From positions 1-64,000 of the forward strand of contig NZ_JADWYX010000001.1 of assembly GCF_016786355.1 (NCBI RefSeq): 64,000 nucleotides of DNA. The letters are read 5' to 3'. The stretch is from Frankia sp. AgB1.9. Its GTDB lineage: Bacteria; Actinomycetota; Actinomycetes; Frankiales; Frankiaceae. The notes beneath the pieces were generated by a model. It was given only the letters and a program-made list of their open reading frames with translations, ran no database searches and had not been told where the DNA came from. The position numbers and the translations under genes were made by a program. Below, in pieces: positions 1 through 64,000 of the stretch; the first letter of the stretch is position 1, and every line of letters starts with the position of its first letter.

Positions 1-74
1 CGCCGGCGGGGACCCGATGCGCGCTGGGGGACCCCCCGCCCGGCCAGAACCGACCCCGCCGTCCGCCGGCTGTG

Positions 75-96
75 CGGGTGCGGCCCGCCGCACCCG
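75..96. terminator. Hairpin after amidohydrolase operon
   Basis: Perfect 9-bp inverted repeat CGGGTGCGG / CCGCACCCG with a 4-nt loop. It lies 14 nt past the stop of the leftward gene ending at 110, so it is the likely terminator of the seven-gene operon. There is no U-tract, as is usual in high-GC actinobacteria. Confidence 0.6.
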
Positions 97-109
97 GACA
101 GACGAGGTG

Positions 110-1303
110 TCAGGCGACGTGGAGCAGGGCGGCGAGGTTCCCGCCCATCACCTTCCGGACGTCGTCGTCCGGAAGGCCCTTGAGGTCGTCGACGAAGGTG
201 ATCGGGTCGGCGAGGCCTTCGGGGTGCGGCCAGTCCGAACCGAACAGGACACGGTCGGAGCCGATGAGCTCGCACAGCCCGACCGGGTTCTCCTCGTGGA
301 ACGGATGCACGAAGATGTTCCGCTTGAACACCGCCACCGGGTCCTCGTCGAACGCGCGGGGCGAGAAGGAATAGGCGAACTCGAGCGCTTCGAGGACGGG
401 GCGGACCCAGTTGCTGCCGTTCTCGATCGGCGCGAACTTCAGGGTGGGGAATCGGGTGCACAGTCCGTGGGCGATCACGGAGGTCATGGTGTCCACGATC
501 GGGCGGGAGAAGTGGCGCATGATCTGGGAGAAGGCCGTGGCGCCCTTGAAGGGCAGCATCTCGCCGTCGCCGATGCCCTCCCATTCGTTCACGTAGCGCT
601 GGTAACCGCTGTCGGAGGCGTGCAGGCCGACGAGGATGTCGGCCTGGGCGACCTTGGCCCAGAACGGGTCGAACTCCGGCAGCGCGAACGACCGCTTGCC
701 GTGCAGGCCGGGCACCGGCGCCGGGCGGATCAGGATGACGCGCGCGCCGCGCTCCAGCACCCAGTCCAGCTCCTTGATGCCTTCCTCGACGATGCCGAGG
801 TTGATGACCGGGGTCGGGAAGATGCGGTTCTGGTAGTTGAAGGTCCAGTCGTCGTGCATCCACTGGTTCAGCGCGTGGATGACGGCGTGCGTCGCCAGCG
901 GGTCGTCGCTGAGCCGTTCCTCCAGCAGGCTCGCGAGCGTGGGCCACATGAGCGCCCCGTCCAGCCCCAGATCGTCCATGATCTTGATGCGCTCGACCGG
1001 GTCCCGGAAGCCCGCCAGAGCCCTGATCGGCTTGCCGAGGATCTCCCGGTAGGACTTGCCGTCCTGGTTCCCGCTGCGGAAGTACTCCTCCTGCGCTCCC
1101 GGCGCCGCGACGACCTCGAAGGTCGGGTTCGGGATGTAGTCGGAGATGACGTTGCGGATGGCGATCTTGGTGCGGCCGGCGACCTCGACGTACTTGATCA
1201 GACCGTCGTACTCGCGGGGCAGATGGCGGGTGAACGAGTCGGTCGTCTCGTACAGGTGGTTGTCGGCGTCGAACACGGGATAGCTGAGCGAGCGGGACGG
1301 CAT
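110..1303 (-). CDS. Amidohydrolase-2 family protein (paralogue 1)
   Basis: A 397-residue TIM-barrel metal-dependent hydrolase or decarboxylase of the Amidohydro_2 (ACMSD-like) superfamily. The N-terminal metal motif reads FDADNHLYE, the central region has the conserved SDYIPNPTF and LIRPAPVPG stretches, and the C-terminal catalytic Asp lies in LFGSDWPHPEG. It is closely similar along its whole length to the protein at 13849-15036 and more distantly to 5506-6702. It is the last gene of the leftward operon, 33 nt after the acyl-CoA synthetase. Family members hydrolyse or decarboxylate cyclic substrates; the substrate here is unknown. No signal peptide, so cytoplasmic. The family call is firm and the reaction open. 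Confidence 0.9.
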   Translation of the reverse strand: MPSRSLSYPVFDADNHLYETTDSFTRHLPREYDGLIKYVEVAGRTKIAIRNVISDYIPNPTFEVVAAPGAQEEYFRSGNQDGKSYREILGKPIRALAGFRDPVERIKIMDDLGLDGALMWPTLASLLEERLSDDPLATHAVIHALNQWMHDDWTFNYQNRIFPTPVINLGIVEEGIKELDWVLERGARVILIRPAPVPGLHGKRSFALPEFDPFWAKVAQADILVGLHASDSGYQRYVNEWEGIGDGEMLPFKGATAFSQIMRHFSRPIVDTMTSVIAHGLCTRFPTLKFAPIENGSNWVRPVLEALEFAYSFSPRAFDEDPVAVFKRNIFVHPFHEENPVGLCELIGSDRVLFGSDWPHPEGLADPITFVDDLKGLPDDDVRKVMGGNLAALLHVA

Positions 1304-1336
1304 GGCAAGGGGCCTTTCGGTGTGGACGGCGGACTG

Positions 1337-2908
1337 TCAGCTGTCGGGTGAGAACAGCGCGAGGAGCTCGATCTTTCGGATCTTCCCGGCGGCCGTCATC
1401 GGGAAGCCCTCGACGAATCGCCAATGGCTGGGGATCTTGAAGTGCGCCAGGCTTTTGGCCGCGAACAGGGCCAGGTCGTCCGCGGTCGCCGACGTCGGCG
1501 AGGTGAGGCGCACGACCGCGGCGACCTCCTCACCCCAGCGGTCGCTGGGCGCGGCGAGGACGGCGACCGCGGCGACCGCGGGATGGCGCAGGAGGACGTC
1601 CTCGACCTCGATGGGGTAGACGTTCTCGCCGCCGCGGATTACGACCTCGCGGGCGCGGCCGTGGATGCGGACCACGCCGTGCTCGTCGAGGGAGCCGAGA
1701 TCGCCGGTGTGCAGGAAGCCCTCCGCGTCCAGGACCTCGTCGGTGGCGGTGAGCATGTCCCAGTAGCCGATCATCGTCAGCGGCGAACGGACCAGGACCT
1801 CGCCGACCTCGCCGCAGGCGACGGTGTGGCCGGCCGCGCCGACGATGCGCAGCTCGGTGTACGGGACCGCGAGGCCGACGGTGGTCGCGACGTGGACGGC
1901 GTCACCCGCGGGGTCGGACTGGGTGATCATCGGGCACTCCGACTGCGCGTAGGCGACGGAGACTGTCGCCCCGTGGGCCTGGAGCCGTTCGACGAGCGAG
2001 GGAGGCACGCTGGTCCCGCCGAGCCCGACCGACCGGATGCCGGCCAGCGCCTCGTCGAAGCCCGGGACGTCCAGCAGCGCGTAGAACATCGTCGGTACGC
2101 CGCCGGTGCGGGTCGCGCCCGTCGCGCGCATGAGGGCGACCTGGTTGGCCGGGTGGAAGCGGGACATCGTCACGTAGCTGGCGCCGGAGGCGAGGGCGGC
2201 CAGCACGACGACTACCGACCCGCCGACGTGGTGCAACGGCACGGGGTTGAGCCAGACGTCGTGCTCGTCGGCGTGGAAGGTCAGGGCGCGGATGTCCCCG
2301 GCGTTGAGCGCGGCTCGGTGGCTGAGGGTCGCGCCCTTGGCCCGGCCGGTGGTGCCCGAGGTGAACTGGATGAGGAACGGGTCGTAGGGCCGGACGTCCG
2401 GCGGCTCCCACGCGACCGGCCCCGGCCGGGTGGCGACGGTGTCGAGGTCGACCGTGTCGCACAGCGGGGTACGGCTGACGAGGCCGGCCGCGCGGGCCCG
2501 CAGGTCGAGCCCGCGGCTGTCGGAGCCGGCGAACAGCAGCCTTGGCGAGACGAGCGCGAGCGCGTGGGCGACCTCGTCGTCGGTCCACGCGGTGTTGAAC
2601 GGGGTGAGGATGGTCCCGGCGAGCGCGCTGGCGTACTCGACGATCACCCACTCCGGCCCGTTCGCAGCCCACACGGCGACCCGCTGGCCCGGTCGGGCGC
2701 GGCTGGCGATGGCGGCCGCGGCCGCCTCGGCGGCCAGTAACAGCTCGCGGTAGGTGAGCGTCTGGAGGGCGGCGGGATCGTCGTCCACGGCCCAGCTCAA
2801 CGCCGGACGGTCGGGACGGGCCGCCGCCTGAGCGCGCAGCTGGTCGCCGATCGTGCGGTCGAGCAGCGGTTCGCCGGTCCGGGCGGCGACGCTGACACCT
2901 GCGCTCAC
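1337..2908 (-). CDS. AMP-dependent acyl-CoA synthetase
   Basis: A 523-residue ANL-superfamily ligase that would activate a carboxylic acid to its CoA thioester through an acyl-adenylate. The P-loop-like motif FTSGTTGRAKGATLSH, the HTGDLGSLDEHG motif and the C-terminal GKIRK lysine are all present, so it should be active. I chose the GTG at 2908 because it overlaps the upstream stop in a GTGA arrangement; the open frame continues further upstream only through the neighbouring gene. It sits with two enoyl-CoA hydratases, which suggests it makes the CoA ester fed into beta-oxidation-like steps. The substrate cannot be read from sequence. Confidence 0.92.
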   Translation of the reverse strand: MSAGVSVAARTGEPLLDRTIGDQLRAQAAARPDRPALSWAVDDDPAALQTLTYRELLLAAEAAAAAIASRARPGQRVAVWAANGPEWVIVEYASALAGTILTPFNTAWTDDEVAHALALVSPRLLFAGSDSRGLDLRARAAGLVSRTPLCDTVDLDTVATRPGPVAWEPPDVRPYDPFLIQFTSGTTGRAKGATLSHRAALNAGDIRALTFHADEHDVWLNPVPLHHVGGSVVVVLAALASGASYVTMSRFHPANQVALMRATGATRTGGVPTMFYALLDVPGFDEALAGIRSVGLGGTSVPPSLVERLQAHGATVSVAYAQSECPMITQSDPAGDAVHVATTVGLAVPYTELRIVGAAGHTVACGEVGEVLVRSPLTMIGYWDMLTATDEVLDAEGFLHTGDLGSLDEHGVVRIHGRAREVVIRGGENVYPIEVEDVLLRHPAVAAVAVLAAPSDRWGEEVAAVVRLTSPTSATADDLALFAAKSLAHFKIPSHWRFVEGFPMTAAGKIRKIELLALFSPDS

Positions 2909-3771
2909 AGCACCTCCAGACCGGCGGCGACCCGGTCGAGGACCCGCGCCGACGACGGCGGCGGGACGAACTGCAGCGCGACGTGATCGGCGCCGGCGGC
3001 GTGCTGCGCGTCGAGGCGGGCGCGCAGTGCGGTCGGCTCGTCCGGGACGACGAGCGCGTCGACGAGGGCGTCGCTCGTCTGCGCGAGGTCGTCCGCGGAG
3101 AACCCCCACCGGTGCAGGTTCTGCCGGTAGTTCGGCATCCCCAGGCAGAGCCCGAGGTAGCGGCGCAGGTCGTCGCTCCAGCCGGTACCGGGGTTCCCGA
3201 CCGCGACCATCTGGGACGGGGCGATCCACGGGCCCGCCCCGACGGCCTCGCGGGCAGCGGCCGTGTGCGCGACCGGGCAGAAGTAGGTGTGCAGGCCGTC
3301 GGTGGCCGCGCCGGCGAGCTCGACCATCTTCGGGCCGAGCGCGCCGAGGAACCGTGGCGGTAGGGCCCTGGTCCCGGCGACGGCGTCCATGGCGCCGAGG
3401 TAGTCGCGCATGGCGGTCAGCGGTTTGGCGTAGGTGCCGCCGCGGCTCTCGGCGAGGTGGCGGTGGCTGGCGCCGAGCCCGAGGGCGAACCGCCCGGGGA
3501 AGGCCTCGTGCAGCGTCGACGCGGCCGCGACCATCGCCTCCGGGTCGCGGGCGTGGATCGTGGCGACCCCGAGTGCGACGGTGAGCCGGTCGGTGGCCTG
3601 CAGGTACAGCGCGGCGCGGATGAACGGGTCGACGCCGCTGTACTCCTGCAGCCAGATCGTCGTCAGACCGGCCGCCTCGATGTCGCGGACGGCGCTGATC
3701 GCCTCGGCGGGAGCCATCCGGTCGAGGAAGCCGGCCCACAGGCCGACGCCGGTCGGCGGGGTGCCGCTCAT
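2905..3771 (-). CDS. Luciferase-like (LLM class) F420-dependent oxidoreductase
   Basis: A 288-residue bacterial luciferase-fold TIM barrel. The segment GRFALGLGASHRH is the typical LLM phosphate-binding region, and the preceding IWLQEY and LGVATIHARDPE segments fit F420-dependent rather than FMN-dependent family members. The ATG at 3771 overlaps the previous stop as ATGA, and its own stop overlaps the next GTG, so it is translationally coupled on both sides. It probably carries out a redox step in the operon's pathway. F420 use is inferred from family resemblance. Confidence 0.87.
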   Translation of the reverse strand: MSGTPPTGVGLWAGFLDRMAPAEAISAVRDIEAAGLTTIWLQEYSGVDPFIRAALYLQATDRLTVALGVATIHARDPEAMVAAASTLHEAFPGRFALGLGASHRHLAESRGGTYAKPLTAMRDYLGAMDAVAGTRALPPRFLGALGPKMVELAGAATDGLHTYFCPVAHTAAAREAVGAGPWIAPSQMVAVGNPGTGWSDDLRRYLGLCLGMPNYRQNLHRWGFSADDLAQTSDALVDALVVPDEPTALRARLDAQHAAGADHVALQFVPPPSSARVLDRVAAGLEVL

Positions 3772-4631
3772 GCCGCCACCCCGTAGCCCAGCACCTTCGC
3801 CGCGTTGTGCCGCAGGAACTTCGGCCAGACCTCGTCGCGGAACGGGACGTCGTCGAGCTCGGCGAAGGTCCGTTCCAGCTCGATGCCGAACGGATAGTAG
3901 CCGCCGTAGATGATTTTGCCGGCGCCGCGGGTGTTCGCGTAGTCGATGATCGCCTGGGGGTAGTGCCTCGGGACGAACGCGGTGGTCGAGTAGTACAGGT
4001 TCGGCCACTTGAGCATCAGCTTGACCGCGAGGTCGGTCCAGGGCTCGGCGCCGTGGCGCATCACGAACACCAGGTCGGGGAAGTCGTAGCAGACCTGGTC
4101 GATGAGCTCTACGTGCTGCGGTCCCATCGGGACGCGCGGGCCGGGAACCCCGACGGAGACGAACACGGGTAGCCCGAGCTCGACGCAGGTCGCGTAGATC
4201 GGGTAGGCGTGCCGGTCGTCGATCGGCACCTGTGGTGCGACTCCCGACGGGAACAGCGTCACGGCGCGCAGGCCGTACTCGTCGACCGCCTGGCGGATCG
4301 CGCGGATCGATCCCATGATGTCGTTCGGGTCGACCCCGAGAGATCCCGCGAAGCGCCCGGGGTGCTTCGCCAGCGCGGTCCTCGCCGTCTCACTGGTGGC
4401 GTTGACCAGCGCGGTCTCGATGCCGTGGGCGTCCATCTTCGCGAGCGTCTCGTCGATGGCCTGGTCGTCCGGGACGTCGTCGGGACGGTTGGCCGGCATC
4501 CCCTTGAACATGTAGCCGATGGTGTTGTCCGCGCGCCCGCTGTCGCGCAGCCCGGCGATGTGCGGGATGTTGCTGGTGGACCGGAAGCCCATCAGGGTGT
4601 CGATCACCTTGACGTCGCGTGGTCGAGTCAT
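3768..4631 (-). CDS. Amidohydrolase-2-like protein with degenerate metal site
   Basis: A 287-residue protein of the Amidohydro_2 superfamily, shorter than its operon partners (about 395 residues). The N-terminal D-x-D-N-H signature of the paralogues is absent; the equivalent position reads VIDTLMGFRS. The C-terminal catalytic motif GSDWPH is replaced by YGGYYPFG, so the usual metal-site Asp is missing. Barrel features such as the histidine in FVMRHGAEPW remain. It may be a non-hydrolytic or metal-independent family member or an accessory subunit. It starts 11 nt after the upstream enoyl-CoA hydratase gene and overlaps the next gene by 4 nt. Confidence 0.8.
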   Translation of the reverse strand: MTRPRDVKVIDTLMGFRSTSNIPHIAGLRDSGRADNTIGYMFKGMPANRPDDVPDDQAIDETLAKMDAHGIETALVNATSETARTALAKHPGRFAGSLGVDPNDIMGSIRAIRQAVDEYGLRAVTLFPSGVAPQVPIDDRHAYPIYATCVELGLPVFVSVGVPGPRVPMGPQHVELIDQVCYDFPDLVFVMRHGAEPWTDLAVKLMLKWPNLYYSTTAFVPRHYPQAIIDYANTRGAGKIIYGGYYPFGIELERTFAELDDVPFRDEVWPKFLRHNAAKVLGYGVAA

Positions 4632-4642
4632 CCGTCGGTTGC

Positions 4643-5509
4643 CTATCTCGTCTCGTCGGCTTCGGGAAGCGTGAACCGGGCGTGTGCTGGGTCGAGGCCG
4701 CCGAACGCTGGTGGACGTCGCTCACGCCAGCTGCGGACGCCTTCGGCGAAGTCCGGCGACGCCAGCGCCTCCTCCATCCAGGCGTCGGCGCGGCTGACCG
4801 CGGCGGGCAGCGTGGCGGTCAGGTCGGTGTAGGTCTGGCGCTTGACGACACCCATCGCGGCCGGCGAGCAGGTGGCGGCCAGTCCCGCCGCGTAGTCCTG
4901 CGCCGCGGCCAGCAGCTCGCCGTCCTCGACGACCCGGTTGACCAGGCCCAGCCGCTCGGCTTCGGCGGCGCGGACCAGCCGGCCGGACAGCAGCAGGTCG
5001 TTGGCGATCCCGAGCCCGACGATCCGCGGCAGCAGCCAGCTCATCCCGAGCTCGGCGATCAGCCCGCGGCGCACGAACGCGGTGGCGAACTTCGTCGACG
5101 ATCCGGCGAACCGGACGTCGCAGAACAGAGCCAGCTGCATCCCGACGCCGAAGCAGGCCCCGTTGACCGCCGCCACGACCGGCTTCGCGATCGTCATCGC
5201 CGCCCAGTACGTAGGCCGAGCCGCGTCGATCTCGTAGGAACCGGCATCCGCCATGTTGTCGAGGCCGCCGCCGTCGGCGCCGACACAGAAGTCAGGACCG
5301 GCGCCGGTCACGACGAGGGCTCGCACCGCGGGGTCGGTCGCCAGCTGGTCGAGCGCGGCGAAGAACATCCGGCCCAGTGCGGGCGTCCAGCCGTTGCCCG
5401 GCGGCCGGGCCAGGCTGACCGTGGCGACACTGCGGGCGATCTCGACCTCGACGGTCCCGTCCTGCGCCCACGGTGGACCGCTCGTGGTGGCCGGCTGGGG
5501 CGCGGTCAC
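4643..5509 (-). CDS. Enoyl-CoA hydratase/isomerase family protein
   Basis: A 288-residue crotonase-fold protein. The oxyanion-hole segments are visible: FCVGADGGGL, then KPVVAAVNGACFGVGMQLAL, followed by the helix that normally carries the catalytic acid, here RGLIAELGMSWLLPRIVG. The start is GTG at 5509, which overlaps the upstream amidohydrolase stop as GTGA. It is one of two crotonases in the operon, which together with the CoA ligase implies hydration, isomerisation or ring-opening of an unsaturated acyl-CoA. Exact activity is not predictable within this family. Confidence 0.9.
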   Translation of the reverse strand: MTAPQPATTSGPPWAQDGTVEVEIARSVATVSLARPPGNGWTPALGRMFFAALDQLATDPAVRALVVTGAGPDFCVGADGGGLDNMADAGSYEIDAARPTYWAAMTIAKPVVAAVNGACFGVGMQLALFCDVRFAGSSTKFATAFVRRGLIAELGMSWLLPRIVGLGIANDLLLSGRLVRAAEAERLGLVNRVVEDGELLAAAQDYAAGLAATCSPAAMGVVKRQTYTDLTATLPAAVSRADAWMEEALASPDFAEGVRSWRERRPPAFGGLDPAHARFTLPEADETR

Positions 5510-6702
5510 AGGTTGAGGAGCGCGACGGAGTTGTCGCGCATGATCCGGCGGCGGGTCTCGGTGTCGAGCCCTTCGATCTCCTTCTCGAACTGCAGCGGCT
5601 CGGCCAGGCCTTCGGCGTGCGGCCAGTCCGACCCGAACAGGACGTGGTCGGCGCCGACCAGGTCGATGAGCTCGCCGATGTCGTCCTCGTAGTACGGCGC
5701 GACCCAGACGTGCTCCCTGAAAGCCTCGACCGGGTCGCCGCTGAAGCTCTCCGGGGACTGGTTGGCGTACTTCTTCAGGAGCCGCAGCAGCGGCTTCACC
5801 CAGGCGGCGCCGTTCTCGATGCTGACCGCCCGCAGCCTCTGATGCCGGGCGAACACGCCGTCCACGACGAGGCTCGCCATCGTGTCCTGGATCGCCCGGT
5901 CACCGACCACGATCTTCGCGAGGACGTTCGTCTTCCCGAACGCCTCCAGGGTCGCCGAGCCGCCCCACATCGCCGACATCTTGTGGTACCCGCTGTCGCC
6001 CAGATGGAAGGCCACCGGCACGTCGGCCTCGGCGAGCCGCGCCCACACCGGATCATGGGACGGATGGCCCAGCGAGCGCCCGTTCGCCCCGGAACCCGGC
6101 GACGGAACGGGAGCCGGGCGGACATGGACGATCCGTGCTCCAAGGGCCAGTACGCGGTCGACCTCGGCGACGGCGCCGTCCGGGTCGGCCAGGGAGATCA
6201 GCGGGACGGCGAACAGGCGGTCCTGGTAGGAGTAGCCCCAGTCGTCCTCCAGCCAGCGGTTGAACGCGTGCAACGACGCCATCGTCGCCGGGACGTCGTC
6301 ACGCAGCGCCTCCTCCACGCCGACTCCCAGGGTCGGGTAGAGCACCGCGCCGGCCAGGCCCTGCTCGTCGAGCCGATGGATCCGCTGGTCACGGTCCTGG
6401 TACTCGGCCGCGAGCGGTTCGAGCTCCATGAGGGTCTTGCGGCTGACGCCGTCGGGCATGACGCCACGGAAATAGAGGTCGAGGCAGCCGGGCTTGGTGA
6501 CCGGGTTGAAGGTCGGGTTCGGGATGAACTGGCTGATCCGGCCGCCCATCACGACCACGGCGCGCTTGCCCTTCTGCAGGACCTGCACGCCCCGCTGGGC
6601 GAAGGCCGGGTCGAGATGGCGGGTGAACGCGTCGAGCGGCTCGTAGTAGTGGTTGTCGGCGTCGATGGGACGCGCGTCGGTCACGGCGGTTCGTCCTTCC
6701 AT
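5506..6702 (-). CDS. Amidohydrolase-2 family protein (paralogue 2)
   Basis: A 398-residue Amidohydro_2 barrel with the intact metal motif IDADNHYYE near the N-terminus and the catalytic LFGSDWPHAEGLA near the C-terminus. ISQFIPNPTF and VHVRPAPVPS match the other paralogues, but the middle diverges, so it may act on a different intermediate. I chose ATG 6702 because it overlaps the upstream stop (TGATG); an in-frame GTG at 6684 is the alternative. Second gene of the operon, flanked by two enoyl-CoA hydratase genes. Confidence 0.9.
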   Translation of the reverse strand: MEGRTAVTDARPIDADNHYYEPLDAFTRHLDPAFAQRGVQVLQKGKRAVVVMGGRISQFIPNPTFNPVTKPGCLDLYFRGVMPDGVSRKTLMELEPLAAEYQDRDQRIHRLDEQGLAGAVLYPTLGVGVEEALRDDVPATMASLHAFNRWLEDDWGYSYQDRLFAVPLISLADPDGAVAEVDRVLALGARIVHVRPAPVPSPGSGANGRSLGHPSHDPVWARLAEADVPVAFHLGDSGYHKMSAMWGGSATLEAFGKTNVLAKIVVGDRAIQDTMASLVVDGVFARHQRLRAVSIENGAAWVKPLLRLLKKYANQSPESFSGDPVEAFREHVWVAPYYEDDIGELIDLVGADHVLFGSDWPHAEGLAEPLQFEKEIEGLDTETRRRIMRDNSVALLNL

Positions 6703-7535
6703 CACGGGATCGGCCGGAGGTCCTCGAAGACCGGGGAGCGGCGTTCCTGTTGGGCGCTCAGGCTCTCCAGGCAGTCGTCCGGGTGGTACATGCCGGCCTG
6801 CCAGAGGGCGACGAGGTCGAGCCCGTCGTCGACGGCGTGGTCGCGCGCATGGTTGAGAGAGTGCTTCGAGCCCCATACCGCCAACGGGCTCTTCGCGGCG
6901 ATCTCGCGCGCGATCTCCGACACGCCGTCGAGAAGTGCCTCATGGTCGTCGAACACGGCATTGACGAAACCGACGGACTCCGCCCGGGCGGCGGGCAGCC
7001 GCATCCCGCGGTAGGCCATCTCGCGGGCGATGCCCTCCGGCATCACCTTCGGCAGCCGCTGGAGCTGCCCGACCTCGGCCGTGATGCCGAGGTTGGTCTC
7101 CTGGACGAGGAAGAAGGCGTCCCGGGTGGCGTAGCGCAGGTCACAGGCCGCGACCAGGCCGAGCCCGGCACCGACGCAGCCGCCCTGCACGGCGGCGATC
7201 ACCGGAACGCGGGCCCGCTCCAACGCGGTGAACGTCGCCTGCAGCGACCGGATGCCCTGGTAGAGCACGGCGCGTTTGCGGCCGGGCTCGTCCCCGCCGC
7301 CCTGCGCGCGGAACATCCCGCCGTCGAAGACGCCGAGATCGAGACCGGCGCAGAAGTGCCGCCCGGTCGAGGACAGCACGATGACCCGGGCGCTGGCCTG
7401 CCGGTCGATGTCCTCGACCAGCGTCCGCAGCTCCGCCCAGAACGCCGGGACCAGCGAGTTCTTCTGCTCGGGCCGGTTCAGTCGCAGGTGCGCGACGGAG
7501 CCGTCGAAGCGGACGTCGAAGCAGGTCAGGGTCAT
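6702..7535 (-). CDS. Enoyl-CoA hydratase/isomerase family protein, first gene of operon
   Basis: A 277-residue crotonase with RHFCAGLDLGVF and RVPVIAAVQGGCVGAGLGLV oxyanion-hole motifs. The acid position lies in NLGITAEVGQLQRLP, where an Asp or Glu is expected and Glu is present; this resembles dienoyl-CoA isomerase-like members, but the assignment is tentative. ATG 7535 was chosen over the longer open frame because AAGGAG sits 8 nt upstream of it. It leads the leftward operon and faces the TetR gene at 7620 across an 84-nt shared promoter region. Confidence 0.88.
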   Translation of the reverse strand: MTLTCFDVRFDGSVAHLRLNRPEQKNSLVPAFWAELRTLVEDIDRQASARVIVLSSTGRHFCAGLDLGVFDGGMFRAQGGGDEPGRKRAVLYQGIRSLQATFTALERARVPVIAAVQGGCVGAGLGLVAACDLRYATRDAFFLVQETNLGITAEVGQLQRLPKVMPEGIAREMAYRGMRLPAARAESVGFVNAVFDDHEALLDGVSEIAREIAAKSPLAVWGSKHSLNHARDHAVDDGLDLVALWQAGMYHPDDCLESLSAQQERRSPVFEDLRPIP

Positions 7536-7579
7536 GCCGCGGACTCCTTGCGCTCGGCGAGCCTGCCACACTGTTCCGG

Positions 7580-7619
7580 ATTTTCTAGATCATTCTGGAT
7601 AACACCTTAGAATTCTGTC
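7580..7619. promoter_or_regulatory. Divergent promoter/operator between operon and TetR gene
   Basis: This AT-rich stretch in a GC-rich background holds the inverted repeat ATTCT-N12-AGAAT (7592-7613), a candidate TetR operator. TAGAAT (7608-7613) lies 6 nt before the TetR ATG and could serve as a -10 box for a leaderless transcript. No convincing -35 is visible. Autoregulation and control of the 7535 operon are inferred from the divergent layout. Confidence 0.4.
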
Positions 7620-8258
7620 ATGGAGAACGCAATCGGTCGGCCGAGCCGGGTCGCGGCCCGCATCGCGGCGCAGACCGCAGCCGAACGTCGCCGGCCGGAC
7701 TACGCGGGCGAGGTGTCCGCGCTGATCGAGGCGGGCCGGAAGGTCATCGAGGCGACCGGGACCACGGCGAAGGCCCGTGTCGCCGACATCGTCGCGCTGG
7801 CCGGGCTGTCGAACGACGCGTTCTACCGGCACTTCCCGTCGAAGGACGCGCTGGTGGCGGCGCTCATCGAGGACGGCGCCGAGCGCGTCGCCGTGGCTCT
7901 CGACCGCCGGATGGCGCGGGAGCCCACGGTCGAGGGCAAGATCCGGGTCTGGGTCGACGGGACGCTCGCCCAGGCCGACGAGTCTCCGGCGGCGCGGACC
8001 ACCGCGGTCCTGTGGAACAGCAGCACCCTCAACTCGTCGATCCCCACCGGCGACCACGCCGCGACGGCCCCGTTCGCCGAGCTGCTGCACGAGCCGTTCG
8101 CGACGCTCGGCAGCGCCACCCCCGAGCTCGACGCCGAACTCGTCACCCATGCCGTCCTCGGACGGTTGAGCGGTCATCTGAGGGCGCACACGCGGGCGAC
8201 CCCCGAGGAGAAGGACCGCCTCCTGCGGTTCTGCCTGGCGACGCCGACGACCGCCTAG
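7620..8258 (+). CDS. TetR/AcrR family transcriptional regulator
   Basis: A 212-residue regulator. The N-terminal helix-turn-helix is clear at about residues 45-80 (ADIVALAGLSNDAFYRHFPSK, split here by the recognition helix), followed by an all-helical ligand domain without recognisable specificity. It has a long basic N-terminal arm (about 25 residues) before the usual TetR start. It is divergent from the seven-gene catabolic operon and is its probable repressor, with the inducer likely an acyl-CoA or pathway substrate by analogy with other catabolic TetR proteins. No Shine-Dalgarno precedes the ATG, which fits leaderless translation. Confidence 0.88.
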   Translation: MENAIGRPSRVAARIAAQTAAERRRPDYAGEVSALIEAGRKVIEATGTTAKARVADIVALAGLSNDAFYRHFPSKDALVAALIEDGAERVAVALDRRMAREPTVEGKIRVWVDGTLAQADESPAARTTAVLWNSSTLNSSIPTGDHAATAPFAELLHEPFATLGSATPELDAELVTHAVLGRLSGHLRAHTRATPEEKDRLLRFCLATPTTA

Positions 8259-8301
8259 CCGACGGGATCGGGCGCCGCCCCGGCCGACACCGCTACTTGC
8301 C

Positions 8302-9399
8302 ATGATCGCCCCGCTTGGAGATGGGGTCGTGTCCCGGACGGGCACCTTTACCGGGTCGGCTGGACCTGTCAGCTTGGGAGGGGTGCGGGCGCTGATCAGG
8401 TACTGTGCGACGCCGGCCGGCCGCGTCGCCTATTCGATGACGGGTTCGGGTCCGGCCTTGTTGTGCGACTCGGGCTGGATCACCCATCTTCGCGGTCAGC
8501 TGGACCTGTTTTCTTTCGGTGCGTTTGTGGAGGGCCTGGCGCAGCATTTCTCGGTGATTCGTTTCGACAAGCCCGGATGCGGCCTGTCGGACCGGGACGG
8601 CGTCGATCTTTCGTTCGACGGGCAGGTCGCCGCGGCGCTGGCGGTCGCCGACGCGGCCGGCGCACGCCGCTTCCGACTGTTCGGCGCCTCGCAGGGGGGC
8701 CAGCTCGCCGCCGCGATCGCGGCGGGGCACCCGGAACGCGTCGAGGCGATGGTGGTCTACGGAATGTGCGCCAGCGGCCGGGATCTGGCCCCGGCCGACG
8801 TCAGGACCTCGGTCGTGGCGCTGGTGAGGGCGCACTGGGGGATGGGGCTCCAAGCGCTGGCGCGTGCGTTCGTGGCCGATCCCACCGCTGACGATGTGGC
8901 GGCTTTCGCCCGGTTCCAGCAGGCGAGTGCCACCGCGGCGGCAGCCGCCCGGCTGCTGGAGGTCTACTACGACACGGACATCCGAGCGCTACTTGCGGCG
9001 GTGCGGACGCCGACCGCGGTCCTGCACCGCGAAGACGACCGAGGGACCGGGTTCGAGCTGGGCCGCGAGGTCGCCGCGCTTGTTCCCGGCGCGGTCTTGG
9101 TTCCGCTGCCGGGCTCCAGCCACCTCTACTACCACGGTGACTGGGCGGCGGTCCTGGACGCGGTACTCGCGTTTCTGAGGCAGCCCTCGCGCGGTGGGCA
9201 ACGGCTGACCGTCCGCGAGTTCGAGGTGGCCGAGCTGGTCACCGAAGGTCTCACCAACCACGCGATCGCCGGGCGGCTGTCGGTCGCGCCGCGAACGGTC
9301 GAGACGCACGTGGAGAACATCCGTCGCAAGCTGCAGGTCAGTTCCCGGGCCCAGATCGCGGCCTGGACCACCGAACAGCGGCTACGCCAGAGCTTCTGA
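8302..9399 (+). CDS. Alpha/beta hydrolase fused to LuxR-type helix-turn-helix
   Basis: A two-domain protein of up to 365 residues. Residues about 35-290 form an alpha/beta hydrolase with the nucleophile elbow FGASQGG, a candidate acid in HREDDRGTG and the catalytic His in PGSSHLYY. The C-terminal 65 residues are a LuxR/NarL helix-turn-helix (LTVREFEVAELVTEGLTNHA, then the APRTVETHVENIRRKL recognition region). Such fusions probably sense a small ester or lactone and bind DNA. The start is uncertain: ATG 8302 has no ribosome site, GTG 8329 has GGAG 8 nt upstream, and GTG 8383 best matches the family's usual N-terminus. It precedes the luciferase-like gene at 9582, a possible target. Confidence 0.85.
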   Translation: MIAPLGDGVVSRTGTFTGSAGPVSLGGVRALIRYCATPAGRVAYSMTGSGPALLCDSGWITHLRGQLDLFSFGAFVEGLAQHFSVIRFDKPGCGLSDRDGVDLSFDGQVAAALAVADAAGARRFRLFGASQGGQLAAAIAAGHPERVEAMVVYGMCASGRDLAPADVRTSVVALVRAHWGMGLQALARAFVADPTADDVAAFARFQQASATAAAAARLLEVYYDTDIRALLAAVRTPTAVLHREDDRGTGFELGREVAALVPGAVLVPLPGSSHLYYHGDWAAVLDAVLAFLRQPSRGGQRLTVREFEVAELVTEGLTNHAIAGRLSVAPRTVETHVENIRRKLQVSSRAQIAAWTTEQRLRQSF

Positions 9400-9581
9400 C
9401 GGATCGGTCGAACGCCCGATGCCAGCGCCCGTCGACCGGCCCAGGACCGGAATGGAGTGGTTCCGTACCGGTAGTTCACCCGATGGTTGGCCCGGTGCCG
9501 CGGTCCTAACGTCAAACCCATGTTCCATGCATCGGCGCACTGCGGCGCCCACGTCCCGCACTTGGCCGCTTCGGAGGCGTC

Positions 9582-10634
9582 ATGACCGTCCGGCGCGGCG
9601 TGGGGCTCACACCGATGGAGACCCGGCGGGATGTCATCGTCAAGGCCGCGGTGCTGGCCGAGGAACTGGGCTACGAGGCCTTCGCGGTACCCGAGGGATG
9701 GGGGCTGGACTCCACCCCGATCGTGACCGAGATCGCGCTGCGTACCAGCCGGATCCGGCTCGCGTCGGGCGTCCTGTCCGTGTGGGGGCGCAGCCCGGCG
9801 ACGTTGGCGATGACCGCCGCCACCCTGCAGGAGGTCTCCGCGGGTCGGTATGTGCTGGGCCTCGGTGCCAGCACGAAGGCGCTGGCCGAAGGGTTTCACG
9901 ACACGCCGTTCGAGCATCCGGCCGCCAAGCTGCGCGACGTCGTCACCCAGGTTCGCGCGCTGCTCGCCGGTGAGCCGGCCCAGCTGTACCGCCTCCCGGG
10001 CGCGCACCCGCTTCGACTGGGCCAGCGGCCGGCCGCCGAGGTGCCCATCTGGGTCGCGGCGCTCGGCCCGCGTACGACCGAGGTGGCCGCGCAGGTCGGC
10101 GACGGCTGGATCCCCGCGCTGATGGCCCGGGATCACCTCGCCGCGTCGGCGGACCGGCTCCACCGGCTACGCGCGGCCACCGCTCCCGACCGGCCCGCTC
10201 TCACCGTGGCGGCCGGACCGATCACCGTCGCCGACGAGAACCCCGAGACCGCGCGGGCCATCGCCGCCGCCTGTACTGCCTGGTACCTGACGGCGATGGG
10301 CGGTGTCTACGCCCAGTCGGTGTCAAACCAGGGCTTCGCCACCCAGGTTGCCGCGATCGTGGCGGCCAATCCGCGGCCGAGCCCGCGCCGCGGCACGATC
10401 CCGCCCGCCGCGTCCCCCGTGCTCGACCAACTCGCCGCATACGGGACCGGCGACCAGGTCGGCGAGCAGCTCAAGGCGTGGGACCAGGCGGCCGACAGTG
10501 TCACCATCCTGCTGCCACCCGGCCTGCCGTGGCCCACGATCGAGTCCACGCTCGTAGCCGCGGCCCCGCCGACCGGCCCGGACACCGCCCGGCCTGCCCC
10601 TCGTTCCGCGCGGGTTTTCGCTGAGGAGACGTGA
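9582..10634 (+). CDS. Luciferase-like (LLM class) F420-dependent oxidoreductase
   Basis: A 350-residue TIM-barrel oxidoreductase. RYVLGLGASTKAL is the LLM signature, preceded by RIRLASGVLSVWGRSPATLA, and PIWVAALGPRTTEVAAQVGDGW is the C-terminal barrel motif. GGAGG lies 4 nt upstream of the ATG. The last 25 residues are Pro/Ala-rich and probably disordered. The stop overlaps the ATG of the methyltransferase gene (TGATG), so the two are coupled. It is a different subclass from the LLM enzyme at 2905. Confidence 0.88.
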   Translation: MTVRRGVGLTPMETRRDVIVKAAVLAEELGYEAFAVPEGWGLDSTPIVTEIALRTSRIRLASGVLSVWGRSPATLAMTAATLQEVSAGRYVLGLGASTKALAEGFHDTPFEHPAAKLRDVVTQVRALLAGEPAQLYRLPGAHPLRLGQRPAAEVPIWVAALGPRTTEVAAQVGDGWIPALMARDHLAASADRLHRLRAATAPDRPALTVAAGPITVADENPETARAIAAACTAWYLTAMGGVYAQSVSNQGFATQVAAIVAANPRPSPRRGTIPPAASPVLDQLAAYGTGDQVGEQLKAWDQAADSVTILLPPGLPWPTIESTLVAAAPPTGPDTARPAPRSARVFAEET

Positions 10635-11248
10635 TGGGCTTCTACGACGACCAGGTGGTGCCCCGCCTTACCGATGTAGCCCTCGGCCGGCCGATGGAGG
10701 AGACCAGGGCCCAGGTGACGGCCGGGCTGGCCGGCGAGGTGTTGGAGATCGGTTTTGGCTCGGGACGCAATCTTCCGCATCTTCCGGCGGCCGTGACTCG
10801 CCTGCTCGTGGTCGAGCCCGCCGCCGTCGGACGCACCCTCGCGGCGCCGCGCATCGCCGCGGCACCCTTCCCGGTCGAGTTCGTCGGCGACGACGGCCAG
10901 GCGCTGCCCGTCGCGGACGCGTCGGTCGACCACGTGCTCTCGACCTGGACGCTGTGCACCATCCCCGACGCCGAACAGGCGCTGCGCGAGATCTACCGAG
11001 TGCTGCGGCCCGGCGGCACGATGCACTTCACCGAGCATGGCCGCTCGCCCAGACCACGAGTCGCCCGCTGGCAGGACCGGCTCACCCCCGCCTGGGGCCG
11101 AATCGCCGGAGGCTGCCACCTCAACCGTCGGATCGACGATCTGGTGCAGAAGTCCGGACTGATCCTGAAGTCGGTCCAGACGTATCCGATGGAGGGGACA
11201 GCGCTGCTCGGCTTCGCCTACGAGGGCATCGCGTCGAAACCGGACTGA
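10634..11248 (+). CDS. Class I SAM-dependent methyltransferase
   Basis: A 204-residue methyltransferase of the Methyltransf_11 type. Motif I is VLEIGFGSGRNLPHL, motif II falls at LLVVEPAAVGR, the acidic DDGQALPVADASVDHV marks motif III, and LREIYRVLRPGGTMHFTEHG is the post-motif strand. The target is probably a small molecule or lipid; the acceptor is unknown. ATG 10634 is preferred over GTG 10631 because GAGGAG then sits 5 nt upstream. It is cotranscribed with the luciferase-like gene and convergent with the acyl-CoA dehydrogenase unit. Confidence 0.88.
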   Translation: MGFYDDQVVPRLTDVALGRPMEETRAQVTAGLAGEVLEIGFGSGRNLPHLPAAVTRLLVVEPAAVGRTLAAPRIAAAPFPVEFVGDDGQALPVADASVDHVLSTWTLCTIPDAEQALREIYRVLRPGGTMHFTEHGRSPRPRVARWQDRLTPAWGRIAGGCHLNRRIDDLVQKSGLILKSVQTYPMEGTALLGFAYEGIASKPD

Positions 11249-11275
11249 CAGCCCCCGAGCCCGGCCGCGGGGCTG
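11249..11275. terminator. Possible terminator between convergent units
   Basis: A 7-bp stem CAGCCCC / GGGGCTG with a 13-nt interior starts at the stop of the methyltransferase gene. It is short and has no T-run, so it is only a weak terminator candidate for this convergent junction. Confidence 0.3.
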
Positions 11276-11356
11276 GATGACCGTGCGCTGCCATGCGGCC
11301 CCGCGACCCGGGCTGGATTTCCGCTGCCGACCGGCTCGCCCGACGCCTGACCCGGC

Positions 11357-12625
11357 CTATGACCCGTGGCGCACGTCCCGGAAGGGGACCCCGCGGTCGA
11401 GGGAGGTCTCGCGGGGCATGCCGAGGACGCGTTCGGCGATGGCGTTGCGGGCCATCTCGGTGGTGCCGCCCGCGATGCTCATCAGCTGGCGGACCAGGTA
11501 GCTCGTACCCTGGTCGCCCAGCAACTGCCCGGCGTCGTCGTCCAGGGAGGCGGCGACGGCGTCGGGGCCGGCGAGCTCGAAGCCGATCGTAGAGAAGCGC
11601 CCCGCGGCCACGCCGTGCATCAGCCGGCTGAGGGAGGCGAACTGGTCGGAGGCCCCGCCGGTGGCGATCGCGGTGTGAACTCGGTGATCGAGCTCGCGCA
11701 TCGCGACGCTCAGCGCGTGTGCCTCCCCGATGAGGTCCCGAGCGGCCGGGTCGTCCAGCCTGCCGGCGACCTCGGCCAGGTGCATCAGCCCGGCGGCCGG
11801 CCCGTCGACGGCCTGGCCACCCGCCGTGGCGGTGGGGTGCAGGGTGAGCGGCGACGAGTGGAAGGTGCGCTCGTAGAACAGCCATCGGGTGGCCACGGTC
11901 CAGCCGTCGTCGACGCCGCCGACGCGGGCGCTGTCCGGGACGACGACGTCGGTGAGGTACTCCTGGCAGAACTCCCGGTTGCCATTGATCATTTCGATGC
12001 GGGAGACCTCGATGCCCGCCTGGTGGATCGGCAGCATGAAGACGCTGAGGCCGCGGTGCTTCGGCACGTCCCAGTTGGTCCGGGCCAGGCACAGACCCCA
12101 GTCGGACCACCAGGCGCCCGTCGTCCAGATCTTCGATCCGTTGAGCACCCAGTCGTCGCCCTGGCGCACCGCGCTCGTGCGCACGCCCGCCAGGTCCGAC
12201 CCCGAGCCGGGTTCCGAGAGGAACTGCATCCACAGCTCGTCGCCGCGCAGGATCGCGGGTATGTGGGCCAGCTTCTGCTCTTGCGTGCCGAACTCCAGGA
12301 TCACCGCGGCGCAGGGGGTCATCGTGGGTACCTGGAACCGCCAGGGATAGCGGTAACCAGCGAGCTCCTCGTCGAACACGGCGGCGTGCGCGGGAGTGAG
12401 GCCGAGGCCGCCGTACTGCTTGGGGAAGCAGATCCCGGCGAAGCCGCCGTCGAACAACAGCCGCTGCAGCCGTCGTTCCTCGGCAACCTCGGCCAGCTCC
12501 TCCTCGTCGGAGCGGGTCGCCATCTGCCGCACCCCGCCCGCCGGAACGGTGGGCATGTTCTCGCGCAGCCAGCCGCGGGCCCGCAGCCGGAACTCCTCGA
12601 TCGGTTCGAGCTCGCCGGTGCTCAT
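11357..12625 (-). CDS. Acyl-CoA dehydrogenase
   Basis: A 422-residue flavoprotein of the acyl-CoA dehydrogenase family. Visible landmarks are the N-terminal helical domain, QFLSEPGSGSDLAGVRTSA (flavin-binding loop), VLNGSKIWTTGAWWSDWGL, and the C-terminal SIAGGTTEMARNAIAERVLG that contacts FAD. The position usually bearing the catalytic Glu is not certain. ATG 12625 was chosen because it overlaps the upstream stop (ATGA); the open frame runs further. It is the downstream member of two adjacent, dissimilar dehydrogenases, an arrangement that in actinobacterial steroid and cholate pathways makes a heteromeric enzyme; that parallel is inference. Confidence 0.92.
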   Translation of the reverse strand: MSTGELEPIEEFRLRARGWLRENMPTVPAGGVRQMATRSDEEELAEVAEERRLQRLLFDGGFAGICFPKQYGGLGLTPAHAAVFDEELAGYRYPWRFQVPTMTPCAAVILEFGTQEQKLAHIPAILRGDELWMQFLSEPGSGSDLAGVRTSAVRQGDDWVLNGSKIWTTGAWWSDWGLCLARTNWDVPKHRGLSVFMLPIHQAGIEVSRIEMINGNREFCQEYLTDVVVPDSARVGGVDDGWTVATRWLFYERTFHSSPLTLHPTATAGGQAVDGPAAGLMHLAEVAGRLDDPAARDLIGEAHALSVAMRELDHRVHTAIATGGASDQFASLSRLMHGVAAGRFSTIGFELAGPDAVAASLDDDAGQLLGDQGTSYLVRQLMSIAGGTTEMARNAIAERVLGMPRETSLDRGVPFRDVRHGS

Positions 12626-13779
12626 CGGTCCGTCGCCTTCCGCTCGTGGTTGCGCCGTTCGAGGAGGTCCGTCAGCCGCAGCCGATGCTCGCGGGGCGTC
12701 CCGATCAGCGCGCGTCCCAGCGCGACCCGGCGCAGGGAGAAGTGCAGGTCGTGCTCGAACGTGAGGCCGATACCGCCGTGCATCTGGACGCAGTCCTGAC
12801 ACAGCTCCGGACCGTGGTCACCGATGTAGGACTTCGCGACGCTGGCGAGCTCGGTGGCCCGGTCCGTGTCGTCGCCCGCGACGGCCTCGGTCGCGGCGTC
12901 GACGAGCGCGTTACTGGTCTCCAGCCACATCTTCATGTCGGCGAACCGGTGTTTGAGCGCCTGGTACGAGGCCAGCGGCCGGCCGAAGGAGTACCGGTCC
13001 GCGGCCCAGGCGACGGTCAGCTCGAAGGCCCGGTCCATCGCCCCGGCCATCTCGGCCACCTGAATGACCAACGCCTCGCGTAGCTGCCGCTCCGCCTCTG
13101 CGGCCGCGTGACCGGGCTCGCCGAGAACCGCCGTCGCCGGCACCTGAACCCCGTCGAAGGCGACCCGGGCGAAACGGCGGGTCACATCGATCGACCGCAG
13201 CTGGGTGACCGTCACTCCGTCCTGCGCGGCGGGCACGAGCAGTTGCACCAGGCCGCCCTCGGCTCGCGCGGTCACCAGGAACAGGTCGGCCTGCGCGCCG
13301 TGCTCGACGGGGGACTTGACTCCGGAGAGCACCCATCCGGCGCCCGACCGCTCGGCGACGGCGCCGATGTCGCCCAGCCCGCCATGCGGACGCGGCTCGC
13401 TCCAGCACCACGAGGCGACCGCCTCGCCGGCGCACAACGCTCCCAGCGCCTCGGTCGCCGACTCCCCGCCGACGCGTGACAACGCGGAGGCCACGACGTT
13501 CGTCGACAGCAGCGGGCCAGGGGCCGCCGCCCGGCCGAACTCGTGAGCCAGGAGCGCCAGATCGGCGAGTCCGTTGCCGCTGATGCTTCCGCCACCGTGC
13601 TCCTCGGCCACCAGCATCGAGGTCCAGCCCAGCTCGGCGCCGGTCTTCCAGTAGCCCGGCTCGTAGCCCTCCGGCGTGTCCCGAAGCTCGCGCAACACGC
13701 TGGTCGGTACCGCGTCCTGCAGGAACCTCCGGGTCGTCCCGACGAAAAGCTCCTCGTCAGCCGTCAGGCCTGACTTCAC
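12622..13779 (-). CDS. Acyl-CoA dehydrogenase (second subunit type)
   Basis: A 385-residue acyl-CoA dehydrogenase-family protein, divergent from its neighbour. It has ADRYSFGRPLASYQALKHRF and CVQMHGGIGLTFEHDLHFSL, the C-terminal FAD/dimer-interface motifs, while the central flavin loop SWCWSEPRPHGG is atypical (no TEP-x-x-GSD). This pattern suits the partner chain of an alpha2-beta2 dehydrogenase. The start is GTG 13779 with a purine-rich AGGAAGAG just upstream. It overlaps the downstream dehydrogenase gene by 4 nt. Confidence 0.9.
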   Translation of the reverse strand: MKSGLTADEELFVGTTRRFLQDAVPTSVLRELRDTPEGYEPGYWKTGAELGWTSMLVAEEHGGGSISGNGLADLALLAHEFGRAAAPGPLLSTNVVASALSRVGGESATEALGALCAGEAVASWCWSEPRPHGGLGDIGAVAERSGAGWVLSGVKSPVEHGAQADLFLVTARAEGGLVQLLVPAAQDGVTVTQLRSIDVTRRFARVAFDGVQVPATAVLGEPGHAAAEAERQLREALVIQVAEMAGAMDRAFELTVAWAADRYSFGRPLASYQALKHRFADMKMWLETSNALVDAATEAVAGDDTDRATELASVAKSYIGDHGPELCQDCVQMHGGIGLTFEHDLHFSLRRVALGRALIGTPREHRLRLTDLLERRNHERKATDR

Positions 13780-13848
13780 GTCTCTTCCTCTCCACGTCCA
13801 TCAGGCAGCCAGTTCCGCCAGGATGCGCCCCGCAGGCGAGCGCGGGCG

Positions 13849-15036
13849 TCAGACGGAGACGCTGACACCCATGAGACGGGCGAGGTTCCCACCCATGATC
13901 TTGCGGATGGTCTCCTCGGGCGCCCCTTCGAGCTCCTTGAGGTAGCTGACCGGGCTGGCCAGGCCCTCGGGGTGCGGGTAGTCCGAGCCGAAGAGCACGT
14001 TGTCCGCCCCGATCATCTCGGCGAGCGCGGGCAGGTCGTCCTCCCAGAACGGGCTGACGTGGACGTTGCGCCTGAAGACCTCGATCGGGTTCTCCAGGAA
14101 CGTCTGCGGCATCTTCTTGTAGGCGTTCTTCAGCGACTTCAGCAGCGGTTCGACCCAACTGCTGCCGTTCTCGATGACGGCGATCTTCAGCGCCGGGAAG
14201 CGCGACAGCGCACCGTGGCAGATCAGCGACGCCACCGAGTCCTCGATCGGGCGCCACAACCCGATCAGCCCGAACGCGCTCTGGTTCGCGAACGGGGTGT
14301 ACTCGTTGTTGATGCCGATCCAGTCATCGACGTAGCGCTGGTAGCCGCTGTCGGAGGAGTGCATCGCGACGAGGACGTCGTGCTGGACGACCCGCTCCCA
14401 GAAGGGGTCGAACTCCGGCAGGCCGAACGACCGCGAGCCACGGATGTCCGGCACCGGCGCCGGCCGGATCAGGACGACCTTCGCGCCGCGCTCGACCACC
14501 CAGTCCAGCTCCGCGATCGCCTTCTCGACGTTGGGAAGCGTGATCACCGGAGTGCTGAAGATCCGGTCCAGGCCGTTGTAGTTGAACTGCCACGTCTCGT
14601 ACATCCACTCGTTGAGCGCGTGGATAACCGCGTGCATCGCGCCGACGTCGTCGCGCAGCCGCTCCTCGACGAGGCTGGCCAGGGTCGGGAACATCAGCGC
14701 GCGGTCCAGCCCCTGCTCATCCATGAGCTCGATCCGGGCGGCCGGCTCCTGGAAGGCCGGGAGGGAGCGCATCGGCTTGCCGACGATCTCGCGGTAGCTC
14801 CGGCCCTCGGGGTTGCCCTTGCGGTAGTAGTCCTCCTGCGCCCCGGGCCTGGCGACCACCGCGAAGGTCGGGTTCGGGATGTAGTCGCTGATCTGGCCCT
14901 TGACCGCGATCTTGGTGCGACCGTTCACCTCGACGAACGTGATGACGCTCTTGTAGCGCTCCGGCAGGAACTTCGTGAGCGCGTCGGCGGTCTCGTAGAA
15001 GTGGTTGTCGCAGTCGAAGACGGAGTACTCAGCCAT
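13849..15036 (-). CDS. Amidohydrolase-2 family protein (paralogue 3)
   Basis: A 395-residue barrel hydrolase with FDCDNHFYE and LFGSDYPHPEGLA metal and catalytic motifs. It is closely related to the protein at 110-1303: long shared blocks include GRTKIA, SDYIPNPTF, SYREI.GKP, FPTLASL.EERL and HAVIHALN. This implies a fairly recent duplication or the same reaction in two branches. It leads the leftward unit whose next genes are two acyl-CoA dehydrogenases and is divergent from the TetR gene at 15141. No Shine-Dalgarno is obvious; TATCAT 7 nt before the ATG suggests a leaderless message. Confidence 0.92.
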   Translation of the reverse strand: MAEYSVFDCDNHFYETADALTKFLPERYKSVITFVEVNGRTKIAVKGQISDYIPNPTFAVVARPGAQEDYYRKGNPEGRSYREIVGKPMRSLPAFQEPAARIELMDEQGLDRALMFPTLASLVEERLRDDVGAMHAVIHALNEWMYETWQFNYNGLDRIFSTPVITLPNVEKAIAELDWVVERGAKVVLIRPAPVPDIRGSRSFGLPEFDPFWERVVQHDVLVAMHSSDSGYQRYVDDWIGINNEYTPFANQSAFGLIGLWRPIEDSVASLICHGALSRFPALKIAVIENGSSWVEPLLKSLKNAYKKMPQTFLENPIEVFRRNVHVSPFWEDDLPALAEMIGADNVLFGSDYPHPEGLASPVSYLKELEGAPEETIRKIMGGNLARLMGVSVSV

Positions 15037-15055
15037 GGGCCGATGATACGGCCAA

Positions 15056-15069
15056 CGGTAACCTTACCG
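15056..15069. promoter_or_regulatory. Operator copy 1, CGGTAACCTTACCG
   Basis: Perfect 6-2-6 inverted repeat CGGTAA-CC-TTACCG, 20 bp upstream of the amidohydrolase start at 15036. The same half-sites recur at 15090-15103 and, with two changes, at 15126-15139. It is the likely binding site of the divergent TetR protein. Confidence 0.75.
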
Positions 15070-15089
15070 TCAACTGTAACGACTGTGCT

Positions 15090-15103
15090 CGGTAAAGTTA
15101 CCG
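15090..15103. promoter_or_regulatory. Operator copy 2, CGGTAAAGTTACCG
   Basis: Second perfect 6-2-6 inverted repeat with half-sites identical to copy 1, centred 34 bp from it in the middle of the 104-bp divergent intergenic region. Repeated perfect half-sites make chance unlikely. Confidence 0.75.
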
Positions 15104-15125
15104 TGGGCTGCAGTCATGCTTGAGA

Positions 15126-15139
15126 CGGTAGGTTTACAG
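15126..15139. promoter_or_regulatory. Operator copy 3 (imperfect), CGGTAGGTTTACAG
   Basis: Third site, with one change in each half relative to CGGTAAnnTTACCG, centred 36 bp from copy 2 and ending one base before the TetR ATG at 15141. Binding here would block the TetR gene's own promoter, so it may give weaker, autoregulatory control. Confidence 0.6.
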
Positions 15140-15140
15140 C

Positions 15141-15770
15141 ATGAGCGAGCTGACTTTGCGGGACCGGACCCGCGCGAAGCGGCGCGCGGCAGTCGTGCGC
15201 AGCGCCCTGCGGCTCTTCGCGGAGCAGGGCTACGAGTCGACGCCCATCGCCCAGATCGCCGACGACGCGGAGGTTTCCCCCCGCACCGTGTCGTTGTACT
15301 TCGCCTCCAAGCGTGACCTCGCGCTCGCCTACCAGGCCGACGCCGCCAAGCGGTTCAACGAAACCCTGGCCGAGCGCGAGGACGGCGACACGACGCTGGA
15401 CGTCTTCCGCCGCTGGCTGGAGGACGAGATCGGCACCCATGGCGAGGTACGCAGCCTGCATCGCGCCATGGTTCGGGCCAATCCGACGCTGCGCGGCGCC
15501 CAGAGCGCCGAGAGCCTGGAAGGGCGGCGGGGCACTGTCCTCTCGCTCGCGCGGGACCTCGGCCGGTCGCCCGACGACGTCGTGGTCGCGCTGGTCGGCG
15601 GCGCGATGGACGGGGTGCTCGGCGCCCTGAGCGAGATCCGGCCGGACGAGGTCGATCCGCGCGAGGCGCTGGAGGTCGCCGAGCGCATGCTGCTCGCGCT
15701 GACGGACTCCGCGCGGGCCGAGACCGGCGACCGAGCCGGGCGAAAGAAGCCCTCCCCGCGCGAGAGATGA
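15141..15770 (+). CDS. TetR/AcrR family transcriptional regulator
   Basis: A 209-residue TetR protein. The helix-turn-helix is at about residues 12-60 (ALRLFAEQGYESTPIAQIAD, then a recognition helix in VSPRTVSLYFASK). The C-terminal domain resembles the TetR_C class with a short RRWLEDEIGTHGEVRSLHRA helix. It is divergent from the amidohydrolase/acyl-CoA dehydrogenase unit, and three copies of a CGGTAAnnTTACCG element occupy the shared region, so it very probably represses both directions. The C-terminus ends in a basic tail. Confidence 0.9.
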   Translation: MSELTLRDRTRAKRRAAVVRSALRLFAEQGYESTPIAQIADDAEVSPRTVSLYFASKRDLALAYQADAAKRFNETLAEREDGDTTLDVFRRWLEDEIGTHGEVRSLHRAMVRANPTLRGAQSAESLEGRRGTVLSLARDLGRSPDDVVVALVGGAMDGVLGALSEIRPDEVDPREALEVAERMLLALTDSARAETGDRAGRKKPSPRER

Positions 15771-15791
15771 CCGCCGCCGGCCCGCCTCGCC

Positions 15792-15812
15792 GCCGGGCCT
15801 TGCCGGCCCGGC
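15792..15812 (+). terminator. Terminator of the TetR gene
   Basis: Perfect 8-bp stem GCCGGGCC / GGCCCGGC with a 5-nt loop, 22 nt after the TetR stop. The rest of the 318-nt gap up to 16088 holds no recognisable gene; it presumably contains the promoter of the solute-binding protein gene. Confidence 0.6.
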
Positions 15813-16088
15813 TGGCCGCGTGTTACACATTGCGTCCAGCATCACTTAGGCGACTGCCAAACGACGCGACGTAAAGGGACACGGCGTGCGGGGCGGTCCG
15901 GGTCGTTGTGCCGCGCGAACCGCGCCGCTGAGTCAGCGACGTCGCGACGCCATGACGTCGCAGGCCCGCTGGGCCGCCCGGGACCACGCCGCTCCGTGCC
16001 GCCCGGCTCGCGGCTCGGCCAGACCGGATCCAGCCCTGAACCGAGACCGCGAAGAGATCATTCGCGCAACGATGGGAGGCACGACTTC

Positions 16089-17360
16089 ATGGACCTGCCT
16101 CGATTACCTGGCCGCACGGTCACCGTCGCTCTTGCCGCAGTGACCGCGATCGTGTCCACTGTGCTCGCCGGGTGCGGTGGGTCGTCTGTCGCGGCCAACC
16201 AGACCGTGAACCACTGCACCACGCAGGGCCCGGGCGTGACGGCGAACGCCATCAAGATCGGCCTGATCCAGCCCGACACCGGCCCCGCCGAGATCGCGGA
16301 CATGTTCGGCGGGTCGCGCAGCGCGGTCCAGGCCCGGGTCGACCTGCAGAACGCCCACGGTGGTGTCAACGGCCGCAGGATCGACCTGGTCTGGGGTGAC
16401 GACCAGACCACCCCGTCAGGATTCTCGCTGGCGGCGCATGACCTCGTCGACACCCAGCAGGTCTTCGGCCTGGTCGCGCTGACGGTGGTCCTCGACGGCG
16501 CGGCGACCTGGTTGCAGTCGAAGAACGTCCCCGTCACCGGGTTCGCCTCCAGCGCGGACTGGAGCGATTTCCCCAACGTCTTCCACTTCGGCAACCTCTT
16601 CAACAAGGGCATCGTCTCGACGTACGGCGACTATGTGAAGGCCGAGGGCGGCACGAAAGCCGTCATCGTCATCGACCCGAGCGCGGCGACGTCGCCAAAC
16701 CTGATCGCGGCGCTTGCCGCCAGTCTGCAGAGCCGCGGCGTCCAGGTGGTCGACCAGGTCAAGTTCACCCACGGAATGAGCAGCGCCGCGAACATCGCCC
16801 AGGAACTGCAACAGTCGGGAGCCGACGCGCTGGTCGGCACCGCGCAGGGCGCCGACTTCGTCGACATCTACTCCCAGGCGATGAGCCTCGGTATCCCGAT
16901 CAAGGTCGCTCTCAACGCCGGCGGTTTCAGCGCCTCCCTCCTCACGACCTTCGGCGCCAAGATGGCCGGGCTGTCGACCATCTCGACCTTCGCGGCCCCG
17001 ACCTCCCCCGCGATGAAGACCTACAGCAACGCGATGGCCACCTATTCACCCGAGCTTAGAGACCCGAGCGACGAGATCGCGATCGCGTCCTACGTCGCGG
17101 CCGACGAGATGATCAAGGGTCTTCAGTTGGCGGGCCCCTGTCCGACCCGTGCCGCGTTCGTCGACAGGCTTCGCCAGGTCACGGACTTCACCGGCAGCGG
17201 CCTGATGCCCCCCGTTGACCTCTCCAAGCCCAAAGAGCCCCAGCTCTGCGAGAACTTCGTCAAGGCCGACCCCACGGGCCACAGCTTCGCCGTGGTCGCC
17301 CCGCCGGCAGCCCTCGAACACGACGGATTCTGGTGCGGCCAGGTCGTCCCAGGCCAATAG
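16089..17360 (+). CDS. ABC transporter substrate-binding lipoprotein (branched-chain amino acid type)
   Basis: A 423-residue exported lipoprotein. The signal peptide ends in the lipobox VLAGCGGS, so it should be lipid-anchored on the outside of the membrane. The mature part is a type I periplasmic-binding fold (Peripla_BP_6): IKIGLIQPDTGP, the hinge VVLDGAATW and GVQVVDQVKFTHGMSS. ATG 16089 has GGGAGG 8 nt upstream and starts the signal peptide; the open frame extends further 5' without support. No permease or ATPase genes are adjacent, so it is an orphan receptor or serves a transporter elsewhere. It may import the substrate of the preceding catabolic cluster; that is inference. Confidence 0.92.
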   Translation: MDLPRLPGRTVTVALAAVTAIVSTVLAGCGGSSVAANQTVNHCTTQGPGVTANAIKIGLIQPDTGPAEIADMFGGSRSAVQARVDLQNAHGGVNGRRIDLVWGDDQTTPSGFSLAAHDLVDTQQVFGLVALTVVLDGAATWLQSKNVPVTGFASSADWSDFPNVFHFGNLFNKGIVSTYGDYVKAEGGTKAVIVIDPSAATSPNLIAALAASLQSRGVQVVDQVKFTHGMSSAANIAQELQQSGADALVGTAQGADFVDIYSQAMSLGIPIKVALNAGGFSASLLTTFGAKMAGLSTISTFAAPTSPAMKTYSNAMATYSPELRDPSDEIAIASYVAADEMIKGLQLAGPCPTRAAFVDRLRQVTDFTGSGLMPPVDLSKPKEPQLCENFVKADPTGHSFAVVAPPAALEHDGFWCGQVVPGQ

Positions 17361-17369
17361 CCAGGCTCG

Positions 17370-17399
17370 GTGGGTCTCCCGTTGCCGGGGGAGGCCCAC
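17370..17399 (+). terminator. Terminator of solute-binding protein gene
   Basis: An 11-bp stem GTGGGTCTCCC / GGGAGGCCCAC (one T-G pair) with an 8-nt loop, beginning 9 nt after the stop. Confidence 0.65.
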
Positions 17400-17644
17400 T
17401 GCCGCAGGCCGGCCGAGGGCCAGCAACGCACGCGACAGCGCGGTCGGCGCAGAGCAGGACAGGCAGGAGGCCGCCGGCCGCCTGCTGGGAGGTGCCAGGG
17501 GTGCACCGAGACCCAACTGTTTCGTGATCTACTGGCGCAAAATGTCCTGGTCCGTTCTGACACGGCCTGCGACTTCTCGTTACGGGCGGTGATCCCCTCA
17601 CGGCCGTGCCGGACCGAAGATAGTCAAACCGGAGCCCGCTGATC

Positions 17645-18226
17645 GTGATCCAACCCCTGGTTGGTCAGCCGCCACACCTCCCTCCCGGGCGGTACCGGGC
17701 GACTCTTGACGAGGTCCTGGGCCGTTTCGTTGACAGCTTCCCGGGATCGTCGACCCGCAGGGAGATCTGGGACGGCTTCGTCGCCTACCTGCGGGTCTGG
17801 GCCGACTTCGAGGGGCGGATGCGGCCCCATCTTGGGGACGACGCGTTGCTGAGCGTGGTATGGCTCGCCGGTAGCTTCATCTCGGGCAAGCTTGATCCAC
17901 AGAACCTGGACCTGTCGGTGATGGTCGACTATGACGCCATCCAGAAGTGCAGGGGCAGGCCGGGTGCCAAGACGGTTGTCGAGCTGGCTAGTCGAGAGAA
18001 GATGCTCAAGCAGTTCCGGCTCAGCCCGATCTTGATCCGGTACCGCTACATGCCAAGCCCGTTCCGGCTCCAGAACCTGGCTCCAGGGCCGGAGCTTGAC
18101 TACATACTCGACCGCGGGGCCTTCGACGACTTCTGGCAGAGAACCCGACCGGTCGGCGAGCCCAAGGGCCCGCCGACCAAGGACAGCGGCGCGCTGAGCC
18201 GCGGCTACCTGGAGGTGGAGGTATGA
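17645..18226 (+). CDS. DUF6932-type nucleotidyltransferase-like protein
   Basis: A 193-residue protein resembling the DUF6932 family: an N-terminal LPPGRYRATLDEVLGRFV segment, then the nucleotidyltransferase-like core VVWLAGSFISGKLDPQNLDLSVMVDY. In that core GSF plus D-x-D (NLDLSVMVD) match the polymerase-beta metal motif. It overlaps the next gene by 4 nt (ATGA). Small nucleotidyltransferase-fold proteins paired with a second gene often form toxin-antitoxin modules, and this is the likely role, though no family-level proof exists in the sequence. The gene is less GC-biased than the metabolic block upstream. Confidence 0.65.
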   Translation: MIQPLVGQPPHLPPGRYRATLDEVLGRFVDSFPGSSTRREIWDGFVAYLRVWADFEGRMRPHLGDDALLSVVWLAGSFISGKLDPQNLDLSVMVDYDAIQKCRGRPGAKTVVELASREKMLKQFRLSPILIRYRYMPSPFRLQNLAPGPELDYILDRGAFDDFWQRTRPVGEPKGPPTKDSGALSRGYLEVEV

Positions 18227-19149
18227 GACGGGACGATCTGGACCGGTTGTCCAGTCCAACCGCTCGCAGGATGGCCGCTGACTACCTTGACCAGTCTGGC
18301 GACGGTGTCGACGCTTCCGATGTCGATCTTGTCGAGGCGCTGGACCGCAGCTTCGTGGAGGCGCTCTCTGCCTATGATCCGGACGCGGCGGCGGCCCGCT
18401 TCCTCTCGCTGAGGTTCAGCGGAGACGGGGTCGATGGTCGCCTGCCAGAACGGATCGTCGAGGAGGTCCTCGCCGCGTTCCGCCGAGAGCTTGCTGGAGC
18501 GGTGCCTTCGGCGAGCCCGGCTGACCTCCAGCTTGACCTCGTCGGTTTCTCGCGGGGCAGCGCAGTGCTTCACCTGGCCCCTGCCCCCGTTCTCTCCGAG
18601 CCGGCGGATCGCGGTGGCCAGCCGGCGCTTCTCGCGGCGGATCCCGTTGACAGTGCGGTCCGCTCTGTCGCGGACCTGCACGACGCGGCCGAAGGCCAGC
18701 AGGACATGCGACGGTTCGCGGACAGAACGGACCTGCTCCATGCCTTCGTTGCCCTGACTGATGCACTGGAACGACATGGTGTCGACCTGGACGTGATCTG
18801 GCGATCTGCGGCCGGTACTGGCCGCCGGGCCACGCTCACGAAGCTCGGCCGTGCACACGTCCGCAGGAATCTCGAGCGGCGAGAGGCGGTCGACCAGTAT
18901 TCCTTCACGGGACGCGTCGTCGAACTCAACATCAACGGTTCGTTCTCGCTCAAGCTCGGTGTTGCAAGGAACAGCACGCGTGTTGAGGTCGACGCGAACG
19001 GCGAGGAGCGCCTCCTCGCCCTCGGCCTTCGACTCGGCGAGACCATCACTGTGACCGTTCTCCGCGCCGTCGAGCACACTAATCTAGGAATTGCGTCGAA
19101 GGGCCGCTACACCTTGCTCGTCGTCGACTCGCGTTCCGCAAGTAGCTGA
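18223..19149 (+). CDS. Hypothetical protein paired with DUF6932 gene
   Basis: A 308-residue cytoplasmic protein that I do not recognise. It begins with a helical, acidic segment (LSSPTARRMAADYLDQSGDG), has a central helix-rich part (about residues 140-200), and a C-terminal beta-rich domain (FTGRVVELNINGSFSLKL, GETITVTVLRAVEH) that looks like an OB or similar small barrel. The 4-nt ATGA overlap with the upstream nucleotidyltransferase-like gene implies stoichiometric expression, so it may be its antitoxin or effector partner. Confidence 0.6.
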   Translation: MRRDDLDRLSSPTARRMAADYLDQSGDGVDASDVDLVEALDRSFVEALSAYDPDAAAARFLSLRFSGDGVDGRLPERIVEEVLAAFRRELAGAVPSASPADLQLDLVGFSRGSAVLHLAPAPVLSEPADRGGQPALLAADPVDSAVRSVADLHDAAEGQQDMRRFADRTDLLHAFVALTDALERHGVDLDVIWRSAAGTGRRATLTKLGRAHVRRNLERREAVDQYSFTGRVVELNINGSFSLKLGVARNSTRVEVDANGEERLLALGLRLGETITVTVLRAVEHTNLGIASKGRYTLLVVDSRSASS

Positions 19150-19233
19150 TCTGACTGGCAGACTGCGGGTTGGGACGGCGCTGATGGGCACTAGGCAGTT
19201 TGGGACCTGTGCTAGGGCGCGGGAACTGTCAGG

Positions 19234-20616
19234 TCAGCGGAGTTTCCAGAACTGAACGCTGCCCGGTGTGAGGACGGTGTTGTCCGGGTCGGTGCGGGGA
19301 AAGGTCGCGACCGCGAGGAGGTCACTCCTGGGGACGAATGCCGCGACCGAGACGCTGGGGCCTCTGGTGTCGAGGTCCTGGCCGATGGCCACTGGATGCG
19401 CGGGGTCGGAGACGTCGAGAAGCCGAGTCCCGTGGCCGACCGTGGTGTTGCCGCCCCGTTCGACACTGGCCGCCAGCGTGCTGCCGTCTGGGGAGAACGC
19501 GACGGAGTAGACCTCCTCGCCGAGGTCGTTCGCACTCCCGAGGAGACGGGCACGGGCAGGGTCGGTGACGTCCCACAGCTGAACTGTGCCGTCCCAGCCA
19601 CTGCTGGCGAGCGTCTTTCCGTCCGGGGAGAACGCGGCGTCGATCGCGCTGTCGCGGTGGCCGGCCAACGGCCTGCCAAGCGGTACCGGCCAGGTGAGAA
19701 CTGAAATGTCCCAAAGGTGTACGGAGCCGTCGGCCGCAGCGCCGGCAAGGATCTTCCCGTCGGGCGAGAATGCCGAAGCCCCGAAGCCACGGTCGTCGAT
19801 GTTGGCGGCACCGTCGGTGAGCGGATGGCCGAGCGGAACCGGGCGGGCCGGATCGTGAATATCCCAGAGGCGCAGGTCGGTGTTGTCCGAGACGGCCAGG
19901 GTGTTCCCGTCCGGGGAGAAGGTGAGCCAATCGCCCCCGTCCGGAAGGACCAGGGGCGTTCCCAGGGGAACCGCACGGGCCGGATCGCTGATGTCCCACA
20001 AGCGCGCGGACTTGTCGAAGCTGGTGGTCCCGAGTATGCGCCCGTTCGGTGAGAACGCCGCCCAGGAAACGTCCTCGGTGTGACCGGTCAGGGGCTGGCC
20101 GAGCCGGATTGGACGAGTCGGGTCGTGGACGTCCCACAGACTCGCAGTGTGGTCGGCGCTCGCCGTCGCGGCCAGGTGACCATCCGGCGAGAACTGCACG
20201 GACCAGAGCCCTTTGTTATCAGTAGCGAACGGCGCGCCGATCGGTGCGGCCGGATGCTTGCCCAACTGCCGTGCCAACGCCGGGCCCGACGAGCCGTGCC
20301 CAACGAGAAGGACCGTTGCTCCGACGGCGGTGGCAGCCAAGAGCGGTATGACCGTGAAGAGGAGCACCGCAAAGCGGCGCCGTGGGCGAGCGCCAGGCCC
20401 TGACATGGGCGGGGCGCCGGATGGCGCCAGCTCTGGCCCCCAGTGCGGGTAGCTCGCGGGGCCGGGTGCCGGTGCTCCGGCCGGATAGTGACCCAGCACG
20501 TAACCCGGTGCGGCACCGTCCGCCGCGGCCTTGCCCATTCCAGCGTCCGAAGGCCGGGTTTGCGCTGGCAGTTGCTCTGCCTTCTCGGCCGAGCCGTCCG
20601 CTGACAGATCCGTCAT
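19234..20616 (-). CDS. Membrane-anchored WD40-repeat protein
   Basis: A 460-residue protein. Residues 1-80 are Pro/Ala/Gly-rich and cytoplasmic; FAVLLFTVIPLLAATAVGATVLLV is a single membrane helix at about 80-104. The rest carries seven WD40-type blades, each with an F-S-P-(D/N)-G turn (the last degenerate, FVPRSD) and most with an LWD or LWDI strand: the right number for a closed beta-propeller outside the cell. ATG 20616 was chosen for GGGGGA 6 nt upstream. Such propellers in actinobacteria are protein-interaction modules often linked to Ser/Thr kinases; a kinase gene lies 4.6 kb away. Confidence 0.85.
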   Translation of the reverse strand: MTDLSADGSAEKAEQLPAQTRPSDAGMGKAAADGAAPGYVLGHYPAGAPAPGPASYPHWGPELAPSGAPPMSGPGARPRRRFAVLLFTVIPLLAATAVGATVLLVGHGSSGPALARQLGKHPAAPIGAPFATDNKGLWSVQFSPDGHLAATASADHTASLWDVHDPTRPIRLGQPLTGHTEDVSWAAFSPNGRILGTTSFDKSARLWDISDPARAVPLGTPLVLPDGGDWLTFSPDGNTLAVSDNTDLRLWDIHDPARPVPLGHPLTDGAANIDDRGFGASAFSPDGKILAGAAADGSVHLWDISVLTWPVPLGRPLAGHRDSAIDAAFSPDGKTLASSGWDGTVQLWDVTDPARARLLGSANDLGEEVYSVAFSPDGSTLAASVERGGNTTVGHGTRLLDVSDPAHPVAIGQDLDTRGPSVSVAAFVPRSDLLAVATFPRTDPDNTVLTPGSVQFWKLR

Positions 20617-20752
20617 TTTCGTCCCCCGAATACCACGCACTTGTGCCAGTCCCCGTTACAGGCATCACTGCGTCTTGACTGGGTCGCCCGTGCAGATGAC
20701 CTGCTGGCTGGCCGTCCGTATTTGACGCGCAAGTTGGGTTGGGTCACGTGCC

Positions 20753-22072
20753 CTAGAGCGATTCCGCGATGAACGCCAGCCCGGCTAGAATACCGATGAG
20801 AGCCACGGCGTAGAATATAAGCGGGATCACGTACCCCTTCCGGGTAAACGCAATGCGCCCAGCGTAGCCAAGTGATGCGATGCCGATAACGATGGCTCCA
20901 AACGTGCCGAAGCCGTGTTCTAGCGGAGCCACAACGAAGCAGATGATCCCAAACACGAGCCATAGCAGTGCGTCGATTGTCCGCCGTACCTGGCGCCAGG
21001 ACCGGTCGGCTACATAGTCGACGGCGCGGTCTGTTCGTCCGGCCCATCTGGAGGCAGTCAGGGCACCTGGCGAGCTTGGCGGAGCGACGGAGCGTGAGGC
21101 CTGCCTGAACCAGTGGTCCAAGGCGTCAGCGATGGGCGTGCCGGGCTGGTTGCCGCGGTACCACGAGCGGGCCCCGAAGAGGATGAGCACGACGCCGATG
21201 AGCACGGCGAACGCCGCCCCGCCGTTCTTGTCCGTTGCGGCGGCGATGAGGGCGAGCGTGCCGAATCCGAGCCAGGCTAGCGCGCGGCCGGTGAGTCGTG
21301 GTGTCCCGCCCCTTGGATAGGGGGCGACCCCGGAGCCGCCGCCGGGGATACCGCCTCCCTGCGGCAGACCTGGTCCCGGTATCCCATTGGCTGCGGCATG
21401 CGCCCTTTGCGTCTGCGTGACAAGGCCGCCGAACTGGTCCCAGTAGGCATCGTTCGCTCTCCTGATCTCCGCTGCGAGAGGCCGGTCGTCCTTGGTGACA
21501 AACGCCTCGTAGGCGATGTTGGCGGCTCTGTCCAGAGCCTCTTTGGACAAGTCAGGCGGCCAGACTTCAAGGCGGCTGGCACCGGCCAACTCCTGAAATC
21601 TAAGCGCTGGCGCGAGGGGAGACGGGCCGTTCGAGCTGTTCATGACAATACCTATGGCTGAGTCTATCGTCGGTGGAGCCATCTGCGAGTAGGGCCAACA
21701 GAAAGTGAACACTCGTCGGGCCGGTGAAAGGCTACCGATCACGGGCCCGGCACCGACGTCGAATGACCCGCGCAGCGATCGATCGGTCACCAGCAAAGTG
21801 CCAGCGGCCTTGCTGAGAACCGGCTCTCGGCTCAGCCCGCCGGTAACCGAGGAGTACAGCCAAACGTTGGTGACGTGATGGGAGGAGAGGGCGGTCTCGC
21901 CCGGCCATGGCAGTGCCGATCCATTGCGTGAGATACGCGGTCCACCGGGATGTTCCCAGGAGTCCGTGTGGATCGTCTCGCAGTCGATGACGATGCATCT
22001 AGCAGCCAGATCAGGAAGCAATGGTGGGACGGTCGGCGTGGCGTCGGTTTCGCCATTGCCGAGACTGGTCAT
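20753..22072 (-). CDS. Membrane protein of unknown function
   Basis: A 439-residue protein not assigned to a family. The N-terminal 200 residues are soluble and mixed alpha/beta (CIVIDCETIHTDSWEHPGG; VLSKAAGTLLVTDRSLRGSF). A Gly/Pro-rich linker follows (GPGLPQGGGIPGGGSGV). Then come about five hydrophobic segments in two groups: LAWLGFGTLALIAAA and FAVLIGVVLILFGA, then IDALLWLVFGIICFVVA, FGAIVIGIASLGYAG and LIFYAVALIGILAGLAFIA. GGGGGAT lies 6 nt upstream of the ATG. It is in the same leftward group as the WD40 protein and the small lipoprotein, so it is possibly part of an envelope complex. Confidence 0.7.
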   Translation of the reverse strand: MTSLGNGETDATPTVPPLLPDLAARCIVIDCETIHTDSWEHPGGPRISRNGSALPWPGETALSSHHVTNVWLYSSVTGGLSREPVLSKAAGTLLVTDRSLRGSFDVGAGPVIGSLSPARRVFTFCWPYSQMAPPTIDSAIGIVMNSSNGPSPLAPALRFQELAGASRLEVWPPDLSKEALDRAANIAYEAFVTKDDRPLAAEIRRANDAYWDQFGGLVTQTQRAHAAANGIPGPGLPQGGGIPGGGSGVAPYPRGGTPRLTGRALAWLGFGTLALIAAATDKNGGAAFAVLIGVVLILFGARSWYRGNQPGTPIADALDHWFRQASRSVAPPSSPGALTASRWAGRTDRAVDYVADRSWRQVRRTIDALLWLVFGIICFVVAPLEHGFGTFGAIVIGIASLGYAGRIAFTRKGYVIPLIFYAVALIGILAGLAFIAESL

Positions 22073-22108
22073 TCTGGATCCCCCGTTGAGATTGCGCTTT
22101 AGAGATTA

Positions 22109-22120
22109 TCGCTATAGCGA
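22109..22120. promoter_or_regulatory. Palindrome TCGCTATAGCGA upstream of membrane-protein gene
   Basis: Perfect 12-bp palindrome 36 bp before the start at 22072, next to AT-rich GATAAT on the coding strand, which could be a -10 box. It is a candidate operator for the leftward gene. Confidence 0.35.
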
Positions 22121-22145
22121 CCGGCACCCGTCTGCCTCGGCTGGC

Positions 22146-22682
22146 TCACGCCTGCAGCCGGCGGCGGACCGACCCATCGACGATCTCGGCGGTAGCCGAG
22201 CCACCGAGTTCCTGAACGGCCGTGCCGATCCCATCACGTAGCCTGGCCATGTCTTTCGCGCCTTGCACGATCGCGCCCTGCTCGTGCCAGCGGTTGACCT
22301 GGAAGGTGCCGCTCGAGCCCGTGTCCGAGGTGGCGAGTCGGACGGAGGCGATGAACACGTCGCCGGCCGCTCGGCTCCCGAACGCGAAGACAACCGACTC
22401 ACCGGTCCGTGACTTCAGGTAAAGAGCGGCCTTCAGGCCCGGAAAGGCATTACCCACACCGACGGCATCGACGATCTTGTCGATGGTTTCTAAGGGGGCT
22501 ACCGGGGATGCGATCTTCAGGACAGCCTTGGCCTCGGCAAGGCCGCTGGCGTAGGTGCCGCTGAACACGGCCCGCTCCACCGGAGCGGTCACCTTGGCAG
22601 CGGCCTTGCCGGCGAGGTTCCGCACGAAGACGATGGCTGTGACGAGGGCGATGAAGCCAGTGATTCCAAGAAAAGCCGTCAT
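22146..22682 (-). CDS. Small single-pass membrane protein, unknown function
   Basis: A 178-residue protein with one N-terminal membrane helix (FLGITGFIALVTAIVFV, about residues 4-20) and a soluble alpha/beta domain (LKAALYLKSRTGESVVFAFG; FQVNRWHEQGAIVQGAKDM). The family is not recognised. AAGGGA precedes the ATG by 6 nt. It lies 73 nt upstream of the larger membrane-protein gene in the same direction and may be cotranscribed with it. Confidence 0.65.
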   Translation of the reverse strand: MTAFLGITGFIALVTAIVFVRNLAGKAAAKVTAPVERAVFSGTYASGLAEAKAVLKIASPVAPLETIDKIVDAVGVGNAFPGLKAALYLKSRTGESVVFAFGSRAAGDVFIASVRLATSDTGSSGTFQVNRWHEQGAIVQGAKDMARLRDGIGTAVQELGGSATAEIVDGSVRRRLQA

Positions 22683-22771
22683 GAAAAATCCCTTCTCACG
22701 GCCTCAGGGCCGCGGAATTCACTGACGAGTCGCGGCTGTTCCGCCCACGCCAGTGCCGCCGGAGCGCTTCG

Positions 22772-23086
22772 TCAGTCGCATCTGAATTGGATGGCGTCGG
22801 TGACGTAGCCGTGTTGCATGGCCTGCCGCCAGTCGGCTGCGGCCTTCTCGCACTCGTCTTTCGTGACCATGCAGGTCGCGGTGAATCCGGATCCCTTCTC
22901 GTCTCCGTGGTACTTCGCACACTTGCCTGCCGAGAGAGGGAAGATCGGCGAGATATCGTAGTTCTTACCACTACCACCGCTGACGCCTGAACAGGCGGAC
23001 ACCGCGAGTGAGAGGACCATCGCGGCCAAGAGGGTGCAGATCTTCACTGTCGTGCCGTCCGTCCCGAGGTGGCTGGACATGTTCAT
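22772..23086 (-). CDS. Small secreted lipoprotein
   Basis: A lipoprotein of about 104 residues with a clear type II signal peptide (ICTLLAAMVLSLAVSACSG; lipobox SAC). The mature domain is about 75 residues and has four Cys besides the lipidated one (GKCAKYHG, TCMVTKDECEKAA, FRCD), probably two disulphides. ATG 23086 or ATG 23080 is possible; the second has the better-spaced GGCGGA. The open frame upstream is out of context and is not part of the gene. Unknown function; cell-surface location is clear. Confidence 0.7.
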   Translation of the reverse strand: MNMSSHLGTDGTTVKICTLLAAMVLSLAVSACSGVSGGSGKNYDISPIFPLSAGKCAKYHGDEKGSGFTATCMVTKDECEKAAADWRQAMQHGYVTDAIQFRCD

Positions 23087-23097
23087 TCCGCCTGATT

Positions 23098-23421
23098 TCA
23101 CTGCTGGTTTTTCTTCTTGCCGTATCGCTCCCAGGCGACGAAGCCGAGGTAGGCGAGAGCGCCGAAGGGGAAGATGAAGATCCAGATCGGGAAATAGAAG
23201 GTGCCCGACGTCTGGTGCGCGACGTAGGCGCCGTACGCGATGAGGACGACCCCACCGGCGAGGGCGCTCGCGCGTTCCCGCAGGCTGAGGCCTGGTGCGA
23301 ACGCGGCGACGGCCAGGATCACGCCGGAGATGACTGAGAAGACCTCGTAGGCGCCCCAGTGCGCGGGAGTGGCCGCGGCTGCGGCCGTGACCTGGCTTTC
23401 TAGATGGTTGCCCCAGTCCAC
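23098..23421 (-). CDS. Small membrane protein
   Basis: A 107-residue protein with about three hydrophobic helices (VFSVISGVILAVAAFAPG; ASALAGGVVLIAYGAYVA; FPIWIFIFPFGALAYLGFV) and a basic C-terminus (RYGKKKNQQ). I chose GTG 23421 over TTG 23433 because GGAGG then lies 4 nt upstream. It ends 11 nt before the lipoprotein gene, so the two probably form one transcript. Function unknown. The 326-nt region 23422-23747 upstream holds no gene; it must carry the divergent promoters for this gene and the regulator at 23748. Confidence 0.65.
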   Translation of the reverse strand: MDWGNHLESQVTAAAAATPAHWGAYEVFSVISGVILAVAAFAPGLSLRERASALAGGVVLIAYGAYVAHQTSGTFYFPIWIFIFPFGALAYLGFVAWERYGKKKNQQ

Positions 23422-23747
23422 GGGGTCCTCCAATGGTGATCGCTAGCGATGTGAGTTCGGCCGGGTGCCGTGGCGCGGGTCGGCCGGTGTTCAGGGGACG
23501 CCGACGTCGTCCGCTGTTCCGCCGAGTTGCCGCACCCGGATCCCCGCCCGTCGCTGCCGCCCCGTACTCGGCAGCGATGAGGGCGGGACCGGGGCGAGGT
23601 CGAGGCACCCCCTGAACTTGCTTCGGCCCTCCGGCCGGAAGATACTGCAATTGCATATTGCATGTCCAGATTGGATTTTCCGTCCGGGGATGTGTGGTTG
23701 CCTGGACCTGTTGGCGGGCAGTGGCCGTGGGTGGGGACCGGAGGATC

Positions 23748-24626
23748 ATGTTGCCTAGCAGGCCATTGACGGACGGGGCGACGAACGCGGTGATCGCGCG
23801 GCGGCGGCTCGCCCAGCGGCTGCGGCGCTACCGGCAGCGGTCCGGGCTCACAGTCGAGGACGTCGCACGCGCGCTGGTGTGCTCACCGTCGAAGATCAGC
23901 CGGATGGAGACGGCGGTCTCCGGCATCCGCGTCGTCGACCTCGCCGCGCTGGCTCCGGTGTTGGGGATGGTCGAGGACGAGAAGCTGGGCCTCGATGTGC
24001 TGGTCCGCCAGGCCCGGGTTCGCGAGTGGTGGCAGGAGTACACCGACGTCGTCCCAGCAGGCTCCGGCCAGTTCTTCGGCCTGGAGGATGGGGCCGCTCA
24101 CATCCGGACGCACAACACCTCGTTGATTCCCGGACTGCTGCAGACCGCGGACTATGCCCGCGCCCTGTTCAGCACCCGGGACGCCGTCGCCGACGAGCGG
24201 GCCGAACGGATGATTGCCCTCCGGCTGCGCCGGCAGCGCCTGCTTGACGGCCTCGAACCGACGCGCCTGACCGTCCTGTTCGATGAGGCCGTGCTGCGTC
24301 GGGTGATCGGCGGGAAGGCCGTGATGTCCGAGCAGTGGAAGCAGATCCTGCGCCGGATCGACGAGTCCGGCGTCATCACCCGGGTCATCCCGCATGATGC
24401 CGACGTCCATCCCGCCGACGGTCTCGCCTTCACGCTTTTCGAGTTCGACGACGAGGATCTTCCTCCGGTCGTCTTCGCGGAACTGCTCGAGGAGATGACC
24501 TTCATCGACGACCCGCACGGCGTCGCCCGGTATGCCAAGGCCTTGGCTGGGGCCGAGGGAGCGGCGGCGTCGGCCGCCGACTCCCGTCAGCTGATTGTCG
24601 ACCGAATCGCGGAACTGCGCGGATGA
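23748..24626 (+). CDS. Scr1-type XRE regulator (HTH plus DUF5753)
   Basis: A 292-residue regulator. An XRE helix-turn-helix lies at about residues 20-75 (YRQRSGLTVEDVARALVCSP, then SKISRMET), followed by the DUF5753/Scr1 domain with the hallmark EYTDVVPAGSGQFFGLED and NTSLIPGLLQTADYARALF. ATG 23748 is supported by GGAGG just upstream. In actinobacteria this family nearly always sits beside a DUF397 gene, and that partner is present here at 24650 but convergent. Such pairs have been implicated in developmental control and act like atypical toxin-antitoxin modules. Confidence 0.92.
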   Translation: MLPSRPLTDGATNAVIARRRLAQRLRRYRQRSGLTVEDVARALVCSPSKISRMETAVSGIRVVDLAALAPVLGMVEDEKLGLDVLVRQARVREWWQEYTDVVPAGSGQFFGLEDGAAHIRTHNTSLIPGLLQTADYARALFSTRDAVADERAERMIALRLRRQRLLDGLEPTRLTVLFDEAVLRRVIGGKAVMSEQWKQILRRIDESGVITRVIPHDADVHPADGLAFTLFEFDDEDLPPVVFAELLEEMTFIDDPHGVARYAKALAGAEGAAASAADSRQLIVDRIAELRG

Positions 24627-24649
24627 CCGGCGACCGGCCAGCCGCGTGT

Positions 24650-24862
24650 TCAGCACACCGGTGGCTCGAACTCGCCGAGGCGAGCGCCTCCGAGGAAGGT
24701 CGACCACTCCTCGACGGTGAAGCGCAGCACCGGGCCGTGCGGGTCCTTCGAGTCGCGGACGCGCACCTCGCCGCGGCGGACCGCGACCTCGACGCAGTTG
24801 TCCGACACACAGAGACTGCTGGTCTGCCAGGCCGAGGCCGGCGTGTAGGTGTGGGGTTCCAT
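24650..24862 (-). CDS. DUF397 domain protein
   Basis: A 70-residue DUF397 protein: ASAWQTSSLCVSDNCVEVAV, then VRVRDSKDPHGPVLRFTVEE and W followed by a short tail. GGAGGGAA lies 7 nt upstream of the ATG. It is convergent with the Scr1-type regulator at 23748 (23-nt gap) instead of directly downstream on the same strand as is most common, so the inhibitor and regulator would be separately transcribed here. Confidence 0.93.
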   Translation of the reverse strand: MEPHTYTPASAWQTSSLCVSDNCVEVAVRRGEVRVRDSKDPHGPVLRFTVEEWSTFLGGARLGEFEPPVC

Positions 24863-24892
24863 GGCGTTCCCTCCAGGAGATCGGTGTGGTGG

Positions 24893-24927
24893 GAGGCCGC
24901 CCCGCCCCCTGAAAGCGGGGCGGCCTC
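24893..24927. terminator. Strong 13-bp hairpin between DUF397 and kinase genes
   Basis: Perfect 13-bp stem GAGGCCGCCCCGC / GCGGGGCGGCCTC with a 9-nt loop. It lies 31 nt upstream of the DUF397 start, so it would fall in that gene's 5' leader or stop rightward read-through before the kinase gene. The remainder of the 385-nt gap 24863-25247 shows no gene. Confidence 0.6.
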
Positions 24928-25247
24928 TGGAGAGATCTCATCCGGGAGCGCCCGCTTCGCCGAGCCTGTTCATTCACAGGGTGGTGACGCCAGCACCCTG
25001 TGCACGAGCAGGGTAGGCAACCATTCCGTCTCGTGCGGTGATGGGGTGATGCCGCGTTGCGACGACCCCCTTGCACAGGGCCGCTGGCACGCCGATATCG
25101 TCCCGATCCGCTTCTTTCCATCGAGATGCCGCGCAGCCAACGGTCACCCGCTTCTCTCGGGGCGGACCTGGAACCTGCGCGGTGGCACCTCGACCGTGCG
25201 GCCCAGCCATCGCCGCTCGGCCCATCAGAAGTCTTTACGGGGGCACC

Positions 25248-27182
25248 ATGTCTGACGCCGACTCCTGGGTCGGTCCACCCACCAGTCCCGAGACCTACCG
25301 GATGCTCGAAAGCATTGGTGGTGGCGGCGAAGGTGAAGTCTGGAAGGCCGTCCGGCACCTTTCGGAATCCGGCCGGCACGAGGTCGCGGTGAAGATCCTC
25401 CCAGCACAACAGGACCGCGACGACACGTGGGAGCAGAACACTGGTGGGCTGCTTCTCAGCCTTCATCACCCGAACCTCGTCCGGGTCATCGAGGTTTTCA
25501 CCGGTGCGCCGATGCACCGCGCCGGAGCCGCGGACCCGAAGCAACGGAAGCGCTACGTCGTGATGGATCACATCGACGGCATGTCGCTGCTGGAATGGTG
25601 CGACGAGAATCCGAAGGCGACGGTCGGCGACAGGCTCAAGAAGCTGCGAAGCGTCGCCTCGGCCCTGGATGAGATGCATTCGGGGACCGCCACCCACGTA
25701 CCGGTGGCCCACGGTGATGTGAAGCCCGCGAACATCGTGGTCGACAAGGATGGCAAGCCCATGCTCGTCGACCTGGGCCTCGCGCGGCTGACCGACGCGA
25801 CCGGGGTCGTCGGATACAGCCGGCCTTACGCGGCGCCCGAGCTGCGCGAGCCGGGTGCGATGGTCACTCCGGCCGCGGACAAATGGGCCTTCGTCGTGAC
25901 GGTCGCCCAGGTGCTGCTTCTTGGCCGGCCGCTGCCGGCCCAGCCGGCGGCGGGCTGGCTGGACGAGGTGGCGCTCGCCGATGCGCTGCACCGTAACGAG
26001 CTGACCTCCACCAGGCATGATCTGATCCAGCACATCCAGGACTCGCTCGCGACTCCCGCCGAGGCGCGGGGCGGTCGCCTCGTCGACTGGCTTGACCGGA
26101 CCCGCCAGTCCGCGACCACCGCCTCCACCGGCGGCGACCTGCTCCCCGTGACCGGTACGGTCGCGGGCCCCTGGGGCGGCGCGCCGAGATCCTCCGTCCC
26201 GGCTGGCTCGACGTCCGTCATCTCGGCGCTCGCTACCGCTGAGTTCACGGCTGCGGAGGAGGCAGCGCCGACCGGCGACGTCGGCTACGACATGACCCCG
26301 CCTGTGGAGCCGCCCGGAAGTGGCACGACGGTGTTGCTGCCCTCCGACCAGCCCTACCCGGGCAGCCCGGCCCCGTTCGCCCCGGCCGGTTCACCGAGCA
26401 ACGACGACGCCTACCCGTCAGGCGGGCGGTCATCCTTCGGCGCGTACGCGAGTCCGCCGCCCGGCGGCGACCATCGCGGGCGTCGTTGGCTGGTTCCCAG
26501 CCTGGTCGCCATCTCCGTCGTCCTCATCGCGGCAGTCGCAGTGATCATCAGCCAGAGCGGCGGCAGGAATGGCGCCAACGGACAACTCACGGGTCAATCC
26601 GGCGGCCTGCCAACCTCGCTGACGGACGCCCCAAGCACCGTGGCGACGACGTCCTCCACCGCTGTTGACACCCCGACTCCGACCGACGGACTTCCCACCG
26701 ATGGTGCGGGAAAGAACAGCGGTCCCAGCGTGTCACCGAGCGCCACTTTCATCAATACTCTGGGTTCACCGACCCAGGTCGGCGTCCAGTTGCTGTGCCG
26801 TACGCAGAACGCAGAATGCGACAATGACGACGCAGGGACGATCCCGGCGGGCGGAAAACTTTTCCAGTACTACGACTACGGTTCTACCCAGTCGCCGAAC
26901 TGGGTCGACCTGCTCAAGTTCCCGGCCAACACCTGCACATCTCTGGTCGTACAGTTCGCGACCAAGAGTTCCGCGAACTCGAATTCTGTGACCGCGAATC
27001 TGCAGCTTCTTCAGACGAGCGTCGGGCCGGTGGCGGCCACCTCCACCGGTGACGTCGGCACGCTTACCGCGACACTGGATGGCGGCCCGTTTGAACTGGA
27101 GGCGAACTCCTCTACCGGCGACTATGTCTATCTGAACGGCTATGCCGTCTGCAACACCTACTCGGGTCTTCCGGGCGGCTGA
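25248..27182 (+). CDS. Membrane Ser/Thr protein kinase (PknB-like)
   Basis: A 644-residue kinase. The Gly loop is IGGGGEGEVWK (residues 23-33), the ATP Lys is K49 in VAVKIL, and the catalytic loop is HGDVKPANI (about 154-162, HRD replaced by HGD, Asp kept). The metal motif is DLGLAR (DFG replaced by DLG, Asp kept), with APE at about 196. A Pro/Ser-rich juxtamembrane region of about 130 residues precedes one helix (LVPSLVAISVVLIAAVAVII, about 413-435). The external part has a Ser/Thr-rich linker and a beta-rich sensor domain with paired cysteines (LLCRTQNAECDNDD; NTCTSLVV). It is convergent with the FHA-like gene at 27221, its probable phospho-Thr reader or substrate. Confidence 0.93.
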   Translation: MSDADSWVGPPTSPETYRMLESIGGGGEGEVWKAVRHLSESGRHEVAVKILPAQQDRDDTWEQNTGGLLLSLHHPNLVRVIEVFTGAPMHRAGAADPKQRKRYVVMDHIDGMSLLEWCDENPKATVGDRLKKLRSVASALDEMHSGTATHVPVAHGDVKPANIVVDKDGKPMLVDLGLARLTDATGVVGYSRPYAAPELREPGAMVTPAADKWAFVVTVAQVLLLGRPLPAQPAAGWLDEVALADALHRNELTSTRHDLIQHIQDSLATPAEARGGRLVDWLDRTRQSATTASTGGDLLPVTGTVAGPWGGAPRSSVPAGSTSVISALATAEFTAAEEAAPTGDVGYDMTPPVEPPGSGTTVLLPSDQPYPGSPAPFAPAGSPSNDDAYPSGGRSSFGAYASPPPGGDHRGRRWLVPSLVAISVVLIAAVAVIISQSGGRNGANGQLTGQSGGLPTSLTDAPSTVATTSSTAVDTPTPTDGLPTDGAGKNSGPSVSPSATFINTLGSPTQVGVQLLCRTQNAECDNDDAGTIPAGGKLFQYYDYGSTQSPNWVDLLKFPANTCTSLVVQFATKSSANSNSVTANLQLLQTSVGPVAATSTGDVGTLTATLDGGPFELEANSSTGDYVYLNGYAVCNTYSGLPGG

Positions 27183-27188
27183 CGGGCG

Positions 27189-27224
27189 GTGACGTGGGTG
27201 GGGACGGAAACCCACCCACGTCAC
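27189..27224. terminator. Bidirectional terminator between kinase and FHA-like genes
   Basis: Perfect 14-bp stem GTGACGTGGGTGGG / CCCACCCACGTCAC with an 8-nt loop ending GGAAA. It sits 6 nt after the kinase stop and includes the stop codon of the leftward FHA-like gene, so it serves both convergent genes. Confidence 0.85.
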
Positions 27225-28024
27225 TGAAGCCAGGGAAGAATCACCCGGCCGGGGACGGGTGCCGGCGGTCTGAGATATCCGGCCTTGACCAGGAAGTAGA
27301 TGTACTCCGGGTTGGTCAGGCCCACGTTGTGGCTGAAGCCGAGGCGCTGGGCGCGGCCGAGAACGTCGTCCAGCCGGTCGCGCACCGCCTGCGGGCTGAT
27401 CCCGATCCTGGACGCCGCCTGTTTGAGCACCAAGGGTTCGGCGGCCAACAATGGAGGCCAGGAGAGCATGCCGCCGAAGACGGTCCATACCGCTTCCGAC
27501 TGCGCTGCCGACAGTTCGCCAGGCAACTCGCCGGTGACCGTCCTGCTGGTACTGGTGCTGGTTCCGCGGCTCACCTGAGGGCCGGCACGTGTGATGGGTA
27601 GGTCGTCGGCCTCCAACAGGATCCAATGCTCGGTAGCCGTCCGGTCGGCCCGCACCGGGTCGAGCACGCGGATCGCGACGCGCGGCCACCTGATCGTCTG
27701 CCTTTTCGCGAGCCGCTCGGGACTCTGCCCCCAAGCGTGCAGCACCGCGCCGTTGGCATTGGGAACGCCCACATCCCAGCCGATCTCGGTCGCGGTGATG
27801 ACCAGGGCCTCGCGGGAAATGCCCTTGTTGCGCACCTCGACCCCGAGCGCCAGCCGTCCCTGTCGCCCGATTACCAGTGGCTTCCCGATGGGCTGCGGCG
27901 CCCCCGTCGGAACCGGGCGGATCTGCTGGCTGCCCTCATACGCCAGCACCCACCGCTGCGTGACCGCCTCCGGCCCGGGCAGCTCCACCGCCGCCTGAAC
28001 GCTGTCCGTCGACCCGTCAGCCAT
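27221..28024 (-). CDS. FHA-like domain protein with C-terminal winged-helix region
   Basis: A 267-residue cytoplasmic protein. Residues about 45-110 resemble a forkhead-associated domain: KPLVIGRQGRLALGVEVRNK, then ISREALVITATEIGWDV and PNANGAVLHAWG, matching the IGR, SR and N-G positions of FHA though the usual SxxH is SREA. The C-terminal 100 residues are helical (AWSEAVWTVFGG-like; ASRIGISPQAVRDRLDDVLG) and look like a winged helix-turn-helix. It may couple phospho-Thr recognition to DNA binding downstream of the convergent kinase. GGGGGGA precedes the ATG. The FHA call is moderate. Confidence 0.65.
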   Translation of the reverse strand: MADGSTDSVQAAVELPGPEAVTQRWVLAYEGSQQIRPVPTGAPQPIGKPLVIGRQGRLALGVEVRNKGISREALVITATEIGWDVGVPNANGAVLHAWGQSPERLAKRQTIRWPRVAIRVLDPVRADRTATEHWILLEADDLPITRAGPQVSRGTSTSTSRTVTGELPGELSAAQSEAVWTVFGGMLSWPPLLAAEPLVLKQAASRIGISPQAVRDRLDDVLGRAQRLGFSHNVGLTNPEYIYFLVKAGYLRPPAPVPGRVILPWLQ

Positions 28025-28188
28025 CGCGTCCCCCCGAACGACCCGTGCATCAGCTTCTAAAGGATCATGCCACTACGTGCGTGGTCGTCGGACAGGCAGG
28101 GCGCATCAGAGCGACGTCGGCGGCGACGTCAGGTCGGTGGGCCCGCCGACGACAAGGCGGGTCCTGGTTTTCTCGGTGTCCCGGTCCA

Positions 28189-28212
28189 CCTGACCCCCAT
28201 CTAGGGGTCAGG
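28189..28212. promoter_or_regulatory. 24-bp palindrome in divergent promoter region
   Basis: Perfect 9-bp arms CCTGACCCC / GGGGTCAGG separated by 6 bp, in the 309-nt intergenic stretch between the FHA-like gene (leftward) and the secreted repeat protein (rightward). It is operator-sized and has no stop codon nearby, so a regulatory site is likelier than a terminator. Nothing else is identifiable in the gap. Confidence 0.45.
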
Positions 28213-28333
28213 CGTCGTCCAAGAATTGGGCACAGTCGGGAGCTTCCCGCGCTGGCCATCTGGATACCACTCTGGCTTGTCGCCGTTCCGATACGGTTGG
28301 CGGTCGGTGTCACATATGGCTGGGGGAAAGCAA

Positions 28334-30583
28334 ATGGGCATTGGTTTCGCGCGTGGCCGGCCGCGGGGGGTCGGCTGGCTCAAACGGGGGGCCGTGGTCG
28401 CGGGCGCAGCGCTCGGGATCACCACCTTGGTCGGAGGTGCCGCGGTCGCGGCGCCGGCCAGTCCCGGAACTCTGAAGCTCGTGACCGGGCAGGCCGACAG
28501 CGGCGCCCACGGCGTCCCGCTGGGCTGGTCCTACACGGCGCCCGCGAAGGCGTCCGTGACCGGCACGATCAGGATCGTCGTCCCGAAGGGCTTCTCCGCG
28601 CCGCGGACCGGCGCGCTGGCGGCGCCGGGGAATGTGCTGACAGCCTCGACCTGCGCACGTTTCAGCGTTTCCGGTACAGCGCTCCAGGCCAACGGCTCGA
28701 CCATCCTGTCCATCGCCACGAACTGCGCGGCGGGCAAGGTCGGGGCCATTCTCATGACCAACGTCACTGTGCCTGGCGCGGTGGGCGTGTACGAGTTCCC
28801 GGCCACCTTCACGCCGACGGGCTCGTCTCCGGTCGCCTTCACCGGAGCCGACACGGTCCAGATCAAGCCTGGCCCGCTGGCCACGCTGAAGATCAGCCCG
28901 GCGACGGCGACGATCACCGCTGGCGGGAGCCAGGCTTACACCGTCGCCGGGTATGACGCGGCCGGCAACGCGCTCAGCTCCGCCGCCCTGGGCAAGGTCA
29001 CCTTCGGGATCACCCCGGACGGCAAGTGCACCGGCGCGGTCTGCACCGCGAGCAAGGCCGGTGTCCACACCGTCACGGCGGCCAGCGGCAAGATCAAGGC
29101 GACGGCGACGCTGACCGTCGGCGGGACGACGCAGACCAGCGCCGACCTGGCCGTCACGGAGATCGTCTCCACTGCCACGCCGACCTACTACACGAGCGTG
29201 TCCTTCACGACCACGGTGACGAACACCAGCGCCACGGCCGCGGCGACGGGTGTCGTCGTACAGGCCGCGGTACCGGCCGGACTGGTCTCGCCCACCGCGA
29301 CCCCGTCGGGCTCCACCACCTACAACCAGGCGTCCGGTACCTGGACGGTCGGGAGCCTGGCCGCCGGTGCCAGCGCCACCCTGACGATCAGCGGCCTCGC
29401 GGGTGACGTCGCCCTCGGCGCTCAGACCGCCAACGCCACCGTCACCTCGACGACGACCGACCCGAACCTGACGAACAACACGGCCTCGGCGACCGAGACG
29501 TCCAAGCCGGCATCGATCGCGGTCACCATCACCCCGAACCCGGCCAACCCCAACCCGATCGACGTCGGCGTGCCCGGCACGGTCAGCTGGACCGCGTCAG
29601 CCGCCAACGCCGCCAACCCGGCTGCCCCGGCGCCGACGGGGACGTTCCGCTGGAGCTGCATCGGCGCCAACGGCGAGCCCTGCGGAATCGCCTCGTTCGA
29701 CGGCCCGACGCTGTCACTCTCGACCACTGGTCTGCCGATCAGCGAGACCACGCTGTACGCGATCTTCACTCCCGACCCCGCGAACGGCAACTACGTCCAG
29801 GACGTGGCGAGCACGGCCAGCACCTTCACGCCCACGTACACGCCTCCGCCGCCGACGAAGTCCGACCTCGCGGTCACGGTGTCGGTCAGCAGTAGCTCGC
29901 CGGCGTACTACACCGACGTCACGTTCACGGCGACGGTGAAGAACACCAGCGCTGTCACCGCGACGGGCGTTTCCGCCAGCGTCGACCTTCCGACGGGCCT
30001 GGTGTCGCCGACGGTGACGCCGTCGAGCTCGACGTCCTTCGACCAGGGGACCAGCACCTGGACGATCGGTGACCTGGCGCCTGGTGCCAGCGCGACGCTC
30101 ACGGTCAGTGCGCTGGCCGGGAATGTCTCCGCCGGCGAACAGGCCGTCAACGTCACGGCGACCGCGACGAACGCGTCCTCCGCCGCCTACGGGGCAGAGG
30201 CGGTCGAGACCTCGGCGCCGGCGCCGGTCGCGGTCGTGATCAGCCCCGACCCCAACAACCCACCGTCCGACAACGTCGACCTCGGCAACCCGGGCAACCT
30301 GAGCTGGACTGCGTTCTTCGCCAACGCCGACAACGCGTCGGCCCCAGCGCCTACCGGCGTGGTCGTCTGGACCTGTGAGACGCAGGGCGGTTCCGACTGC
30401 CCGTTCGTCCCGGCGCTCAATCCGACGGCGAATCTGCCGGTGCTGACGTTCAAGATCAGCACTCTTGGGGTCATCGACATCTTCACTGTGACCGCGACAT
30501 TCGCCCCGAACGGAGATAGCAACTACGTTCAGGAGGCCGTGAGCTCGTCGGTGACCTTCACGACGACCAACAACGGCGGCTGA
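28334..30583 (+). CDS. Secreted repeat protein with Big-like and DUF11-like domains
   Basis: A 749-residue exported protein. A Sec signal (GAVVAGAALGITTLVGGAAVA, preceded by Arg/Lys) ends around residue 37. An N-terminal beta domain and a bacterial Ig-like domain (ATITAGGSQAYTVAGYDAAG) follow. Then come two tandem modules of about 240 residues, starting SADLAVTEIVST (about 268) and KSDLAVTVSVSS (about 509). Each module begins with a DUF11-like domain (NTSA.....LP.GLVSPT, LA.GASATLT) and ends with a second beta domain containing a Cys pair. No sortase or membrane anchor is seen. ATG 28334 is supported by GGGGGAAAG. Likely a surface or matrix protein. Confidence 0.85.
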   Translation: MGIGFARGRPRGVGWLKRGAVVAGAALGITTLVGGAAVAAPASPGTLKLVTGQADSGAHGVPLGWSYTAPAKASVTGTIRIVVPKGFSAPRTGALAAPGNVLTASTCARFSVSGTALQANGSTILSIATNCAAGKVGAILMTNVTVPGAVGVYEFPATFTPTGSSPVAFTGADTVQIKPGPLATLKISPATATITAGGSQAYTVAGYDAAGNALSSAALGKVTFGITPDGKCTGAVCTASKAGVHTVTAASGKIKATATLTVGGTTQTSADLAVTEIVSTATPTYYTSVSFTTTVTNTSATAAATGVVVQAAVPAGLVSPTATPSGSTTYNQASGTWTVGSLAAGASATLTISGLAGDVALGAQTANATVTSTTTDPNLTNNTASATETSKPASIAVTITPNPANPNPIDVGVPGTVSWTASAANAANPAAPAPTGTFRWSCIGANGEPCGIASFDGPTLSLSTTGLPISETTLYAIFTPDPANGNYVQDVASTASTFTPTYTPPPPTKSDLAVTVSVSSSSPAYYTDVTFTATVKNTSAVTATGVSASVDLPTGLVSPTVTPSSSTSFDQGTSTWTIGDLAPGASATLTVSALAGNVSAGEQAVNVTATATNASSAAYGAEAVETSAPAPVAVVISPDPNNPPSDNVDLGNPGNLSWTAFFANADNASAPAPTGVVVWTCETQGGSDCPFVPALNPTANLPVLTFKISTLGVIDIFTVTATFAPNGDSNYVQEAVSSSVTFTTTNNGG

Positions 30584-30589
30584 TCCGCG

Positions 30590-30623
30590 GCGGGGTTCGG
30601 GCGCCACGGCATCCGAACCCCGC
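30590..30623 (+). terminator. Terminator 1 of secreted repeat protein gene
   Basis: Perfect 11-bp stem GCGGGGTTCGG / CCGAACCCCGC with a 12-nt loop, starting 7 nt after the stop. Confidence 0.75.
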
Positions 30624-30642
30624 TCGCGTTCAGCCAGGATGC

Positions 30643-30678
30643 CCACGGCCCCGCCGGCTCACCCCGGTGGGGCCGTGG
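30643..30678 (+). terminator. Terminator 2 (tandem) of secreted repeat protein gene
   Basis: A 15-bp stem (one G-T pair) with a 6-nt loop; outer arms CCACGGCCCC / GGGGCCGTGG. It follows the first terminator by 19 nt. It covers the ATG-proximal part of an apparent longer frame for the ferritin-like gene, which argues that the real start of that gene is further downstream. Confidence 0.75.
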
Positions 30679-30722
30679 CATGTCTGACGCGAGCCGCCTC
30701 CTACAGCGGCGCGGAGATCGCG

Positions 30723-31514
30723 GTGTGGTCGCCAATCCGACAGGCCGCGTGTCGGCGGCGCGTTGCCGTGCAGCCTTGGCTCGTGCTCGACACCACGGCG
30801 GCCCATGTATTCGAGCGCTGGCGACGCCGGTTCGAGGAGAACCGGCACCGGCCTGATCCGGACTGGAGCCTGGGCGCTGAGATTCCCGCGGCTCTGGCGG
30901 CCAGCCTCGCCAGATTCCAGATCGGTGAAGGAAGCGACGGCGACGGAATGATCCGGGCAGCCGCCCGATCCGGCCAGGCCGGCTACCTCGCGGCTGTGCG
31001 GCTGTTCGTCAACGAGGAGCAGGACCACTCGCGACTGCTTGGCCGACTACTCGCCGCCGCCGGGCGGCCGACGATTACGGCGCACTGGAGTGACACCGTC
31101 TTTCGGTCCCTACGCTGGCGGGCCCGGCTGCGACGCGAGGTGATGGTGCTGACCGTCGCTGAGGTGTGCGCGCTGCCCTATTACCAGGCGGTTCGCGACG
31201 GCGCCGACGACCCGCTGACCCGCGAGGTCGCGGCACGCATCCTCGCCGACGAGCAGGAGCACGTTCCTTTCCACCTTCACTGCCTGCGACTGGAATTCGC
31301 TGGGCTGCCCGCGCCGGTACGGGCTCTGTTGACCGCGGTGTGGTGGGCCCTCTTCGTTCCCTCCGCGGCGGTCGTCGCCGTCAACCACCGTGCCGCCCTG
31401 CGCCTGCTCAGGATGCCGCCGACGCGCTACTTTTCCGAGGCGTGCAGGCTGTTCGCCTCCGTCAACCGGGAAACGGGGAATCGAGGGTCTATTCTCCCAG
31501 CGCGCCGCTTGTAG
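30723..31514 (+). CDS. Ferritin-like domain protein
   Basis: A protein of about 263 residues with a ferritin-like four-helix bundle. Metal-ligand motifs are LFVNEEQDHSRLLG and, after a spacer with EVMVLTVAEV, ILADEQEHVPFHLHCLRLE: two E-x-x-H pairs plus extra Glu residues, as in carboxylate-bridged di-iron proteins. A hydrophobic stretch near the C-terminus (LTAVWWALFVPSAAVVAV) may be membrane-associated. I chose GTG 30723 (GGAG 6 nt upstream); an ATG at 30639 lies at the edge of a terminator hairpin, and GTG 30768 is another option. Possible di-iron oxygenase or oxidase. Confidence 0.72.
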   Translation: MWSPIRQAACRRRVAVQPWLVLDTTAAHVFERWRRRFEENRHRPDPDWSLGAEIPAALAASLARFQIGEGSDGDGMIRAAARSGQAGYLAAVRLFVNEEQDHSRLLGRLLAAAGRPTITAHWSDTVFRSLRWRARLRREVMVLTVAEVCALPYYQAVRDGADDPLTREVAARILADEQEHVPFHLHCLRLEFAGLPAPVRALLTAVWWALFVPSAAVVAVNHRAALRLLRMPPTRYFSEACRLFASVNRETGNRGSILPARRL

Positions 31515-31749
31515 GCTGGAGCTGGACGGCCTCGGGCTGGGTCGGGTTGGCTCTGCTCTGCGAGACGAGGTAAGTCCCACGAGCGACGTAAAGAAGCCCG
31601 ATCACGAACCACCCGGCGATGATGTACCAAGGGTTCGCCCCGGATGAACTGACCAGCGACGCGGCAAGATGGGTGACCCCGGCCGCCAGGAACAGTCCGC
31701 CCAGGATGAAGGACGATCCTGCTCCTTTGAATTTCGACGACTTCGCCAC
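31489..31749 (-). CDS. Small two-helix membrane protein
   Basis: An 86-residue protein with two hydrophobic helices (FILGGLFLAAGVTHLAASLV; WYIIAGWFVIGLLYVARG) and a basic N-terminus. The start is GTG 31749 with AGGAGAAG upstream. Its 3' end overlaps the convergent ferritin-like gene by 26 bp. Function unknown. Confidence 0.65.
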   Translation of the reverse strand: MAKSSKFKGAGSSFILGGLFLAAGVTHLAASLVSSSGANPWYIIAGWFVIGLLYVARGTYLVSQSRANPTQPEAVQLQPTSGALGE

Positions 31750-31890
31750 GACTTCTCCTCGGTTCCGGCGCCCTGAATGCCCAAAATATGCACCTCAAGG
31801 GCTCGGCCAGCCTGGAATGTCGGGTCCACGACGGCCGTCGCGAAGGCGAGTCAACGCCCCCCGCGGCCGGAGACTCGCGAGACCGCCTCG

Positions 31891-32322
31891 TCAGTCGAGG
31901 TTGGCGCCGTAGACGTGGTCGACCGTCATGCGCATGAGGACCCTGCGGTCGGCCACCATCACTGACCGGTACTCGTCCCAGTCCGGGTGCTCGCCCGCCG
32001 CGGCGCGGTAGTAGTCGACGAGTGCCTGGACCTCGGAACCGTTCGGGTCGGCACCCGGCCCGACGAGCGTCACCGCGCCTTCCGCGGTGGCCCAGGCCCG
32101 GCCGTCGGGACGGGTGACCTCCAGCGCGGCTCGTGGGTCCCGCCGCAGGTTCGCCGTCTTGGCGCGTCCCTCGGTCATCGAGACGTAGAGGACGCCGGAC
32201 CCCCGGTCGTAGAAGGGCAGGACGGGAGAAAGCTGCGGTCGGCCGTCCGACCTGATCGTCGCGAGGACACCGAGCCGGCTCTCGGCGAGCAGCGTGTGCG
32301 GGTCGAATGGCGTGCCAGTCAT
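31891..32322 (-). CDS. PPOX-class F420-dependent oxidoreductase/deazaflavin-binding protein
   Basis: A 143-residue split-barrel flavin/deazaflavin protein. GVLATIRSDGRPQLSPVLPF and LYVSMTEGRAKTANLRRDP are the typical cofactor-binding strands of the actinobacterial PPOX (pyridoxamine oxidase-like) family, many of which use F420. The C-terminal RVLMRMTVDHVYG matches family ends. The length is normal. Monocistronic, with no operon partner. Confidence 0.88.
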   Translation of the reverse strand: MTGTPFDPHTLLAESRLGVLATIRSDGRPQLSPVLPFYDRGSGVLYVSMTEGRAKTANLRRDPRAALEVTRPDGRAWATAEGAVTLVGPGADPNGSEVQALVDYYRAAAGEHPDWDEYRSVMVADRRVLMRMTVDHVYGANLD

Positions 32323-32446
32323 GTCCGTAGCAAGAGCTCCGCCACGCCACGCATTCCGGCCGGCGCCAGCCTTGCGACCCGCGGCCGACGATCTCCACCC
32401 CGTCGATTGGGCCGTTCACGGTTCCGCCGTAGCCGCCCATCGTCTT

Positions 32447-32519
32447 GATCGCTGTTTTGGCCCTCTGGTGGCTATGAAACAGACGCGGCTACGACCGCCG
32501 GAGGGCCGAAACAGCGATC
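32447..32519 (+). repeat. 25-bp imperfect hairpin, possible REP/MITE-like or RNA element
   Basis: Arms 32447-32471 and 32495-32519 pair over 25 bp around a 23-nt loop. All three non-Watson-Crick positions (32458/32508, 32466/32500, 32469/32497) are T on the left and G on the right, so they pair as U-G only in plus-strand RNA or single-stranded plus DNA. It stands alone in the gap 32323-32683. No second copy is seen in this window. Confidence 0.6.
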
Positions 32520-32635
32520 TATGGGGACGCCGGCACGGGCTGGCGGCCGGCCTGCCTTCGTTGGAAGTCGGTGGTCGACCTGGCCGAGGTGAGGGTGCGC
32601 CGGTGGGAACGGCAGGTCCAAGCCCTTGCCATACC

Positions 32636-32650
32636 TATCGAGCATCGATA
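32636..32650. promoter_or_regulatory. Operator-like repeat TATCGA-GCA-TCGATA
   Basis: Perfect 6-bp inverted repeat with a 3-bp spacer, 33 bp upstream of the DUF2975 gene start. Probable binding site of the XRE regulator encoded two genes down. Confidence 0.55.
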
Positions 32651-32653
32651 GAT

Positions 32654-32674
32654 TCCCATCGCAAATCGATGGGA
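32654..32674. promoter_or_regulatory. Operator-like repeat TCCCATCG-N5-CGATGGGA
   Basis: Perfect 8-bp inverted repeat with a 5-bp spacer. Its right arm merges into the GGGAGG ribosome site of the DUF2975 gene, so protein binding or RNA folding here could also control translation. ATCG cores are shared with the neighbouring repeat at 32636. Confidence 0.5.
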
Positions 32675-32683
32675 GGATGGGCC

Positions 32684-33175
32684 GTGGGACAGCTGACCGT
32701 GCGTGCGCTGCGCACCGTGCTCGTGGTGGTCCTCGCCGGGACCGTGTTCGTACAGACAGGGATGGTCTGGGCGTTGGTCAGTGGGAGCGACCCGGAGGAC
32801 GGGTCGCTCCCGCTCACCCCGCTGCGCGTGATCACGATCCTGGGCATGGTGTCGGTCCAGGTCGCCCTGGTCTGCGTCTGGCGCCTGGTGGCGATGGTGC
32901 GACGCGGAACCGTGTTCTCCCACGACGCCTTCCGATACGTGGACGTCGTGATCGGCGCGATCGTGTCGGCCGCCCTCGTGTGGTTCGCGGTCACGGCCAT
33001 CAACGCGCCGGGCCAGCGGGCCGACCCGGGCGTCACCCTGATCATGGGCGGGGTCGGTGTGGCCATCCTGGGGGTCGCGCTCCTCGTGCTCGTGCTGCGG
33101 ACGCTGCTCGCCCAGGCCGTCGCGCGCAACGTCGAGGCCTCGCAGCTGCAGGCCGAGCTGGACGAGGTGATCTGA
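32684..33175 (+). CDS. DUF2975 membrane protein
   Basis: A 163-residue membrane protein with four helices (TVLVVVLAGTVFVQTGMVWA; VITILGMVSVQVALVCVWRL; VIGAIVSAALVWFAV; LIMGGVGVAILGVALLVLVL) and the family's VFSHDAFRYVD loop. GTG 32684 is preferred, with GGGAGG 7 nt upstream; an ATG at 32669 lacks a site. Its stop overlaps the XRE gene (TGATG). DUF2975 genes are typically paired with such small regulators; the pair's role is not established. Confidence 0.88.
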   Translation: MGQLTVRALRTVLVVVLAGTVFVQTGMVWALVSGSDPEDGSLPLTPLRVITILGMVSVQVALVCVWRLVAMVRRGTVFSHDAFRYVDVVIGAIVSAALVWFAVTAINAPGQRADPGVTLIMGGVGVAILGVALLVLVLRTLLAQAVARNVEASQLQAELDEVI

Positions 33176-33396
33176 TGCCGATCGCCGTCGACATCGACGT
33201 GATGCTGGCCAGGCGGAAGATGTCCGTGGGGGAACTCGCGGACCGCGTAGGGATCACGCCCGCCAACCTGGCGGTACTCAAGAACGGCCGCGCCAAGGCG
33301 GTGCGTTTCGCGACGCTCGCCGCGCTCTGCGAGGTGCTCCAGTGCCAGCCGGGCGACCTGCTGCGCTGGGAGGCCGAGGACGCCGGGGGCGGATGA
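33175..33396 (+). CDS. Small XRE/Cro-type regulator
   Basis: A 73-residue helix-turn-helix protein consisting of little beyond the DNA-binding domain: MLARRKMSVGELADRVGITP, ANLAVLKNGRAKAVRFATL and LCEVLQCQPGDLL, as in YozG-like regulators. Translationally coupled to the DUF2975 gene by a 1-nt overlap. It likely binds the ATCGAT-containing palindromes upstream of the pair. Confidence 0.92.
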   Translation: MPIAVDIDVMLARRKMSVGELADRVGITPANLAVLKNGRAKAVRFATLAALCEVLQCQPGDLLRWEAEDAGGG

Positions 33397-33506
33397 GCCG
33401 CCGGGTCGCCGTCAGGCATCCCCCAGCGCCTGCCGGCAGGCACAACGTGGGCACTCGGTTCCGGCGTCGACAGTTTGCCCACCAAGATCTGGAACGGGCA
33501 CTCAGC

Positions 33507-34181
33507 TCAGAGGTTCTGGGGGTGGTCGGGTTTCGGGCGGCCCAGGCCAGCCTCCCGGGCTGCCACGATTGCCTGCCCACGCTCGGCGAGGTGCAGTTTG
33601 GCGAGGATGTTGGACACATTGTTGGCGACTGTTTTGGTGGACAGGAACAGTCGCTGTCCGATCTGGCCGTTGGACAGGCCCGCCGCGACCGCGTCGAGGA
33701 TGACTCGCTCGCGGTCGGTCAGCTGTGGGAATGCGGCGGCTGACGGCCGTGGAGGGCGGGCGAACCAGGACCGTAGCCGTACCGCCAGGGCCGCGCCGAA
33801 AACGGCCTGACCAGCGGCGGCAGCGCGGACCGCGGTGGCGATGGCGCCTCCGTCGGCTCCTTTGAGGAGGTAGCCGGCTGCGCCGGCGGCTACGGCGGCG
33901 AACACCATGTCGTCGTCCTCGAACATCGTCAGGACGAGGACGGCGGTGCCGGGATCCGCCGTGACGATCTTCCGTGTGGCGTCGATTCCGTGCATGCCGT
34001 CCATCTGAAGATCCATGATCACGACGTTGGGGCGAAGGGCGGCGGCGAGTTCGACCGCCGTATGCCCGTCGCCGGCCTCGCCGAGCACCGCGATGTCGTC
34101 TGTGGCGTCGAGGACCGCGCGTAGTCCCTGCCGCACCATCGGGTGATCGTCGACGATCAGGACCGTGGTCTGGTCCGTCAC
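33507..34181 (-). CDS. NarL/LuxR-family response regulator
   Basis: A 224-residue response regulator. The receiver domain has the acidic pair VDDH, the phospho-acceptor Asp in VVIMDLQMDGMHG, the Thr in VLTMFED and the Lys in YLLKGADG. The C-terminal LuxR helix-turn-helix is LTDRERVILDAVAAGLSNGQ, then STKTVANNVSNILAKL. GTG start at 34181 overlapping the kinase stop as GTGA. It is the output of the adjacent histidine kinase. Confidence 0.95.
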   Translation of the reverse strand: MTDQTTVLIVDDHPMVRQGLRAVLDATDDIAVLGEAGDGHTAVELAAALRPNVVIMDLQMDGMHGIDATRKIVTADPGTAVLVLTMFEDDDMVFAAVAAGAAGYLLKGADGGAIATAVRAAAAGQAVFGAALAVRLRSWFARPPRPSAAAFPQLTDRERVILDAVAAGLSNGQIGQRLFLSTKTVANNVSNILAKLHLAERGQAIVAAREAGLGRPKPDHPQNL

Positions 34182-36340
34182 GCCGTCCCCCGATCGGCGG
34201 CGGAAGGCTGTTCGACGGCGGGGAGTGCCCTGGCCGCAGGCTGGCCCGCGGCCAGCGGGAGGCTGGCCCGGACGCGGCCGCCGGCCGCCGTCGGCCCAGC
34301 GGTCAGCGTGCCGCCGACCTCGCCGGCACGTTCGTGCATGGCGAGCAGGCCCACTCCCGCCGGCCAGGATGTGCGCGCCGTCCCGTCATCGGCCACGTCA
34401 ACAATGAGGGCCCCCTGGTCGTCGACGTGGACCCGCGCGGTGCAGCAGCGAGCCTGCGCGTGGCGGACCACGTTGGTGACCGCTTCGACGGTGATACGGA
34501 ATGCGGCGACCTCGATGGCTGCGGGCAGCTCGGGCAGACCGTCGAGGTCGACCGCGACCTGCGGACCTCCGGTTTCCACAAGCCGGTCGACGTGGGTCCG
34601 GACGGCGCCGGCCAGGCCGAGGTCGTCGAGGGCCGGAGGTCGCAGGCCGTAGACGATCCCGCGCAGGTCGGCGATCGCCTGGGACGAGGCGTCCTTGGCC
34701 CTGGCCAGCAGCGGGTCGGGGGTCTCGGTGCTCGCGCCGCCACTGGTCGCCAGCGCGCGACGGGCGCGGGCCGCGTCGATGTTGAGGCCGATGCTGGTCA
34801 GCAGCGGGCCGAGGCCGTCGTGCAGGTCCCGGCGCAGGCGCCGCCGTTCCTCCTCACGAGCGCTGACCAGGCGTTGGCGCGACTCGCGCAGGTCCGCGGT
34901 GAGCGCCTCGGCGTGCACCGCCGCGCCCGCCTGCCGGGCGATGTCGGCCAGGACCACGCGGTCGCGCGTGTCGAAGACGGCCTCCCCCCGCCGGGGCGAC
35001 GCCACGAGCATTCCGACCGTCGCGCCCTGGTACACCGCCGGCCAGCGCTCCGCCCCGGCGCCCTCGGCCATGGCCGGGTCGCCGTGTACCGCCAACGCCG
35101 AACCGTCGGATGGGCGCTCGATGGCGACATACGGCAGCCGCAACGAGTCCGCGACGGCGGCGACGACCCCCGGCAGCACCTCGCCAGGCGCCGCGACGGC
35201 CGCGAGCCGGCGTCCGACGTCGCTCAGCGCGCGGTAAGGATCGTTGCGATCGCCATAGAAGACATGATCGACCAGTCGCCGGCTGCGACCGAGCGCCGGC
35301 GCGAACGCGACCGCCGTCACGGCGGCCGCGACGAGAAGCCCGAACCGTTCGGAGGCGACCGCCGCTATCCCCACCGCGATGCCCGCGAACGCCGCGACCT
35401 CAACGGTGATCGCGACCGCGTAGACCATCGAGCGCCGGATGATCGTGTCGATCGCCCAGAGCCGGTAGCGGACGACCGGGATGGCGAGTGTCGCGACGAA
35501 CACGACGCCGTCGAGCGCGCTGGGCACCTCGGGCAGGGTGTCCGTCACGGCCAGTGGGAACAGGCACAGCGCGAGGACGACGCCGAACGCGCGCCAGCGG
35601 AGCTGGTCGCGCTCGACGCCGGAGGTCTTCCAGGCTCGGCGCACCACCCGCAGCCCGGCGACAAGCCCCAGCAGGATCACGATCGGGACGACGACGGTGA
35701 GATCGGATGCGAGGTGGCCGATCGTCGTACCGCTGGTCAGCGAGTTGCGGATCTGGCGGGTCGTCCCGTCGGGCAGGACGGTGGAGTACGTCGTGCCGTT
35801 GAAGACGCCCGCGAAGAGAGCGATCCCGCAGCCGGCGAGGAGCGCGCGTTCGAGCAGCCGATCCCCGCGCGTGCTCAACCGACCGGACGGGAACCGCACG
35901 TTGACGAGTCCCTGAACGCAGACCGGTAGCCATTCCAGGCTCCCAGCGGCGTGACCCCATCCGATGAGCGAGGACGTGTCGCCGCGCAGCGCCGCGAGGG
36001 TCGCGACGCCGGCCACCGCGGATCCCACCGAGACCGCGACCGCCGTGCCGGCGAGTAGCCAGCCGAACGGCAGATCGGGTCGGCGGCTGATCAGAAACCC
36101 GCCGACGACGGCATAGGGAACCGCGTAGGTCACCGCGAACAGCAACCCCTCCCGAAAATTCGACGGCGCGTACTTCGCCTGGACCAGTTCGACCGTGGTG
36201 GCCACGGCGGCCGCCATGGTGAGGACCAGCGCCGCACCCGCCCACCACGTCGCATGGCGCCGCGGGAACGCGACGCCGATCGGGGAGGTGACGGAAGTGT
36301 CGATGGGCCAACAATGCCTGAGCCGTCGCGGCCACCGCAA
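34178..36340 (-). CDS. NarL-type sensor histidine kinase with multi-helix membrane domain
   Basis: A kinase of about 720 residues. The N-terminal 340 residues carry roughly nine hydrophobic helices; then comes a GAF-like sensor region, then HisKA_3 with the phospho-acceptor in EEERRRLRRDLHDGLGPLL (His about 503), and an HATPase_c domain (EAVTNVVRHAQA N-box, VADDGTA, GVGLLAMHERAGEVGGTL). The G1 box is slightly atypical (DDGTARTSW). Start is probably TTG 36340, as no in-frame ATG or GTG precedes the first helix. Cotranscribed with the response regulator by a 4-nt overlap. Confidence 0.9.
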   Translation of the reverse strand: MRWPRRLRHCWPIDTSVTSPIGVAFPRRHATWWAGAALVLTMAAAVATTVELVQAKYAPSNFREGLLFAVTYAVPYAVVGGFLISRRPDLPFGWLLAGTAVAVSVGSAVAGVATLAALRGDTSSLIGWGHAAGSLEWLPVCVQGLVNVRFPSGRLSTRGDRLLERALLAGCGIALFAGVFNGTTYSTVLPDGTTRQIRNSLTSGTTIGHLASDLTVVVPIVILLGLVAGLRVVRRAWKTSGVERDQLRWRAFGVVLALCLFPLAVTDTLPEVPSALDGVVFVATLAIPVVRYRLWAIDTIIRRSMVYAVAITVEVAAFAGIAVGIAAVASERFGLLVAAAVTAVAFAPALGRSRRLVDHVFYGDRNDPYRALSDVGRRLAAVAAPGEVLPGVVAAVADSLRLPYVAIERPSDGSALAVHGDPAMAEGAGAERWPAVYQGATVGMLVASPRRGEAVFDTRDRVVLADIARQAGAAVHAEALTADLRESRQRLVSAREEERRRLRRDLHDGLGPLLTSIGLNIDAARARRALATSGGASTETPDPLLARAKDASSQAIADLRGIVYGLRPPALDDLGLAGAVRTHVDRLVETGGPQVAVDLDGLPELPAAIEVAAFRITVEAVTNVVRHAQARCCTARVHVDDQGALIVDVADDGTARTSWPAGVGLLAMHERAGEVGGTLTAGPTAAGGRVRASLPLAAGQPAARALPAVEQPSAADRGTA

Positions 36341-36355
36341 TGACCAGGGCTTCCC

Positions 36356-36382
36356 GGATAGCGGGATATCCTCCCGCTATCC
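36356..36382. promoter_or_regulatory. 10-bp inverted repeat upstream of the histidine kinase
   Basis: Perfect arms GGATAGCGGG / CCCGCTATCC separated by 7 bp, 16 bp upstream of the TTG start and within the divergent region shared with the gene at 36495. A candidate operator, perhaps of the two-component system itself. Confidence 0.45.
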
Positions 36383-36494
36383 CGGGATTGATCGGGGACT
36401 GGCGTCTCTGTGCGCGGGAATGGACGACGACGAAACATCGGTCCGGTCAACGTCAGTCTGGCCTACCGCCAGGCTCCGAGCCGGAAGAGGCACC

Positions 36495-36845
36495 ATGACC
36501 GTCATCCGTTGGACCGCCGCCGCTGCCCTCACCCTCATCTCGCTGATGAACATCGGAACCGTTCTCGACGGCGGCGACGGCCCGATCCCACTCCCGGTCG
36601 CGATCCCCGTCGCGGTCCTCGGTGCCGTCGGCCTAGCCGCCGCCTATGGCCTGGTGCGGCGGTTGACCTGGGGTCAGCCGTCGGCGCTCGCGGTGGGCGT
36701 GACCAACGTCGTCGCCGCGGTCATCGGCCTGGCACTCGACTCCGACGGAGCCGCGATCGGGCTCGTGGTCAGCGCGGTGGCGACCGCTCTGGCCGTCGTC
36801 ACCTTCTACGGCGACCAGCGTCGTTCCCGCGCGTCGATCGGCTGA
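36495..36845 (+). CDS. Small four-helix membrane protein
   Basis: A 116-residue integral membrane protein with about four hydrophobic segments (AAAALTLISLMNIGTVL; VAIPVAVLGAVGLAAAYGLV; ALAVGVTNVVAAVIGLAL; AIGLVVSAVATALAVVTFY) and a basic C-terminus. AGAGG precedes the ATG by 5 nt. It is divergent from the histidine kinase, which may regulate it. Family not recognised. Confidence 0.7.
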   Translation: MTVIRWTAAAALTLISLMNIGTVLDGGDGPIPLPVAIPVAVLGAVGLAAAYGLVRRLTWGQPSALAVGVTNVVAAVIGLALDSDGAAIGLVVSAVATALAVVTFYGDQRRSRASIG

Positions 36846-36950
36846 AGCCGGCTCCGACGCCCCTTTTCTCGTCTCGCTCTTCTCGTCTCGCCGCGCTCTG
36901 CCGAGTTCGTCGACCCTTCTTTTCGTCGACCCGTTCCAGGGAGTCCCACC

Positions 36951-37766
36951 ATGTCTCGCCCGCCGTTGTCCCGCGCACCGCTCGCCCTCGCCGGCGCGGC
37001 CCTGACCGTCGCCGCGCTCGCTGCCTGTTCCTCCACCGCCGCGCCGGCGGCCACCTCGACCGCCAAGCCGTCGGCGGGGACCGCCACGGTCGCCGGGGAC
37101 TCGACCGCGGACTTCGCGGCGGCGTGTGCCGCCCTGCCGTCCTTCGACGCGGCGATCACTGCCTATCCCGGCGCGGACTCCGACGGCCCGCCCCCGACCG
37201 CCGCGCAGCTCACCTCGTGGGCGAGCACCGCCATGCCTTCCCTGACCATCATCGCCAAGCACGTGCCTGCCGGCCTCGACCCCGACGTCAAGATCCTCAC
37301 CACCGCGCTCGAAGGCGTCAGCCACGGGACCCCGTTGAACACCGACGACGCCACCGTGACCGGAGCCCTTACGGCCCTCAACAAGTCCGGCCACGACATC
37401 TGCGGCCTGACCAAGGTGGACGTCGTGGACAACGGCGAGCTCACCGGCGCCCCCGCCACGCTGCCGGCCGGGCCGGTCAGCATCTCGTTCACCAACACCG
37501 CGCCGGCCGGGCAGACCGGATTCATCCTCCTCGTCGCCAAGATCAAGGACGGCGCGCAGGTCACAGCGGACCAGGTCCGCACCAACACAGTCGATCTCGG
37601 TAACCCCTCGATCGCCGACATAGTCGCGGTCGCCCAACCGGGCCAGGACGGCTCCGCCGCCTACACCACGGCGAACCTGGCCGCAGGCCACTACATCCTG
37701 TCCACTCCGGTCGGGACGCCGCCCGCCTTCAGCAAGATCCTCGCCGTGGACCTCCAGATCACCTGA
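36951..37766 (+). CDS. Secreted lipoprotein, unknown function
   Basis: A 271-residue lipoprotein. The signal peptide ends in the lipobox LAACSS, a short Thr/Ala linker follows, then a helical segment (about residues 50-150) with a Cys pair (FAAACAALPSF; HDICGLTK). A C-terminal beta-sandwich domain (LPAGPVSISFTNTAPAGQTG; LAAGHYILSTPVG) resembles cupredoxin-like folds but shows no evident copper ligands. AGGGAG lies 8 nt upstream of the ATG. Function unknown; likely cell-surface. Confidence 0.75.
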   Translation: MSRPPLSRAPLALAGAALTVAALAACSSTAAPAATSTAKPSAGTATVAGDSTADFAAACAALPSFDAAITAYPGADSDGPPPTAAQLTSWASTAMPSLTIIAKHVPAGLDPDVKILTTALEGVSHGTPLNTDDATVTGALTALNKSGHDICGLTKVDVVDNGELTGAPATLPAGPVSISFTNTAPAGQTGFILLVAKIKDGAQVTADQVRTNTVDLGNPSIADIVAVAQPGQDGSAAYTTANLAAGHYILSTPVGTPPAFSKILAVDLQIT

Positions 37767-37804
37767 CTCGCGGCGCTCACGACCTACGGAGATCGTGACG
37801 GCAA

Positions 37805-37839
37805 CCTGGTGGCGGCGGCGCGAAGGCGTCGCCACCAGG
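37805..37839 (+). terminator. Terminator of lipoprotein gene
   Basis: Perfect 10-bp stem CCTGGTGGCG / CGCCACCAGG with a 15-nt interior, 38 nt past the stop. Confidence 0.6.
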
Positions 37840-37860
37840 CGTACGACGGGGATGGCGAGC

Positions 37861-37874
37861 ATTGTCGAGACAAT
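37861..37874. promoter_or_regulatory. Palindrome ATTGTCGAGACAAT
   Basis: Perfect 6-2-6 inverted repeat in a short gap between the lipoprotein terminator and the leftward membrane-protein frame. No gene starts nearby, so its role is unclear. Confidence 0.3.
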
Positions 37875-37914
37875 CGTCGAGATAGAGGCGCCGTCTGTCC
37901 CGGTAGTCAGCCGT

Positions 37915-38220
37915 TCAGGCCCGGGAGTTACGTGTGATCACTATTCCGAGGGTGGCGAGGAGTGCGCTCCAGCCACCGACGCCGAGGAAGAACAGGTCAC
38001 CGCCGCCCATGACCAGTGGGAGGAGGCCGACGAAGACGAACACGCCGCACAGCAGCGGCACGAACCGGCCGGCACCGCGCAGGGCGCGCTCGCGCAGCAC
38101 CCCGACTCCGACCAGGATGAATCCGACCGCGCAGAGCGCGCCGGACAGATACGAGGGCGCGGGGCCAGCTGGCCGGGCCGGGGTCGGCCGCGGGAGATCG
38201 GCGAGCAGGGCAGCCAGCAC
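37915..38220 (-). CDS. Putative small membrane protein
   Basis: A frame of about 101 residues with three hydrophobic stretches (LSGALCAVGFILVGVGVL; FVPLLCGVFVFVGLLPLVMG; GWSALLATLGIVI). GTG 38220 is the nearest plausible start but has no strong ribosome site. It lies just downstream of hipA on the same strand, and the 36-bp repeat at 38230 sits immediately before it. The membrane-helix pattern supports coding; start and function are unsure. Confidence 0.45.
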   Translation of the reverse strand: MLAALLADLPRPTPARPAGPAPSYLSGALCAVGFILVGVGVLRERALRGAGRFVPLLCGVFVFVGLLPLVMGGGDLFFLGVGGWSALLATLGIVITRNSRA

Positions 38221-38229
38221 GTCTTCGCC

Positions 38230-38265
38230 AACTTGCCGGTTAGAAGCGAAGGAAAACAGGTGTCG
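38230..38265. repeat. Imperfect 36-bp repeat, copy A (att-like)
   Basis: Matches 49449-49484 at 31 of 36 positions, including the shared run AAGCGAAGGA. The other copy runs from inside a tRNA-Lys 3' fragment into flanking DNA, so this pair may mark the ends of an integrated element. It lies 40 bp past the hipA stop. Confidence 0.5.
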
Positions 38266-38305
38266 CGCGGTGCCTTGGCTGGCAGGCCGGGCAGGCCCAG
38301 TGGCG

Positions 38306-39598
38306 TCAGGGTTCTCTCGGGTCGTGGAGGCGTTCCGCCAGCTGGCTGGTGTGCCGGGCGATGCGGTCGATCGAGCGTTTCCGTACTTCCTCGGCATCGG
38401 GCGTGCCGACCAGCGTGAGTGCGTCGGAGAATGCGTCCGGGAAGCGCCTCGCCAGCTCGCGGACGGTGGTGCGGTACTGCTCGGCAGGGATACCGAGGAC
38501 AGCAGCCGCTCGGTCCCAGTGCCTGCCGAGCACCTGGCCGAACTTCCGCCGGCCGCCGATCCCGATGGCGATCTCGCGCAGGCCTGGATAGGTGTCGTAG
38601 GGGAGGCTGGTGGCCAGGTCGTAGAGCGGGGCGACCTTGATCTCGTTGGGGAGCAGCAGGAGGGACACGTTTTTCGAGTGGCCGTCGGGTGCGCCGGCGA
38701 CGTAGTTGATGGCGGCGAAGTCGCCGATTGCGGCCAGGGCGGCGGCGGCCTGGCCGCGTGAGTTCTGCTCGACGATCCGGGCGAGGTCGGTGAGTCCGGG
38801 GCCGCCGTGTGCTTCGTACTTCTTCGCGGGGAGCCGTCCGCTGGCGGAGCAGAAGTCTTCCTGATGGAGGCGTAGGACGCGGCCATCATCGAGGATGACG
38901 CGGTCGTAGCGCTCGATGACGATCGCCGGCTCGCCGTCGCCGAACCGGGTGAACTCGGTGCGGGCGACGTCGAGCCCGAGTGCGCTGGCCGCGCGCATCG
39001 TGGCGTGTTCGACCAGAGACTGATGGTGGAGGCGTCCGATACCGGGTTTGATGATGTGCGTTGTCGCGGCAGATCCGTGCGCCTCGTGCCAGCCGGTGGG
39101 GAGCTTCGCGAGCGCGAACTTCGACTGCTGCCCCGGCAGCGACCAGTGCTCGTCGGGAAGGCTCCAGGAGGCGGCATCCCCGGTGCGCAGTGCGCTGAGC
39201 CGGTCGGCGATGTCCCGGTCGCTGACGGGCCGCGTTTCGTGGGCACGGGAGAGCATCTCGTCGAGCGCGTCGGGCTCGCAGAACTGCACTGCGCCGGGGC
39301 AGTCCCAGCCCATGTGGGCGAGGAGCGCCAGGGTGTCATCGGGCTCGACGCCCAGCGTGGCCCCCCAACGCTGCCGTGTCCGGGGGTCTTCTGGCAGGAC
39401 GCCCTCGACGAAGGCACGGACGCTCTTGCCCCGGTAGGTCGTTGCGCTCAGTGGCATCCGGACACCGAGGGGACTACTCGGTCTGGCTGCGAGATAGGCC
39501 GGTTCGTAGGTGAACTCGGGCTCGGCAGCGGCGTGACGCTGGGCGACCCGGCCGACCGGGACGCCGTACAGCACGACCAGCAGGCTACGTGCGGCCAT
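38306..39598 (-). CDS. hipA: HipA-type Ser/Thr kinase toxin
   Basis: A 430-residue HipA-family kinase. N-terminal domain: RMPLSATTYRGKSVRAFVEG and LPEDPRTRQRWG. The ATP-binding core begins FALAKLPTGW, with THIIKPGI, then SLVEHATMRAASALGLDVA and VIERYDR. The catalytic loop is GAPDGHSKNVSLLL, where the HipA N-D-x-H-xx-KN is G-x-PDGHSKN, and the metal motif is LAPLYDLATS-like (VAPLYDLATS). In HipA systems this kinase phosphorylates a tRNA synthetase and induces dormancy, and the HipB partner neutralises it. The ATG overlaps the hipB stop (TGATG). Confidence 0.92.
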   Translation of the reverse strand: MAARSLLVVLYGVPVGRVAQRHAAAEPEFTYEPAYLAARPSSPLGVRMPLSATTYRGKSVRAFVEGVLPEDPRTRQRWGATLGVEPDDTLALLAHMGWDCPGAVQFCEPDALDEMLSRAHETRPVSDRDIADRLSALRTGDAASWSLPDEHWSLPGQQSKFALAKLPTGWHEAHGSAATTHIIKPGIGRLHHQSLVEHATMRAASALGLDVARTEFTRFGDGEPAIVIERYDRVILDDGRVLRLHQEDFCSASGRLPAKKYEAHGGPGLTDLARIVEQNSRGQAAAALAAIGDFAAINYVAGAPDGHSKNVSLLLLPNEIKVAPLYDLATSLPYDTYPGLREIAIGIGGRRKFGQVLGRHWDRAAAVLGIPAEQYRTTVRELARRFPDAFSDALTLVGTPDAEEVRKRSIDRIARHTSQLAERLHDPREP

Positions 39599-39867
39599 CA
39601 GCGCTTCGCCCGTGCGGCGAGGGCAGCGAGCACCGCGGCCTCGGCCTCGGTGACAGTGCGTTGAACCAGGTCAAGGCTCAGATCCAGGGCGGCGAGCACC
39701 CGGAAGAGCGGACCGACACTCGCTGTGGGGTGACCGGTTTCGAACCTGGCCAGCCAGGCGCGGGAGACCCCTGCCTGGGCGGCGAGGTTCTCCTGTGAAA
39801 GGCCCTGCTTGTTGCGGGCCTCGCGAACCTCGGCGCCGAACTGACGAGCGTTGGTGATGTTGGCCAT
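39598..39867 (-). CDS. hipB: HipB-type XRE antitoxin
   Basis: An 89-residue antitoxin: FGAEVREARNKQGLSQENLA, then AAQAGVSRAWLARFETGHPT is a standard XRE helix-turn-helix, followed by FRVLAALDLSLDLV and a short C-terminal helix rich in Ala. It is upstream of and coupled to hipA, the usual order, so antitoxin is made first. ATG 39867 has AGGA about 9 nt upstream. Confidence 0.92.
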   Translation of the reverse strand: MANITNARQFGAEVREARNKQGLSQENLAAQAGVSRAWLARFETGHPTASVGPLFRVLAALDLSLDLVQRTVTEAEAAVLAALAARAKR

Positions 39868-39913
39868 GGCGTCGTCCTGTCCACGCTCGTAGGCGGCCCA
39901 ATTTGCCTTCGCT

Positions 39914-39963
39914 CGTAGACAGTACAGGTTGCCTGCGTTCGTAGACAATTCGCGATGTCTAGG
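39914..39963 (-). promoter_or_regulatory. hipBA promoter with CGTAGACA operator boxes
   Basis: On the coding strand TTGTCT (39943-39948) and TACTGT (39919-39924) are separated by 18 bp and fit -35/-10 boxes. CGTAGACA occurs at 39914-39921 and 39940-39947, overlapping both boxes, and an inverted TGTCTAGG lies at 39956-39963. This is the expected layout for HipB autorepression. The remaining gap to 40159 holds nothing recognisable. Confidence 0.6.
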
Positions 39964-40159
39964 AACGTGGACGAACACCGCTCGCGATGCCTGGACCCCG
40001 GGGTCCCGCGGCGGCCCGGATTGGCTCCTGGCCATGCGGAACGTCTGTGGTTGCGGCACAAGCACCGCCAAGGAGAGGCGCGGGGCGGCTTGATCTCGCG
40101 GGGAGGTGATGCTGGGCCTGGTGGGCGGTGACCTGGCGTGGTGATGGTCGGTGTCGTGG

Positions 40160-41668
40160 TCAGGTTCCGGGCAGGTGGGCGAGGGCGGCGATGAGGCCGA
40201 GGATGGCGCTGATGCCAAGGACGCGGAGCACCGGCCATCGCAGCCTGAAGATCAGGAGTGCGGCGACTCCAGTGATCACGACTGGTGTGAGTCGGAGGGC
40301 GTCGAGTGCCGGGAGTTGGAGGTGGAAGGGCCCGGTGGTGCGGGTGTGGGTGGTGGTGAACAGGGTGTGCAGTGCGAAGTAGAGGCCGAGGTTGGCGATG
40401 ACGCCGACGACGGCGGCGGTGATGGCTGTCAGGGCCGCAGACAGGGCGTGGTTTCCGCGGAGTCGTTCGACGTAGGGCGCGCCCAGCAGGACGAGAAGGA
40501 AGCAGGGTACGAACGTCACCCAGGTCGTCAGGAGCGAGGCGACGACGCCGGCGAGCCAGGGGTCGAGGGCGCCTGGGTGGTGGTAGGCGCCGAGGAACGC
40601 GACGAACTGAACGACCATGATCAGCGGTCCGGGGGTGGACTCGGCGAGGGCGAGGCCGTGGACCATGTCGGGGGCGGAGAGCCAGGTGTAGTGCTCGACG
40701 GCGCGTTGGGCGACGTAGGAGAGCACGGCGTAGGCGCCGCCGAAGGTGACGACGGCGGTGCCGGAGAAGAACAGGCCCTGCTGGGTGTAGACGCTGCTCG
40801 TGCCGGTGAGTGCCGCGACGAGGGCGATGGGCAGGAACCAGGCGACCAGGCCGACGCTGAGGACGCCTGCGGTGCGGCGGGTGCTGGGCGGGTCGTGGTG
40901 CAGCACGTGGTCGGGGATCAGTGGCGGTGGCCCGTCCGTCGTGCCGCCGTGCCGGCCGTCGCCGCCGCGCAGCATTGCCGGCCGCCAGCGGTGCACAGCC
41001 CATCCGGCGCCAGCGGCGGTGGCGATGACCAGGGGGAACGGCAGGCCGAAGACGGCCAGGGCGACGAACGCGACGACCGCGAACCCGACGAGCAGCGGTC
41101 CGGTGAGCGCCCGGCGGCCGACCCGCCAGACCGCCTGGGCGACGATCGCGACGACGGCGGGCGCGAGGCCGGCGAACAGTCCGGTGACGACGGTGGTGTC
41201 ACCGAGGCCGACATAGAGCGCGGACAGGCCCAGTAGGGCGGCCATGCCGGGCAGGACGAACAGGGTGCCGGCGACGAGTCCGCCGCGTAGGCCGTTGAGT
41301 AGCCAGCCGATGTAGATCGCTAGTTGTTGGGCTTCGGGGCCGGGAAGCAGCATGCAGTAGTTCAGTGCGTGCAGGAAGCGTCGTTGCCCGATCCAGCGGC
41401 GTTCGTCGACAAGGTGCCGCTGCATGACCGCGATCTGGCCCGCCGGGCCGCCGAAAGTCTGCAACGAGATGAGAAACCAGGTTCGCGTCGCCTGGCGAAA
41501 CGGAACCACATCACCTGATGCCCCGCTTTCGCCGTCGTGGGCGGTCGCCGCGGTGTCGACGCTGGCAGCCGGTTCGCTGGGTGTGGCGGATTCTGTCCTT
41601 GGAGCCTCGATGGTGTCTGGTCGCGGCTCGGTGGTCGTCACGGGCGTGTTCCCGGTGTCGGCGGTCAT
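40160..41668 (-). CDS. chrA: Chromate transporter
   Basis: A 502-residue long-chain CHR transporter with two homologous halves. The N-terminal half has FRQATRTWFLISLQTFGGPA, then CMLLPGPEAQQLAIYIGWLL. The second half has FFSGTAVVTFGGAYAVLSYV and LALAESTPGPLIMVVQFVAF, the paired FGGxxA and PGP motifs. About 10-12 membrane helices; a His/Gly-rich loop separates the halves. It exports chromate using the proton gradient. An acidic, Thr/Pro-rich N-terminal tail of about 50 residues is unusual. Last gene of the chr operon, overlapping the upstream chrB piece by 4 nt (ATGA). Confidence 0.95.
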   Translation of the reverse strand: MTADTGNTPVTTTEPRPDTIEAPRTESATPSEPAASVDTAATAHDGESGASGDVVPFRQATRTWFLISLQTFGGPAGQIAVMQRHLVDERRWIGQRRFLHALNYCMLLPGPEAQQLAIYIGWLLNGLRGGLVAGTLFVLPGMAALLGLSALYVGLGDTTVVTGLFAGLAPAVVAIVAQAVWRVGRRALTGPLLVGFAVVAFVALAVFGLPFPLVIATAAGAGWAVHRWRPAMLRGGDGRHGGTTDGPPPLIPDHVLHHDPPSTRRTAGVLSVGLVAWFLPIALVAALTGTSSVYTQQGLFFSGTAVVTFGGAYAVLSYVAQRAVEHYTWLSAPDMVHGLALAESTPGPLIMVVQFVAFLGAYHHPGALDPWLAGVVASLLTTWVTFVPCFLLVLLGAPYVERLRGNHALSAALTAITAAVVGVIANLGLYFALHTLFTTTHTRTTGPFHLQLPALDALRLTPVVITGVAALLIFRLRWPVLRVLGISAILGLIAALAHLPGT

Positions 41669-42096
41669 GCGGGTGGGCCGTCCGCGAGCAGGGCACGGCG
41701 GTGGTAGGCGTAGAGCCCGTCGAACAGCGGTCCGGTCAGCGTGAGCACCTCGGCATCGGTGTGGATCATCGAAAGGCCGCGGAGTGCCACGTCCAGGCCG
41801 ACGGCTTCCGGGGCGTCGAAGCGTTCGTCGTCGATGTCGGCTTCGTGCACGATCTCGGCGAGTTTCCACAGCACCGGGTCGGTCAGGTCGTAGCGGCGCA
41901 GGATCGTCTCGAACGTGCAGTCGCCGCCGTGATGGCCCAGCTCGACACCGCGCATGTCGAACGGGGTCGCCTCCGCCGGCACCGCCGCCAGATCGTCGGC
42001 GAACACGAAGTCCGCGGCGGGGTCGACGTGGCGGCGGATCAGCCAGGCACTGGCGGCCCGATCGATGTGGACCCCCGCCCGAGTCGCCCACCTCAC
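41665..42096 (-). CDS. chrB: ChrB C-terminal domain protein
   Basis: A 143-residue protein matching the C-terminal (chromate-resistance exported/ChrB_C) half of ChrB: MRWATRAGVHIDRAASAWLI at the start, FDMRGVELGHHGGDCTFETI and EIVHEADIDDERF. It carries several His/Asp/Glu/Cys candidates for metal or chromate sensing. Start is GTG 42096 overlapping the stop of the upstream gene as GTGA. ChrB is usually one chain of about 300 residues; here the two halves are separate but coupled genes. Confidence 0.88.
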   Translation of the reverse strand: MRWATRAGVHIDRAASAWLIRRHVDPAADFVFADDLAAVPAEATPFDMRGVELGHHGGDCTFETILRRYDLTDPVLWKLAEIVHEADIDDERFDAPEAVGLDVALRGLSMIHTDAEVLTLTGPLFDGLYAYHRRALLADGPPA

Positions 42097-42626
42097 CTCT
42101 GCTCCCGGGCGGCGTCGGCTTCAGCCGGTTCCGGCACGGCGAGCGCCTCGACCGCTGCTTTGGCCAAATCCCGCTGCGGGGGCGGGAAAAAGTCTCGACG
42201 GACGATCTGGCGCAGCTCGCCGCGTAGCCGGCGTACCGCGCGCGTCCGCTCGACTCCCGTCTCCGTTCCGGCGGCGGCTGCCTGGTCGATCAGCGCCTGG
42301 TACTCCACCGCGCGGGCCGCGCGCATCCCTTTGGCGATCTCGCGTTCCTGCGTGCGGGTGGTCGGTTGCGCGAGCCAGACGGTCGCCGCGCCGCCGGCTT
42401 CCATGACCTCGTCGGCGATCCAGCCGATCTGCTCGCGCGTCCGCGCGTCGGCAGGCAGCCCCACCAGGCCGTCGCCGAGGCGGGCGACCCCGAGTCGTTC
42501 CAGCTTCCGCCACACCGCGATCCTCGGCCGTGACGGCTCCCGCGGAACCCGGTAGGCCAGCAACACCCAGCTCCCCGTCCGCCCCTCGGAGCCGCCCGGC
42601 CCGGAAACCGGTGCACCTTCGTTCAT
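42093..42626 (-). CDS. chrB: ChrB N-terminal domain protein (chromate-responsive regulator part)
   Basis: A 177-residue protein equal to the N-terminal half of ChrB: WVLLAYRVPREPSRPRIAVW, GVARLGDGLVGLPADARTRE, then a charged helical C-terminus with LRGELRQIVRRDFFPPPQRD. It probably forms the winged-helix DNA-binding part. An 18-bp perfect palindrome lies 8 bp upstream of the ATG and is its likely operator. First gene of the chrB-chrB-chrA operon. The separate N and C halves could reflect a natural split rather than a frameshift, because both ends look clean. Confidence 0.88.
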   Translation of the reverse strand: MNEGAPVSGPGGSEGRTGSWVLLAYRVPREPSRPRIAVWRKLERLGVARLGDGLVGLPADARTREQIGWIADEVMEAGGAATVWLAQPTTRTQEREIAKGMRAARAVEYQALIDQAAAAGTETGVERTRAVRRLRGELRQIVRRDFFPPPQRDLAKAAVEALAVPEPAEADAAREQR

Positions 42627-42633
42627 GCGGCCG

Positions 42634-42651
42634 ATGTAACCACGGTTACAT
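42634..42651. promoter_or_regulatory. chr operator ATGTAACCACGGTTACAT
   Basis: Perfect 8-2-8 palindrome 8 bp upstream of the first chr gene. Its position over the promoter and start region suits repression by ChrB that is relieved by chromate. Confidence 0.75.
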
Positions 42652-42757
42652 GAACGGTCGATGGCGCGGAACGGGCATGGCGGAGCACCCTTCACGGTCG
42701 CCGTCCTGCTCCAGTTCACCCTCTGGAGAACGACCCGGCGCCCCTGACCGGGGGTCG

Positions 42758-43819
42758 CTACAGCGCGGGGGTGGCGTGGTGGTGGGCGGGGCTGGTGTGG
42801 ATGGTCGCGGCGGACAGCCGTCGGAGGTGGCGCAGCAGGTGGGCTTCGGCGGCGTGCGCGACGTCATGGGCGGCGGCCAGCGTCAGGTTCGGATCGACGG
42901 TGACGTCGGCTTCGGCGCGCAGGGTGTGCCCGATCCAGCGCAGCCGCAGCTCGCGGACGGTGTCGATGCCCTCGGTGTGCAGAAGGGTGGTCCTGGCTTC
43001 GGCGACGACGTCGGGATCGACGGCGTCCATCAGCCTCGCGCCGAGGACCCGGGCAGCCGAACGCAGGACTCCGAGGATCGCGATCGTGATGGCGAGGCCG
43101 ACGACGGGATCAGCCCAGCGCCAGCCGAGGGCGACGCCCGCCGCGCCGAGGAGGACCGCGAGGCTGGTGAAGCCGTCGGTGCGGGCATGCAGGCCGTCGG
43201 CGACAAGGGCGGCGGAGCCGATCTGGTGGCCGACCCGGATGCGGTAACGAGCGACGATCTCGTTGCCGACGAAGCCAATCAGCCCAGCCACCGCCACCGC
43301 GGCGAGATGATCGATGTGCCGGGGGTTCAGCAGTCGGTCGATCGCGGCCCAGGCGGCGAGCACACTCGACAGGCTGATCATTGTCAGGACGGCAAGACCG
43401 GCGAGATCCTCCGCGCGGCCATATCCATAGGTGAACCTGGTGGTGGCCGGGCGGCGCGCCAGAGTGAAGGCAATGAGCAGCGGGACCGCGGTCAGCGCGT
43501 CGGCGACGTTGTGCAGGGTGTCCCCGAGTAGTGCCACCGATCCGGACAGCACGACGACGACGGCCTGAGGGGCGGCGGTCAGGCCGAGACCGGCGAGGCT
43601 GATCAGCAGGGCGCGTCGCCCGGCGGTGTCAGCTTCCAACGCGTCGTCGATCTGGTCGCCGCTGTCATGGCTGTGGCCCCCGACCAGCTCCGAGAGTCCG
43701 TGGCGAAGCCGCGCCCAAAGTCCCGCCTCGTGATGGGCATGCCCGTCCTCGTGCGCGTGCCCACCGTGAGCATGGCCATGGTCGCGTGTCGGAAGCTCAG
43801 GCTCAGGGCCGGTGTCCAT
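42758..43819 (-). CDS. Cation diffusion facilitator (CDF) metal exporter
   Basis: A 353-residue CDF transporter. The N-terminus is His-rich (DHGHAHGGHAHEDGHAHH), a metal-chaperone-like tail. Six membrane helices follow, with the metal-site motifs LLGDTLHNVADAL in helix 2 and ADGLHARTDGF in helix 5, the H-x-x-x-D pattern typical of Zn-type CDFs. The C-terminal cytoplasmic domain (RLRWIGHTLRAEADVTVDPN) ends in another His-rich stretch. ATG 43819 chosen; no clear ribosome site. It is adjacent to the chr operon, giving a small metal-resistance cluster. Confidence 0.93.
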   Translation of the reverse strand: MDTGPEPELPTRDHGHAHGGHAHEDGHAHHEAGLWARLRHGLSELVGGHSHDSGDQIDDALEADTAGRRALLISLAGLGLTAAPQAVVVVLSGSVALLGDTLHNVADALTAVPLLIAFTLARRPATTRFTYGYGRAEDLAGLAVLTMISLSSVLAAWAAIDRLLNPRHIDHLAAVAVAGLIGFVGNEIVARYRIRVGHQIGSAALVADGLHARTDGFTSLAVLLGAAGVALGWRWADPVVGLAITIAILGVLRSAARVLGARLMDAVDPDVVAEARTTLLHTEGIDTVRELRLRWIGHTLRAEADVTVDPNLTLAAAHDVAHAAEAHLLRHLRRLSAATIHTSPAHHHATPAL

Positions 43820-43961
43820 AGCCGCGACGATAGACAAAAACGATCAACGCGGTATTTTCGCAGCGGCCACCACCTCGCACCTGCGCCGACGGCGCAACTG
43901 CCGCGCGGCAGCGGGGCCGGTGCCCCGCTGCCGCTCTGGCTGGTTAGACCCTGTTCTGTTC

Positions 43962-45212
43962 TTAGCGTCCGGCTGTGGCGATCTGCCTGTTGAGCTTGAT
44001 GGGCGGTGTGTTGAAGTCGAACGGTGGCTTGGGTACCCAGCTTCGGATGACGCCGCGCTGGAAGATCAGGCAGTGGGTGGAGCCGCCGTACTGGAAGTAG
44101 CCGATCTCGTCGCCCTTGTTCACCTTCTGCTTCTCGTTGACCTTGATCACGCAAGAGGAGATCTCGGCCATGCCTACGAAGACGCAGGCCACGGTGCCCA
44201 CGCGCGGGTCGCCGGTGTCGATCACGATGACCGCGCGGGCGGCGACCTGGCTGATGTAGCCCTGGGAGTCGTCGGGGCCGCCGGGGTCGAGGCCTTCGGC
44301 TTCGAGGTCGGAGTAGTAGGTGCCGTCCAGCGGGTAGGCGGCGACGATGGTGCCGGCTACGGGTGCGTGCCAGCGGTGGTAGTTGTAGGCGCTGAGGAAC
44401 GCCTGGTAGACGTCGCCGCCGACGAACTGTTCGGCGAGTGCCTGGCGTGAGCTCGTGAAGATGTCGGCGAGGGAGTACGGCTGTGCCTTCATCCAGAAGC
44501 GGTCCGTGAGCTGCACGTTGTTCTGGATGTTGTAGGGGGTGGCCTCGCAGGCGCTGACGACGACCGTGTTGTCGGTCGGTCCGTCCACGGGCCGGGCGCC
44601 GGCCTTGAACTTACGGGTGAAGAAGTCGTTCCACGACTTGAAATCGTAGTACGGCTTGGTGGGGTCGCAGACGAATTCTGACATGCGGAGGTAGGTGAGG
44701 GCCTCCGGAGAGAACCATCCCGGCGGTTCGGGAATGAGGTAGTACCGCGAGTCGGGCCCGCTCAGGAAGTCGCACCAGTACTGCAGCACGGCCTTGAGCT
44801 TCGCGTTGAGCGCTGGCGAGCGGAACAGCGGGAAACCGGCGGGCATGCACATGGGCCAGTCGAGCAGCGCGTTGAGCGGACAGCCGACGAGCTCGGTGGT
44901 GTCGAACGGCGGCGCGTAGGTCATGATCACGTTGATCAGGGCCATCAGTTCGTCGATGTTGCGGTAGCCGAGGTCGTAGCCGGCCGCGATCGCCTGCTCG
45001 ATCGCCTGGGTGAAGTACATGCGCAGAACAGGATCGGTGTTCACGAGATTCGCGAGATCCTGCACGGGCGGCGTGAGCGGCGCTCCGGGGCCCCGCTTCC
45101 TGGCCTCCTGCGCGAATTTGTGCCGGAACGCGACGAGCGCTTCTTCGCGGACGGGCAGCCAGTGTCCACGCCGGCTGGCCCGGAGCGCGATCGTCTCGGC
45201 ATTAATGTTCAT
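43962..45212 (-). CDS. Phosphatidylserine decarboxylase-family protein (PsiD-like)
   Basis: A 416-residue protein with two parts. The N-terminal 200 residues resemble the PSDC domain found in front of fungal PsiD-type decarboxylases (ARPVREE-like LPVREEALVAF; PLNALLDWPMCMPAGFPLFR; SWNDFFTRKFKAGARPVDGP). The C-terminal part is a PS-decarboxylase core with NYHRWHAPVAGTIV and GYFQYGGSTHCLIFQRGV; the G-S-T is the expected self-cleavage site that generates the pyruvoyl cofactor, with upstream His residues. It may decarboxylate an amino acid or a phospholipid headgroup. ATG 45212 chosen over a longer frame. No PS synthase gene is nearby. Confidence 0.85.
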   Translation of the reverse strand: MNINAETIALRASRRGHWLPVREEALVAFRHKFAQEARKRGPGAPLTPPVQDLANLVNTDPVLRMYFTQAIEQAIAAGYDLGYRNIDELMALINVIMTYAPPFDTTELVGCPLNALLDWPMCMPAGFPLFRSPALNAKLKAVLQYWCDFLSGPDSRYYLIPEPPGWFSPEALTYLRMSEFVCDPTKPYYDFKSWNDFFTRKFKAGARPVDGPTDNTVVVSACEATPYNIQNNVQLTDRFWMKAQPYSLADIFTSSRQALAEQFVGGDVYQAFLSAYNYHRWHAPVAGTIVAAYPLDGTYYSDLEAEGLDPGGPDDSQGYISQVAARAVIVIDTGDPRVGTVACVFVGMAEISSCVIKVNEKQKVNKGDEIGYFQYGGSTHCLIFQRGVIRSWVPKPPFDFNTPPIKLNRQIATAGR

Positions 45213-45804
45213 GCGGTGAAGTCCCTCACTTCCGATGGAAAGCGGAATGACGGATACCGTCAGCGGCCGGCCGGGCCCTCTGTTCCACATTTCACGATGT
45301 CGACGATCGTGTTTTTTCTCGATCGTCTGCGACCTCGCCGCGCGGCGCCTGAGGCTAACACGGGAAGGCGTGGCGGGGATTCCGGAAAGCCATTATCCTA
45401 ATAGGCAGGATTTCGGCTGGCGCAACGACTTCCGCCCAGGAATGACAGGGACGGTCGACGAAACCGGGGCATTCTCGGCACCCCGACGGACCTGTTGACG
45501 CTCGCCGGGGAGGGGCGAGAGATCCCTAGAAGGCGCGGCTCGCTCCTCGTGTGGGAGGAACCGGGGTACGAAGCGGACGCGGGCCGACAATCCCGAGGAT
45601 CTCGATGAGGGTCTGGGTGACCCACGACGCGCGGCGAGCAGACGGCGGTTGCTGCGTCCGGCCGTCAGTCTGCAGCCGAACCTGCAGCTTTAGGCGCCCT
45701 CCGTTGGTCCAGCGCGCTGGATGCGTGCTGGACCTACGGTCTTGGCCTGGGCCGGGTCCGCCCGAGAGTGGATTCTCGGTGATGCGGCGGCGGGCTGTTC
45801 GGGT

Positions 45805-46320
45805 TCAGCTTCCGGTGGGGCCGTTCTGCGAGGCGAGGACGTCGTGCAGGATGTTGACGCGGCGCTGCAGGTAGCGGGTCTGCGAGGCGAACCACGCAGG
45901 CGCCCAGAACCAGGACGTGAAGACGCCGACCTGGGTCGGTGAGCCGACGAGGGTGTGTGCGGCGTTGAGGCGCTTCGCGGTGGCGCCGAGGCCGACGAGG
46001 TTCCAGATTGGGATGAGCTGGTTCCACCACTGGCTGTTCGCCCTGCGTGGCTGGCCGAGGACGGTTGCCAGTTCGCTGTTGATTCGGTCGTACCAGACGA
46101 GGTAGTAGATCGAGAAGGTGATCAGGCAGAGCCACCACAGGCCCCAGGCGCCCTGCTTGCGTGGGACCGGCGGACCGCCGAACGGAGGCCGGGCGACGAC
46201 GACGGCCTGGCTGGACGGCGACGGCAGCTGTGGACTCGGTACTACCGCCTCGTCCGGCGGTAGGTCGACGTGCGGGGCAGCTGTCAGGTCGCCGCCGGTC
46301 GATAAGTTTGGCTCAGTCAT
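45805..46320 (-). CDS. DUF4234 membrane protein
   Basis: A 171-residue protein with a Pro-rich N-terminus of about 60 residues and a DUF4234 domain: KQGAWGLWWLCLITFSIYYL, then WYDRINSEL, NQLIPIWNLVGLGATAKRLN and a C-terminal helix. About two to three membrane helices. GGGGGAG lies 6 nt before ATG 46320. Function of the family is unknown. The 592-nt stretch 45213-45804 downstream contains no gene I can support. Confidence 0.8.
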   Translation of the reverse strand: MTEPNLSTGGDLTAAPHVDLPPDEAVVPSPQLPSPSSQAVVVARPPFGGPPVPRKQGAWGLWWLCLITFSIYYLVWYDRINSELATVLGQPRRANSQWWNQLIPIWNLVGLGATAKRLNAAHTLVGSPTQVGVFTSWFWAPAWFASQTRYLQRRVNILHDVLASQNGPTGS

Positions 46321-46490
46321 CGGGTACTCCCCCACGGAGATGTTGCGACTCTCGCCCGGAGATCAGATCGTTTCCGGGGGACCGGAGTGTAGCCCCGCCT
46401 TTCGGATCACGACAGCCTGACGAGGCTTGGATTTCGGCGGGGGAGTGAGACCGGCGGGGCGGTCTCGTCTGCCAGGCCGATTGTGGTGGG

Positions 46491-47783
46491 TCAGAGCTGC
46501 GGACCGTGGATTCTCGGGATGCGGCGGGTCCGCTCGCCAGTCCGTGTGGCGGTTGGGCGCTGCTTGCCGAGGCATGCCTCGTGGATGTCGGCTGAGGGCC
46601 GTCCGAGCAGGTAGCCCTGGCCGTAGCCGATCCCGGCGTCCACGACCGCGTCGAGTTCCGCCCTCGACTCGATCCCCTCGGCTACGACGTGCCCGCCGAT
46701 GTCACCCGCGAGCCTGGCCAGCCCGGAGGCCACGGTCCGCCGGGCCGGATCGCAGTCGATGCCATGGACGATGAAGGCGTCGACCTTGATGACGTCCGGT
46801 CGTAGCTGCAGGAGCTCTTCGATCCCTGAGTAGCCGCTACCGACGTCGTCCACGGCGATGTGGGTGCCATGCCCGCGGAGCTCCTCCAAGGACAGGAGCA
46901 CGTCCCGGTCGTTTCCGATCTTGTTGCGTTCGGTGATCTCCACTGTTACGCGGTGTGGGGTTCCGGTCTGGACGACGAGGTCGACGAGCTGACTCGTCAC
47001 GGTGGCAGGCGACGCGTTGACGGCCAGGAGCACGTCGGCTGGTATCTGTGGGAGTTCGTGCAACGCGTTGCGGACGGCCGCCAGTTCCAGTTCGCGCCCG
47101 AGCCCTGTGCCGGTCGCGTCGGCGAACAACTCGTCCGGCCCTCGCACGCCGGCGGGAAACCGGGCCAGCGACTCCACCGCCACGGTCTGGCCGGTCGTCA
47201 GGTCGGCGACCGGTTGGAAGACCATCCGCGGCCCGCCCTGATCGAGTACCTCCCGGACCTGCCGCCAGACCTCGCTGCGCTCGTCCCACAACCGGCGAAG
47301 ATCGATGACGAACTCGGTGAGGAAGGACGCGACCATGCGGAGTAATCCGCCGTCACGCTCGGGCAGCGAGGGGCACGGCTCGCGGCCCATGCAGCCGACC
47401 ATTCCGTAGACCCTTCCGAGAACGTCCGTGACCGGCGTCGCGGCGTAAGAGCGGATCCCGAACTCGGTCACGACCGGCAGACCGCACGAGCGTGGGTCCG
47501 CCTGGACGTCGGCCATCAGTGAGGGAAGCTCGCCAGACAGGACCTTGGCGAACAGTGACTGATCACGGTGCACACTCCAGCCCGGCATCACACCGTAGTT
47601 CGCCAGGTCGCCGCTGACCATCTGCAGGACGAGCAGATCCCCGTCCAGCCGCCCGAGCCACGCGACATCCATGTGCAGCCGGGCCCGCAGCAGATCGAGG
47701 AGATCGACCAGGACCGTCCAGGGCTCAGGCACCTCCCGCCTGGGTCCCAGGCAGGAGACACCACCCCGTGTGATCGGGCCCAC
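46491..47783 (-). CDS. GAF-EAL cyclic-di-GMP phosphodiesterase
   Basis: A 430-residue signalling protein. A GAF-like sensor domain occupies about residues 22-165. An EAL domain follows, with VAVESLARFP (EAL to ESL, catalytic Glu kept), NASPATVT, VTVEITERNK, HIAVDDVGSGYSGIEELLQL, IKVDAFIV, VVAEGIESRAELDAV and GQGYLLGRP. The metal-binding Glu, Asn, Asp and Lys positions look complete, so it is probably active in hydrolysing c-di-GMP. GTG 47783 is the assumed start; the ribosome site is weak. A monocistronic leftward gene. Confidence 0.87.
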   Translation of the reverse strand: MGPITRGGVSCLGPRREVPEPWTVLVDLLDLLRARLHMDVAWLGRLDGDLLVLQMVSGDLANYGVMPGWSVHRDQSLFAKVLSGELPSLMADVQADPRSCGLPVVTEFGIRSYAATPVTDVLGRVYGMVGCMGREPCPSLPERDGGLLRMVASFLTEFVIDLRRLWDERSEVWRQVREVLDQGGPRMVFQPVADLTTGQTVAVESLARFPAGVRGPDELFADATGTGLGRELELAAVRNALHELPQIPADVLLAVNASPATVTSQLVDLVVQTGTPHRVTVEITERNKIGNDRDVLLSLEELRGHGTHIAVDDVGSGYSGIEELLQLRPDVIKVDAFIVHGIDCDPARRTVASGLARLAGDIGGHVVAEGIESRAELDAVVDAGIGYGQGYLLGRPSADIHEACLGKQRPTATRTGERTRRIPRIHGPQL

Positions 47784-48018
47784 TCCGGCGGGCTACCCAC
47801 CGTCGGAGGCGCTACACCGCGAGCATGCGCGCGACGAGCCACGACCAGGGCCCGCGGTCGAGCCAAGAGACGATCATCCTGGTGGGCGCGAAGCAGGTCG
47901 ACTCTCGGTGCGCGTATCTGGTAGGTCCGCACGTCTCGACCCGTTCACGACTTCCGTCCGCTACCAGGTGGAAGACATCCCGCTCGCCGCCCCACCGTTA
48001 TAACCGGGCGAAGAGAAA

Positions 48019-48042
48019 CCCCGGCCTGGGCCCAGACCGGGG
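48019..48042 (-). terminator. Terminator of small hypothetical gene
   Basis: Outer stem CCCCGG / CCGGGG enclosing a mismatched inner stem CTGGGCCCAG, 17 nt past the stop of the gene at 48059. Confidence 0.55.
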
Positions 48043-48058
48043 CGCTCGTGGTCGCCGG

Positions 48059-48307
48059 TCAGCCGGCCGTCGGCACCGCCGCGGTCTCCTCGACGACGGC
48101 GAACAGGCCACCCTCAACATCGCGCCAGTCGCTGACGGGGCGGACGCCGAGGGTCGCGAGCAGCTTGTCGGCGGATTCGCTGAGGGCTGGGAGGCCGGCG
48201 GCGTCGACGCGGCCGACGATGGTGCCTTCCGTGTCAGCCTCACCACGGACGATCCGGACGTCGAGGGTGTCAGCGTCGACGTACGCGTAGGTGTTCGTGT
48301 CGGTCAA
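48059..48307 (-). CDS. Small hypothetical protein
   Basis: An 82-residue acidic protein with a pattern of alternating strands (YAYVDADTLDVRIVRGEADT; GGLFAVVEETAA). The start is TTG 48307, supported by a perfect AAGGAGG 6 nt upstream, an unusually strong site for a TTG. Not recognised. A terminator hairpin follows. Upstream, 48308-48587 holds no intact gene. Confidence 0.6.
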   Translation of the reverse strand: MTDTNTYAYVDADTLDVRIVRGEADTEGTIVGRVDAAGLPALSESADKLLATLGVRPVSDWRDVEGGLFAVVEETAAVPTAG

Positions 48308-48587
48308 GGGAGCCTCCTTGGGGCATGGGAGAGATCGATTCGATTCGTACGAGGGCCAGCCTTACGCAGCGACGCGGACCCGAGCCACGCGCCTCTCGAG
48401 GTGTCAGGCCGCACGGGCATATGGCGTGTCGTGGTCGTCCCGCGACGCCAATCCCAAACCGATGGCGGCCAAATCCGGTCTAACCGCAGCTGCGGATGCG
48501 CTCCGCGGTAGATGTCGTGGGGTGCCACTCCGCGGCCGGATGATGTGCGGCCCAGCGCGGTTGGGAACTGCCGGTCCGTGCCTCTGA

Positions 48588-49370
48588 AGTCCCGTCGGCG
48601 GGGTCGATGCCAAGCCGGTCGACGAAGAGGCCCGCGCGGTCCGACTACGCCCGCCCAAGACCCGCTCCGGCAAGCGCAAGGTCGATCTGGGTCCCACGAT
48701 GCTCGGCTCGCTGATGGCGTATCGCCTGGCGCAGGACTCCGAACGTGACGACCTCGGCGCGAACCTCTGGGACAACGGGATACTGCCCGACAACGAGGGA
48801 CGGTTCGTGCACCTCGAAGGGCTGATGTTCACGAAGCCGGACAGCAGCCATCTGGCGCCCGAGTACATCACTGCCCACATGCAGGTGATCGCGAAGCGGG
48901 CCGGTCTGTGCTGTGCGCTCGTGCGCGACGCCGATCCGGGCGCGACGACGCTGGTAGTCGGCAACCGGCATGCCGAGCCGGTCGGCACATCGACGCCTAT
49001 GTGGATCGTCAGCCGGTCGGCCAGGTGACCGTGACCGGGTGCGCGAAGCGCCGCGGTGCCGGAGCGGTGCTGACTCTCGCCGAGCCACTCGAAGCTGCGG
49101 TGCCGTGCGGCGCGGAACTTGGCCAGAATCTTCTGTCCCGGCGCCGGCTGCACGACATGCGGCATGGCTCGGCGAGCATCTCGCTGGCCCAGGGCATCGA
49201 CATCACGCTCGCGTCCAAGCGCCTCGGTCGCTCTTCGCCAAATGCCACGGCGAAGCTGTACGCCCATCTCTTGCGTTCGACCGGCCAGGCGGTGGCCGAG
49301 AAGGTGGAGGCGGCCGTGCCCCGTCGGAAGCGCTCCGCCCAGCGACCTGGAAACGGGCGCTCGGGCGAGG
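48588..49370 (+). pseudogene. Broken tyrosine recombinase/integrase
   Basis: The C-terminal catalytic half of a phage-type integrase in two frames. Frame 1 (48588-49028) has RPPKTRSGKRKVDLGPTMLG, YRLAQDSERDDLGANLW and ITAHMQVIAKRAGL. Frame 2, from about 49010, has LHDMRHGSASISLAQGIDIT and LGRSSPNATAKLYAHLLRS, i.e. the H-x-x-R box and the nucleophile Tyr. A shift in reading frame near 49000 and the missing N-terminal DNA-binding domain make it inactive. It lies just beside a tRNA-Lys 3' fragment, as expected of an integrase remnant at an attachment site. Confidence 0.75.
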
Positions 49371-49423
49371 TCAGAGACCGACGAAGCCGAAGAAACCATG
49401 CAGGTCAGCGGACTATGATGTTG

Positions 49424-49465
49424 TGGGCCGTCAGGGACTCGAACCCTGAACTCGCCGGTTAAAAG
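49424..49465 (-). tRNA. 3' half of tRNA-Lys(UUU) gene (fragment)
   Basis: Read on the minus strand: anticodon loop CTTTTAA (anticodon TTT), 3' anticodon stem CCGGC, variable GAGTT, T-arm CAGGG-TTCGAGT-CCCTG, then acceptor ACGGCCC and A. The 5' half (acceptor, D-arm, 5' anticodon stem) is absent: the upstream bases do not pair. This is the usual trace of an integrative element that used a tRNA 3' end as its attachment site. Confidence 0.7.
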
Positions 49466-49484
49466 CGAAGGAGAATAGTTGTCG
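49449..49484. repeat. Imperfect 36-bp repeat, copy B (att-like)
   Basis: Matches copy A at 38230-38265 in 31 of 36 positions. It begins in the anticodon-stem part of the tRNA-Lys fragment and continues past it. The region 49485-49880 beyond shows no gene. Confidence 0.5.
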
Positions 49485-49880
49485 AACTGTGTCCAACGGT
49501 GTCGTTAGATGTCAAGTTTTCCTATGTTTCCAGGGTTTTGGGAGCGTGTCGCGTCGTCAGGTGTCGGGCCGTGTCGAGTGATGCCGGGGTGTCCACGCCC
49601 ACACCACGCCCACAATGATCATGCTGTTCGGCGGGGGCTGCTCTGAGTCGCGCCGTTGGTGTGCGACCTGGATCGAGACCGACCGGAAAAGTTGGCAAGA
49701 TCGTCGGCACCGCAGCTGCGAGATCGGCTCAGGTCGCTCCTGACCCCTGCGGTGGTCTGCCGCTCAGTGCGCGATGACCAAGTCGCCTTCCGCACTTGGG
49801 GGCCGGCCAAGCCTGGTCTACCGTAAGGACGGGATGGCGCACTGTGTGTCAGGATCTAGGCAGGGAAGGCGGTGTGGGAG

Positions 49881-50237
49881 ATGAGTGGCTCGTCGTCCGG
49901 AGGCCCGCCGCCTGGGTCGCGGTACGCCGACGTGCGCCCGTACGCCGTGGCGGACTCGCTTGAAGATCTTCGTGGTCCGACCGCCGGAGTGGTCGTCCTG
50001 GACCGGTGGCTGGACTGGTCAGGTTCGGGCCGCTATGACCTGGCCAGCCAGGGTCGGTTGGCCCGGATGTACGAGACCGTTTTGCGTGAGGCGTCGAAGA
50101 AGGCGGACCTCTCGCGGTGGCTGGATGGGCGCACGCTCGTGCGACTGTGGCGTGAGCTGGTGCTGCCGCCCCAGGTGCGTCGCCGCTGGGAGGCGCGGTT
50201 CCCCGAGTTGGCCAGCGGGCACTGGTCCGCGGCGTAG
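49881..50237 (+). CDS. Hypothetical protein, likely antitoxin partner of AbiEii-like protein
   Basis: A protein of about 118 residues, mostly helical after a disordered start (GSSSGGPPPGSRY): VVVLDRWLDWSGSGRYDLAS, YETVLREASKKADLSRWLDG and RWEARFPELASGHWS. It sits 6 nt upstream of the nucleotidyltransferase gene, the antitoxin position in AbiE-type modules, but it is much shorter than AbiEi and shows no evident winged helix. ATG 49881 or GTG 49872 could be the start. Confidence 0.55.
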   Translation: MSGSSSGGPPPGSRYADVRPYAVADSLEDLRGPTAGVVVLDRWLDWSGSGRYDLASQGRLARMYETVLREASKKADLSRWLDGRTLVRLWRELVLPPQVRRRWEARFPELASGHWSAA

Positions 50238-50243
50238 CGGCGA

Positions 50244-50906
50244 ATGGCGGCACAGAACCCACCGATCCACCGTCGGTTGGCGGTGATCGGGCTTCAGGTC
50301 GGCGGTCCGTTCGGGTTCGCGCTCGCCGGTGGTCACGCCGTCGCGGCTCATGGGATTCTCCAGCGGCCCAGCGAGGACGTCGACTTGTTCGCGGACTGGG
50401 ACAGGCGCGCGGACTTCCCCGCTGCGGTGGATGCCGTGATCGCGGCATACCGAGCCGACGGCCTCCACGTCCAGATCGAGATGCAGGCCGACCTGATGGC
50501 ACGTCTACATGTGGTGGACCCGGAGCGGCCTGACGAACTGCACCGCGTCGAGCTGGTCGCCAACTGGCGGTTCCAGCCACCGGTCCAGATGGACATCGGC
50601 CCGGTGCTTCACCCGGACGATGTGATGGCAGGAAAGATCGACGCATTGTGCAACCGCGCGGCCGCCCGCGACTTCCTGGACATCGACGCCGCGATCATGG
50701 GCGGGCACTACACTCTTGATCGCCTATGCGAGATCGCGCACGAGGCTGACCGCGGGTTCGACCGCCGGCATTTCGCGGCCATGCTCGGGTTGATCGGCAG
50801 GCTCGATGATGACGACGACTTCGCCGTCTACGGTGCGACCCCCGACTACCTGGCAGGCCTGCGGTTGAGAGTCGCCGACTGGCGTATCCGCCTCGCCACA
50901 GGCTGA
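50244..50906 (+). CDS. AbiEii-type nucleotidyltransferase toxin
   Basis: A 220-residue AbiEii/AbiGii family protein. The GSx10DxD-like core is FALAGGHAVAAHGILQRPSE followed by DVDLFADWD (both Asp residues present); then PVLHPDDVMAGKIDALCNRA and ARDFLDIDAAIM complete the family pattern. In characterised AbiE systems the nucleotidyltransferase is a bacteriostatic toxin in a type IV pair and aborts phage infection. The ATG has no visible ribosome site, so it probably depends on coupling to the upstream gene. Confidence 0.85.
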   Translation: MAAQNPPIHRRLAVIGLQVGGPFGFALAGGHAVAAHGILQRPSEDVDLFADWDRRADFPAAVDAVIAAYRADGLHVQIEMQADLMARLHVVDPERPDELHRVELVANWRFQPPVQMDIGPVLHPDDVMAGKIDALCNRAAARDFLDIDAAIMGGHYTLDRLCEIAHEADRGFDRRHFAAMLGLIGRLDDDDDFAVYGATPDYLAGLRLRVADWRIRLATG

Positions 50907-50959
50907 TCGCGTCCGGCGGGCCGACCTGCGCCAGCGGTCCTGAATGGCATCATTGGCGC

Positions 50960-52219
50960 ATGGACCTTGACCACGCCCTGCGGGTTGTTGACACCGAGAT
51001 TCATTTGTCCGGAAGCAGCGACGACGAACTCGTCAGCAAGATCCAGAGTGTGAAGGGCTTCAACGCCGACAAGGACCTCGCGCCCGCCGTCGGGTTGGAA
51101 TCGGGTGTTCGCCTTCGGCCAGTCGAGGCGCTCCACATGCTCTCCTACGTGACTCGCCCTCGTTATCAGGATGACCTCCTCGACCTCTACCTGCAGTGGG
51201 GTCGCCTCCGCTACCTCGGCTTCTTCGATCTGACCTCCGATAAAGTCCCGCAGCTGTGTGTCAGCGAGCCGGGCCGCGGGGTCGTCGGCAACCAGAGGAG
51301 GGTCACGTCCGAAGAGCTGGGCATCGGCTTCGGCGCGCTTCTCAGCCAGCGCTGGTTCGAGCGGTCAGGCGTCGCTGGCGAGGTGATCCGAGTGCTTGAC
51401 ATCGATGTTGCGTTCCGTGACGGACACGTACGCGCAGGCGGGGAGCGCTACCCGGTGAAGAAGGCTGGGGTGCGACGCCCTGACTACCTGCTGATCGCGG
51501 ACGACGCTTCCGTTCCCTCGCGCTACCGAGTGCGGGCTGTCGAATGCAAGGGCACCAAGTACCCGGCGCATGCGATCCAACAGCTGGCGAGCGCCGTCGA
51601 GCAGCTCGGCGGGCTCACGGTGGACGGCCGAGTCCCGGCTGGCATGGCCGTGAGCACCATCCTGGCCGACAACGGGTTGCGATATCTCGCGCTGGATCCC
51701 CAGGATGAGGACGAGCCCAGTTACGAGGTACGAGCCGAGCGCGTACGGCAGGTGCGAGGCTTCCGCATCGCCGACAATGCTCGCGATGTCGACTCAGGAG
51801 AACTGGTGGATGCTGGGCTGCCTGGTTCGTGGGCGATGCTCGCTGACTTCGCGGGCAACCTGCCCGCCGTCGAACGCTGGGCCCCGAGGGTCATGCGACA
51901 GCGGCTGGACCGCAGACCACGGGAACGGCCGTTCTATGAGACCCCGTTTGGCACAGCGCGCGGGACGAGTGCCACCTTCGCCTTCGAGGGCCAAAGGTTG
52001 ACCCTTCGCTGCGGGGTCGAAGCAAGCCTCGACCAACAACTGTCCAGCGGCGACGTGGACGCCGTCCTCGAAGTCCAAGCGGCCTTCGCCCGACGTCTCA
52101 CCGCCTCGAAAGCGCGCCCGCAGGTGAGCGCGAGTCCCAGCCTTGCCACGCGGGGAGATACACGTGAGGTCCATTCCGCGATGCCCGACGGCTCGATCTA
52201 CTCGCTGATCGCGACCTAA
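50960..52219 (+). CDS. Hypothetical protein with PD-(D/E)XK nuclease-like motif
   Basis: A 419-residue protein not assigned to a named family. The centre has VRRPDYLLIADD (about residue 171) and, 22 residues on, VRAVECKGTKYPAHAIQQLA. P-D followed by E-C-K-G, then a helix with paired Gln, is the restriction-endonuclease-like core pattern. The N-terminal 150 residues are helical and may bind DNA or a partner. It lies between the AbiEii-type gene and the helicase operon, so a defence role is plausible but inferred. Confidence 0.6.
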   Translation: MDLDHALRVVDTEIHLSGSSDDELVSKIQSVKGFNADKDLAPAVGLESGVRLRPVEALHMLSYVTRPRYQDDLLDLYLQWGRLRYLGFFDLTSDKVPQLCVSEPGRGVVGNQRRVTSEELGIGFGALLSQRWFERSGVAGEVIRVLDIDVAFRDGHVRAGGERYPVKKAGVRRPDYLLIADDASVPSRYRVRAVECKGTKYPAHAIQQLASAVEQLGGLTVDGRVPAGMAVSTILADNGLRYLALDPQDEDEPSYEVRAERVRQVRGFRIADNARDVDSGELVDAGLPGSWAMLADFAGNLPAVERWAPRVMRQRLDRRPRERPFYETPFGTARGTSATFAFEGQRLTLRCGVEASLDQQLSSGDVDAVLEVQAAFARRLTASKARPQVSASPSLATRGDTREVHSAMPDGSIYSLIAT

Positions 52220-52631
52220 TAACGGAGCCCTACGACGGCCCCATGCCTGACCCTTCGTGCTGGTGCAGTGGCTCCGCCACGTCGATAGGGGTGGTGCGTA
52301 CCGCTCGTGCGGTGTGTCCGAGTCTGCGAACTGTTCGTTGGCCTTGGTCAGCAGTGGGTGGTCAACCTGGTCGAGGGGGCTCCAGGCCGGCGTGGCGACA
52401 GGTGCGGATCTTCGCGCAGGCAGCGCAGGGTCGGACGGACCGGCATGGTGTCACTCGTTCCGGTCGCCGACGCCGCCAAGTTGTTCGATCCGCTCCGGCG
52501 ACAGTTCGGTCAGTGCGGCACGCTCTCGCGCTGACCAGGCCGAGTTGGGAGACGTTTTCTACGACGGGATCGCTACCCGGGCTGATCCGATGATCGACCA
52601 ATGGAAGCGCGACGTCCTTTGAGGAGAAGCC
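52220..52631. other. Gene-poor gap, possible decayed toxin gene
   Basis: No frame in this 412-nt stretch has a recognisable domain. The frame ending at 52622 (last residues MIDQWKRDVL) stops 9 nt before the antitoxin-like ATG, the spacing of a toxin-antitoxin operon, so a degraded toxin is possible. Confidence 0.25.
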
Positions 52632-53108
52632 ATGACCGAGGACGCCCCCCGGCCGGCGTCGACGTTCGTCCGTAGGAATGAGCGCCTGGACCAGCTGTTG
52701 TCCGATCCGCAGCTCGCCGCCGACGTCGCCGAGGCGCACGCCGCCGCCGAGGAGATGGACCGGGTCTACGCCATGAACCTTGCGATGATCCGCAAGGCGG
52801 CACAGATGACCCAGACCGAGGTCGCCAAAAAGCTCGGAGTCGGCCAGGCCGCAGTCTCCCGCCTCGAAAGCCGCGAGGACATGCTCCTGTCCACCCTGTA
52901 CGACTACCTCACCGCCACCGGCGCCGACGCCGCCAGCATCGTCGTCACCGTCCACGGACGCCGCATCGAACTCGACCTCGCCAGCATCCGCGCCCCCCAC
53001 GCCGCCTCACCCGCGCGGCACTCTGTCGATCTAGTCGGAGTCGTCATTGGGGACCCGGGCGGCGTCGGGGCCAAGAAGGTTGGACCAGGCCGTTGCGCGG
53101 CAACGTGA
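52632..53108 (+). CDS. XRE-family antitoxin-like regulator (orphan)
   Basis: A 158-residue protein. Residues about 50-110 are a HigA-like helix-turn-helix: MNLAMIRKAAQMTQTEVAKK, LGVGQAAVSRLESREDMLLS, then TLYDYLTATGAD and VHGRRIELDL. The last 45 residues after that look like read-through of formerly non-coding DNA. GAGGAGAAG precedes the ATG. The position just upstream (52220-52631) is where a HigB or RelE toxin gene would sit, but no frame there reads as one, so the toxin may be decayed. It ends 18 nt from the convergent helicase gene. Confidence 0.72.
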   Translation: MTEDAPRPASTFVRRNERLDQLLSDPQLAADVAEAHAAAEEMDRVYAMNLAMIRKAAQMTQTEVAKKLGVGQAAVSRLESREDMLLSTLYDYLTATGADAASIVVTVHGRRIELDLASIRAPHAASPARHSVDLVGVVIGDPGGVGAKKVGPGRCAAT

Positions 53109-53126
53109 TGGCTCTGTTCGCCGACA

Positions 53127-55370
53127 TCAGGTGCCCTCTGGTCGGGAAGGCAAGAGGGGGCTAGGCGTCACGCTCCAGCTGATGACAAGAGTGTCGCGGG
53201 CTCGCGTGGTGGCGACGAAGAGCAGCGAGCGGGCTTTACGAACTTCCTGGGCGTAGCGGGGCGGGTCTTCGGCCTTGTAGCGGTCAATGGCGGCCCGGGG
53301 GATGACACCGGCGGACACGGCGGTGATCGCGAGCTTCTGGTACTCGAGGCCTTTGAAGCGATGCATGGTCCCGACGTGGATGTCGCCGTCGCCCTGGGGG
53401 CCGTCCTTCGTGAGCTCGGCGCAGGCGAGTCCCGCGCCTGTGAGGTGGTGGATGGCATCGGCGACGCGCTCGCGGTCGGCGACACAGACGGCGATGCGGC
53501 CGGTGGGGTCGAGGGTGAGTGCCTTGAGCTCGGCCCGCCATGCGGAGACGGTTTCGACGAGGCCGCCGAGTTCCTTGTCCCAGGAGCTGTACCCCCGGAC
53601 GTCGGGCACGCGGCCCCGGAGGATGGCGCGATAGCCAGCGAGAGTGTCCGTGCCGTCGTCGAGGTCGTCGTAGGTGGTGTGGGCGGGGTCGACAACCTGC
53701 TGGGCCCAGCCGAGGATCTCGCGGGTGCTGCGGTAGCTGAGGGTGAGGCGGGTCGACCGGCCGCGGATGTTGATGCCGAGTGGACCCAGCGTGACGTAGT
53801 GGTCGTAGATCCGCTGGTGGGTGTCGCCAGCTAGGAACAGGTCGTTGGGGCCCGCCGGGTTGGCCATGGCCCGCAGCATCTTCCAATGCGCGGCCCGGAG
53901 GTCCTGCGCCTCGTCGACGACGATGTGCCGGTAGCGCCACGTCAGGTTGCGCCGCCCTGAGCTGTCGTCGTCCGCGGGCGTGGTGCCGCGCTCGGCGACG
54001 CGGCGGGCCCGGTCGGTCTCGTAGCGGGCCGCGCGCTCCGCAGCCTGCCCCCAGGTCTCCATGCCGAGCTTGTCGAGGCGGGCGGTGAACTGCTCGACGA
54101 GCTTCCAGACCTGGTTGCGTTCGACTCGGGTGAGGGCCGTCCCGCGGCCAGCGCGGCGGACCGCGAAGTAGTCGGCACGGGTGGTGACGGACTGGCCGAG
54201 GATGACCTGGTCCCATTCGTCGAACAGGAACGGTGCTTCCCAGCGGATCTCGCTGACCTCGGCGAGAAGCTGGCGGAGCTCGCTGGCGGCGACCTGGTCG
54301 CTGACGCGCTTTTTGCGATGTTGAGTGGATGTGTTCTCGCCGAGGACGCGGGCGGCGAGCTGGTCGATGTGCGTGACATCGACGCGGGCGAGCAACGCCG
54401 GCTCGATCAACGACGCGAGGCGCATGCGCAGGTCAGCGGCCAGGTTCGCCGTGTAGGTCGTGAGGAGGATTGGCTTGTCGATACCCGGCGGGAGCTTCTC
54501 TACCAGGTGTTTGACGCGGTGGAGCGCGACGATGGTCTTACCGGTACCCGGCCCGCCGGAGACACGTGCGGGTCCGCGGTAGTTCGCGTAGGCGACGCGA
54601 CGCTGGGTGGGATGCAGGAAGACCTTCCAGGCACGGAAGTCGCCCTCCTCGATGGCCTGTTGAAGGGTCTCGTCCACCGCGGTGACCTGGGTGCGCCGTA
54701 GAGCGGCGGGCAGGTCGGTGCGGTCGGGTTCCTCGTTGAGGCGGACCTGAGCGGTGATCTCGGCGCGGACCTCGTCAACTGTCATACCTGCGGCCAGCGC
54801 GTAAAGGATGTCCTTCGACAGCGGCGGGGCGCCGGTGAGCAGCAGATCCAGCTCGGCGTCGGTGGTGACACGGAGCGCTAGGTCGACCAGCGCCTCGGCG
54901 ACGCCGAGGCTGAGTAGAAGCTCGGCGTCGTAGTCAGCGAGCCGGGGCTTCGTGGGTTCCGGGAGCACCGGAGGCGCGACCCGGCCACGGGCCGCGCTGG
55001 CGAGGTCCGCGCGACGGACGCTGCTGTCTCCCAGAACGGTGAGATCGACGCATTCGATCTCACCGGTGATCCGGTTGATGTCGACCTTTAGCCCGTCGTA
55101 GACGTCCTTGCGATCTCGAACCGCGATGACCAGCCAGTTCTGAGTGCCGTCCCCGTCGACGCCGGCGCGCAGCAGTAGCGCGCGATGGTCGGGGCCGACC
55201 TTCGCCCGGTAGACGTGCGTATGACCCTTGAGCGGCTTGAGGTCCAGGCCGGGGTGGTCAGGGTTGGCGCGGAAGTGGTGGCAGAAGTTGAAGTAGTCCG
55301 CCTTCGCCTTCTGGCTGAGCTTGTAGAGCTCCTCTTCGGCCTTGCGGTACATGCTGACTCGGGCGGTCAT
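53127..55370 (-). CDS. UvrD/Rep-type helicase with N-terminal RelE-like domain
   Basis: A 747-residue superfamily 1 helicase. Residues about 5-95 look like a RelE/ParE fold: YKLSQKAKADYFNFCHHFRA, LKPLKGHTHVYRAKVGPDHR and WLVIAVRDRKDVYDGL. The helicase core has the Walker A GGPGTGKT (about 270), DEAQD (about 485), YRSTREILG, a motif V-like TMHRFKGLEYQKL and motif VI ATTRARDTL. Its ATG overlaps the stop of the giant helicase gene (TGATG), so it is the last gene of the defence-like operon. It probably unwinds or translocates on DNA for the nuclease or methylase partner. Confidence 0.88.
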   Translation of the reverse strand: MTARVSMYRKAEEELYKLSQKAKADYFNFCHHFRANPDHPGLDLKPLKGHTHVYRAKVGPDHRALLLRAGVDGDGTQNWLVIAVRDRKDVYDGLKVDINRITGEIECVDLTVLGDSSVRRADLASAARGRVAPPVLPEPTKPRLADYDAELLLSLGVAEALVDLALRVTTDAELDLLLTGAPPLSKDILYALAAGMTVDEVRAEITAQVRLNEEPDRTDLPAALRRTQVTAVDETLQQAIEEGDFRAWKVFLHPTQRRVAYANYRGPARVSGGPGTGKTIVALHRVKHLVEKLPPGIDKPILLTTYTANLAADLRMRLASLIEPALLARVDVTHIDQLAARVLGENTSTQHRKKRVSDQVAASELRQLLAEVSEIRWEAPFLFDEWDQVILGQSVTTRADYFAVRRAGRGTALTRVERNQVWKLVEQFTARLDKLGMETWGQAAERAARYETDRARRVAERGTTPADDDSSGRRNLTWRYRHIVVDEAQDLRAAHWKMLRAMANPAGPNDLFLAGDTHQRIYDHYVTLGPLGINIRGRSTRLTLSYRSTREILGWAQQVVDPAHTTYDDLDDGTDTLAGYRAILRGRVPDVRGYSSWDKELGGLVETVSAWRAELKALTLDPTGRIAVCVADRERVADAIHHLTGAGLACAELTKDGPQGDGDIHVGTMHRFKGLEYQKLAITAVSAGVIPRAAIDRYKAEDPPRYAQEVRKARSLLFVATTRARDTLVISWSVTPSPLLPSRPEGT

Positions 55371-58300
55371 CAGGCGCCTTCCGGGTCCGGGAGGAGCAGC
55401 GTGCGCAGGTCCTCGAGGTGCTCAAGCCATCCGACGGCGGTGTTCACCGTCCAGCCGGCGGCAAGGTACGCGGCGACGCGTCGTTCACCCTCGTCGTCGC
55501 CAGGCTCATGGGGTACGACGACTGCTGCCCTGGCCGGTTCGTCCCAGCCGAACTCGGCGAGCCAGCGGTGGGCGCCCAGCTCGTAGCCGAAGACGGGAGC
55601 CGGCGCGCCGACGCCGACGAGGGCCTCGGCGAGGCGGAGCAGATCGGGGTTGTCGGCTGGATCGTCGCGCAGTATCTCCAGGATGTCGGTCCAGCCGGGA
55701 TCTGCCAGCGCGTCGGCGCCGTGCGAGGGCGTGCCCGCTGGGACAGGCTGCTCCGGGACCGCGACGGGTGACGGCAAGTCCGGCGCGGGGACTCCGGGCA
55801 GCGAGTCGAGCTCACCCATGCCGTCACAGGCCCGGAGGACCTCGACGGGGAAGTCGGCTGCCTCGCTGGCGGCGAGCTGAACGCCGTCGCCCTCGCCGAA
55901 GGCGAGGAACTGGGTCAGGTTCGTCCAGTACAGCCAGGCCCGCCAGCGCAGCCGGTGGGCAGGATCGTCGAGCGCGGCGTCACGATCGTCGAGTATGGCG
56001 AGAACGGTCCAACGCGGTGCCTCCGGCTCCGACATGTCGAGGATGACGACGAGCGGCAACCCGGCGTCGTCCCGTGCCCGGAAGACGACCAGATGTCCGG
56101 GTGATCCATCGGGCACCACGGCGGATGGTCTGCCGTCGCCGGCGAGCGCACGCAGCTCACCGCGAACCGCACGGGCGACGTCCTTCGCCTGGTCCGTGGT
56201 GACGACTTGTTCGATGCCCGACGATCGGAGGAGGCCCATGGCCATCGCGCCGGCCGGACCGAGCCAGCGGGTGGGAGCAGGCGCTCGCAGGTAGGCGATC
56301 AGGCTCGCGATCGGATTGGCGAAGACGGTTGGTCCGAGCTGGGCCCGCTGCCCACCGAGCCGTTCATACCCCTCCCGCGCCGCCTCCTCAGCCTGCCCGC
56401 CATAGGGGGGCCACACGGGCACCGCCTCCCGGCTGCCGCCGAAGAGGTCCAGGTCGTCCCAGGTGATCTGGAAGACGACGTCGCGGCGGGCACGGAGCCG
56501 GGCCCGCTTGGCGGCGTCGTGGGCGATCCGGTTGTGGGCGTGGGTGGCGTGGAACCGGAACCCTTCGAGGTAGACGTGGACCTTCTGTCGCGGCCCGTCG
56601 ACCCGGGTGAACGTGAAGTCTGGCCGGGTGCCGTCGGCTGGGTCCTGGGCGGTGAGCCGCCAGTGGACGACTTCGTTGCCGGCGGTGAACCGGAGATGGC
56701 CGCTGGCGTGGCCCTCCTCGTCGAGCGCGACATCGTCGGTGATCCGCGCCCAGGTCCTTAGCGTCGCGAGGAAGCGGGCCTCCAGGTCGGACTCGACCTG
56801 CTGGTCGAGTCCAACCGTGCCGGTGTCCTCAATGGCGGTGACGTCCCAGCCGTCGCCGCCGCCCGCGTCGAACAGCAGAGGCTCCAGCATCGCCAGCGCC
56901 GCCCGACGAGAGACCACGTCCTGTCGCGATTCCGGCGCGTACAGGTGCAGACAGCGGTGGCAGGCTCGACGCTGCTCCTCGGCGCACGGGCAGTCGAGCA
57001 GCTTGTCGTAGGCGGCGCGCAGGGTGTCGCGCATGGCGTCCGGCGCGGTGAGGCGGTCGAGGTAGCCAGTCCCGCCAGGTAGCGAGTCGAACAGGACGAG
57101 GAACCAGCGTCGCTCACCGGTCGCCCGGTCGGGCATGGACGCGATCGTCGTGGCGAGGTGCTGTGGATCGCCGCCGAAGTGCAGGTCCACGCCCATCCGC
57201 AACGCGGCCCGCAGTGACTCGACCCGTTCGTCGACGTCGGCGCTGGCCACCGGCAGAAGCACCCGCAGGGCCTCGGTGCGCAGCTGGTGGGCGAGCAGCA
57301 CCGGCTCCTGGGTGACGCCCGCGTCGCGCTTACCGCGACGCAGTGGGCACCACGGCCGGTGATGCCGCAGAGCCGGGTCGCGCGTCGCCGACTCGGACAA
57401 CGCGTCTGACGGTGGGTTGAACACGGGCTGGCCGTCGGCGGTCGCCGCGCCGCAGCCGGTGCACACGAAGAACGGAGCGAGGCGCAGCCGGTGGCCCGCG
57501 AACTGGTCGCGCGCCTGGGCGTCGAAGCGCATCGGGCCGACGTTGACCCGGCGGATCATCGCGGTGCGGCAGTAGTCGACGCCGAAGGTCTGATGGGTGT
57601 GCCGCCACGATCCGGGTTCGATCCGGTCGGCGGGGAAGTCGACGGCGTCGACCTCGGTGTAGAAACGCCGCTCGCGCTCGTCGTGGTCGTCGCTGATCCG
57701 GGCGTCCTCCTGCTTGTCCCGAGAGGTGACGGTCACCGGCTCGACGACCTGGAACAGGCACGAGCCGTCGTCAGCGATCTGGACCGAACTGCACCTGGGG
57801 CACGGGGAACGGTCCTCGGTGGCGTTGTCGGTGCGGACGTAGCCGCATTCGGGGCAGAACCGCCACCGCAGCCAGTCCCGGCGCCCATCGGTGGCAATCT
57901 CCAGACCGGTGACCTGATGGCGGTAGCCGTTGACGTAGAAGCTGTTGCCCGGTGCCAGCTCCGAGAGCGCGAGCCGCCGCGGCCGTTCGTACTCGACCAG
58001 GTCGGACGTGAACCGGATCTTGCCGGTGATGGGATCGACGCTCTCCGGGCCGTAGATCGCCGCTGACAGTGTGGTCACCGCGTCGATCAGCGCGTAGTTC
58101 GGCAACAGCCCCAGATCGCAGAGTGCGGTCGAGGCCGGGGTCTGACCGAGGTCGAGCAGCCGGCGTCCGACGGCGCGGTGCTCGGCATCCAGCTCGGCCT
58201 TCAGCACAGCCTGTTCTTCGTTGCTGTCGTGCAGCTCGTCGCGGGCCTCGCCGATCGCGCGCAGCCGGTTGCGCAGCGCCTCCTCCTTGCCGCGCCACTC

Positions 58301-61300
58301 CCGCTCGGCCGCTTCGACGGCTCCGGCGAGGCCGCCGGTCGCATAGCCGCGCAGCTCGCCCTGGGCCTGCTCGCTGATACCGGTGGGGAACAGACCGAGG
58401 AAGCGCTCGACGAGCGCGGCTCCGTCATGGAGCGCGGCTGTTACCAGGTCGACCAGATAGCCCGAGGGGCCGAAGAGCTTGGGCGCCCGCGTCGGCAGCG
58501 GGCGCAGCGGCACCTCGTCCGGCCGTGGCAGCCGGCCCGCGGCGGCCAGGTCCAGCAGGTGCGCCAGGTACTGGCGGCGCAGGATCTCCACCGCGGACAG
58601 GTAGCAGCCCGGCGGAACGATCGTCCCAGCGATCATGTCCTTCGGCTGGTCCATGAAGTAGAGGTCCCGCCGCCGCCGGTCCAGGATCGTCAGCAGGAAC
58701 GCGTTGCCCGTCCGGCGCCCGGCCCGGCCGACCTGCTGGGCGTAGTTGGCCGGCCGGCGAGGCAGCGCCGCCAAAACCACCGCCGACAGATCCCCGACGT
58801 CGATGCCCAGCTCCAGCGTCGGTGTACACGACAGCACGTTCGGAGCCTTGAACCCCTCCCCGTCGCGGAAGGCCTTCTCGACCCGCTCCCGCTGCGGCCG
58901 GGTCAGCATCCCCGTGTGCTCGGCGGTGATCACGTGGTACGGGCCGGCGGTCCGGTACAAGCGCCGGTAGTAGTCCTGGGTGTAGTCACGGTCGCGGTGA
59001 TGACGGCCGAGCCCGGCCGGCTGGTCACCGGCAACGAGCCGGCCGTCGCGGCACCGGTAGGACGGGCACGGCTGGCCACGCCACTGGTCGAGCAGCGACG
59101 GGTGCACCGTCTGCTCCCAGAAGCACACGGGGCAGCGGACGAAGGCGACCCGTACCTTGTCATCCGTCAGGAGCTCCGCTTCGATGGCTCCCGGTAGCAG
59201 ACCGTAGACGCGAGCCGAGCTGTCGAGCGGCGTGTGCACCGCGAGCAGACCGGCCCGCACGAGCGCGGGCAGCGCCTCGCTCCAGAACTCGTCGGCTTGG
59301 TCGCGGGTCACCTCCAGACAGCGCTGCGCCCACCGCTCGTACCAGGACAGCCGGCCGGTGGCGACATCGAACTCGGTGCGGTTCTTCGGCTTTGCGAGTA
59401 GGAACTTCGGCGCGGCAATTCCGCGCGGAAACGCGCGCATGCCCAGTGGCCTTCCGCCCCAGACCTGGTAGCGGTTGGTTCCCGCCTCATCGAGGTAGCC
59501 GCCCAGCCACTGGTGCGCCACCGCGCCCCGGGTGCGCAGACGTTCCAGGAACACTCGCAGCAACGCCAGGTAACGTGCGTCGTCCTGCTCCTGGACCTGC
59601 ATCTCCGTGCGACCGAGCCCACGATGGATCTCGCGGGCCATCGCGGCCGCGCCTGCGGGATCCCGCATGAGGACGTGCGCCGCGGCAGTGCGAGTCAGCT
59701 CCAGGGTGCGGCCATTCCGCGAGCGGAAACCGAACTCCATCAGCGTGTCGAAGGCGAGGCGCTGCCCGATCAGATCCCAGGTCGCCCGGTCACCACCCTT
59801 GCCGGACAGCAGCCGCTCCACCGGGCGCAGCCCATGCAGATCCGGCGGCACCACGGCGGACAGCGTCTTGTCCTCAGCCGGTGCCTCGTCGACCGCCGTG
59901 ATCACATCGGCGATCAGGTCGTTGAGCGCGGTCGGCGCGTCCGTTGACAGCCGGCTGACCAGCAGCGCGCGCAGCGAGAACGTGAAGGACCGAGTCGCGA
60001 CGAACCCGGCTCGGTGGGCTGCGTCCTGGACCGAGTCGTTGAACATCAACGTCTTGTCCTCGTGCAGCGAGCGGTCCAGCTCACCGGACGTGAAGAGCTG
60101 CGTGATCGACGCGGCGGCGAGCGCCGCCGGACCGGTGCCCAGGAAACGAATCGCGTTGCGTTCGCCGCACGCCGGGCACCAATCCTGCTCCGCGGCCGTG
60201 TTCGCCGACGGGCCGAGCTGCACGAGGACGAACGCGCTGTCTGGCGCTAGCCGAGGCGTCCGCTTCTCAGGGTCGAAGTCCCGGTCGAGAACGGGTATCC
60301 GCAGCCGCTGCGTCATCGTGTCCAGGACCTGCACCTCTCCGCCCACGGACAGCAGCGTCGACCCACCGGTGCGGGCGCCGGGCCGGCCGAGCCGTGCGCC
60401 GGCCAACGCCTCCTCGTCGGTCGCCGCGATCAGAGCGCGGACCCGCAGCTTGTCCGGGCCGACTGACGCCCGACGGATCTTGAAGGTGTCGAACTCGACG
60501 ACGGCGTCATCGCTCTCCGGCGAGAACACCGCCCAGCCCGACCGGCCGCATGCCCGGCAATAGACCGCCGGCAGGAACACGTTCGCCGCCTGGACCGCCG
60601 TCGTCGTCGCGGCCGGCAGCACGCGGCCCCCATCGTCGGGGACAGCGGCCATCGTGCCGGCCACATCCCACCGGAACTCTGCCCGCGGCCACGGCAGTAC
60701 ACCGCGCAGCAGCTGCGACACGGCGCGGGCCCACTGGTGCACCTCGACGTGCACGAAGGGCCGCGGCGTCCGCTCGCCGCGCGAAGCCGGATCACGGGCC
60801 CAGGACAGCAGGGCGACGAACCGGGCCAGCGCCTCGGCCGCCTTCTCCGGCCGGCGAGTGACCGCCTCCGACCAGTTCGCGGCGCCGTGCCGCCACATCA
60901 GGTCCAGGATCTCCGGACCGGTCCGCACCTCGTCCCCGAGTGCCAGCAGCACCGCCCTGGTGAGCACATGGTGACGCAGCCGCTCCGCCAGCGCGAACGG
61001 GTCCAGGTTCTCCTCGTCGGTCACGGCCGCGGCCAGCCGGGCCAAGCCGTCGTCCGTCGTCGACGGATTCGGTAGCGCGAGCAGTTCCTCTGGTGTGGGG
61101 AGCGATTGATGGATCAGATCACCGGACGGGATGAAGTCGTCTACCGACTGCCGGCTCTCCCCGATCACCGCGTCCGCCGTGACGGCGGTGCCGAACACCT
61201 GGCTCGCCACGTCGAGCAGATCGCGCAGGCCGGACTCGCCAGCGGACGCCAGCGTCGCCGACGTCGCCACCGGGCAGATCGCTCCCAACGGCCGGCCGGG

Positions 61301-62065
61301 CTCCGCGGCGCCCACCGCCGAGGCGAGCCGGCGCAGGAGCATCGCGACGTCCGTGCCTTGCGCCCCGTCGTAGGTGTGGAACTCGTCGACGACGACGTAG
61401 CGGATGTCCGCGCCCGCCCACAGCGCCACGTCCTCGCCGCGGTGCAGGAGCTGGTCCAGCATCTTGTAGTTCGTGATCAGAATGTCCGGCGGCGACAGGC
61501 GCATGTCCGACCGGCTCGTCAGCACCCGGTCGTAGGTCACGGCGGCCTTATCACCGATGTAGAGGCCCGCCCAGACCTGGTTCAGATCCCTGGTATGGAT
61601 CGTGAGAAGCTCGTTGATCCGGTTCGCCTGGTCCGTCGCCAGCGCGTTCATCGGGTACAGGAGCACGGCCTTCACACCGGCCCTGCCAACGGCCCGTTCG
61701 CGGCGGCAGTGGTCCAGCACGGGGTACAGGAACGACTCCGTCTTGCCCGAGCCGGTGCCCGTCGTGACCAGCGTCGGCTCCGGCACGTGGCCCTGCGCCG
61801 AGGTCAGCCGGGCGAACGCCGCTGCCTGATGCGCATAGGGGAAGAAGCGCTCCGGGCGCCATTCGAGGTGCTGCTCCCAGCCTGGTTCGGCCAGGGCGAA
61901 CGGAGTCCGGACCCGCAGGAACGGGCCTCGGAACATTCCGGAGGTCTCGTCGCCCAGAAAACGGTGCAGGGCCTCCCTCGCGCCCTCGTCAGCGAGCGCA
62001 TAGGTGGTTGTCAGGTACTGCAGCAGGCTCTCCTTGAGCCCCTGCGCCTCCAATGTCGGCTTCAT
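55370..62065 (-). CDS. Giant DruE-like SF2 helicase with DUF1998 and PD-(D/E)XK-like C-terminus
   Basis: A 2231-residue protein. Helicase domain 1: Walker A TTGTGSGKTES (about 102-111) and DEFH (227-230, within YVVVDEFHTYDGAQGTDV). Helicase domain 2, at about 1080-1130, has PTLELGIDVGDLSAVVLAAL and QQVGRAGRRTGNAF. Cys clusters run through the chain: CRACGRSG (about 505), CPACGERN (about 630), CPVC and CPSYRC (about 980), CPECGY with CPRCSS (about 1405-1430). DUF1998 follows at about 1535-1705 (FVCTGCGAAT, GGTGYLDRL, CPCAEEQRRACHRCLHLY). At about 1815 RPDFTFTRVD is followed by VYLEGFRFH, a nuclease-like motif. ATG 62065 chosen from the ATGA overlap. Size and order resemble Druantia DruE. Confidence 0.88.
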   Translation of the reverse strand: MKPTLEAQGLKESLLQYLTTTYALADEGAREALHRFLGDETSGMFRGPFLRVRTPFALAEPGWEQHLEWRPERFFPYAHQAAAFARLTSAQGHVPEPTLVTTGTGSGKTESFLYPVLDHCRRERAVGRAGVKAVLLYPMNALATDQANRINELLTIHTRDLNQVWAGLYIGDKAAVTYDRVLTSRSDMRLSPPDILITNYKMLDQLLHRGEDVALWAGADIRYVVVDEFHTYDGAQGTDVAMLLRRLASAVGAAEPGRPLGAICPVATSATLASAGESGLRDLLDVASQVFGTAVTADAVIGESRQSVDDFIPSGDLIHQSLPTPEELLALPNPSTTDDGLARLAAAVTDEENLDPFALAERLRHHVLTRAVLLALGDEVRTGPEILDLMWRHGAANWSEAVTRRPEKAAEALARFVALLSWARDPASRGERTPRPFVHVEVHQWARAVSQLLRGVLPWPRAEFRWDVAGTMAAVPDDGGRVLPAATTTAVQAANVFLPAVYCRACGRSGWAVFSPESDDAVVEFDTFKIRRASVGPDKLRVRALIAATDEEALAGARLGRPGARTGGSTLLSVGGEVQVLDTMTQRLRIPVLDRDFDPEKRTPRLAPDSAFVLVQLGPSANTAAEQDWCPACGERNAIRFLGTGPAALAAASITQLFTSGELDRSLHEDKTLMFNDSVQDAAHRAGFVATRSFTFSLRALLVSRLSTDAPTALNDLIADVITAVDEAPAEDKTLSAVVPPDLHGLRPVERLLSGKGGDRATWDLIGQRLAFDTLMEFGFRSRNGRTLELTRTAAAHVLMRDPAGAAAMAREIHRGLGRTEMQVQEQDDARYLALLRVFLERLRTRGAVAHQWLGGYLDEAGTNRYQVWGGRPLGMRAFPRGIAAPKFLLAKPKNRTEFDVATGRLSWYERWAQRCLEVTRDQADEFWSEALPALVRAGLLAVHTPLDSSARVYGLLPGAIEAELLTDDKVRVAFVRCPVCFWEQTVHPSLLDQWRGQPCPSYRCRDGRLVAGDQPAGLGRHHRDRDYTQDYYRRLYRTAGPYHVITAEHTGMLTRPQRERVEKAFRDGEGFKAPNVLSCTPTLELGIDVGDLSAVVLAALPRRPANYAQQVGRAGRRTGNAFLLTILDRRRRDLYFMDQPKDMIAGTIVPPGCYLSAVEILRRQYLAHLLDLAAAGRLPRPDEVPLRPLPTRAPKLFGPSGYLVDLVTAALHDGAALVERFLGLFPTGISEQAQGELRGYATGGLAGAVEAAEREWRGKEEALRNRLRAIGEARDELHDSNEEQAVLKAELDAEHRAVGRRLLDLGQTPASTALCDLGLLPNYALIDAVTTLSAAIYGPESVDPITGKIRFTSDLVEYERPRRLALSELAPGNSFYVNGYRHQVTGLEIATDGRRDWLRWRFCPECGYVRTDNATEDRSPCPRCSSVQIADDGSCLFQVVEPVTVTSRDKQEDARISDDHDERERRFYTEVDAVDFPADRIEPGSWRHTHQTFGVDYCRTAMIRRVNVGPMRFDAQARDQFAGHRLRLAPFFVCTGCGAATADGQPVFNPPSDALSESATRDPALRHHRPWCPLRRGKRDAGVTQEPVLLAHQLRTEALRVLLPVASADVDERVESLRAALRMGVDLHFGGDPQHLATTIASMPDRATGERRWFLVLFDSLPGGTGYLDRLTAPDAMRDTLRAAYDKLLDCPCAEEQRRACHRCLHLYAPESRQDVVSRRAALAMLEPLLFDAGGGDGWDVTAIEDTGTVGLDQQVESDLEARFLATLRTWARITDDVALDEEGHASGHLRFTAGNEVVHWRLTAQDPADGTRPDFTFTRVDGPRQKVHVYLEGFRFHATHAHNRIAHDAAKRARLRARRDVVFQITWDDLDLFGGSREAVPVWPPYGGQAEEAAREGYERLGGQRAQLGPTVFANPIASLIAYLRAPAPTRWLGPAGAMAMGLLRSSGIEQVVTTDQAKDVARAVRGELRALAGDGRPSAVVPDGSPGHLVVFRARDDAGLPLVVILDMSEPEAPRWTVLAILDDRDAALDDPAHRLRWRAWLYWTNLTQFLAFGEGDGVQLAASEAADFPVEVLRACDGMGELDSLPGVPAPDLPSPVAVPEQPVPAGTPSHGADALADPGWTDILEILRDDPADNPDLLRLAEALVGVGAPAPVFGYELGAHRWLAEFGWDEPARAAVVVPHEPGDDEGERRVAAYLAAGWTVNTAVGWLEHLEDLRTLLLPDPEGA

Positions 62066-64000
62066 CGCTTCGGCACCTCGCGGGTCACCGGATCCCACTC
62101 GCCGCGCGTGACCGCGTCATCGAGCCGCTGCTGGAACACCGCGTGTGCCGCGCGCATCTCCTGCTCGCGGTTGGCCTGGTAGAAGGGGCCGGTGTAGCCC
62201 TTTGGCACTTTCCTGGGATCCTTCGGCGGTTCCGTAGGATCCTGGAATTCGCGGTAGGCCGCGAACTGCGCCCAGCTCTCCTTGGTCTGCCGCTGGCCGT
62301 ATGTCCGTGCGTTACCCGCGATCTTCCACCCGTCCGCGTCGAACCACGTCACCGAGTCGTACTTCTGCAGCACCGGGAACCGCCCCCGGTAGGCCGCGAT
62401 GAGCGCGTCCGCACTCATCCCGATCCACACCGCGACCAGCGCGTCGATCTCGACCAGCGCCGCCCGGCGAGCGTATTCGGAGCGCAGCGGCGTGCTCCAC
62501 CGCCAATTGGGCGTCACATCGTTGAGATCCGCCAGATCGGGCCAGCGTAGCGCCCAATTCTCGATCTGAGGCCAGGCCGGGTCGAACAGCTCCGCCCAGA
62601 GATCGGCGTAGGCGCTCGTCAGGCAGTTCAGACGCAGGGTCCGCAGCAGCAGCGCGGATGCCAGCGGGTAATGACGGTTCGGGGCCGGCATGGATTTCGC
62701 GCTGTTGACCTGTACGTGGCCAAGCCCCGTCGCACGAAGGAAGTAGTCCACGGGAAGGGACGACCAAAATCCGCCGAGCAGCACAGTATGCCGTGGTTCT
62801 GGCAGGGCAGTGCTGTGCACACCGTGAACATGCGACGCACCCGGTGGGATGAGCGCACCGTAGAGGGCCCGCTCCGTGTCAGGTGCGATTTGGGCCCGCC
62901 ATGCGAGGCGGTAAAAGTGGGTGTACGGACGCCGGGCCTCGTCCGCCAGCCTGGCCTCGACGGCGAGGTCGAAATCAGGGCCAATCAGATCGGTCGTCGA
63001 CGATACGTCGTACCTCAGCCTGGCAACGGTCTCAGGGTCTTCCCGGAGGCGGTCGAGGACCGCGTGATCGACCCATTGGTCCCGGTCACGGGCGGCATCG
63101 AATGCGGCACGGTTGTCTTCAACCGGTACATACGGCGTGTCAGGTACGAAATCAGGAGGCAGTTCCACCAGGTTGTAGCCGTACGGATCGTTCGGGTTCG
63201 CGTCGTGGCGCTTGAAGACGGGCGTCGCGGTGGCGATCTGCACTCCCTTGAGAATCACTTCGCCCCAGTCCGCTGGCTGATACTCGCCCCCGGAACTCGA
63301 CGACCGATCGTAGTCGATCAAGCCGGCCTCCTTCGCGCCGGCCTCGTCGAAGCCGCGAGCGATCGGGGCGTCGAACGCGCCGAGCCGGAGCGGGTAGGCA
63401 GCGAGAGCCGCGATCGCGTCAGCCTCACCGGTGCTCACGGGAGACAGCAGACGTGCCTGCTGGTGAGGCTGCGCCTTGTCGTCCAGGAGGCGCTGCCAGA
63501 TCCGGAGTGTTTCTGGGGTGATCTCGACCACGCGAGATCTGTGTGGTCGCTCGTCGTACTCGGCATTCCGATACCGGACGCCTGGTACCTCGCCCGACCC
63601 ATCGTGACTCTTCGACGAGCGAAGTGCGTCCGGGGAGACCAGCCAGGAGAGATTGTCAAAGTAAATCTCCCTCGGCGATCCATAGATGTGAACGCCAAAG
63701 TGAGATGAATGTCCGATGGGTGGAGGGAAGAAGCGTCCAGCATTTACGAAGTCGCCGTGGACGCGCAGCCTAGAATACGCCTCCTCGCGGATTTTCCCTT
63801 CGTTGTCGCCGGTGAAATGGGTATCAGGGTGAAGCATGCCGATCGTTCCGGCCAGGCTGCTATGAATCCACGTCTGCCACATGAAGGCGCGGTATAGGTC
63901 TGGCTGCGTGCCAGCGATCAACGGGTAGACCTGCGGCGAGCTGAGGTAGGCGACCTGGGCGCTGACCTTCGTCAGTTCGGTGAGGAATCTCTGGGACGCC
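62062..64000 (-). CDS. Adenine-specific DNA methylase-like protein (5' end outside window)
   Basis: The open frame runs off the window edge, so only about 645 C-terminal residues are seen; the catalytic N-P-P-Y motif would lie upstream. The visible start (LYRAFMWQTWIHSSLAGTIG, MLHPDTHFTGDN, then EAYSRLRVHGDFVNAGRFF) matches the region after motif IV in Eco57I/PglX-type N6-adenine methylases. The rest is a long specificity-like part (LGGFWSSLPVDYFLRATGLG; LASALLLRTLRLNCLTSAYA; GMSADALIAAYRGRFPVLQK). It is coupled to the giant helicase gene by ATGA. Probably the modification or type IIG-like subunit of the operon. Confidence 0.7.
   Translation of the reverse strand, partial: ASQRFLTELTKVSAQVAYLSSPQVYPLIAGTQPDLYRAFMWQTWIHSSLAGTIGMLHPDTHFTGDNEGKIREEAYSRLRVHGDFVNAGRFFPPPIGHSSHFGVHIYGSPREIYFDNLSWLVSPDALRSSKSHDGSGEVPGVRYRNAEYDERPHRSRVVEITPETLRIWQRLLDDKAQPHQQARLLSPVSTGEADAIAALAAYPLRLGAFDAPIARGFDEAGAKEAGLIDYDRSSSSGGEYQPADWGEVILKGVQIATATPVFKRHDANPNDPYGYNLVELPPDFVPDTPYVPVEDNRAAFDAARDRDQWVDHAVLDRLREDPETVARLRYDVSSTTDLIGPDFDLAVEARLADEARRPYTHFYRLAWRAQIAPDTERALYGALIPPGASHVHGVHSTALPEPRHTVLLGGFWSSLPVDYFLRATGLGHVQVNSAKSMPAPNRHYPLASALLLRTLRLNCLTSAYADLWAELFDPAWPQIENWALRWPDLADLNDVTPNWRWSTPLRSEYARRAALVEIDALVAVWIGMSADALIAAYRGRFPVLQKYDSVTWFDADGWKIAGNARTYGQRQTKESWAQFAAYREFQDPTEPPKDPRKVPKGYTGPFYQANREQEMRAAHAVFQQRLDDAVTRGEWDPVTREVPKR

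Follow-up and report, generated by a model that had tools for sequence, protein, structure and literature searches.

A Hanks-type kinase gene at the head of an ARMADA type II operon in Frankia: a candidate kinase-controlled anti-phage system

Organization of the operon

The window, i.e., the whole 64,000-nucleotide stretch analyzed here (contig NZ_JADWYX010000001.1 of Frankia sp. AgB1.9), ends within a leftward operon of five genes and contains only its tail. Reading the contig 20 kb further revealed, in gene order, a Ser/Thr kinase, an SNF2/BrxHII-like helicase, a giant methylase with an NPPW motif, a DruE/YprA-like helicase and a RelE-UvrD helicase (Table 1); on this contig, with the numbering continued past the window, the remainder of armB, then armA and the kinase gene occupy approximately 64001-71997. 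A preliminary description of the window had noted three leftward, overlapping genes, and their reading frames and junctions (ATGA between ArmB and ArmC, TGATG between ArmC and ArmD) are as it described; a further overlap, GTGA, joins ArmA and ArmB beyond the window. ArmC comprises 2231 aa when read from the ATG within ATGA and 2242 aa when read from an upstream GTG. On the same contig, a divergent HTH gene lies approximately 265 bases upstream of the kinase gene.

Table 1. Positions of the operon genes and their parts in extended window coordinates (L006 coordinates in parentheses)
Feature	Position	Strand	Description
armD	53127..55370	-	747 aa; RelE/ParE-like N-terminal domain (~residues 1-110) and GajB-like UvrD helicase
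armC	55370..62065	-	YprA/DruE-like SF2 helicase, fused MZB/DUF1998, C-terminal Vsr-like nuclease domain
armC, C-terminal part	55370..56881	-	Vsr-like nuclease and further C-terminal domains
armB, 3' part	62062..63999	-	PglX/type IIG-like adenine methylase, 1831 aa whole
armB, whole gene	beyond window to ~67557 (L006:2063-7558)	-	
armA	~67554-70784 (L006:7555-10785), outside window	-	SNF2/BrxHII-like; true start may be further in
Hanks-type kinase gene, operon head	~70747-71997 (L006:10748-11998), outside window	-	416 aa

Identity of the four core genes

A recent preprint described ARMADA type II, a system composed of ArmA-B-C-D that blocks phages in E. coli, from strains NCTC 12900 and ATCC 8739 (Bell et al., 2025; PMC12458937). 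The E. coli system functions as four genes, without a kinase; all four proteins are required, the defence is non-abortive, and mutation of ArmA K136 and D236, ArmB G605 and N971, ArmC K110 and D234, or ArmD K266 and D454 abolished or reduced protection (PMC12458937). The strict order ArmA (BrxHII/RapA-like), ArmB (PglX-like), ArmC (YprA-like) and ArmD is present in this Frankia operon, as are the C-terminal Vsr-type nuclease and DUF1998 fused to the YprA helicase and the RelE-like domain fused to the N-terminus of the GajB-like UvrD helicase. The Arm proteins share 29-33% identity with the ATCC 8739 copy, and in alignment with it all of the mutated residues listed above (8/8) are retained; the published numbering refers to NCTC 12900, and the ATCC 8739 copy has the same residues at those numbers.

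The domain assignments can be followed protein by protein. ArmA matches Pfam SNF2 and the PADLOC profiles DrmD (6.5e-73) and BrxHII (1e-43), and its K213 and D312 align with K136 and D236 of E. coli ArmA. ArmB matches Pfam Eco57I (E 2e-10), with NPPW and GSG motifs aligned to N971 and G605 of its E. coli counterpart. The preliminary description had called this protein methylase-like, which proved a correct guess, since the NPPW motif lies outside the window, approximately 130 bases past position 64000. ArmD matches PADLOC GajB (E 1e-23) and Pfam UvrD-helicase (7e-22), and its K278 and D486 align with K266 and D454 in E. coli. The RelE-like domain previously suspected on this helicase was recovered when a 14-row profile of the N-terminus was compared with the PDB: the five best matches (E 5e-4 to 0.04) were named 'toxin-like protein', 'hypothetical protein PHS013' (which we take to be archaeal RelE), YoeB (twice) and RelE. 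In Pfam, weak ParE_like matches were found for 10/14 members (E 0.05 for the window member) and ParE_toxin matches for 3/14.

The middle protein, ArmC, combines DEAD, Helicase_C and MZB (a DUF1998-type zinc domain) in one chain, bearing out another early observation. Its best PADLOC profile is DruE3 (DruE, 2.5e-84); however, against E. coli ArmC it scores 623 bits (29% identity across residues 12-1883 when the 2242-aa form is used), and against E. coli DruE only 109 bits for the best piece. The ArmA tree described below covers ARMADA-like loci; as neither DISARM nor Druantia is represented in it, it does not bear on where ArmC belongs among YprA helicases.

For the C-terminus of ArmC, hhalign gave a probability of 91.5% against one Vsr protein, compared with 0.1-0.9% for five shuffles. 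Residues D88, H111, D122 and D143 of this nuclease region are conserved in 21/21 rows of alignment A3, and E34 in 20/20 ungapped rows; in alignment A4, Asn replaces D122 and D143 in 1/21, and the position matching the DG aspartate of Vsr is Glu in the window ArmC. An AF2 model of the C-terminal part reached a mean pLDDT of 85. The assignment to Vsr rests on hhalign, because a Foldseek search with the 503-aa C-terminal model returned no significant match (no E under 0.27), a PDB sequence profile matched designed proteins only, and Pfam gave no match for the window protein (MTES_1575 and DUF559 were each found in 1/21 members).

Taken as a whole, the earlier reading is partly supported: the genes probably form a multi-gene anti-phage operon whose character falls between that of DISARM and that of Druantia, but the suggestion that no named system has exactly this set is wrong, since the last four genes of the operon match ARMADA type II in order, with the BrxHII-like helicase standing in front of the three genes first seen. 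The core four genes are thus already known, and it is the kinase arm that is new. We consider it highly probable that the operon is an ARMADA type II system to whose function the kinase contributes, and by analogy with E. coli it presumably protects its own host against phages.

The kinase gene and its linkage to armA

The head gene encodes a protein of 416 aa with a Pfam Pkinase match (1e-35) and no NERD match. It was invisible from the window and is the only component unmentioned in the main text of the defining paper, in which the word 'kinase' has 0 occurrences (PMC12458937). Among the 80 closest of at least 568 relatives, a same-strand kinase gene immediately precedes armA in 74/74 evaluable loci, a set biased to the kinase clade because it was drawn as the closest relatives. 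No ArmA was found in four of the 80 loci (L050, L093, L103, L112), and two lack upstream room (L067, L098); L103 has no ArmA although its flanks are full, and L025 and L107 represent a single locus. In evenly drawn genomes of the class, the kinase is present in 21/37 evaluable loci and absent in 16/37.

Presence of the kinase characterizes a single clade in the ArmA tree, which was built from 65 of 122 ArmA rows (the set omits L031, L035, L050, L067, L093, L103, L112, L165 and L120). It follows the ArmA clade and not host taxonomy, as loci with and without the kinase both occur in the genus of the window, and the kinase-bearing clade spans at least seven named actinobacterial families. Outside this clade, no same-strand counterpart was found in 22 evaluable relatives, i.e., 25 rows labelled 'none' minus three with no room for a kinase gene (L098, L194, L117). 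Two loci are unusual: in L165 armA consists of two ORFs, preceded by the kinase gene, and L186, outside the clade, has a divergent kinase-like ORF (30% identity) beside armA.

Distances among the kinases are correlated with those among the ArmA proteins (r 0.905; highest value in 1000 permutations, 0.088). Co-divergence of this kind is expected for any two co-inherited genes and is not sufficient evidence that they act together. In a tree of 28 of the 97 ARMADA kinases with 28 controls, i.e., other kinases of the window's genome taken from the 30 best-scoring of its 67 Pkinase matches, the two groups fall on opposite sides of a supported branch. A hydrophobic segment occurs in 3/97 ARMADA kinases versus 23/28 controls, and the ARMADA kinases carry a conserved C-terminal helix after a disordered linker. 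A pattern for this tail, written after the tails were seen, matched 76/80 ARMADA kinases versus 0/28 controls; two earlier, stricter patterns matched 29/80 and 36/80.

In many Streptomyces of the kinase clade, other genes stand between armB and armC, among them the defence-like GmrSD, caspase-helicase and OLD-like ATPase. Thus, the five genes are not necessarily one transcript everywhere, and such clade members could represent a modular super-system.

A possible role for the kinase and alternative readings

If the E. coli system is a guide, ArmB may mark host DNA as self by methylating it. ArmA, as an SNF2 translocase, ArmC, as a YprA helicase carrying a Vsr-like nuclease, and ArmD, as a RelE-UvrD helicase, would then locate phage DNA that is unmarked or replicating, unwind it and destroy it. 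The predicted soluble Hanks kinase, encoded first in the operon, may dock on an Arm protein via its conserved C-terminal helix and phosphorylate one or more Arm proteins, thereby acting as a gate on either the methylase or the toxic step of restriction. A precedent is offered by Pgl, which requires the kinase activity of PglW, and for which phosphorylation gating involving PglX was proposed by the authors (PMC4365076). For ArmA-D of kinase-bearing loci, a search for segments unique to them gave no clear phospho-acceptor; what it returned were stretches of a weakly conserved linker in ArmB (within residues 932-1045) and some further short segments. We know of no experiment on a kinase-bearing ARMADA. 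We judge the case for direct gating of an Arm protein to be evenly balanced, and that for the fuller picture, a clade whose dedicated cytosolic kinase docks through a C-terminal helix, phosphorylates the methylase or the helicase-nuclease and decides the timing of restriction, to fall slightly short of that, so that it is proposed tentatively.

Alternatively, the kinase may regulate only the operon, setting armA-D expression by phosphorylating a transcription factor or by responding to stress, and leaving the Arm proteins untouched. This reading, which contests the gating step and not the ARMADA II identity, agrees with the leading position of the kinase gene and the nearby divergent HTH gene, and some defence operons have upstream regulators, such as the WYL gene before armA in L116; the conserved C-terminal helix, however, suggests a fixed protein partner, and we regard regulation alone as possible but rather doubtful. 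CapK/CapS offers a case of a defence-operon regulator (PMC13373217), but a regulator of the CapK type was rejected because CapK is, according to the same source, a GHKL kinase, unlike the Hanks kinase found here.

The kinase could also be a hitch-hiking bystander upstream of a plain four-gene ARMADA II, as four genes suffice in E. coli and kinase genes are common in the window's genome (65 of the 67 Pkinase matches lie over the cut-off). The invariable linkage among evaluable loci of the closest relatives, the confinement to one clade, the co-divergence and the tail shared by ARMADA kinases but not by controls argue against this, and we find it improbable. Finally, it is extremely improbable that the operon belongs to a subtype of DISARM, Druantia or BREX: the best PADLOC profiles for three proteins are indeed DruE, DrmD and type IIG/DrmMI (in a 2023 database version older than ARMADA), but DUF1998 is fused to the helicase, ArmC is nearer E. 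coli ArmC than DruE, no PglZ, BrxC or DruH profile is among the matches listed for the operon proteins, which number at most 25 for each, and the ARMADA II gene set and order are matched cleanly.

Confinement of the kinase to one ARMADA clade provides natural pairs with and without it, even within one genus, for tests of phospho-control as a way in which the toxic activity of a large methylase-helicase system (BREX, DISARM, ARMADA or Druantia) might be restrained.

Comparison with known systems

The operon shares with DISARM class 1 an SNF2 helicase and a PglX/DrmMI-like methylase; DISARM class 1 was rejected because a separate DrmA helicase and DrmB DUF1998 protein are expected, whereas here both lie in one 2231-aa chain, with a RelE-UvrD gene and no separate PLD-nuclease gene. 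With Druantia type III it shares the DruE-like giant YprA helicase, but methylase, SNF2 and UvrD genes are added here, and Druantia was rejected because no Dru partner profile (DruH for type III) is among the matches listed for the five operon proteins. The kinase matches PADLOC mad6 (8e-55) nearly as well as its best match, PD-T4-6 (4e-55), recalling MADS. This looks like generic kinase similarity; no other mad profile is among the matches listed for the operon proteins, and a literature search for MADS with a kinase found nothing.

Pgl (BREX type 2) likewise pairs a Hanks-type kinase with a PglX-type methylase in an actinobacterium, but PglW combines several domains, including NERD and two that are kinase-like (PMC4365076), and the kinase here is small and stand-alone. 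BREX type 2 was rejected because no PglW, PglY or PglZ profile is among the matches listed and the 416-aa kinase has no NERD match. If direct gating is correct, kinase-gated ARMADA would join PglW as a distinct instance in which a kinase controls PglX-type defence. The closest relative is ARMADA type II itself, with which the operon shares gene order, the fused DUF1998, the RelE-UvrD fusion, the Vsr-like nuclease and the eight tested catalytic residues; it differs in sequence, at 29-33% identity, and in the Hanks kinase added upstream of armA, a component that ARMADA II thereby gains.

Operon layout and core genes

The window (positions 1-64000) is the first part of a contig of 184757 bases, from a genome of 9.79 Mb (G+C 69%). 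The preliminary description had read three leftward genes joined by overlaps, a reading that inspection of the open reading frames (ORFs) bears out. It had also suggested looking past position 64000, where the 5' part of the upstream ORF cut by the window edge was indeed found, together with two further genes on the same strand, the outermost of which starts at about 71997 (extended window coordinates). The resulting operon comprises a kinase gene followed by armA, armB, armC and armD. PADLOC and Pfam identify the products of the last four as a DrmD/BrxHII-like SNF2 helicase (ArmA), a type IIG/DrmMI-like methylase (ArmB), a DruE-like helicase with DEAD, Helicase_C and MZB domains (ArmC) and a GajB-like UvrD helicase (ArmD), whose RelE-like domain is backed by PDB profile matches. 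Two plus-strand HTH genes flank the operon, one on each side (see the table).

ARMADA type II was defined by a strict order of BrxHII-like ArmA, PglX-like ArmB, YprA-like ArmC with a Vsr-type nuclease, and RelE-fused GajB-like ArmD (Bell et al., 2025; PMC12458937). Compared with the corresponding proteins of E. coli ATCC 8739, whose locus that study used, the products are 33.1% (ArmA), 31.6% (ArmB), 29.2% (ArmC) and 31.5% (ArmD) identical over aligned columns. All eight residues mutated by Bell et al. are conserved; their published numbering is that of NCTC 12900, and it fits the same residues in the ATCC 8739 proteins. On sequence and gene order, assignment of the operon to ARMADA type II is secure, and its activity is predicted.

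The Vsr-like domain of ArmC gave 91.5% (E 8.6e-7) in a one-entry profile comparison with a Vsr protein, and five shuffles gave 0.1-0.9%. Against a Vsr relationship, a Foldseek search with the entire ArmC C-terminal part returned nothing significant, and the residue aligned with the aspartate of the Vsr DG motif is Glu in the window, as in 7 of the 21 rows of the C-terminal alignment (window included), the other 14 having Asp.

Coordinates of genes at or near ARMADA loci (L-numbers denote loci; L006 is the onward stretch of the window's contig)
Feature	Location	Strand	Remark
HTH gene beyond kinase gene	L006:12263-13606	+	divergent; start about 265 bases from kinase start
HTH gene beyond armD	window 52632-53108	+	ends 18 bases from armD end
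Tandem kinase genes	L044:1598-5334
Tandem kinase genes	L095:689-5421
WYL-domain gene, Haematobacter	L116:2886-3746
Peptidase_M78-like gene, Haematobacter	L116:11716-12564
Helicase-related and DUF1998 genes, Tsukamurella	L034:1260-6169

A kinase gene linked to armA

The gene preceding armA encodes a Hanks-type kinase (Pfam Pkinase, E 1e-35), and Foldseek with the model of one relative's kinase found Ser/Thr kinases, including PknA and PknB, among the 50 matches listed. Near relatives were sampled as the 80 loci found with a 12-row ArmB alignment; in all 74 of these with armA and upstream room, a homologous kinase gene (39-68% identity) lies directly upstream of armA on the same strand. Since these are the best 80 of the 568 relatives listed, the sample is biased to near relatives. 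A less biased sample came from an even draw of 393 genomes across the class; 40 of them, the window's genome included, contained ArmB. From 36 of the others, 38 loci were taken; contig-end fragments in three genomes (G515, G618, G642) and a further piece in G501 were left out. The kinase was present in 21 and absent in 16 of the 37 evaluable loci, L194 being excluded because a contig end cuts it. No kinase gene precedes armA in the plasmid loci L034, L116, L118 and L119, which lie outside the kinase clade described below and each have enough upstream sequence, or in the E. coli chromosome locus (L196). One exception outside the kinase clade is L186, in which a divergent kinase-like ORF (30% identity) adjoins armA.

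All 41 kinase rows group in a single clade with SH-aLRT 100 in a quick-search tree of 65 ArmA rows that was rooted on four plasmid rows; the sole other member of the clade is L194. Named genomes of this clade belong to Streptomycetaceae, Micromonosporaceae, Streptosporangiaceae, Kineosporiaceae, Pseudonocardiaceae, Nocardiaceae and Thermomonosporaceae. The window's own genus holds both kinds of locus, with the kinase in L175, L177 and L183 and without it in L189, L190 and L193; thus, the trait follows the system rather than the host. Kinase and ArmA distances correlate across 97 rows (r 0.905; highest of 1000 permutations, 0.088), which shows joint inheritance but not by itself joint function. 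A branch with SH-aLRT 100 separates 28 ARMADA kinases from 28 kinases taken as controls from the window's genome.

Form of the kinase

Most of the 97 kinases retain the catalytic motifs: GxGGMG in 96, AVK in 91, HRDLKPxN in 84 and DFG in 93. A hydrophobic 19-residue window scoring at least 1.9 occurs in 3 of the 97 compared with 23 of the 28 controls, so the ARMADA kinase is probably soluble. The copy in this operon has no sensor domain according to Pfam.

The C-terminus consists of a variable linker and a short conserved segment, approximately A..LR..YA. A pattern composed after inspection of the tails detects this segment in the last 30 residues of 76 of 80 kinases and of none of the 28 controls; two earlier, stricter patterns matched 29 and 36 of the 80. 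By eye, the misses (L049, L087, L091 and L113) are close variants. In the AlphaFold2 model of the L037 kinase, a high-confidence kinase fold is followed by residues 323-367 with pLDDT below 50 and a helix at 370-384, with mean pLDDT of 82 over residues 371-380 and 60 over the last eight.

Variation among ARMADA loci

Separation of armB and armC is frequent in the kinase-bearing clade (e.g., L054, L057, L069, L072, L076, L095, L107 and L109). Among 67 evaluable loci of L036-L115, the two genes are 1.1-9.7 kb apart in 26 and adjacent in 31, and armC is missing from the 9-10 kb flank in 10. When L027 and L028 are added to the evenly drawn set, the two genes are apart in 7 of 20 kinase-bearing loci versus 0 of 16 evaluable kinase-less ones. 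By similarity, the genes between them at 42 such loci include an HTH gene (L069- or L057-like) in 38 loci, a HATPase_c_2-like gene in 25, a GmrSD-like gene in 18, an AAA_21/OLD-like gene in 14 and a caspase-AAA_12 helicase gene in 9; where armC was absent from the locus sequence, the stretch was taken to the locus end. The armB relative in L103, with full flanks, had no armA, kinase or armC in the census.

Other arrangements were also observed. In L044 and L095, the ARMADA kinase gene has a tandem pair of other kinase genes upstream, and L178, L082 and L091 carry another kinase-like ORF, more distantly related (33-34% identity), at the armD end or just past it. In Haematobacter L116, which lies outside the evenly drawn set, a WYL-domain gene occupies the place of the actinobacterial kinase, and one 0.85-kb gene, with a weak Peptidase_M78 match, separates armB from armC. 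In Tsukamurella L034, armC is annotated as two genes, and the ARMADA II operon of this locus is directly preceded by a helicase-related gene and a separate gene for DUF1998, which by annotation resemble DISARM. A near-identical (at least 95%) copy of the L035 armC occurs in 518 of 5426 complete E. coli genomes, with 15 of 525 places on plasmids.

Possible role of the kinase

In E. coli, ARMADA II requires all four genes, and protection is non-abortive (PMC12458937). A precedent for kinase involvement is Pgl, which requires PglW kinase activity; its authors proposed that PglW signals, probably via phosphorylation, to activate PglX (PMC4365076). A purely transcriptional role for the ARMADA kinase is possible. 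In the mechanism that we propose, ArmB would mark self, ArmA, ArmC and ArmD would carry out restriction, and the kinase would dock through its tail and gate the complex. No phospho-acceptor was found; the segments specific to the kinase clade are a variable linker in ArmB along with some short pieces.

Relation to known systems

The term "kinase" does not occur in the main text of the paper defining ARMADA (PMC12458937). Titles and abstract openings of the literature on ARMADA with kinase or DefenseFinder, and on kinase with DISARM, BREX or Streptomyces, describe no kinase-bearing ARMADA. In the accessible parts of two further articles, a 2026 BREX survey contains neither "ARMADA" nor "UvrD" (PMC12839542), and the other names ARMADA once, without a kinase (PMC12904381). 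DruE of Druantia III, a protein related to ArmC, was reported to be a helicase-nuclease preferring 3'-tailed DNA (PMC13192584); the window's ArmC scores 623 bits against E. coli ArmC and 109 bits (best piece) against E. coli DruE. The core of the operon is an already known system. Because the core is known and the kinase is described neither in the main text of Bell et al. nor in the literature covered, the kinase-bearing form is rated as new.
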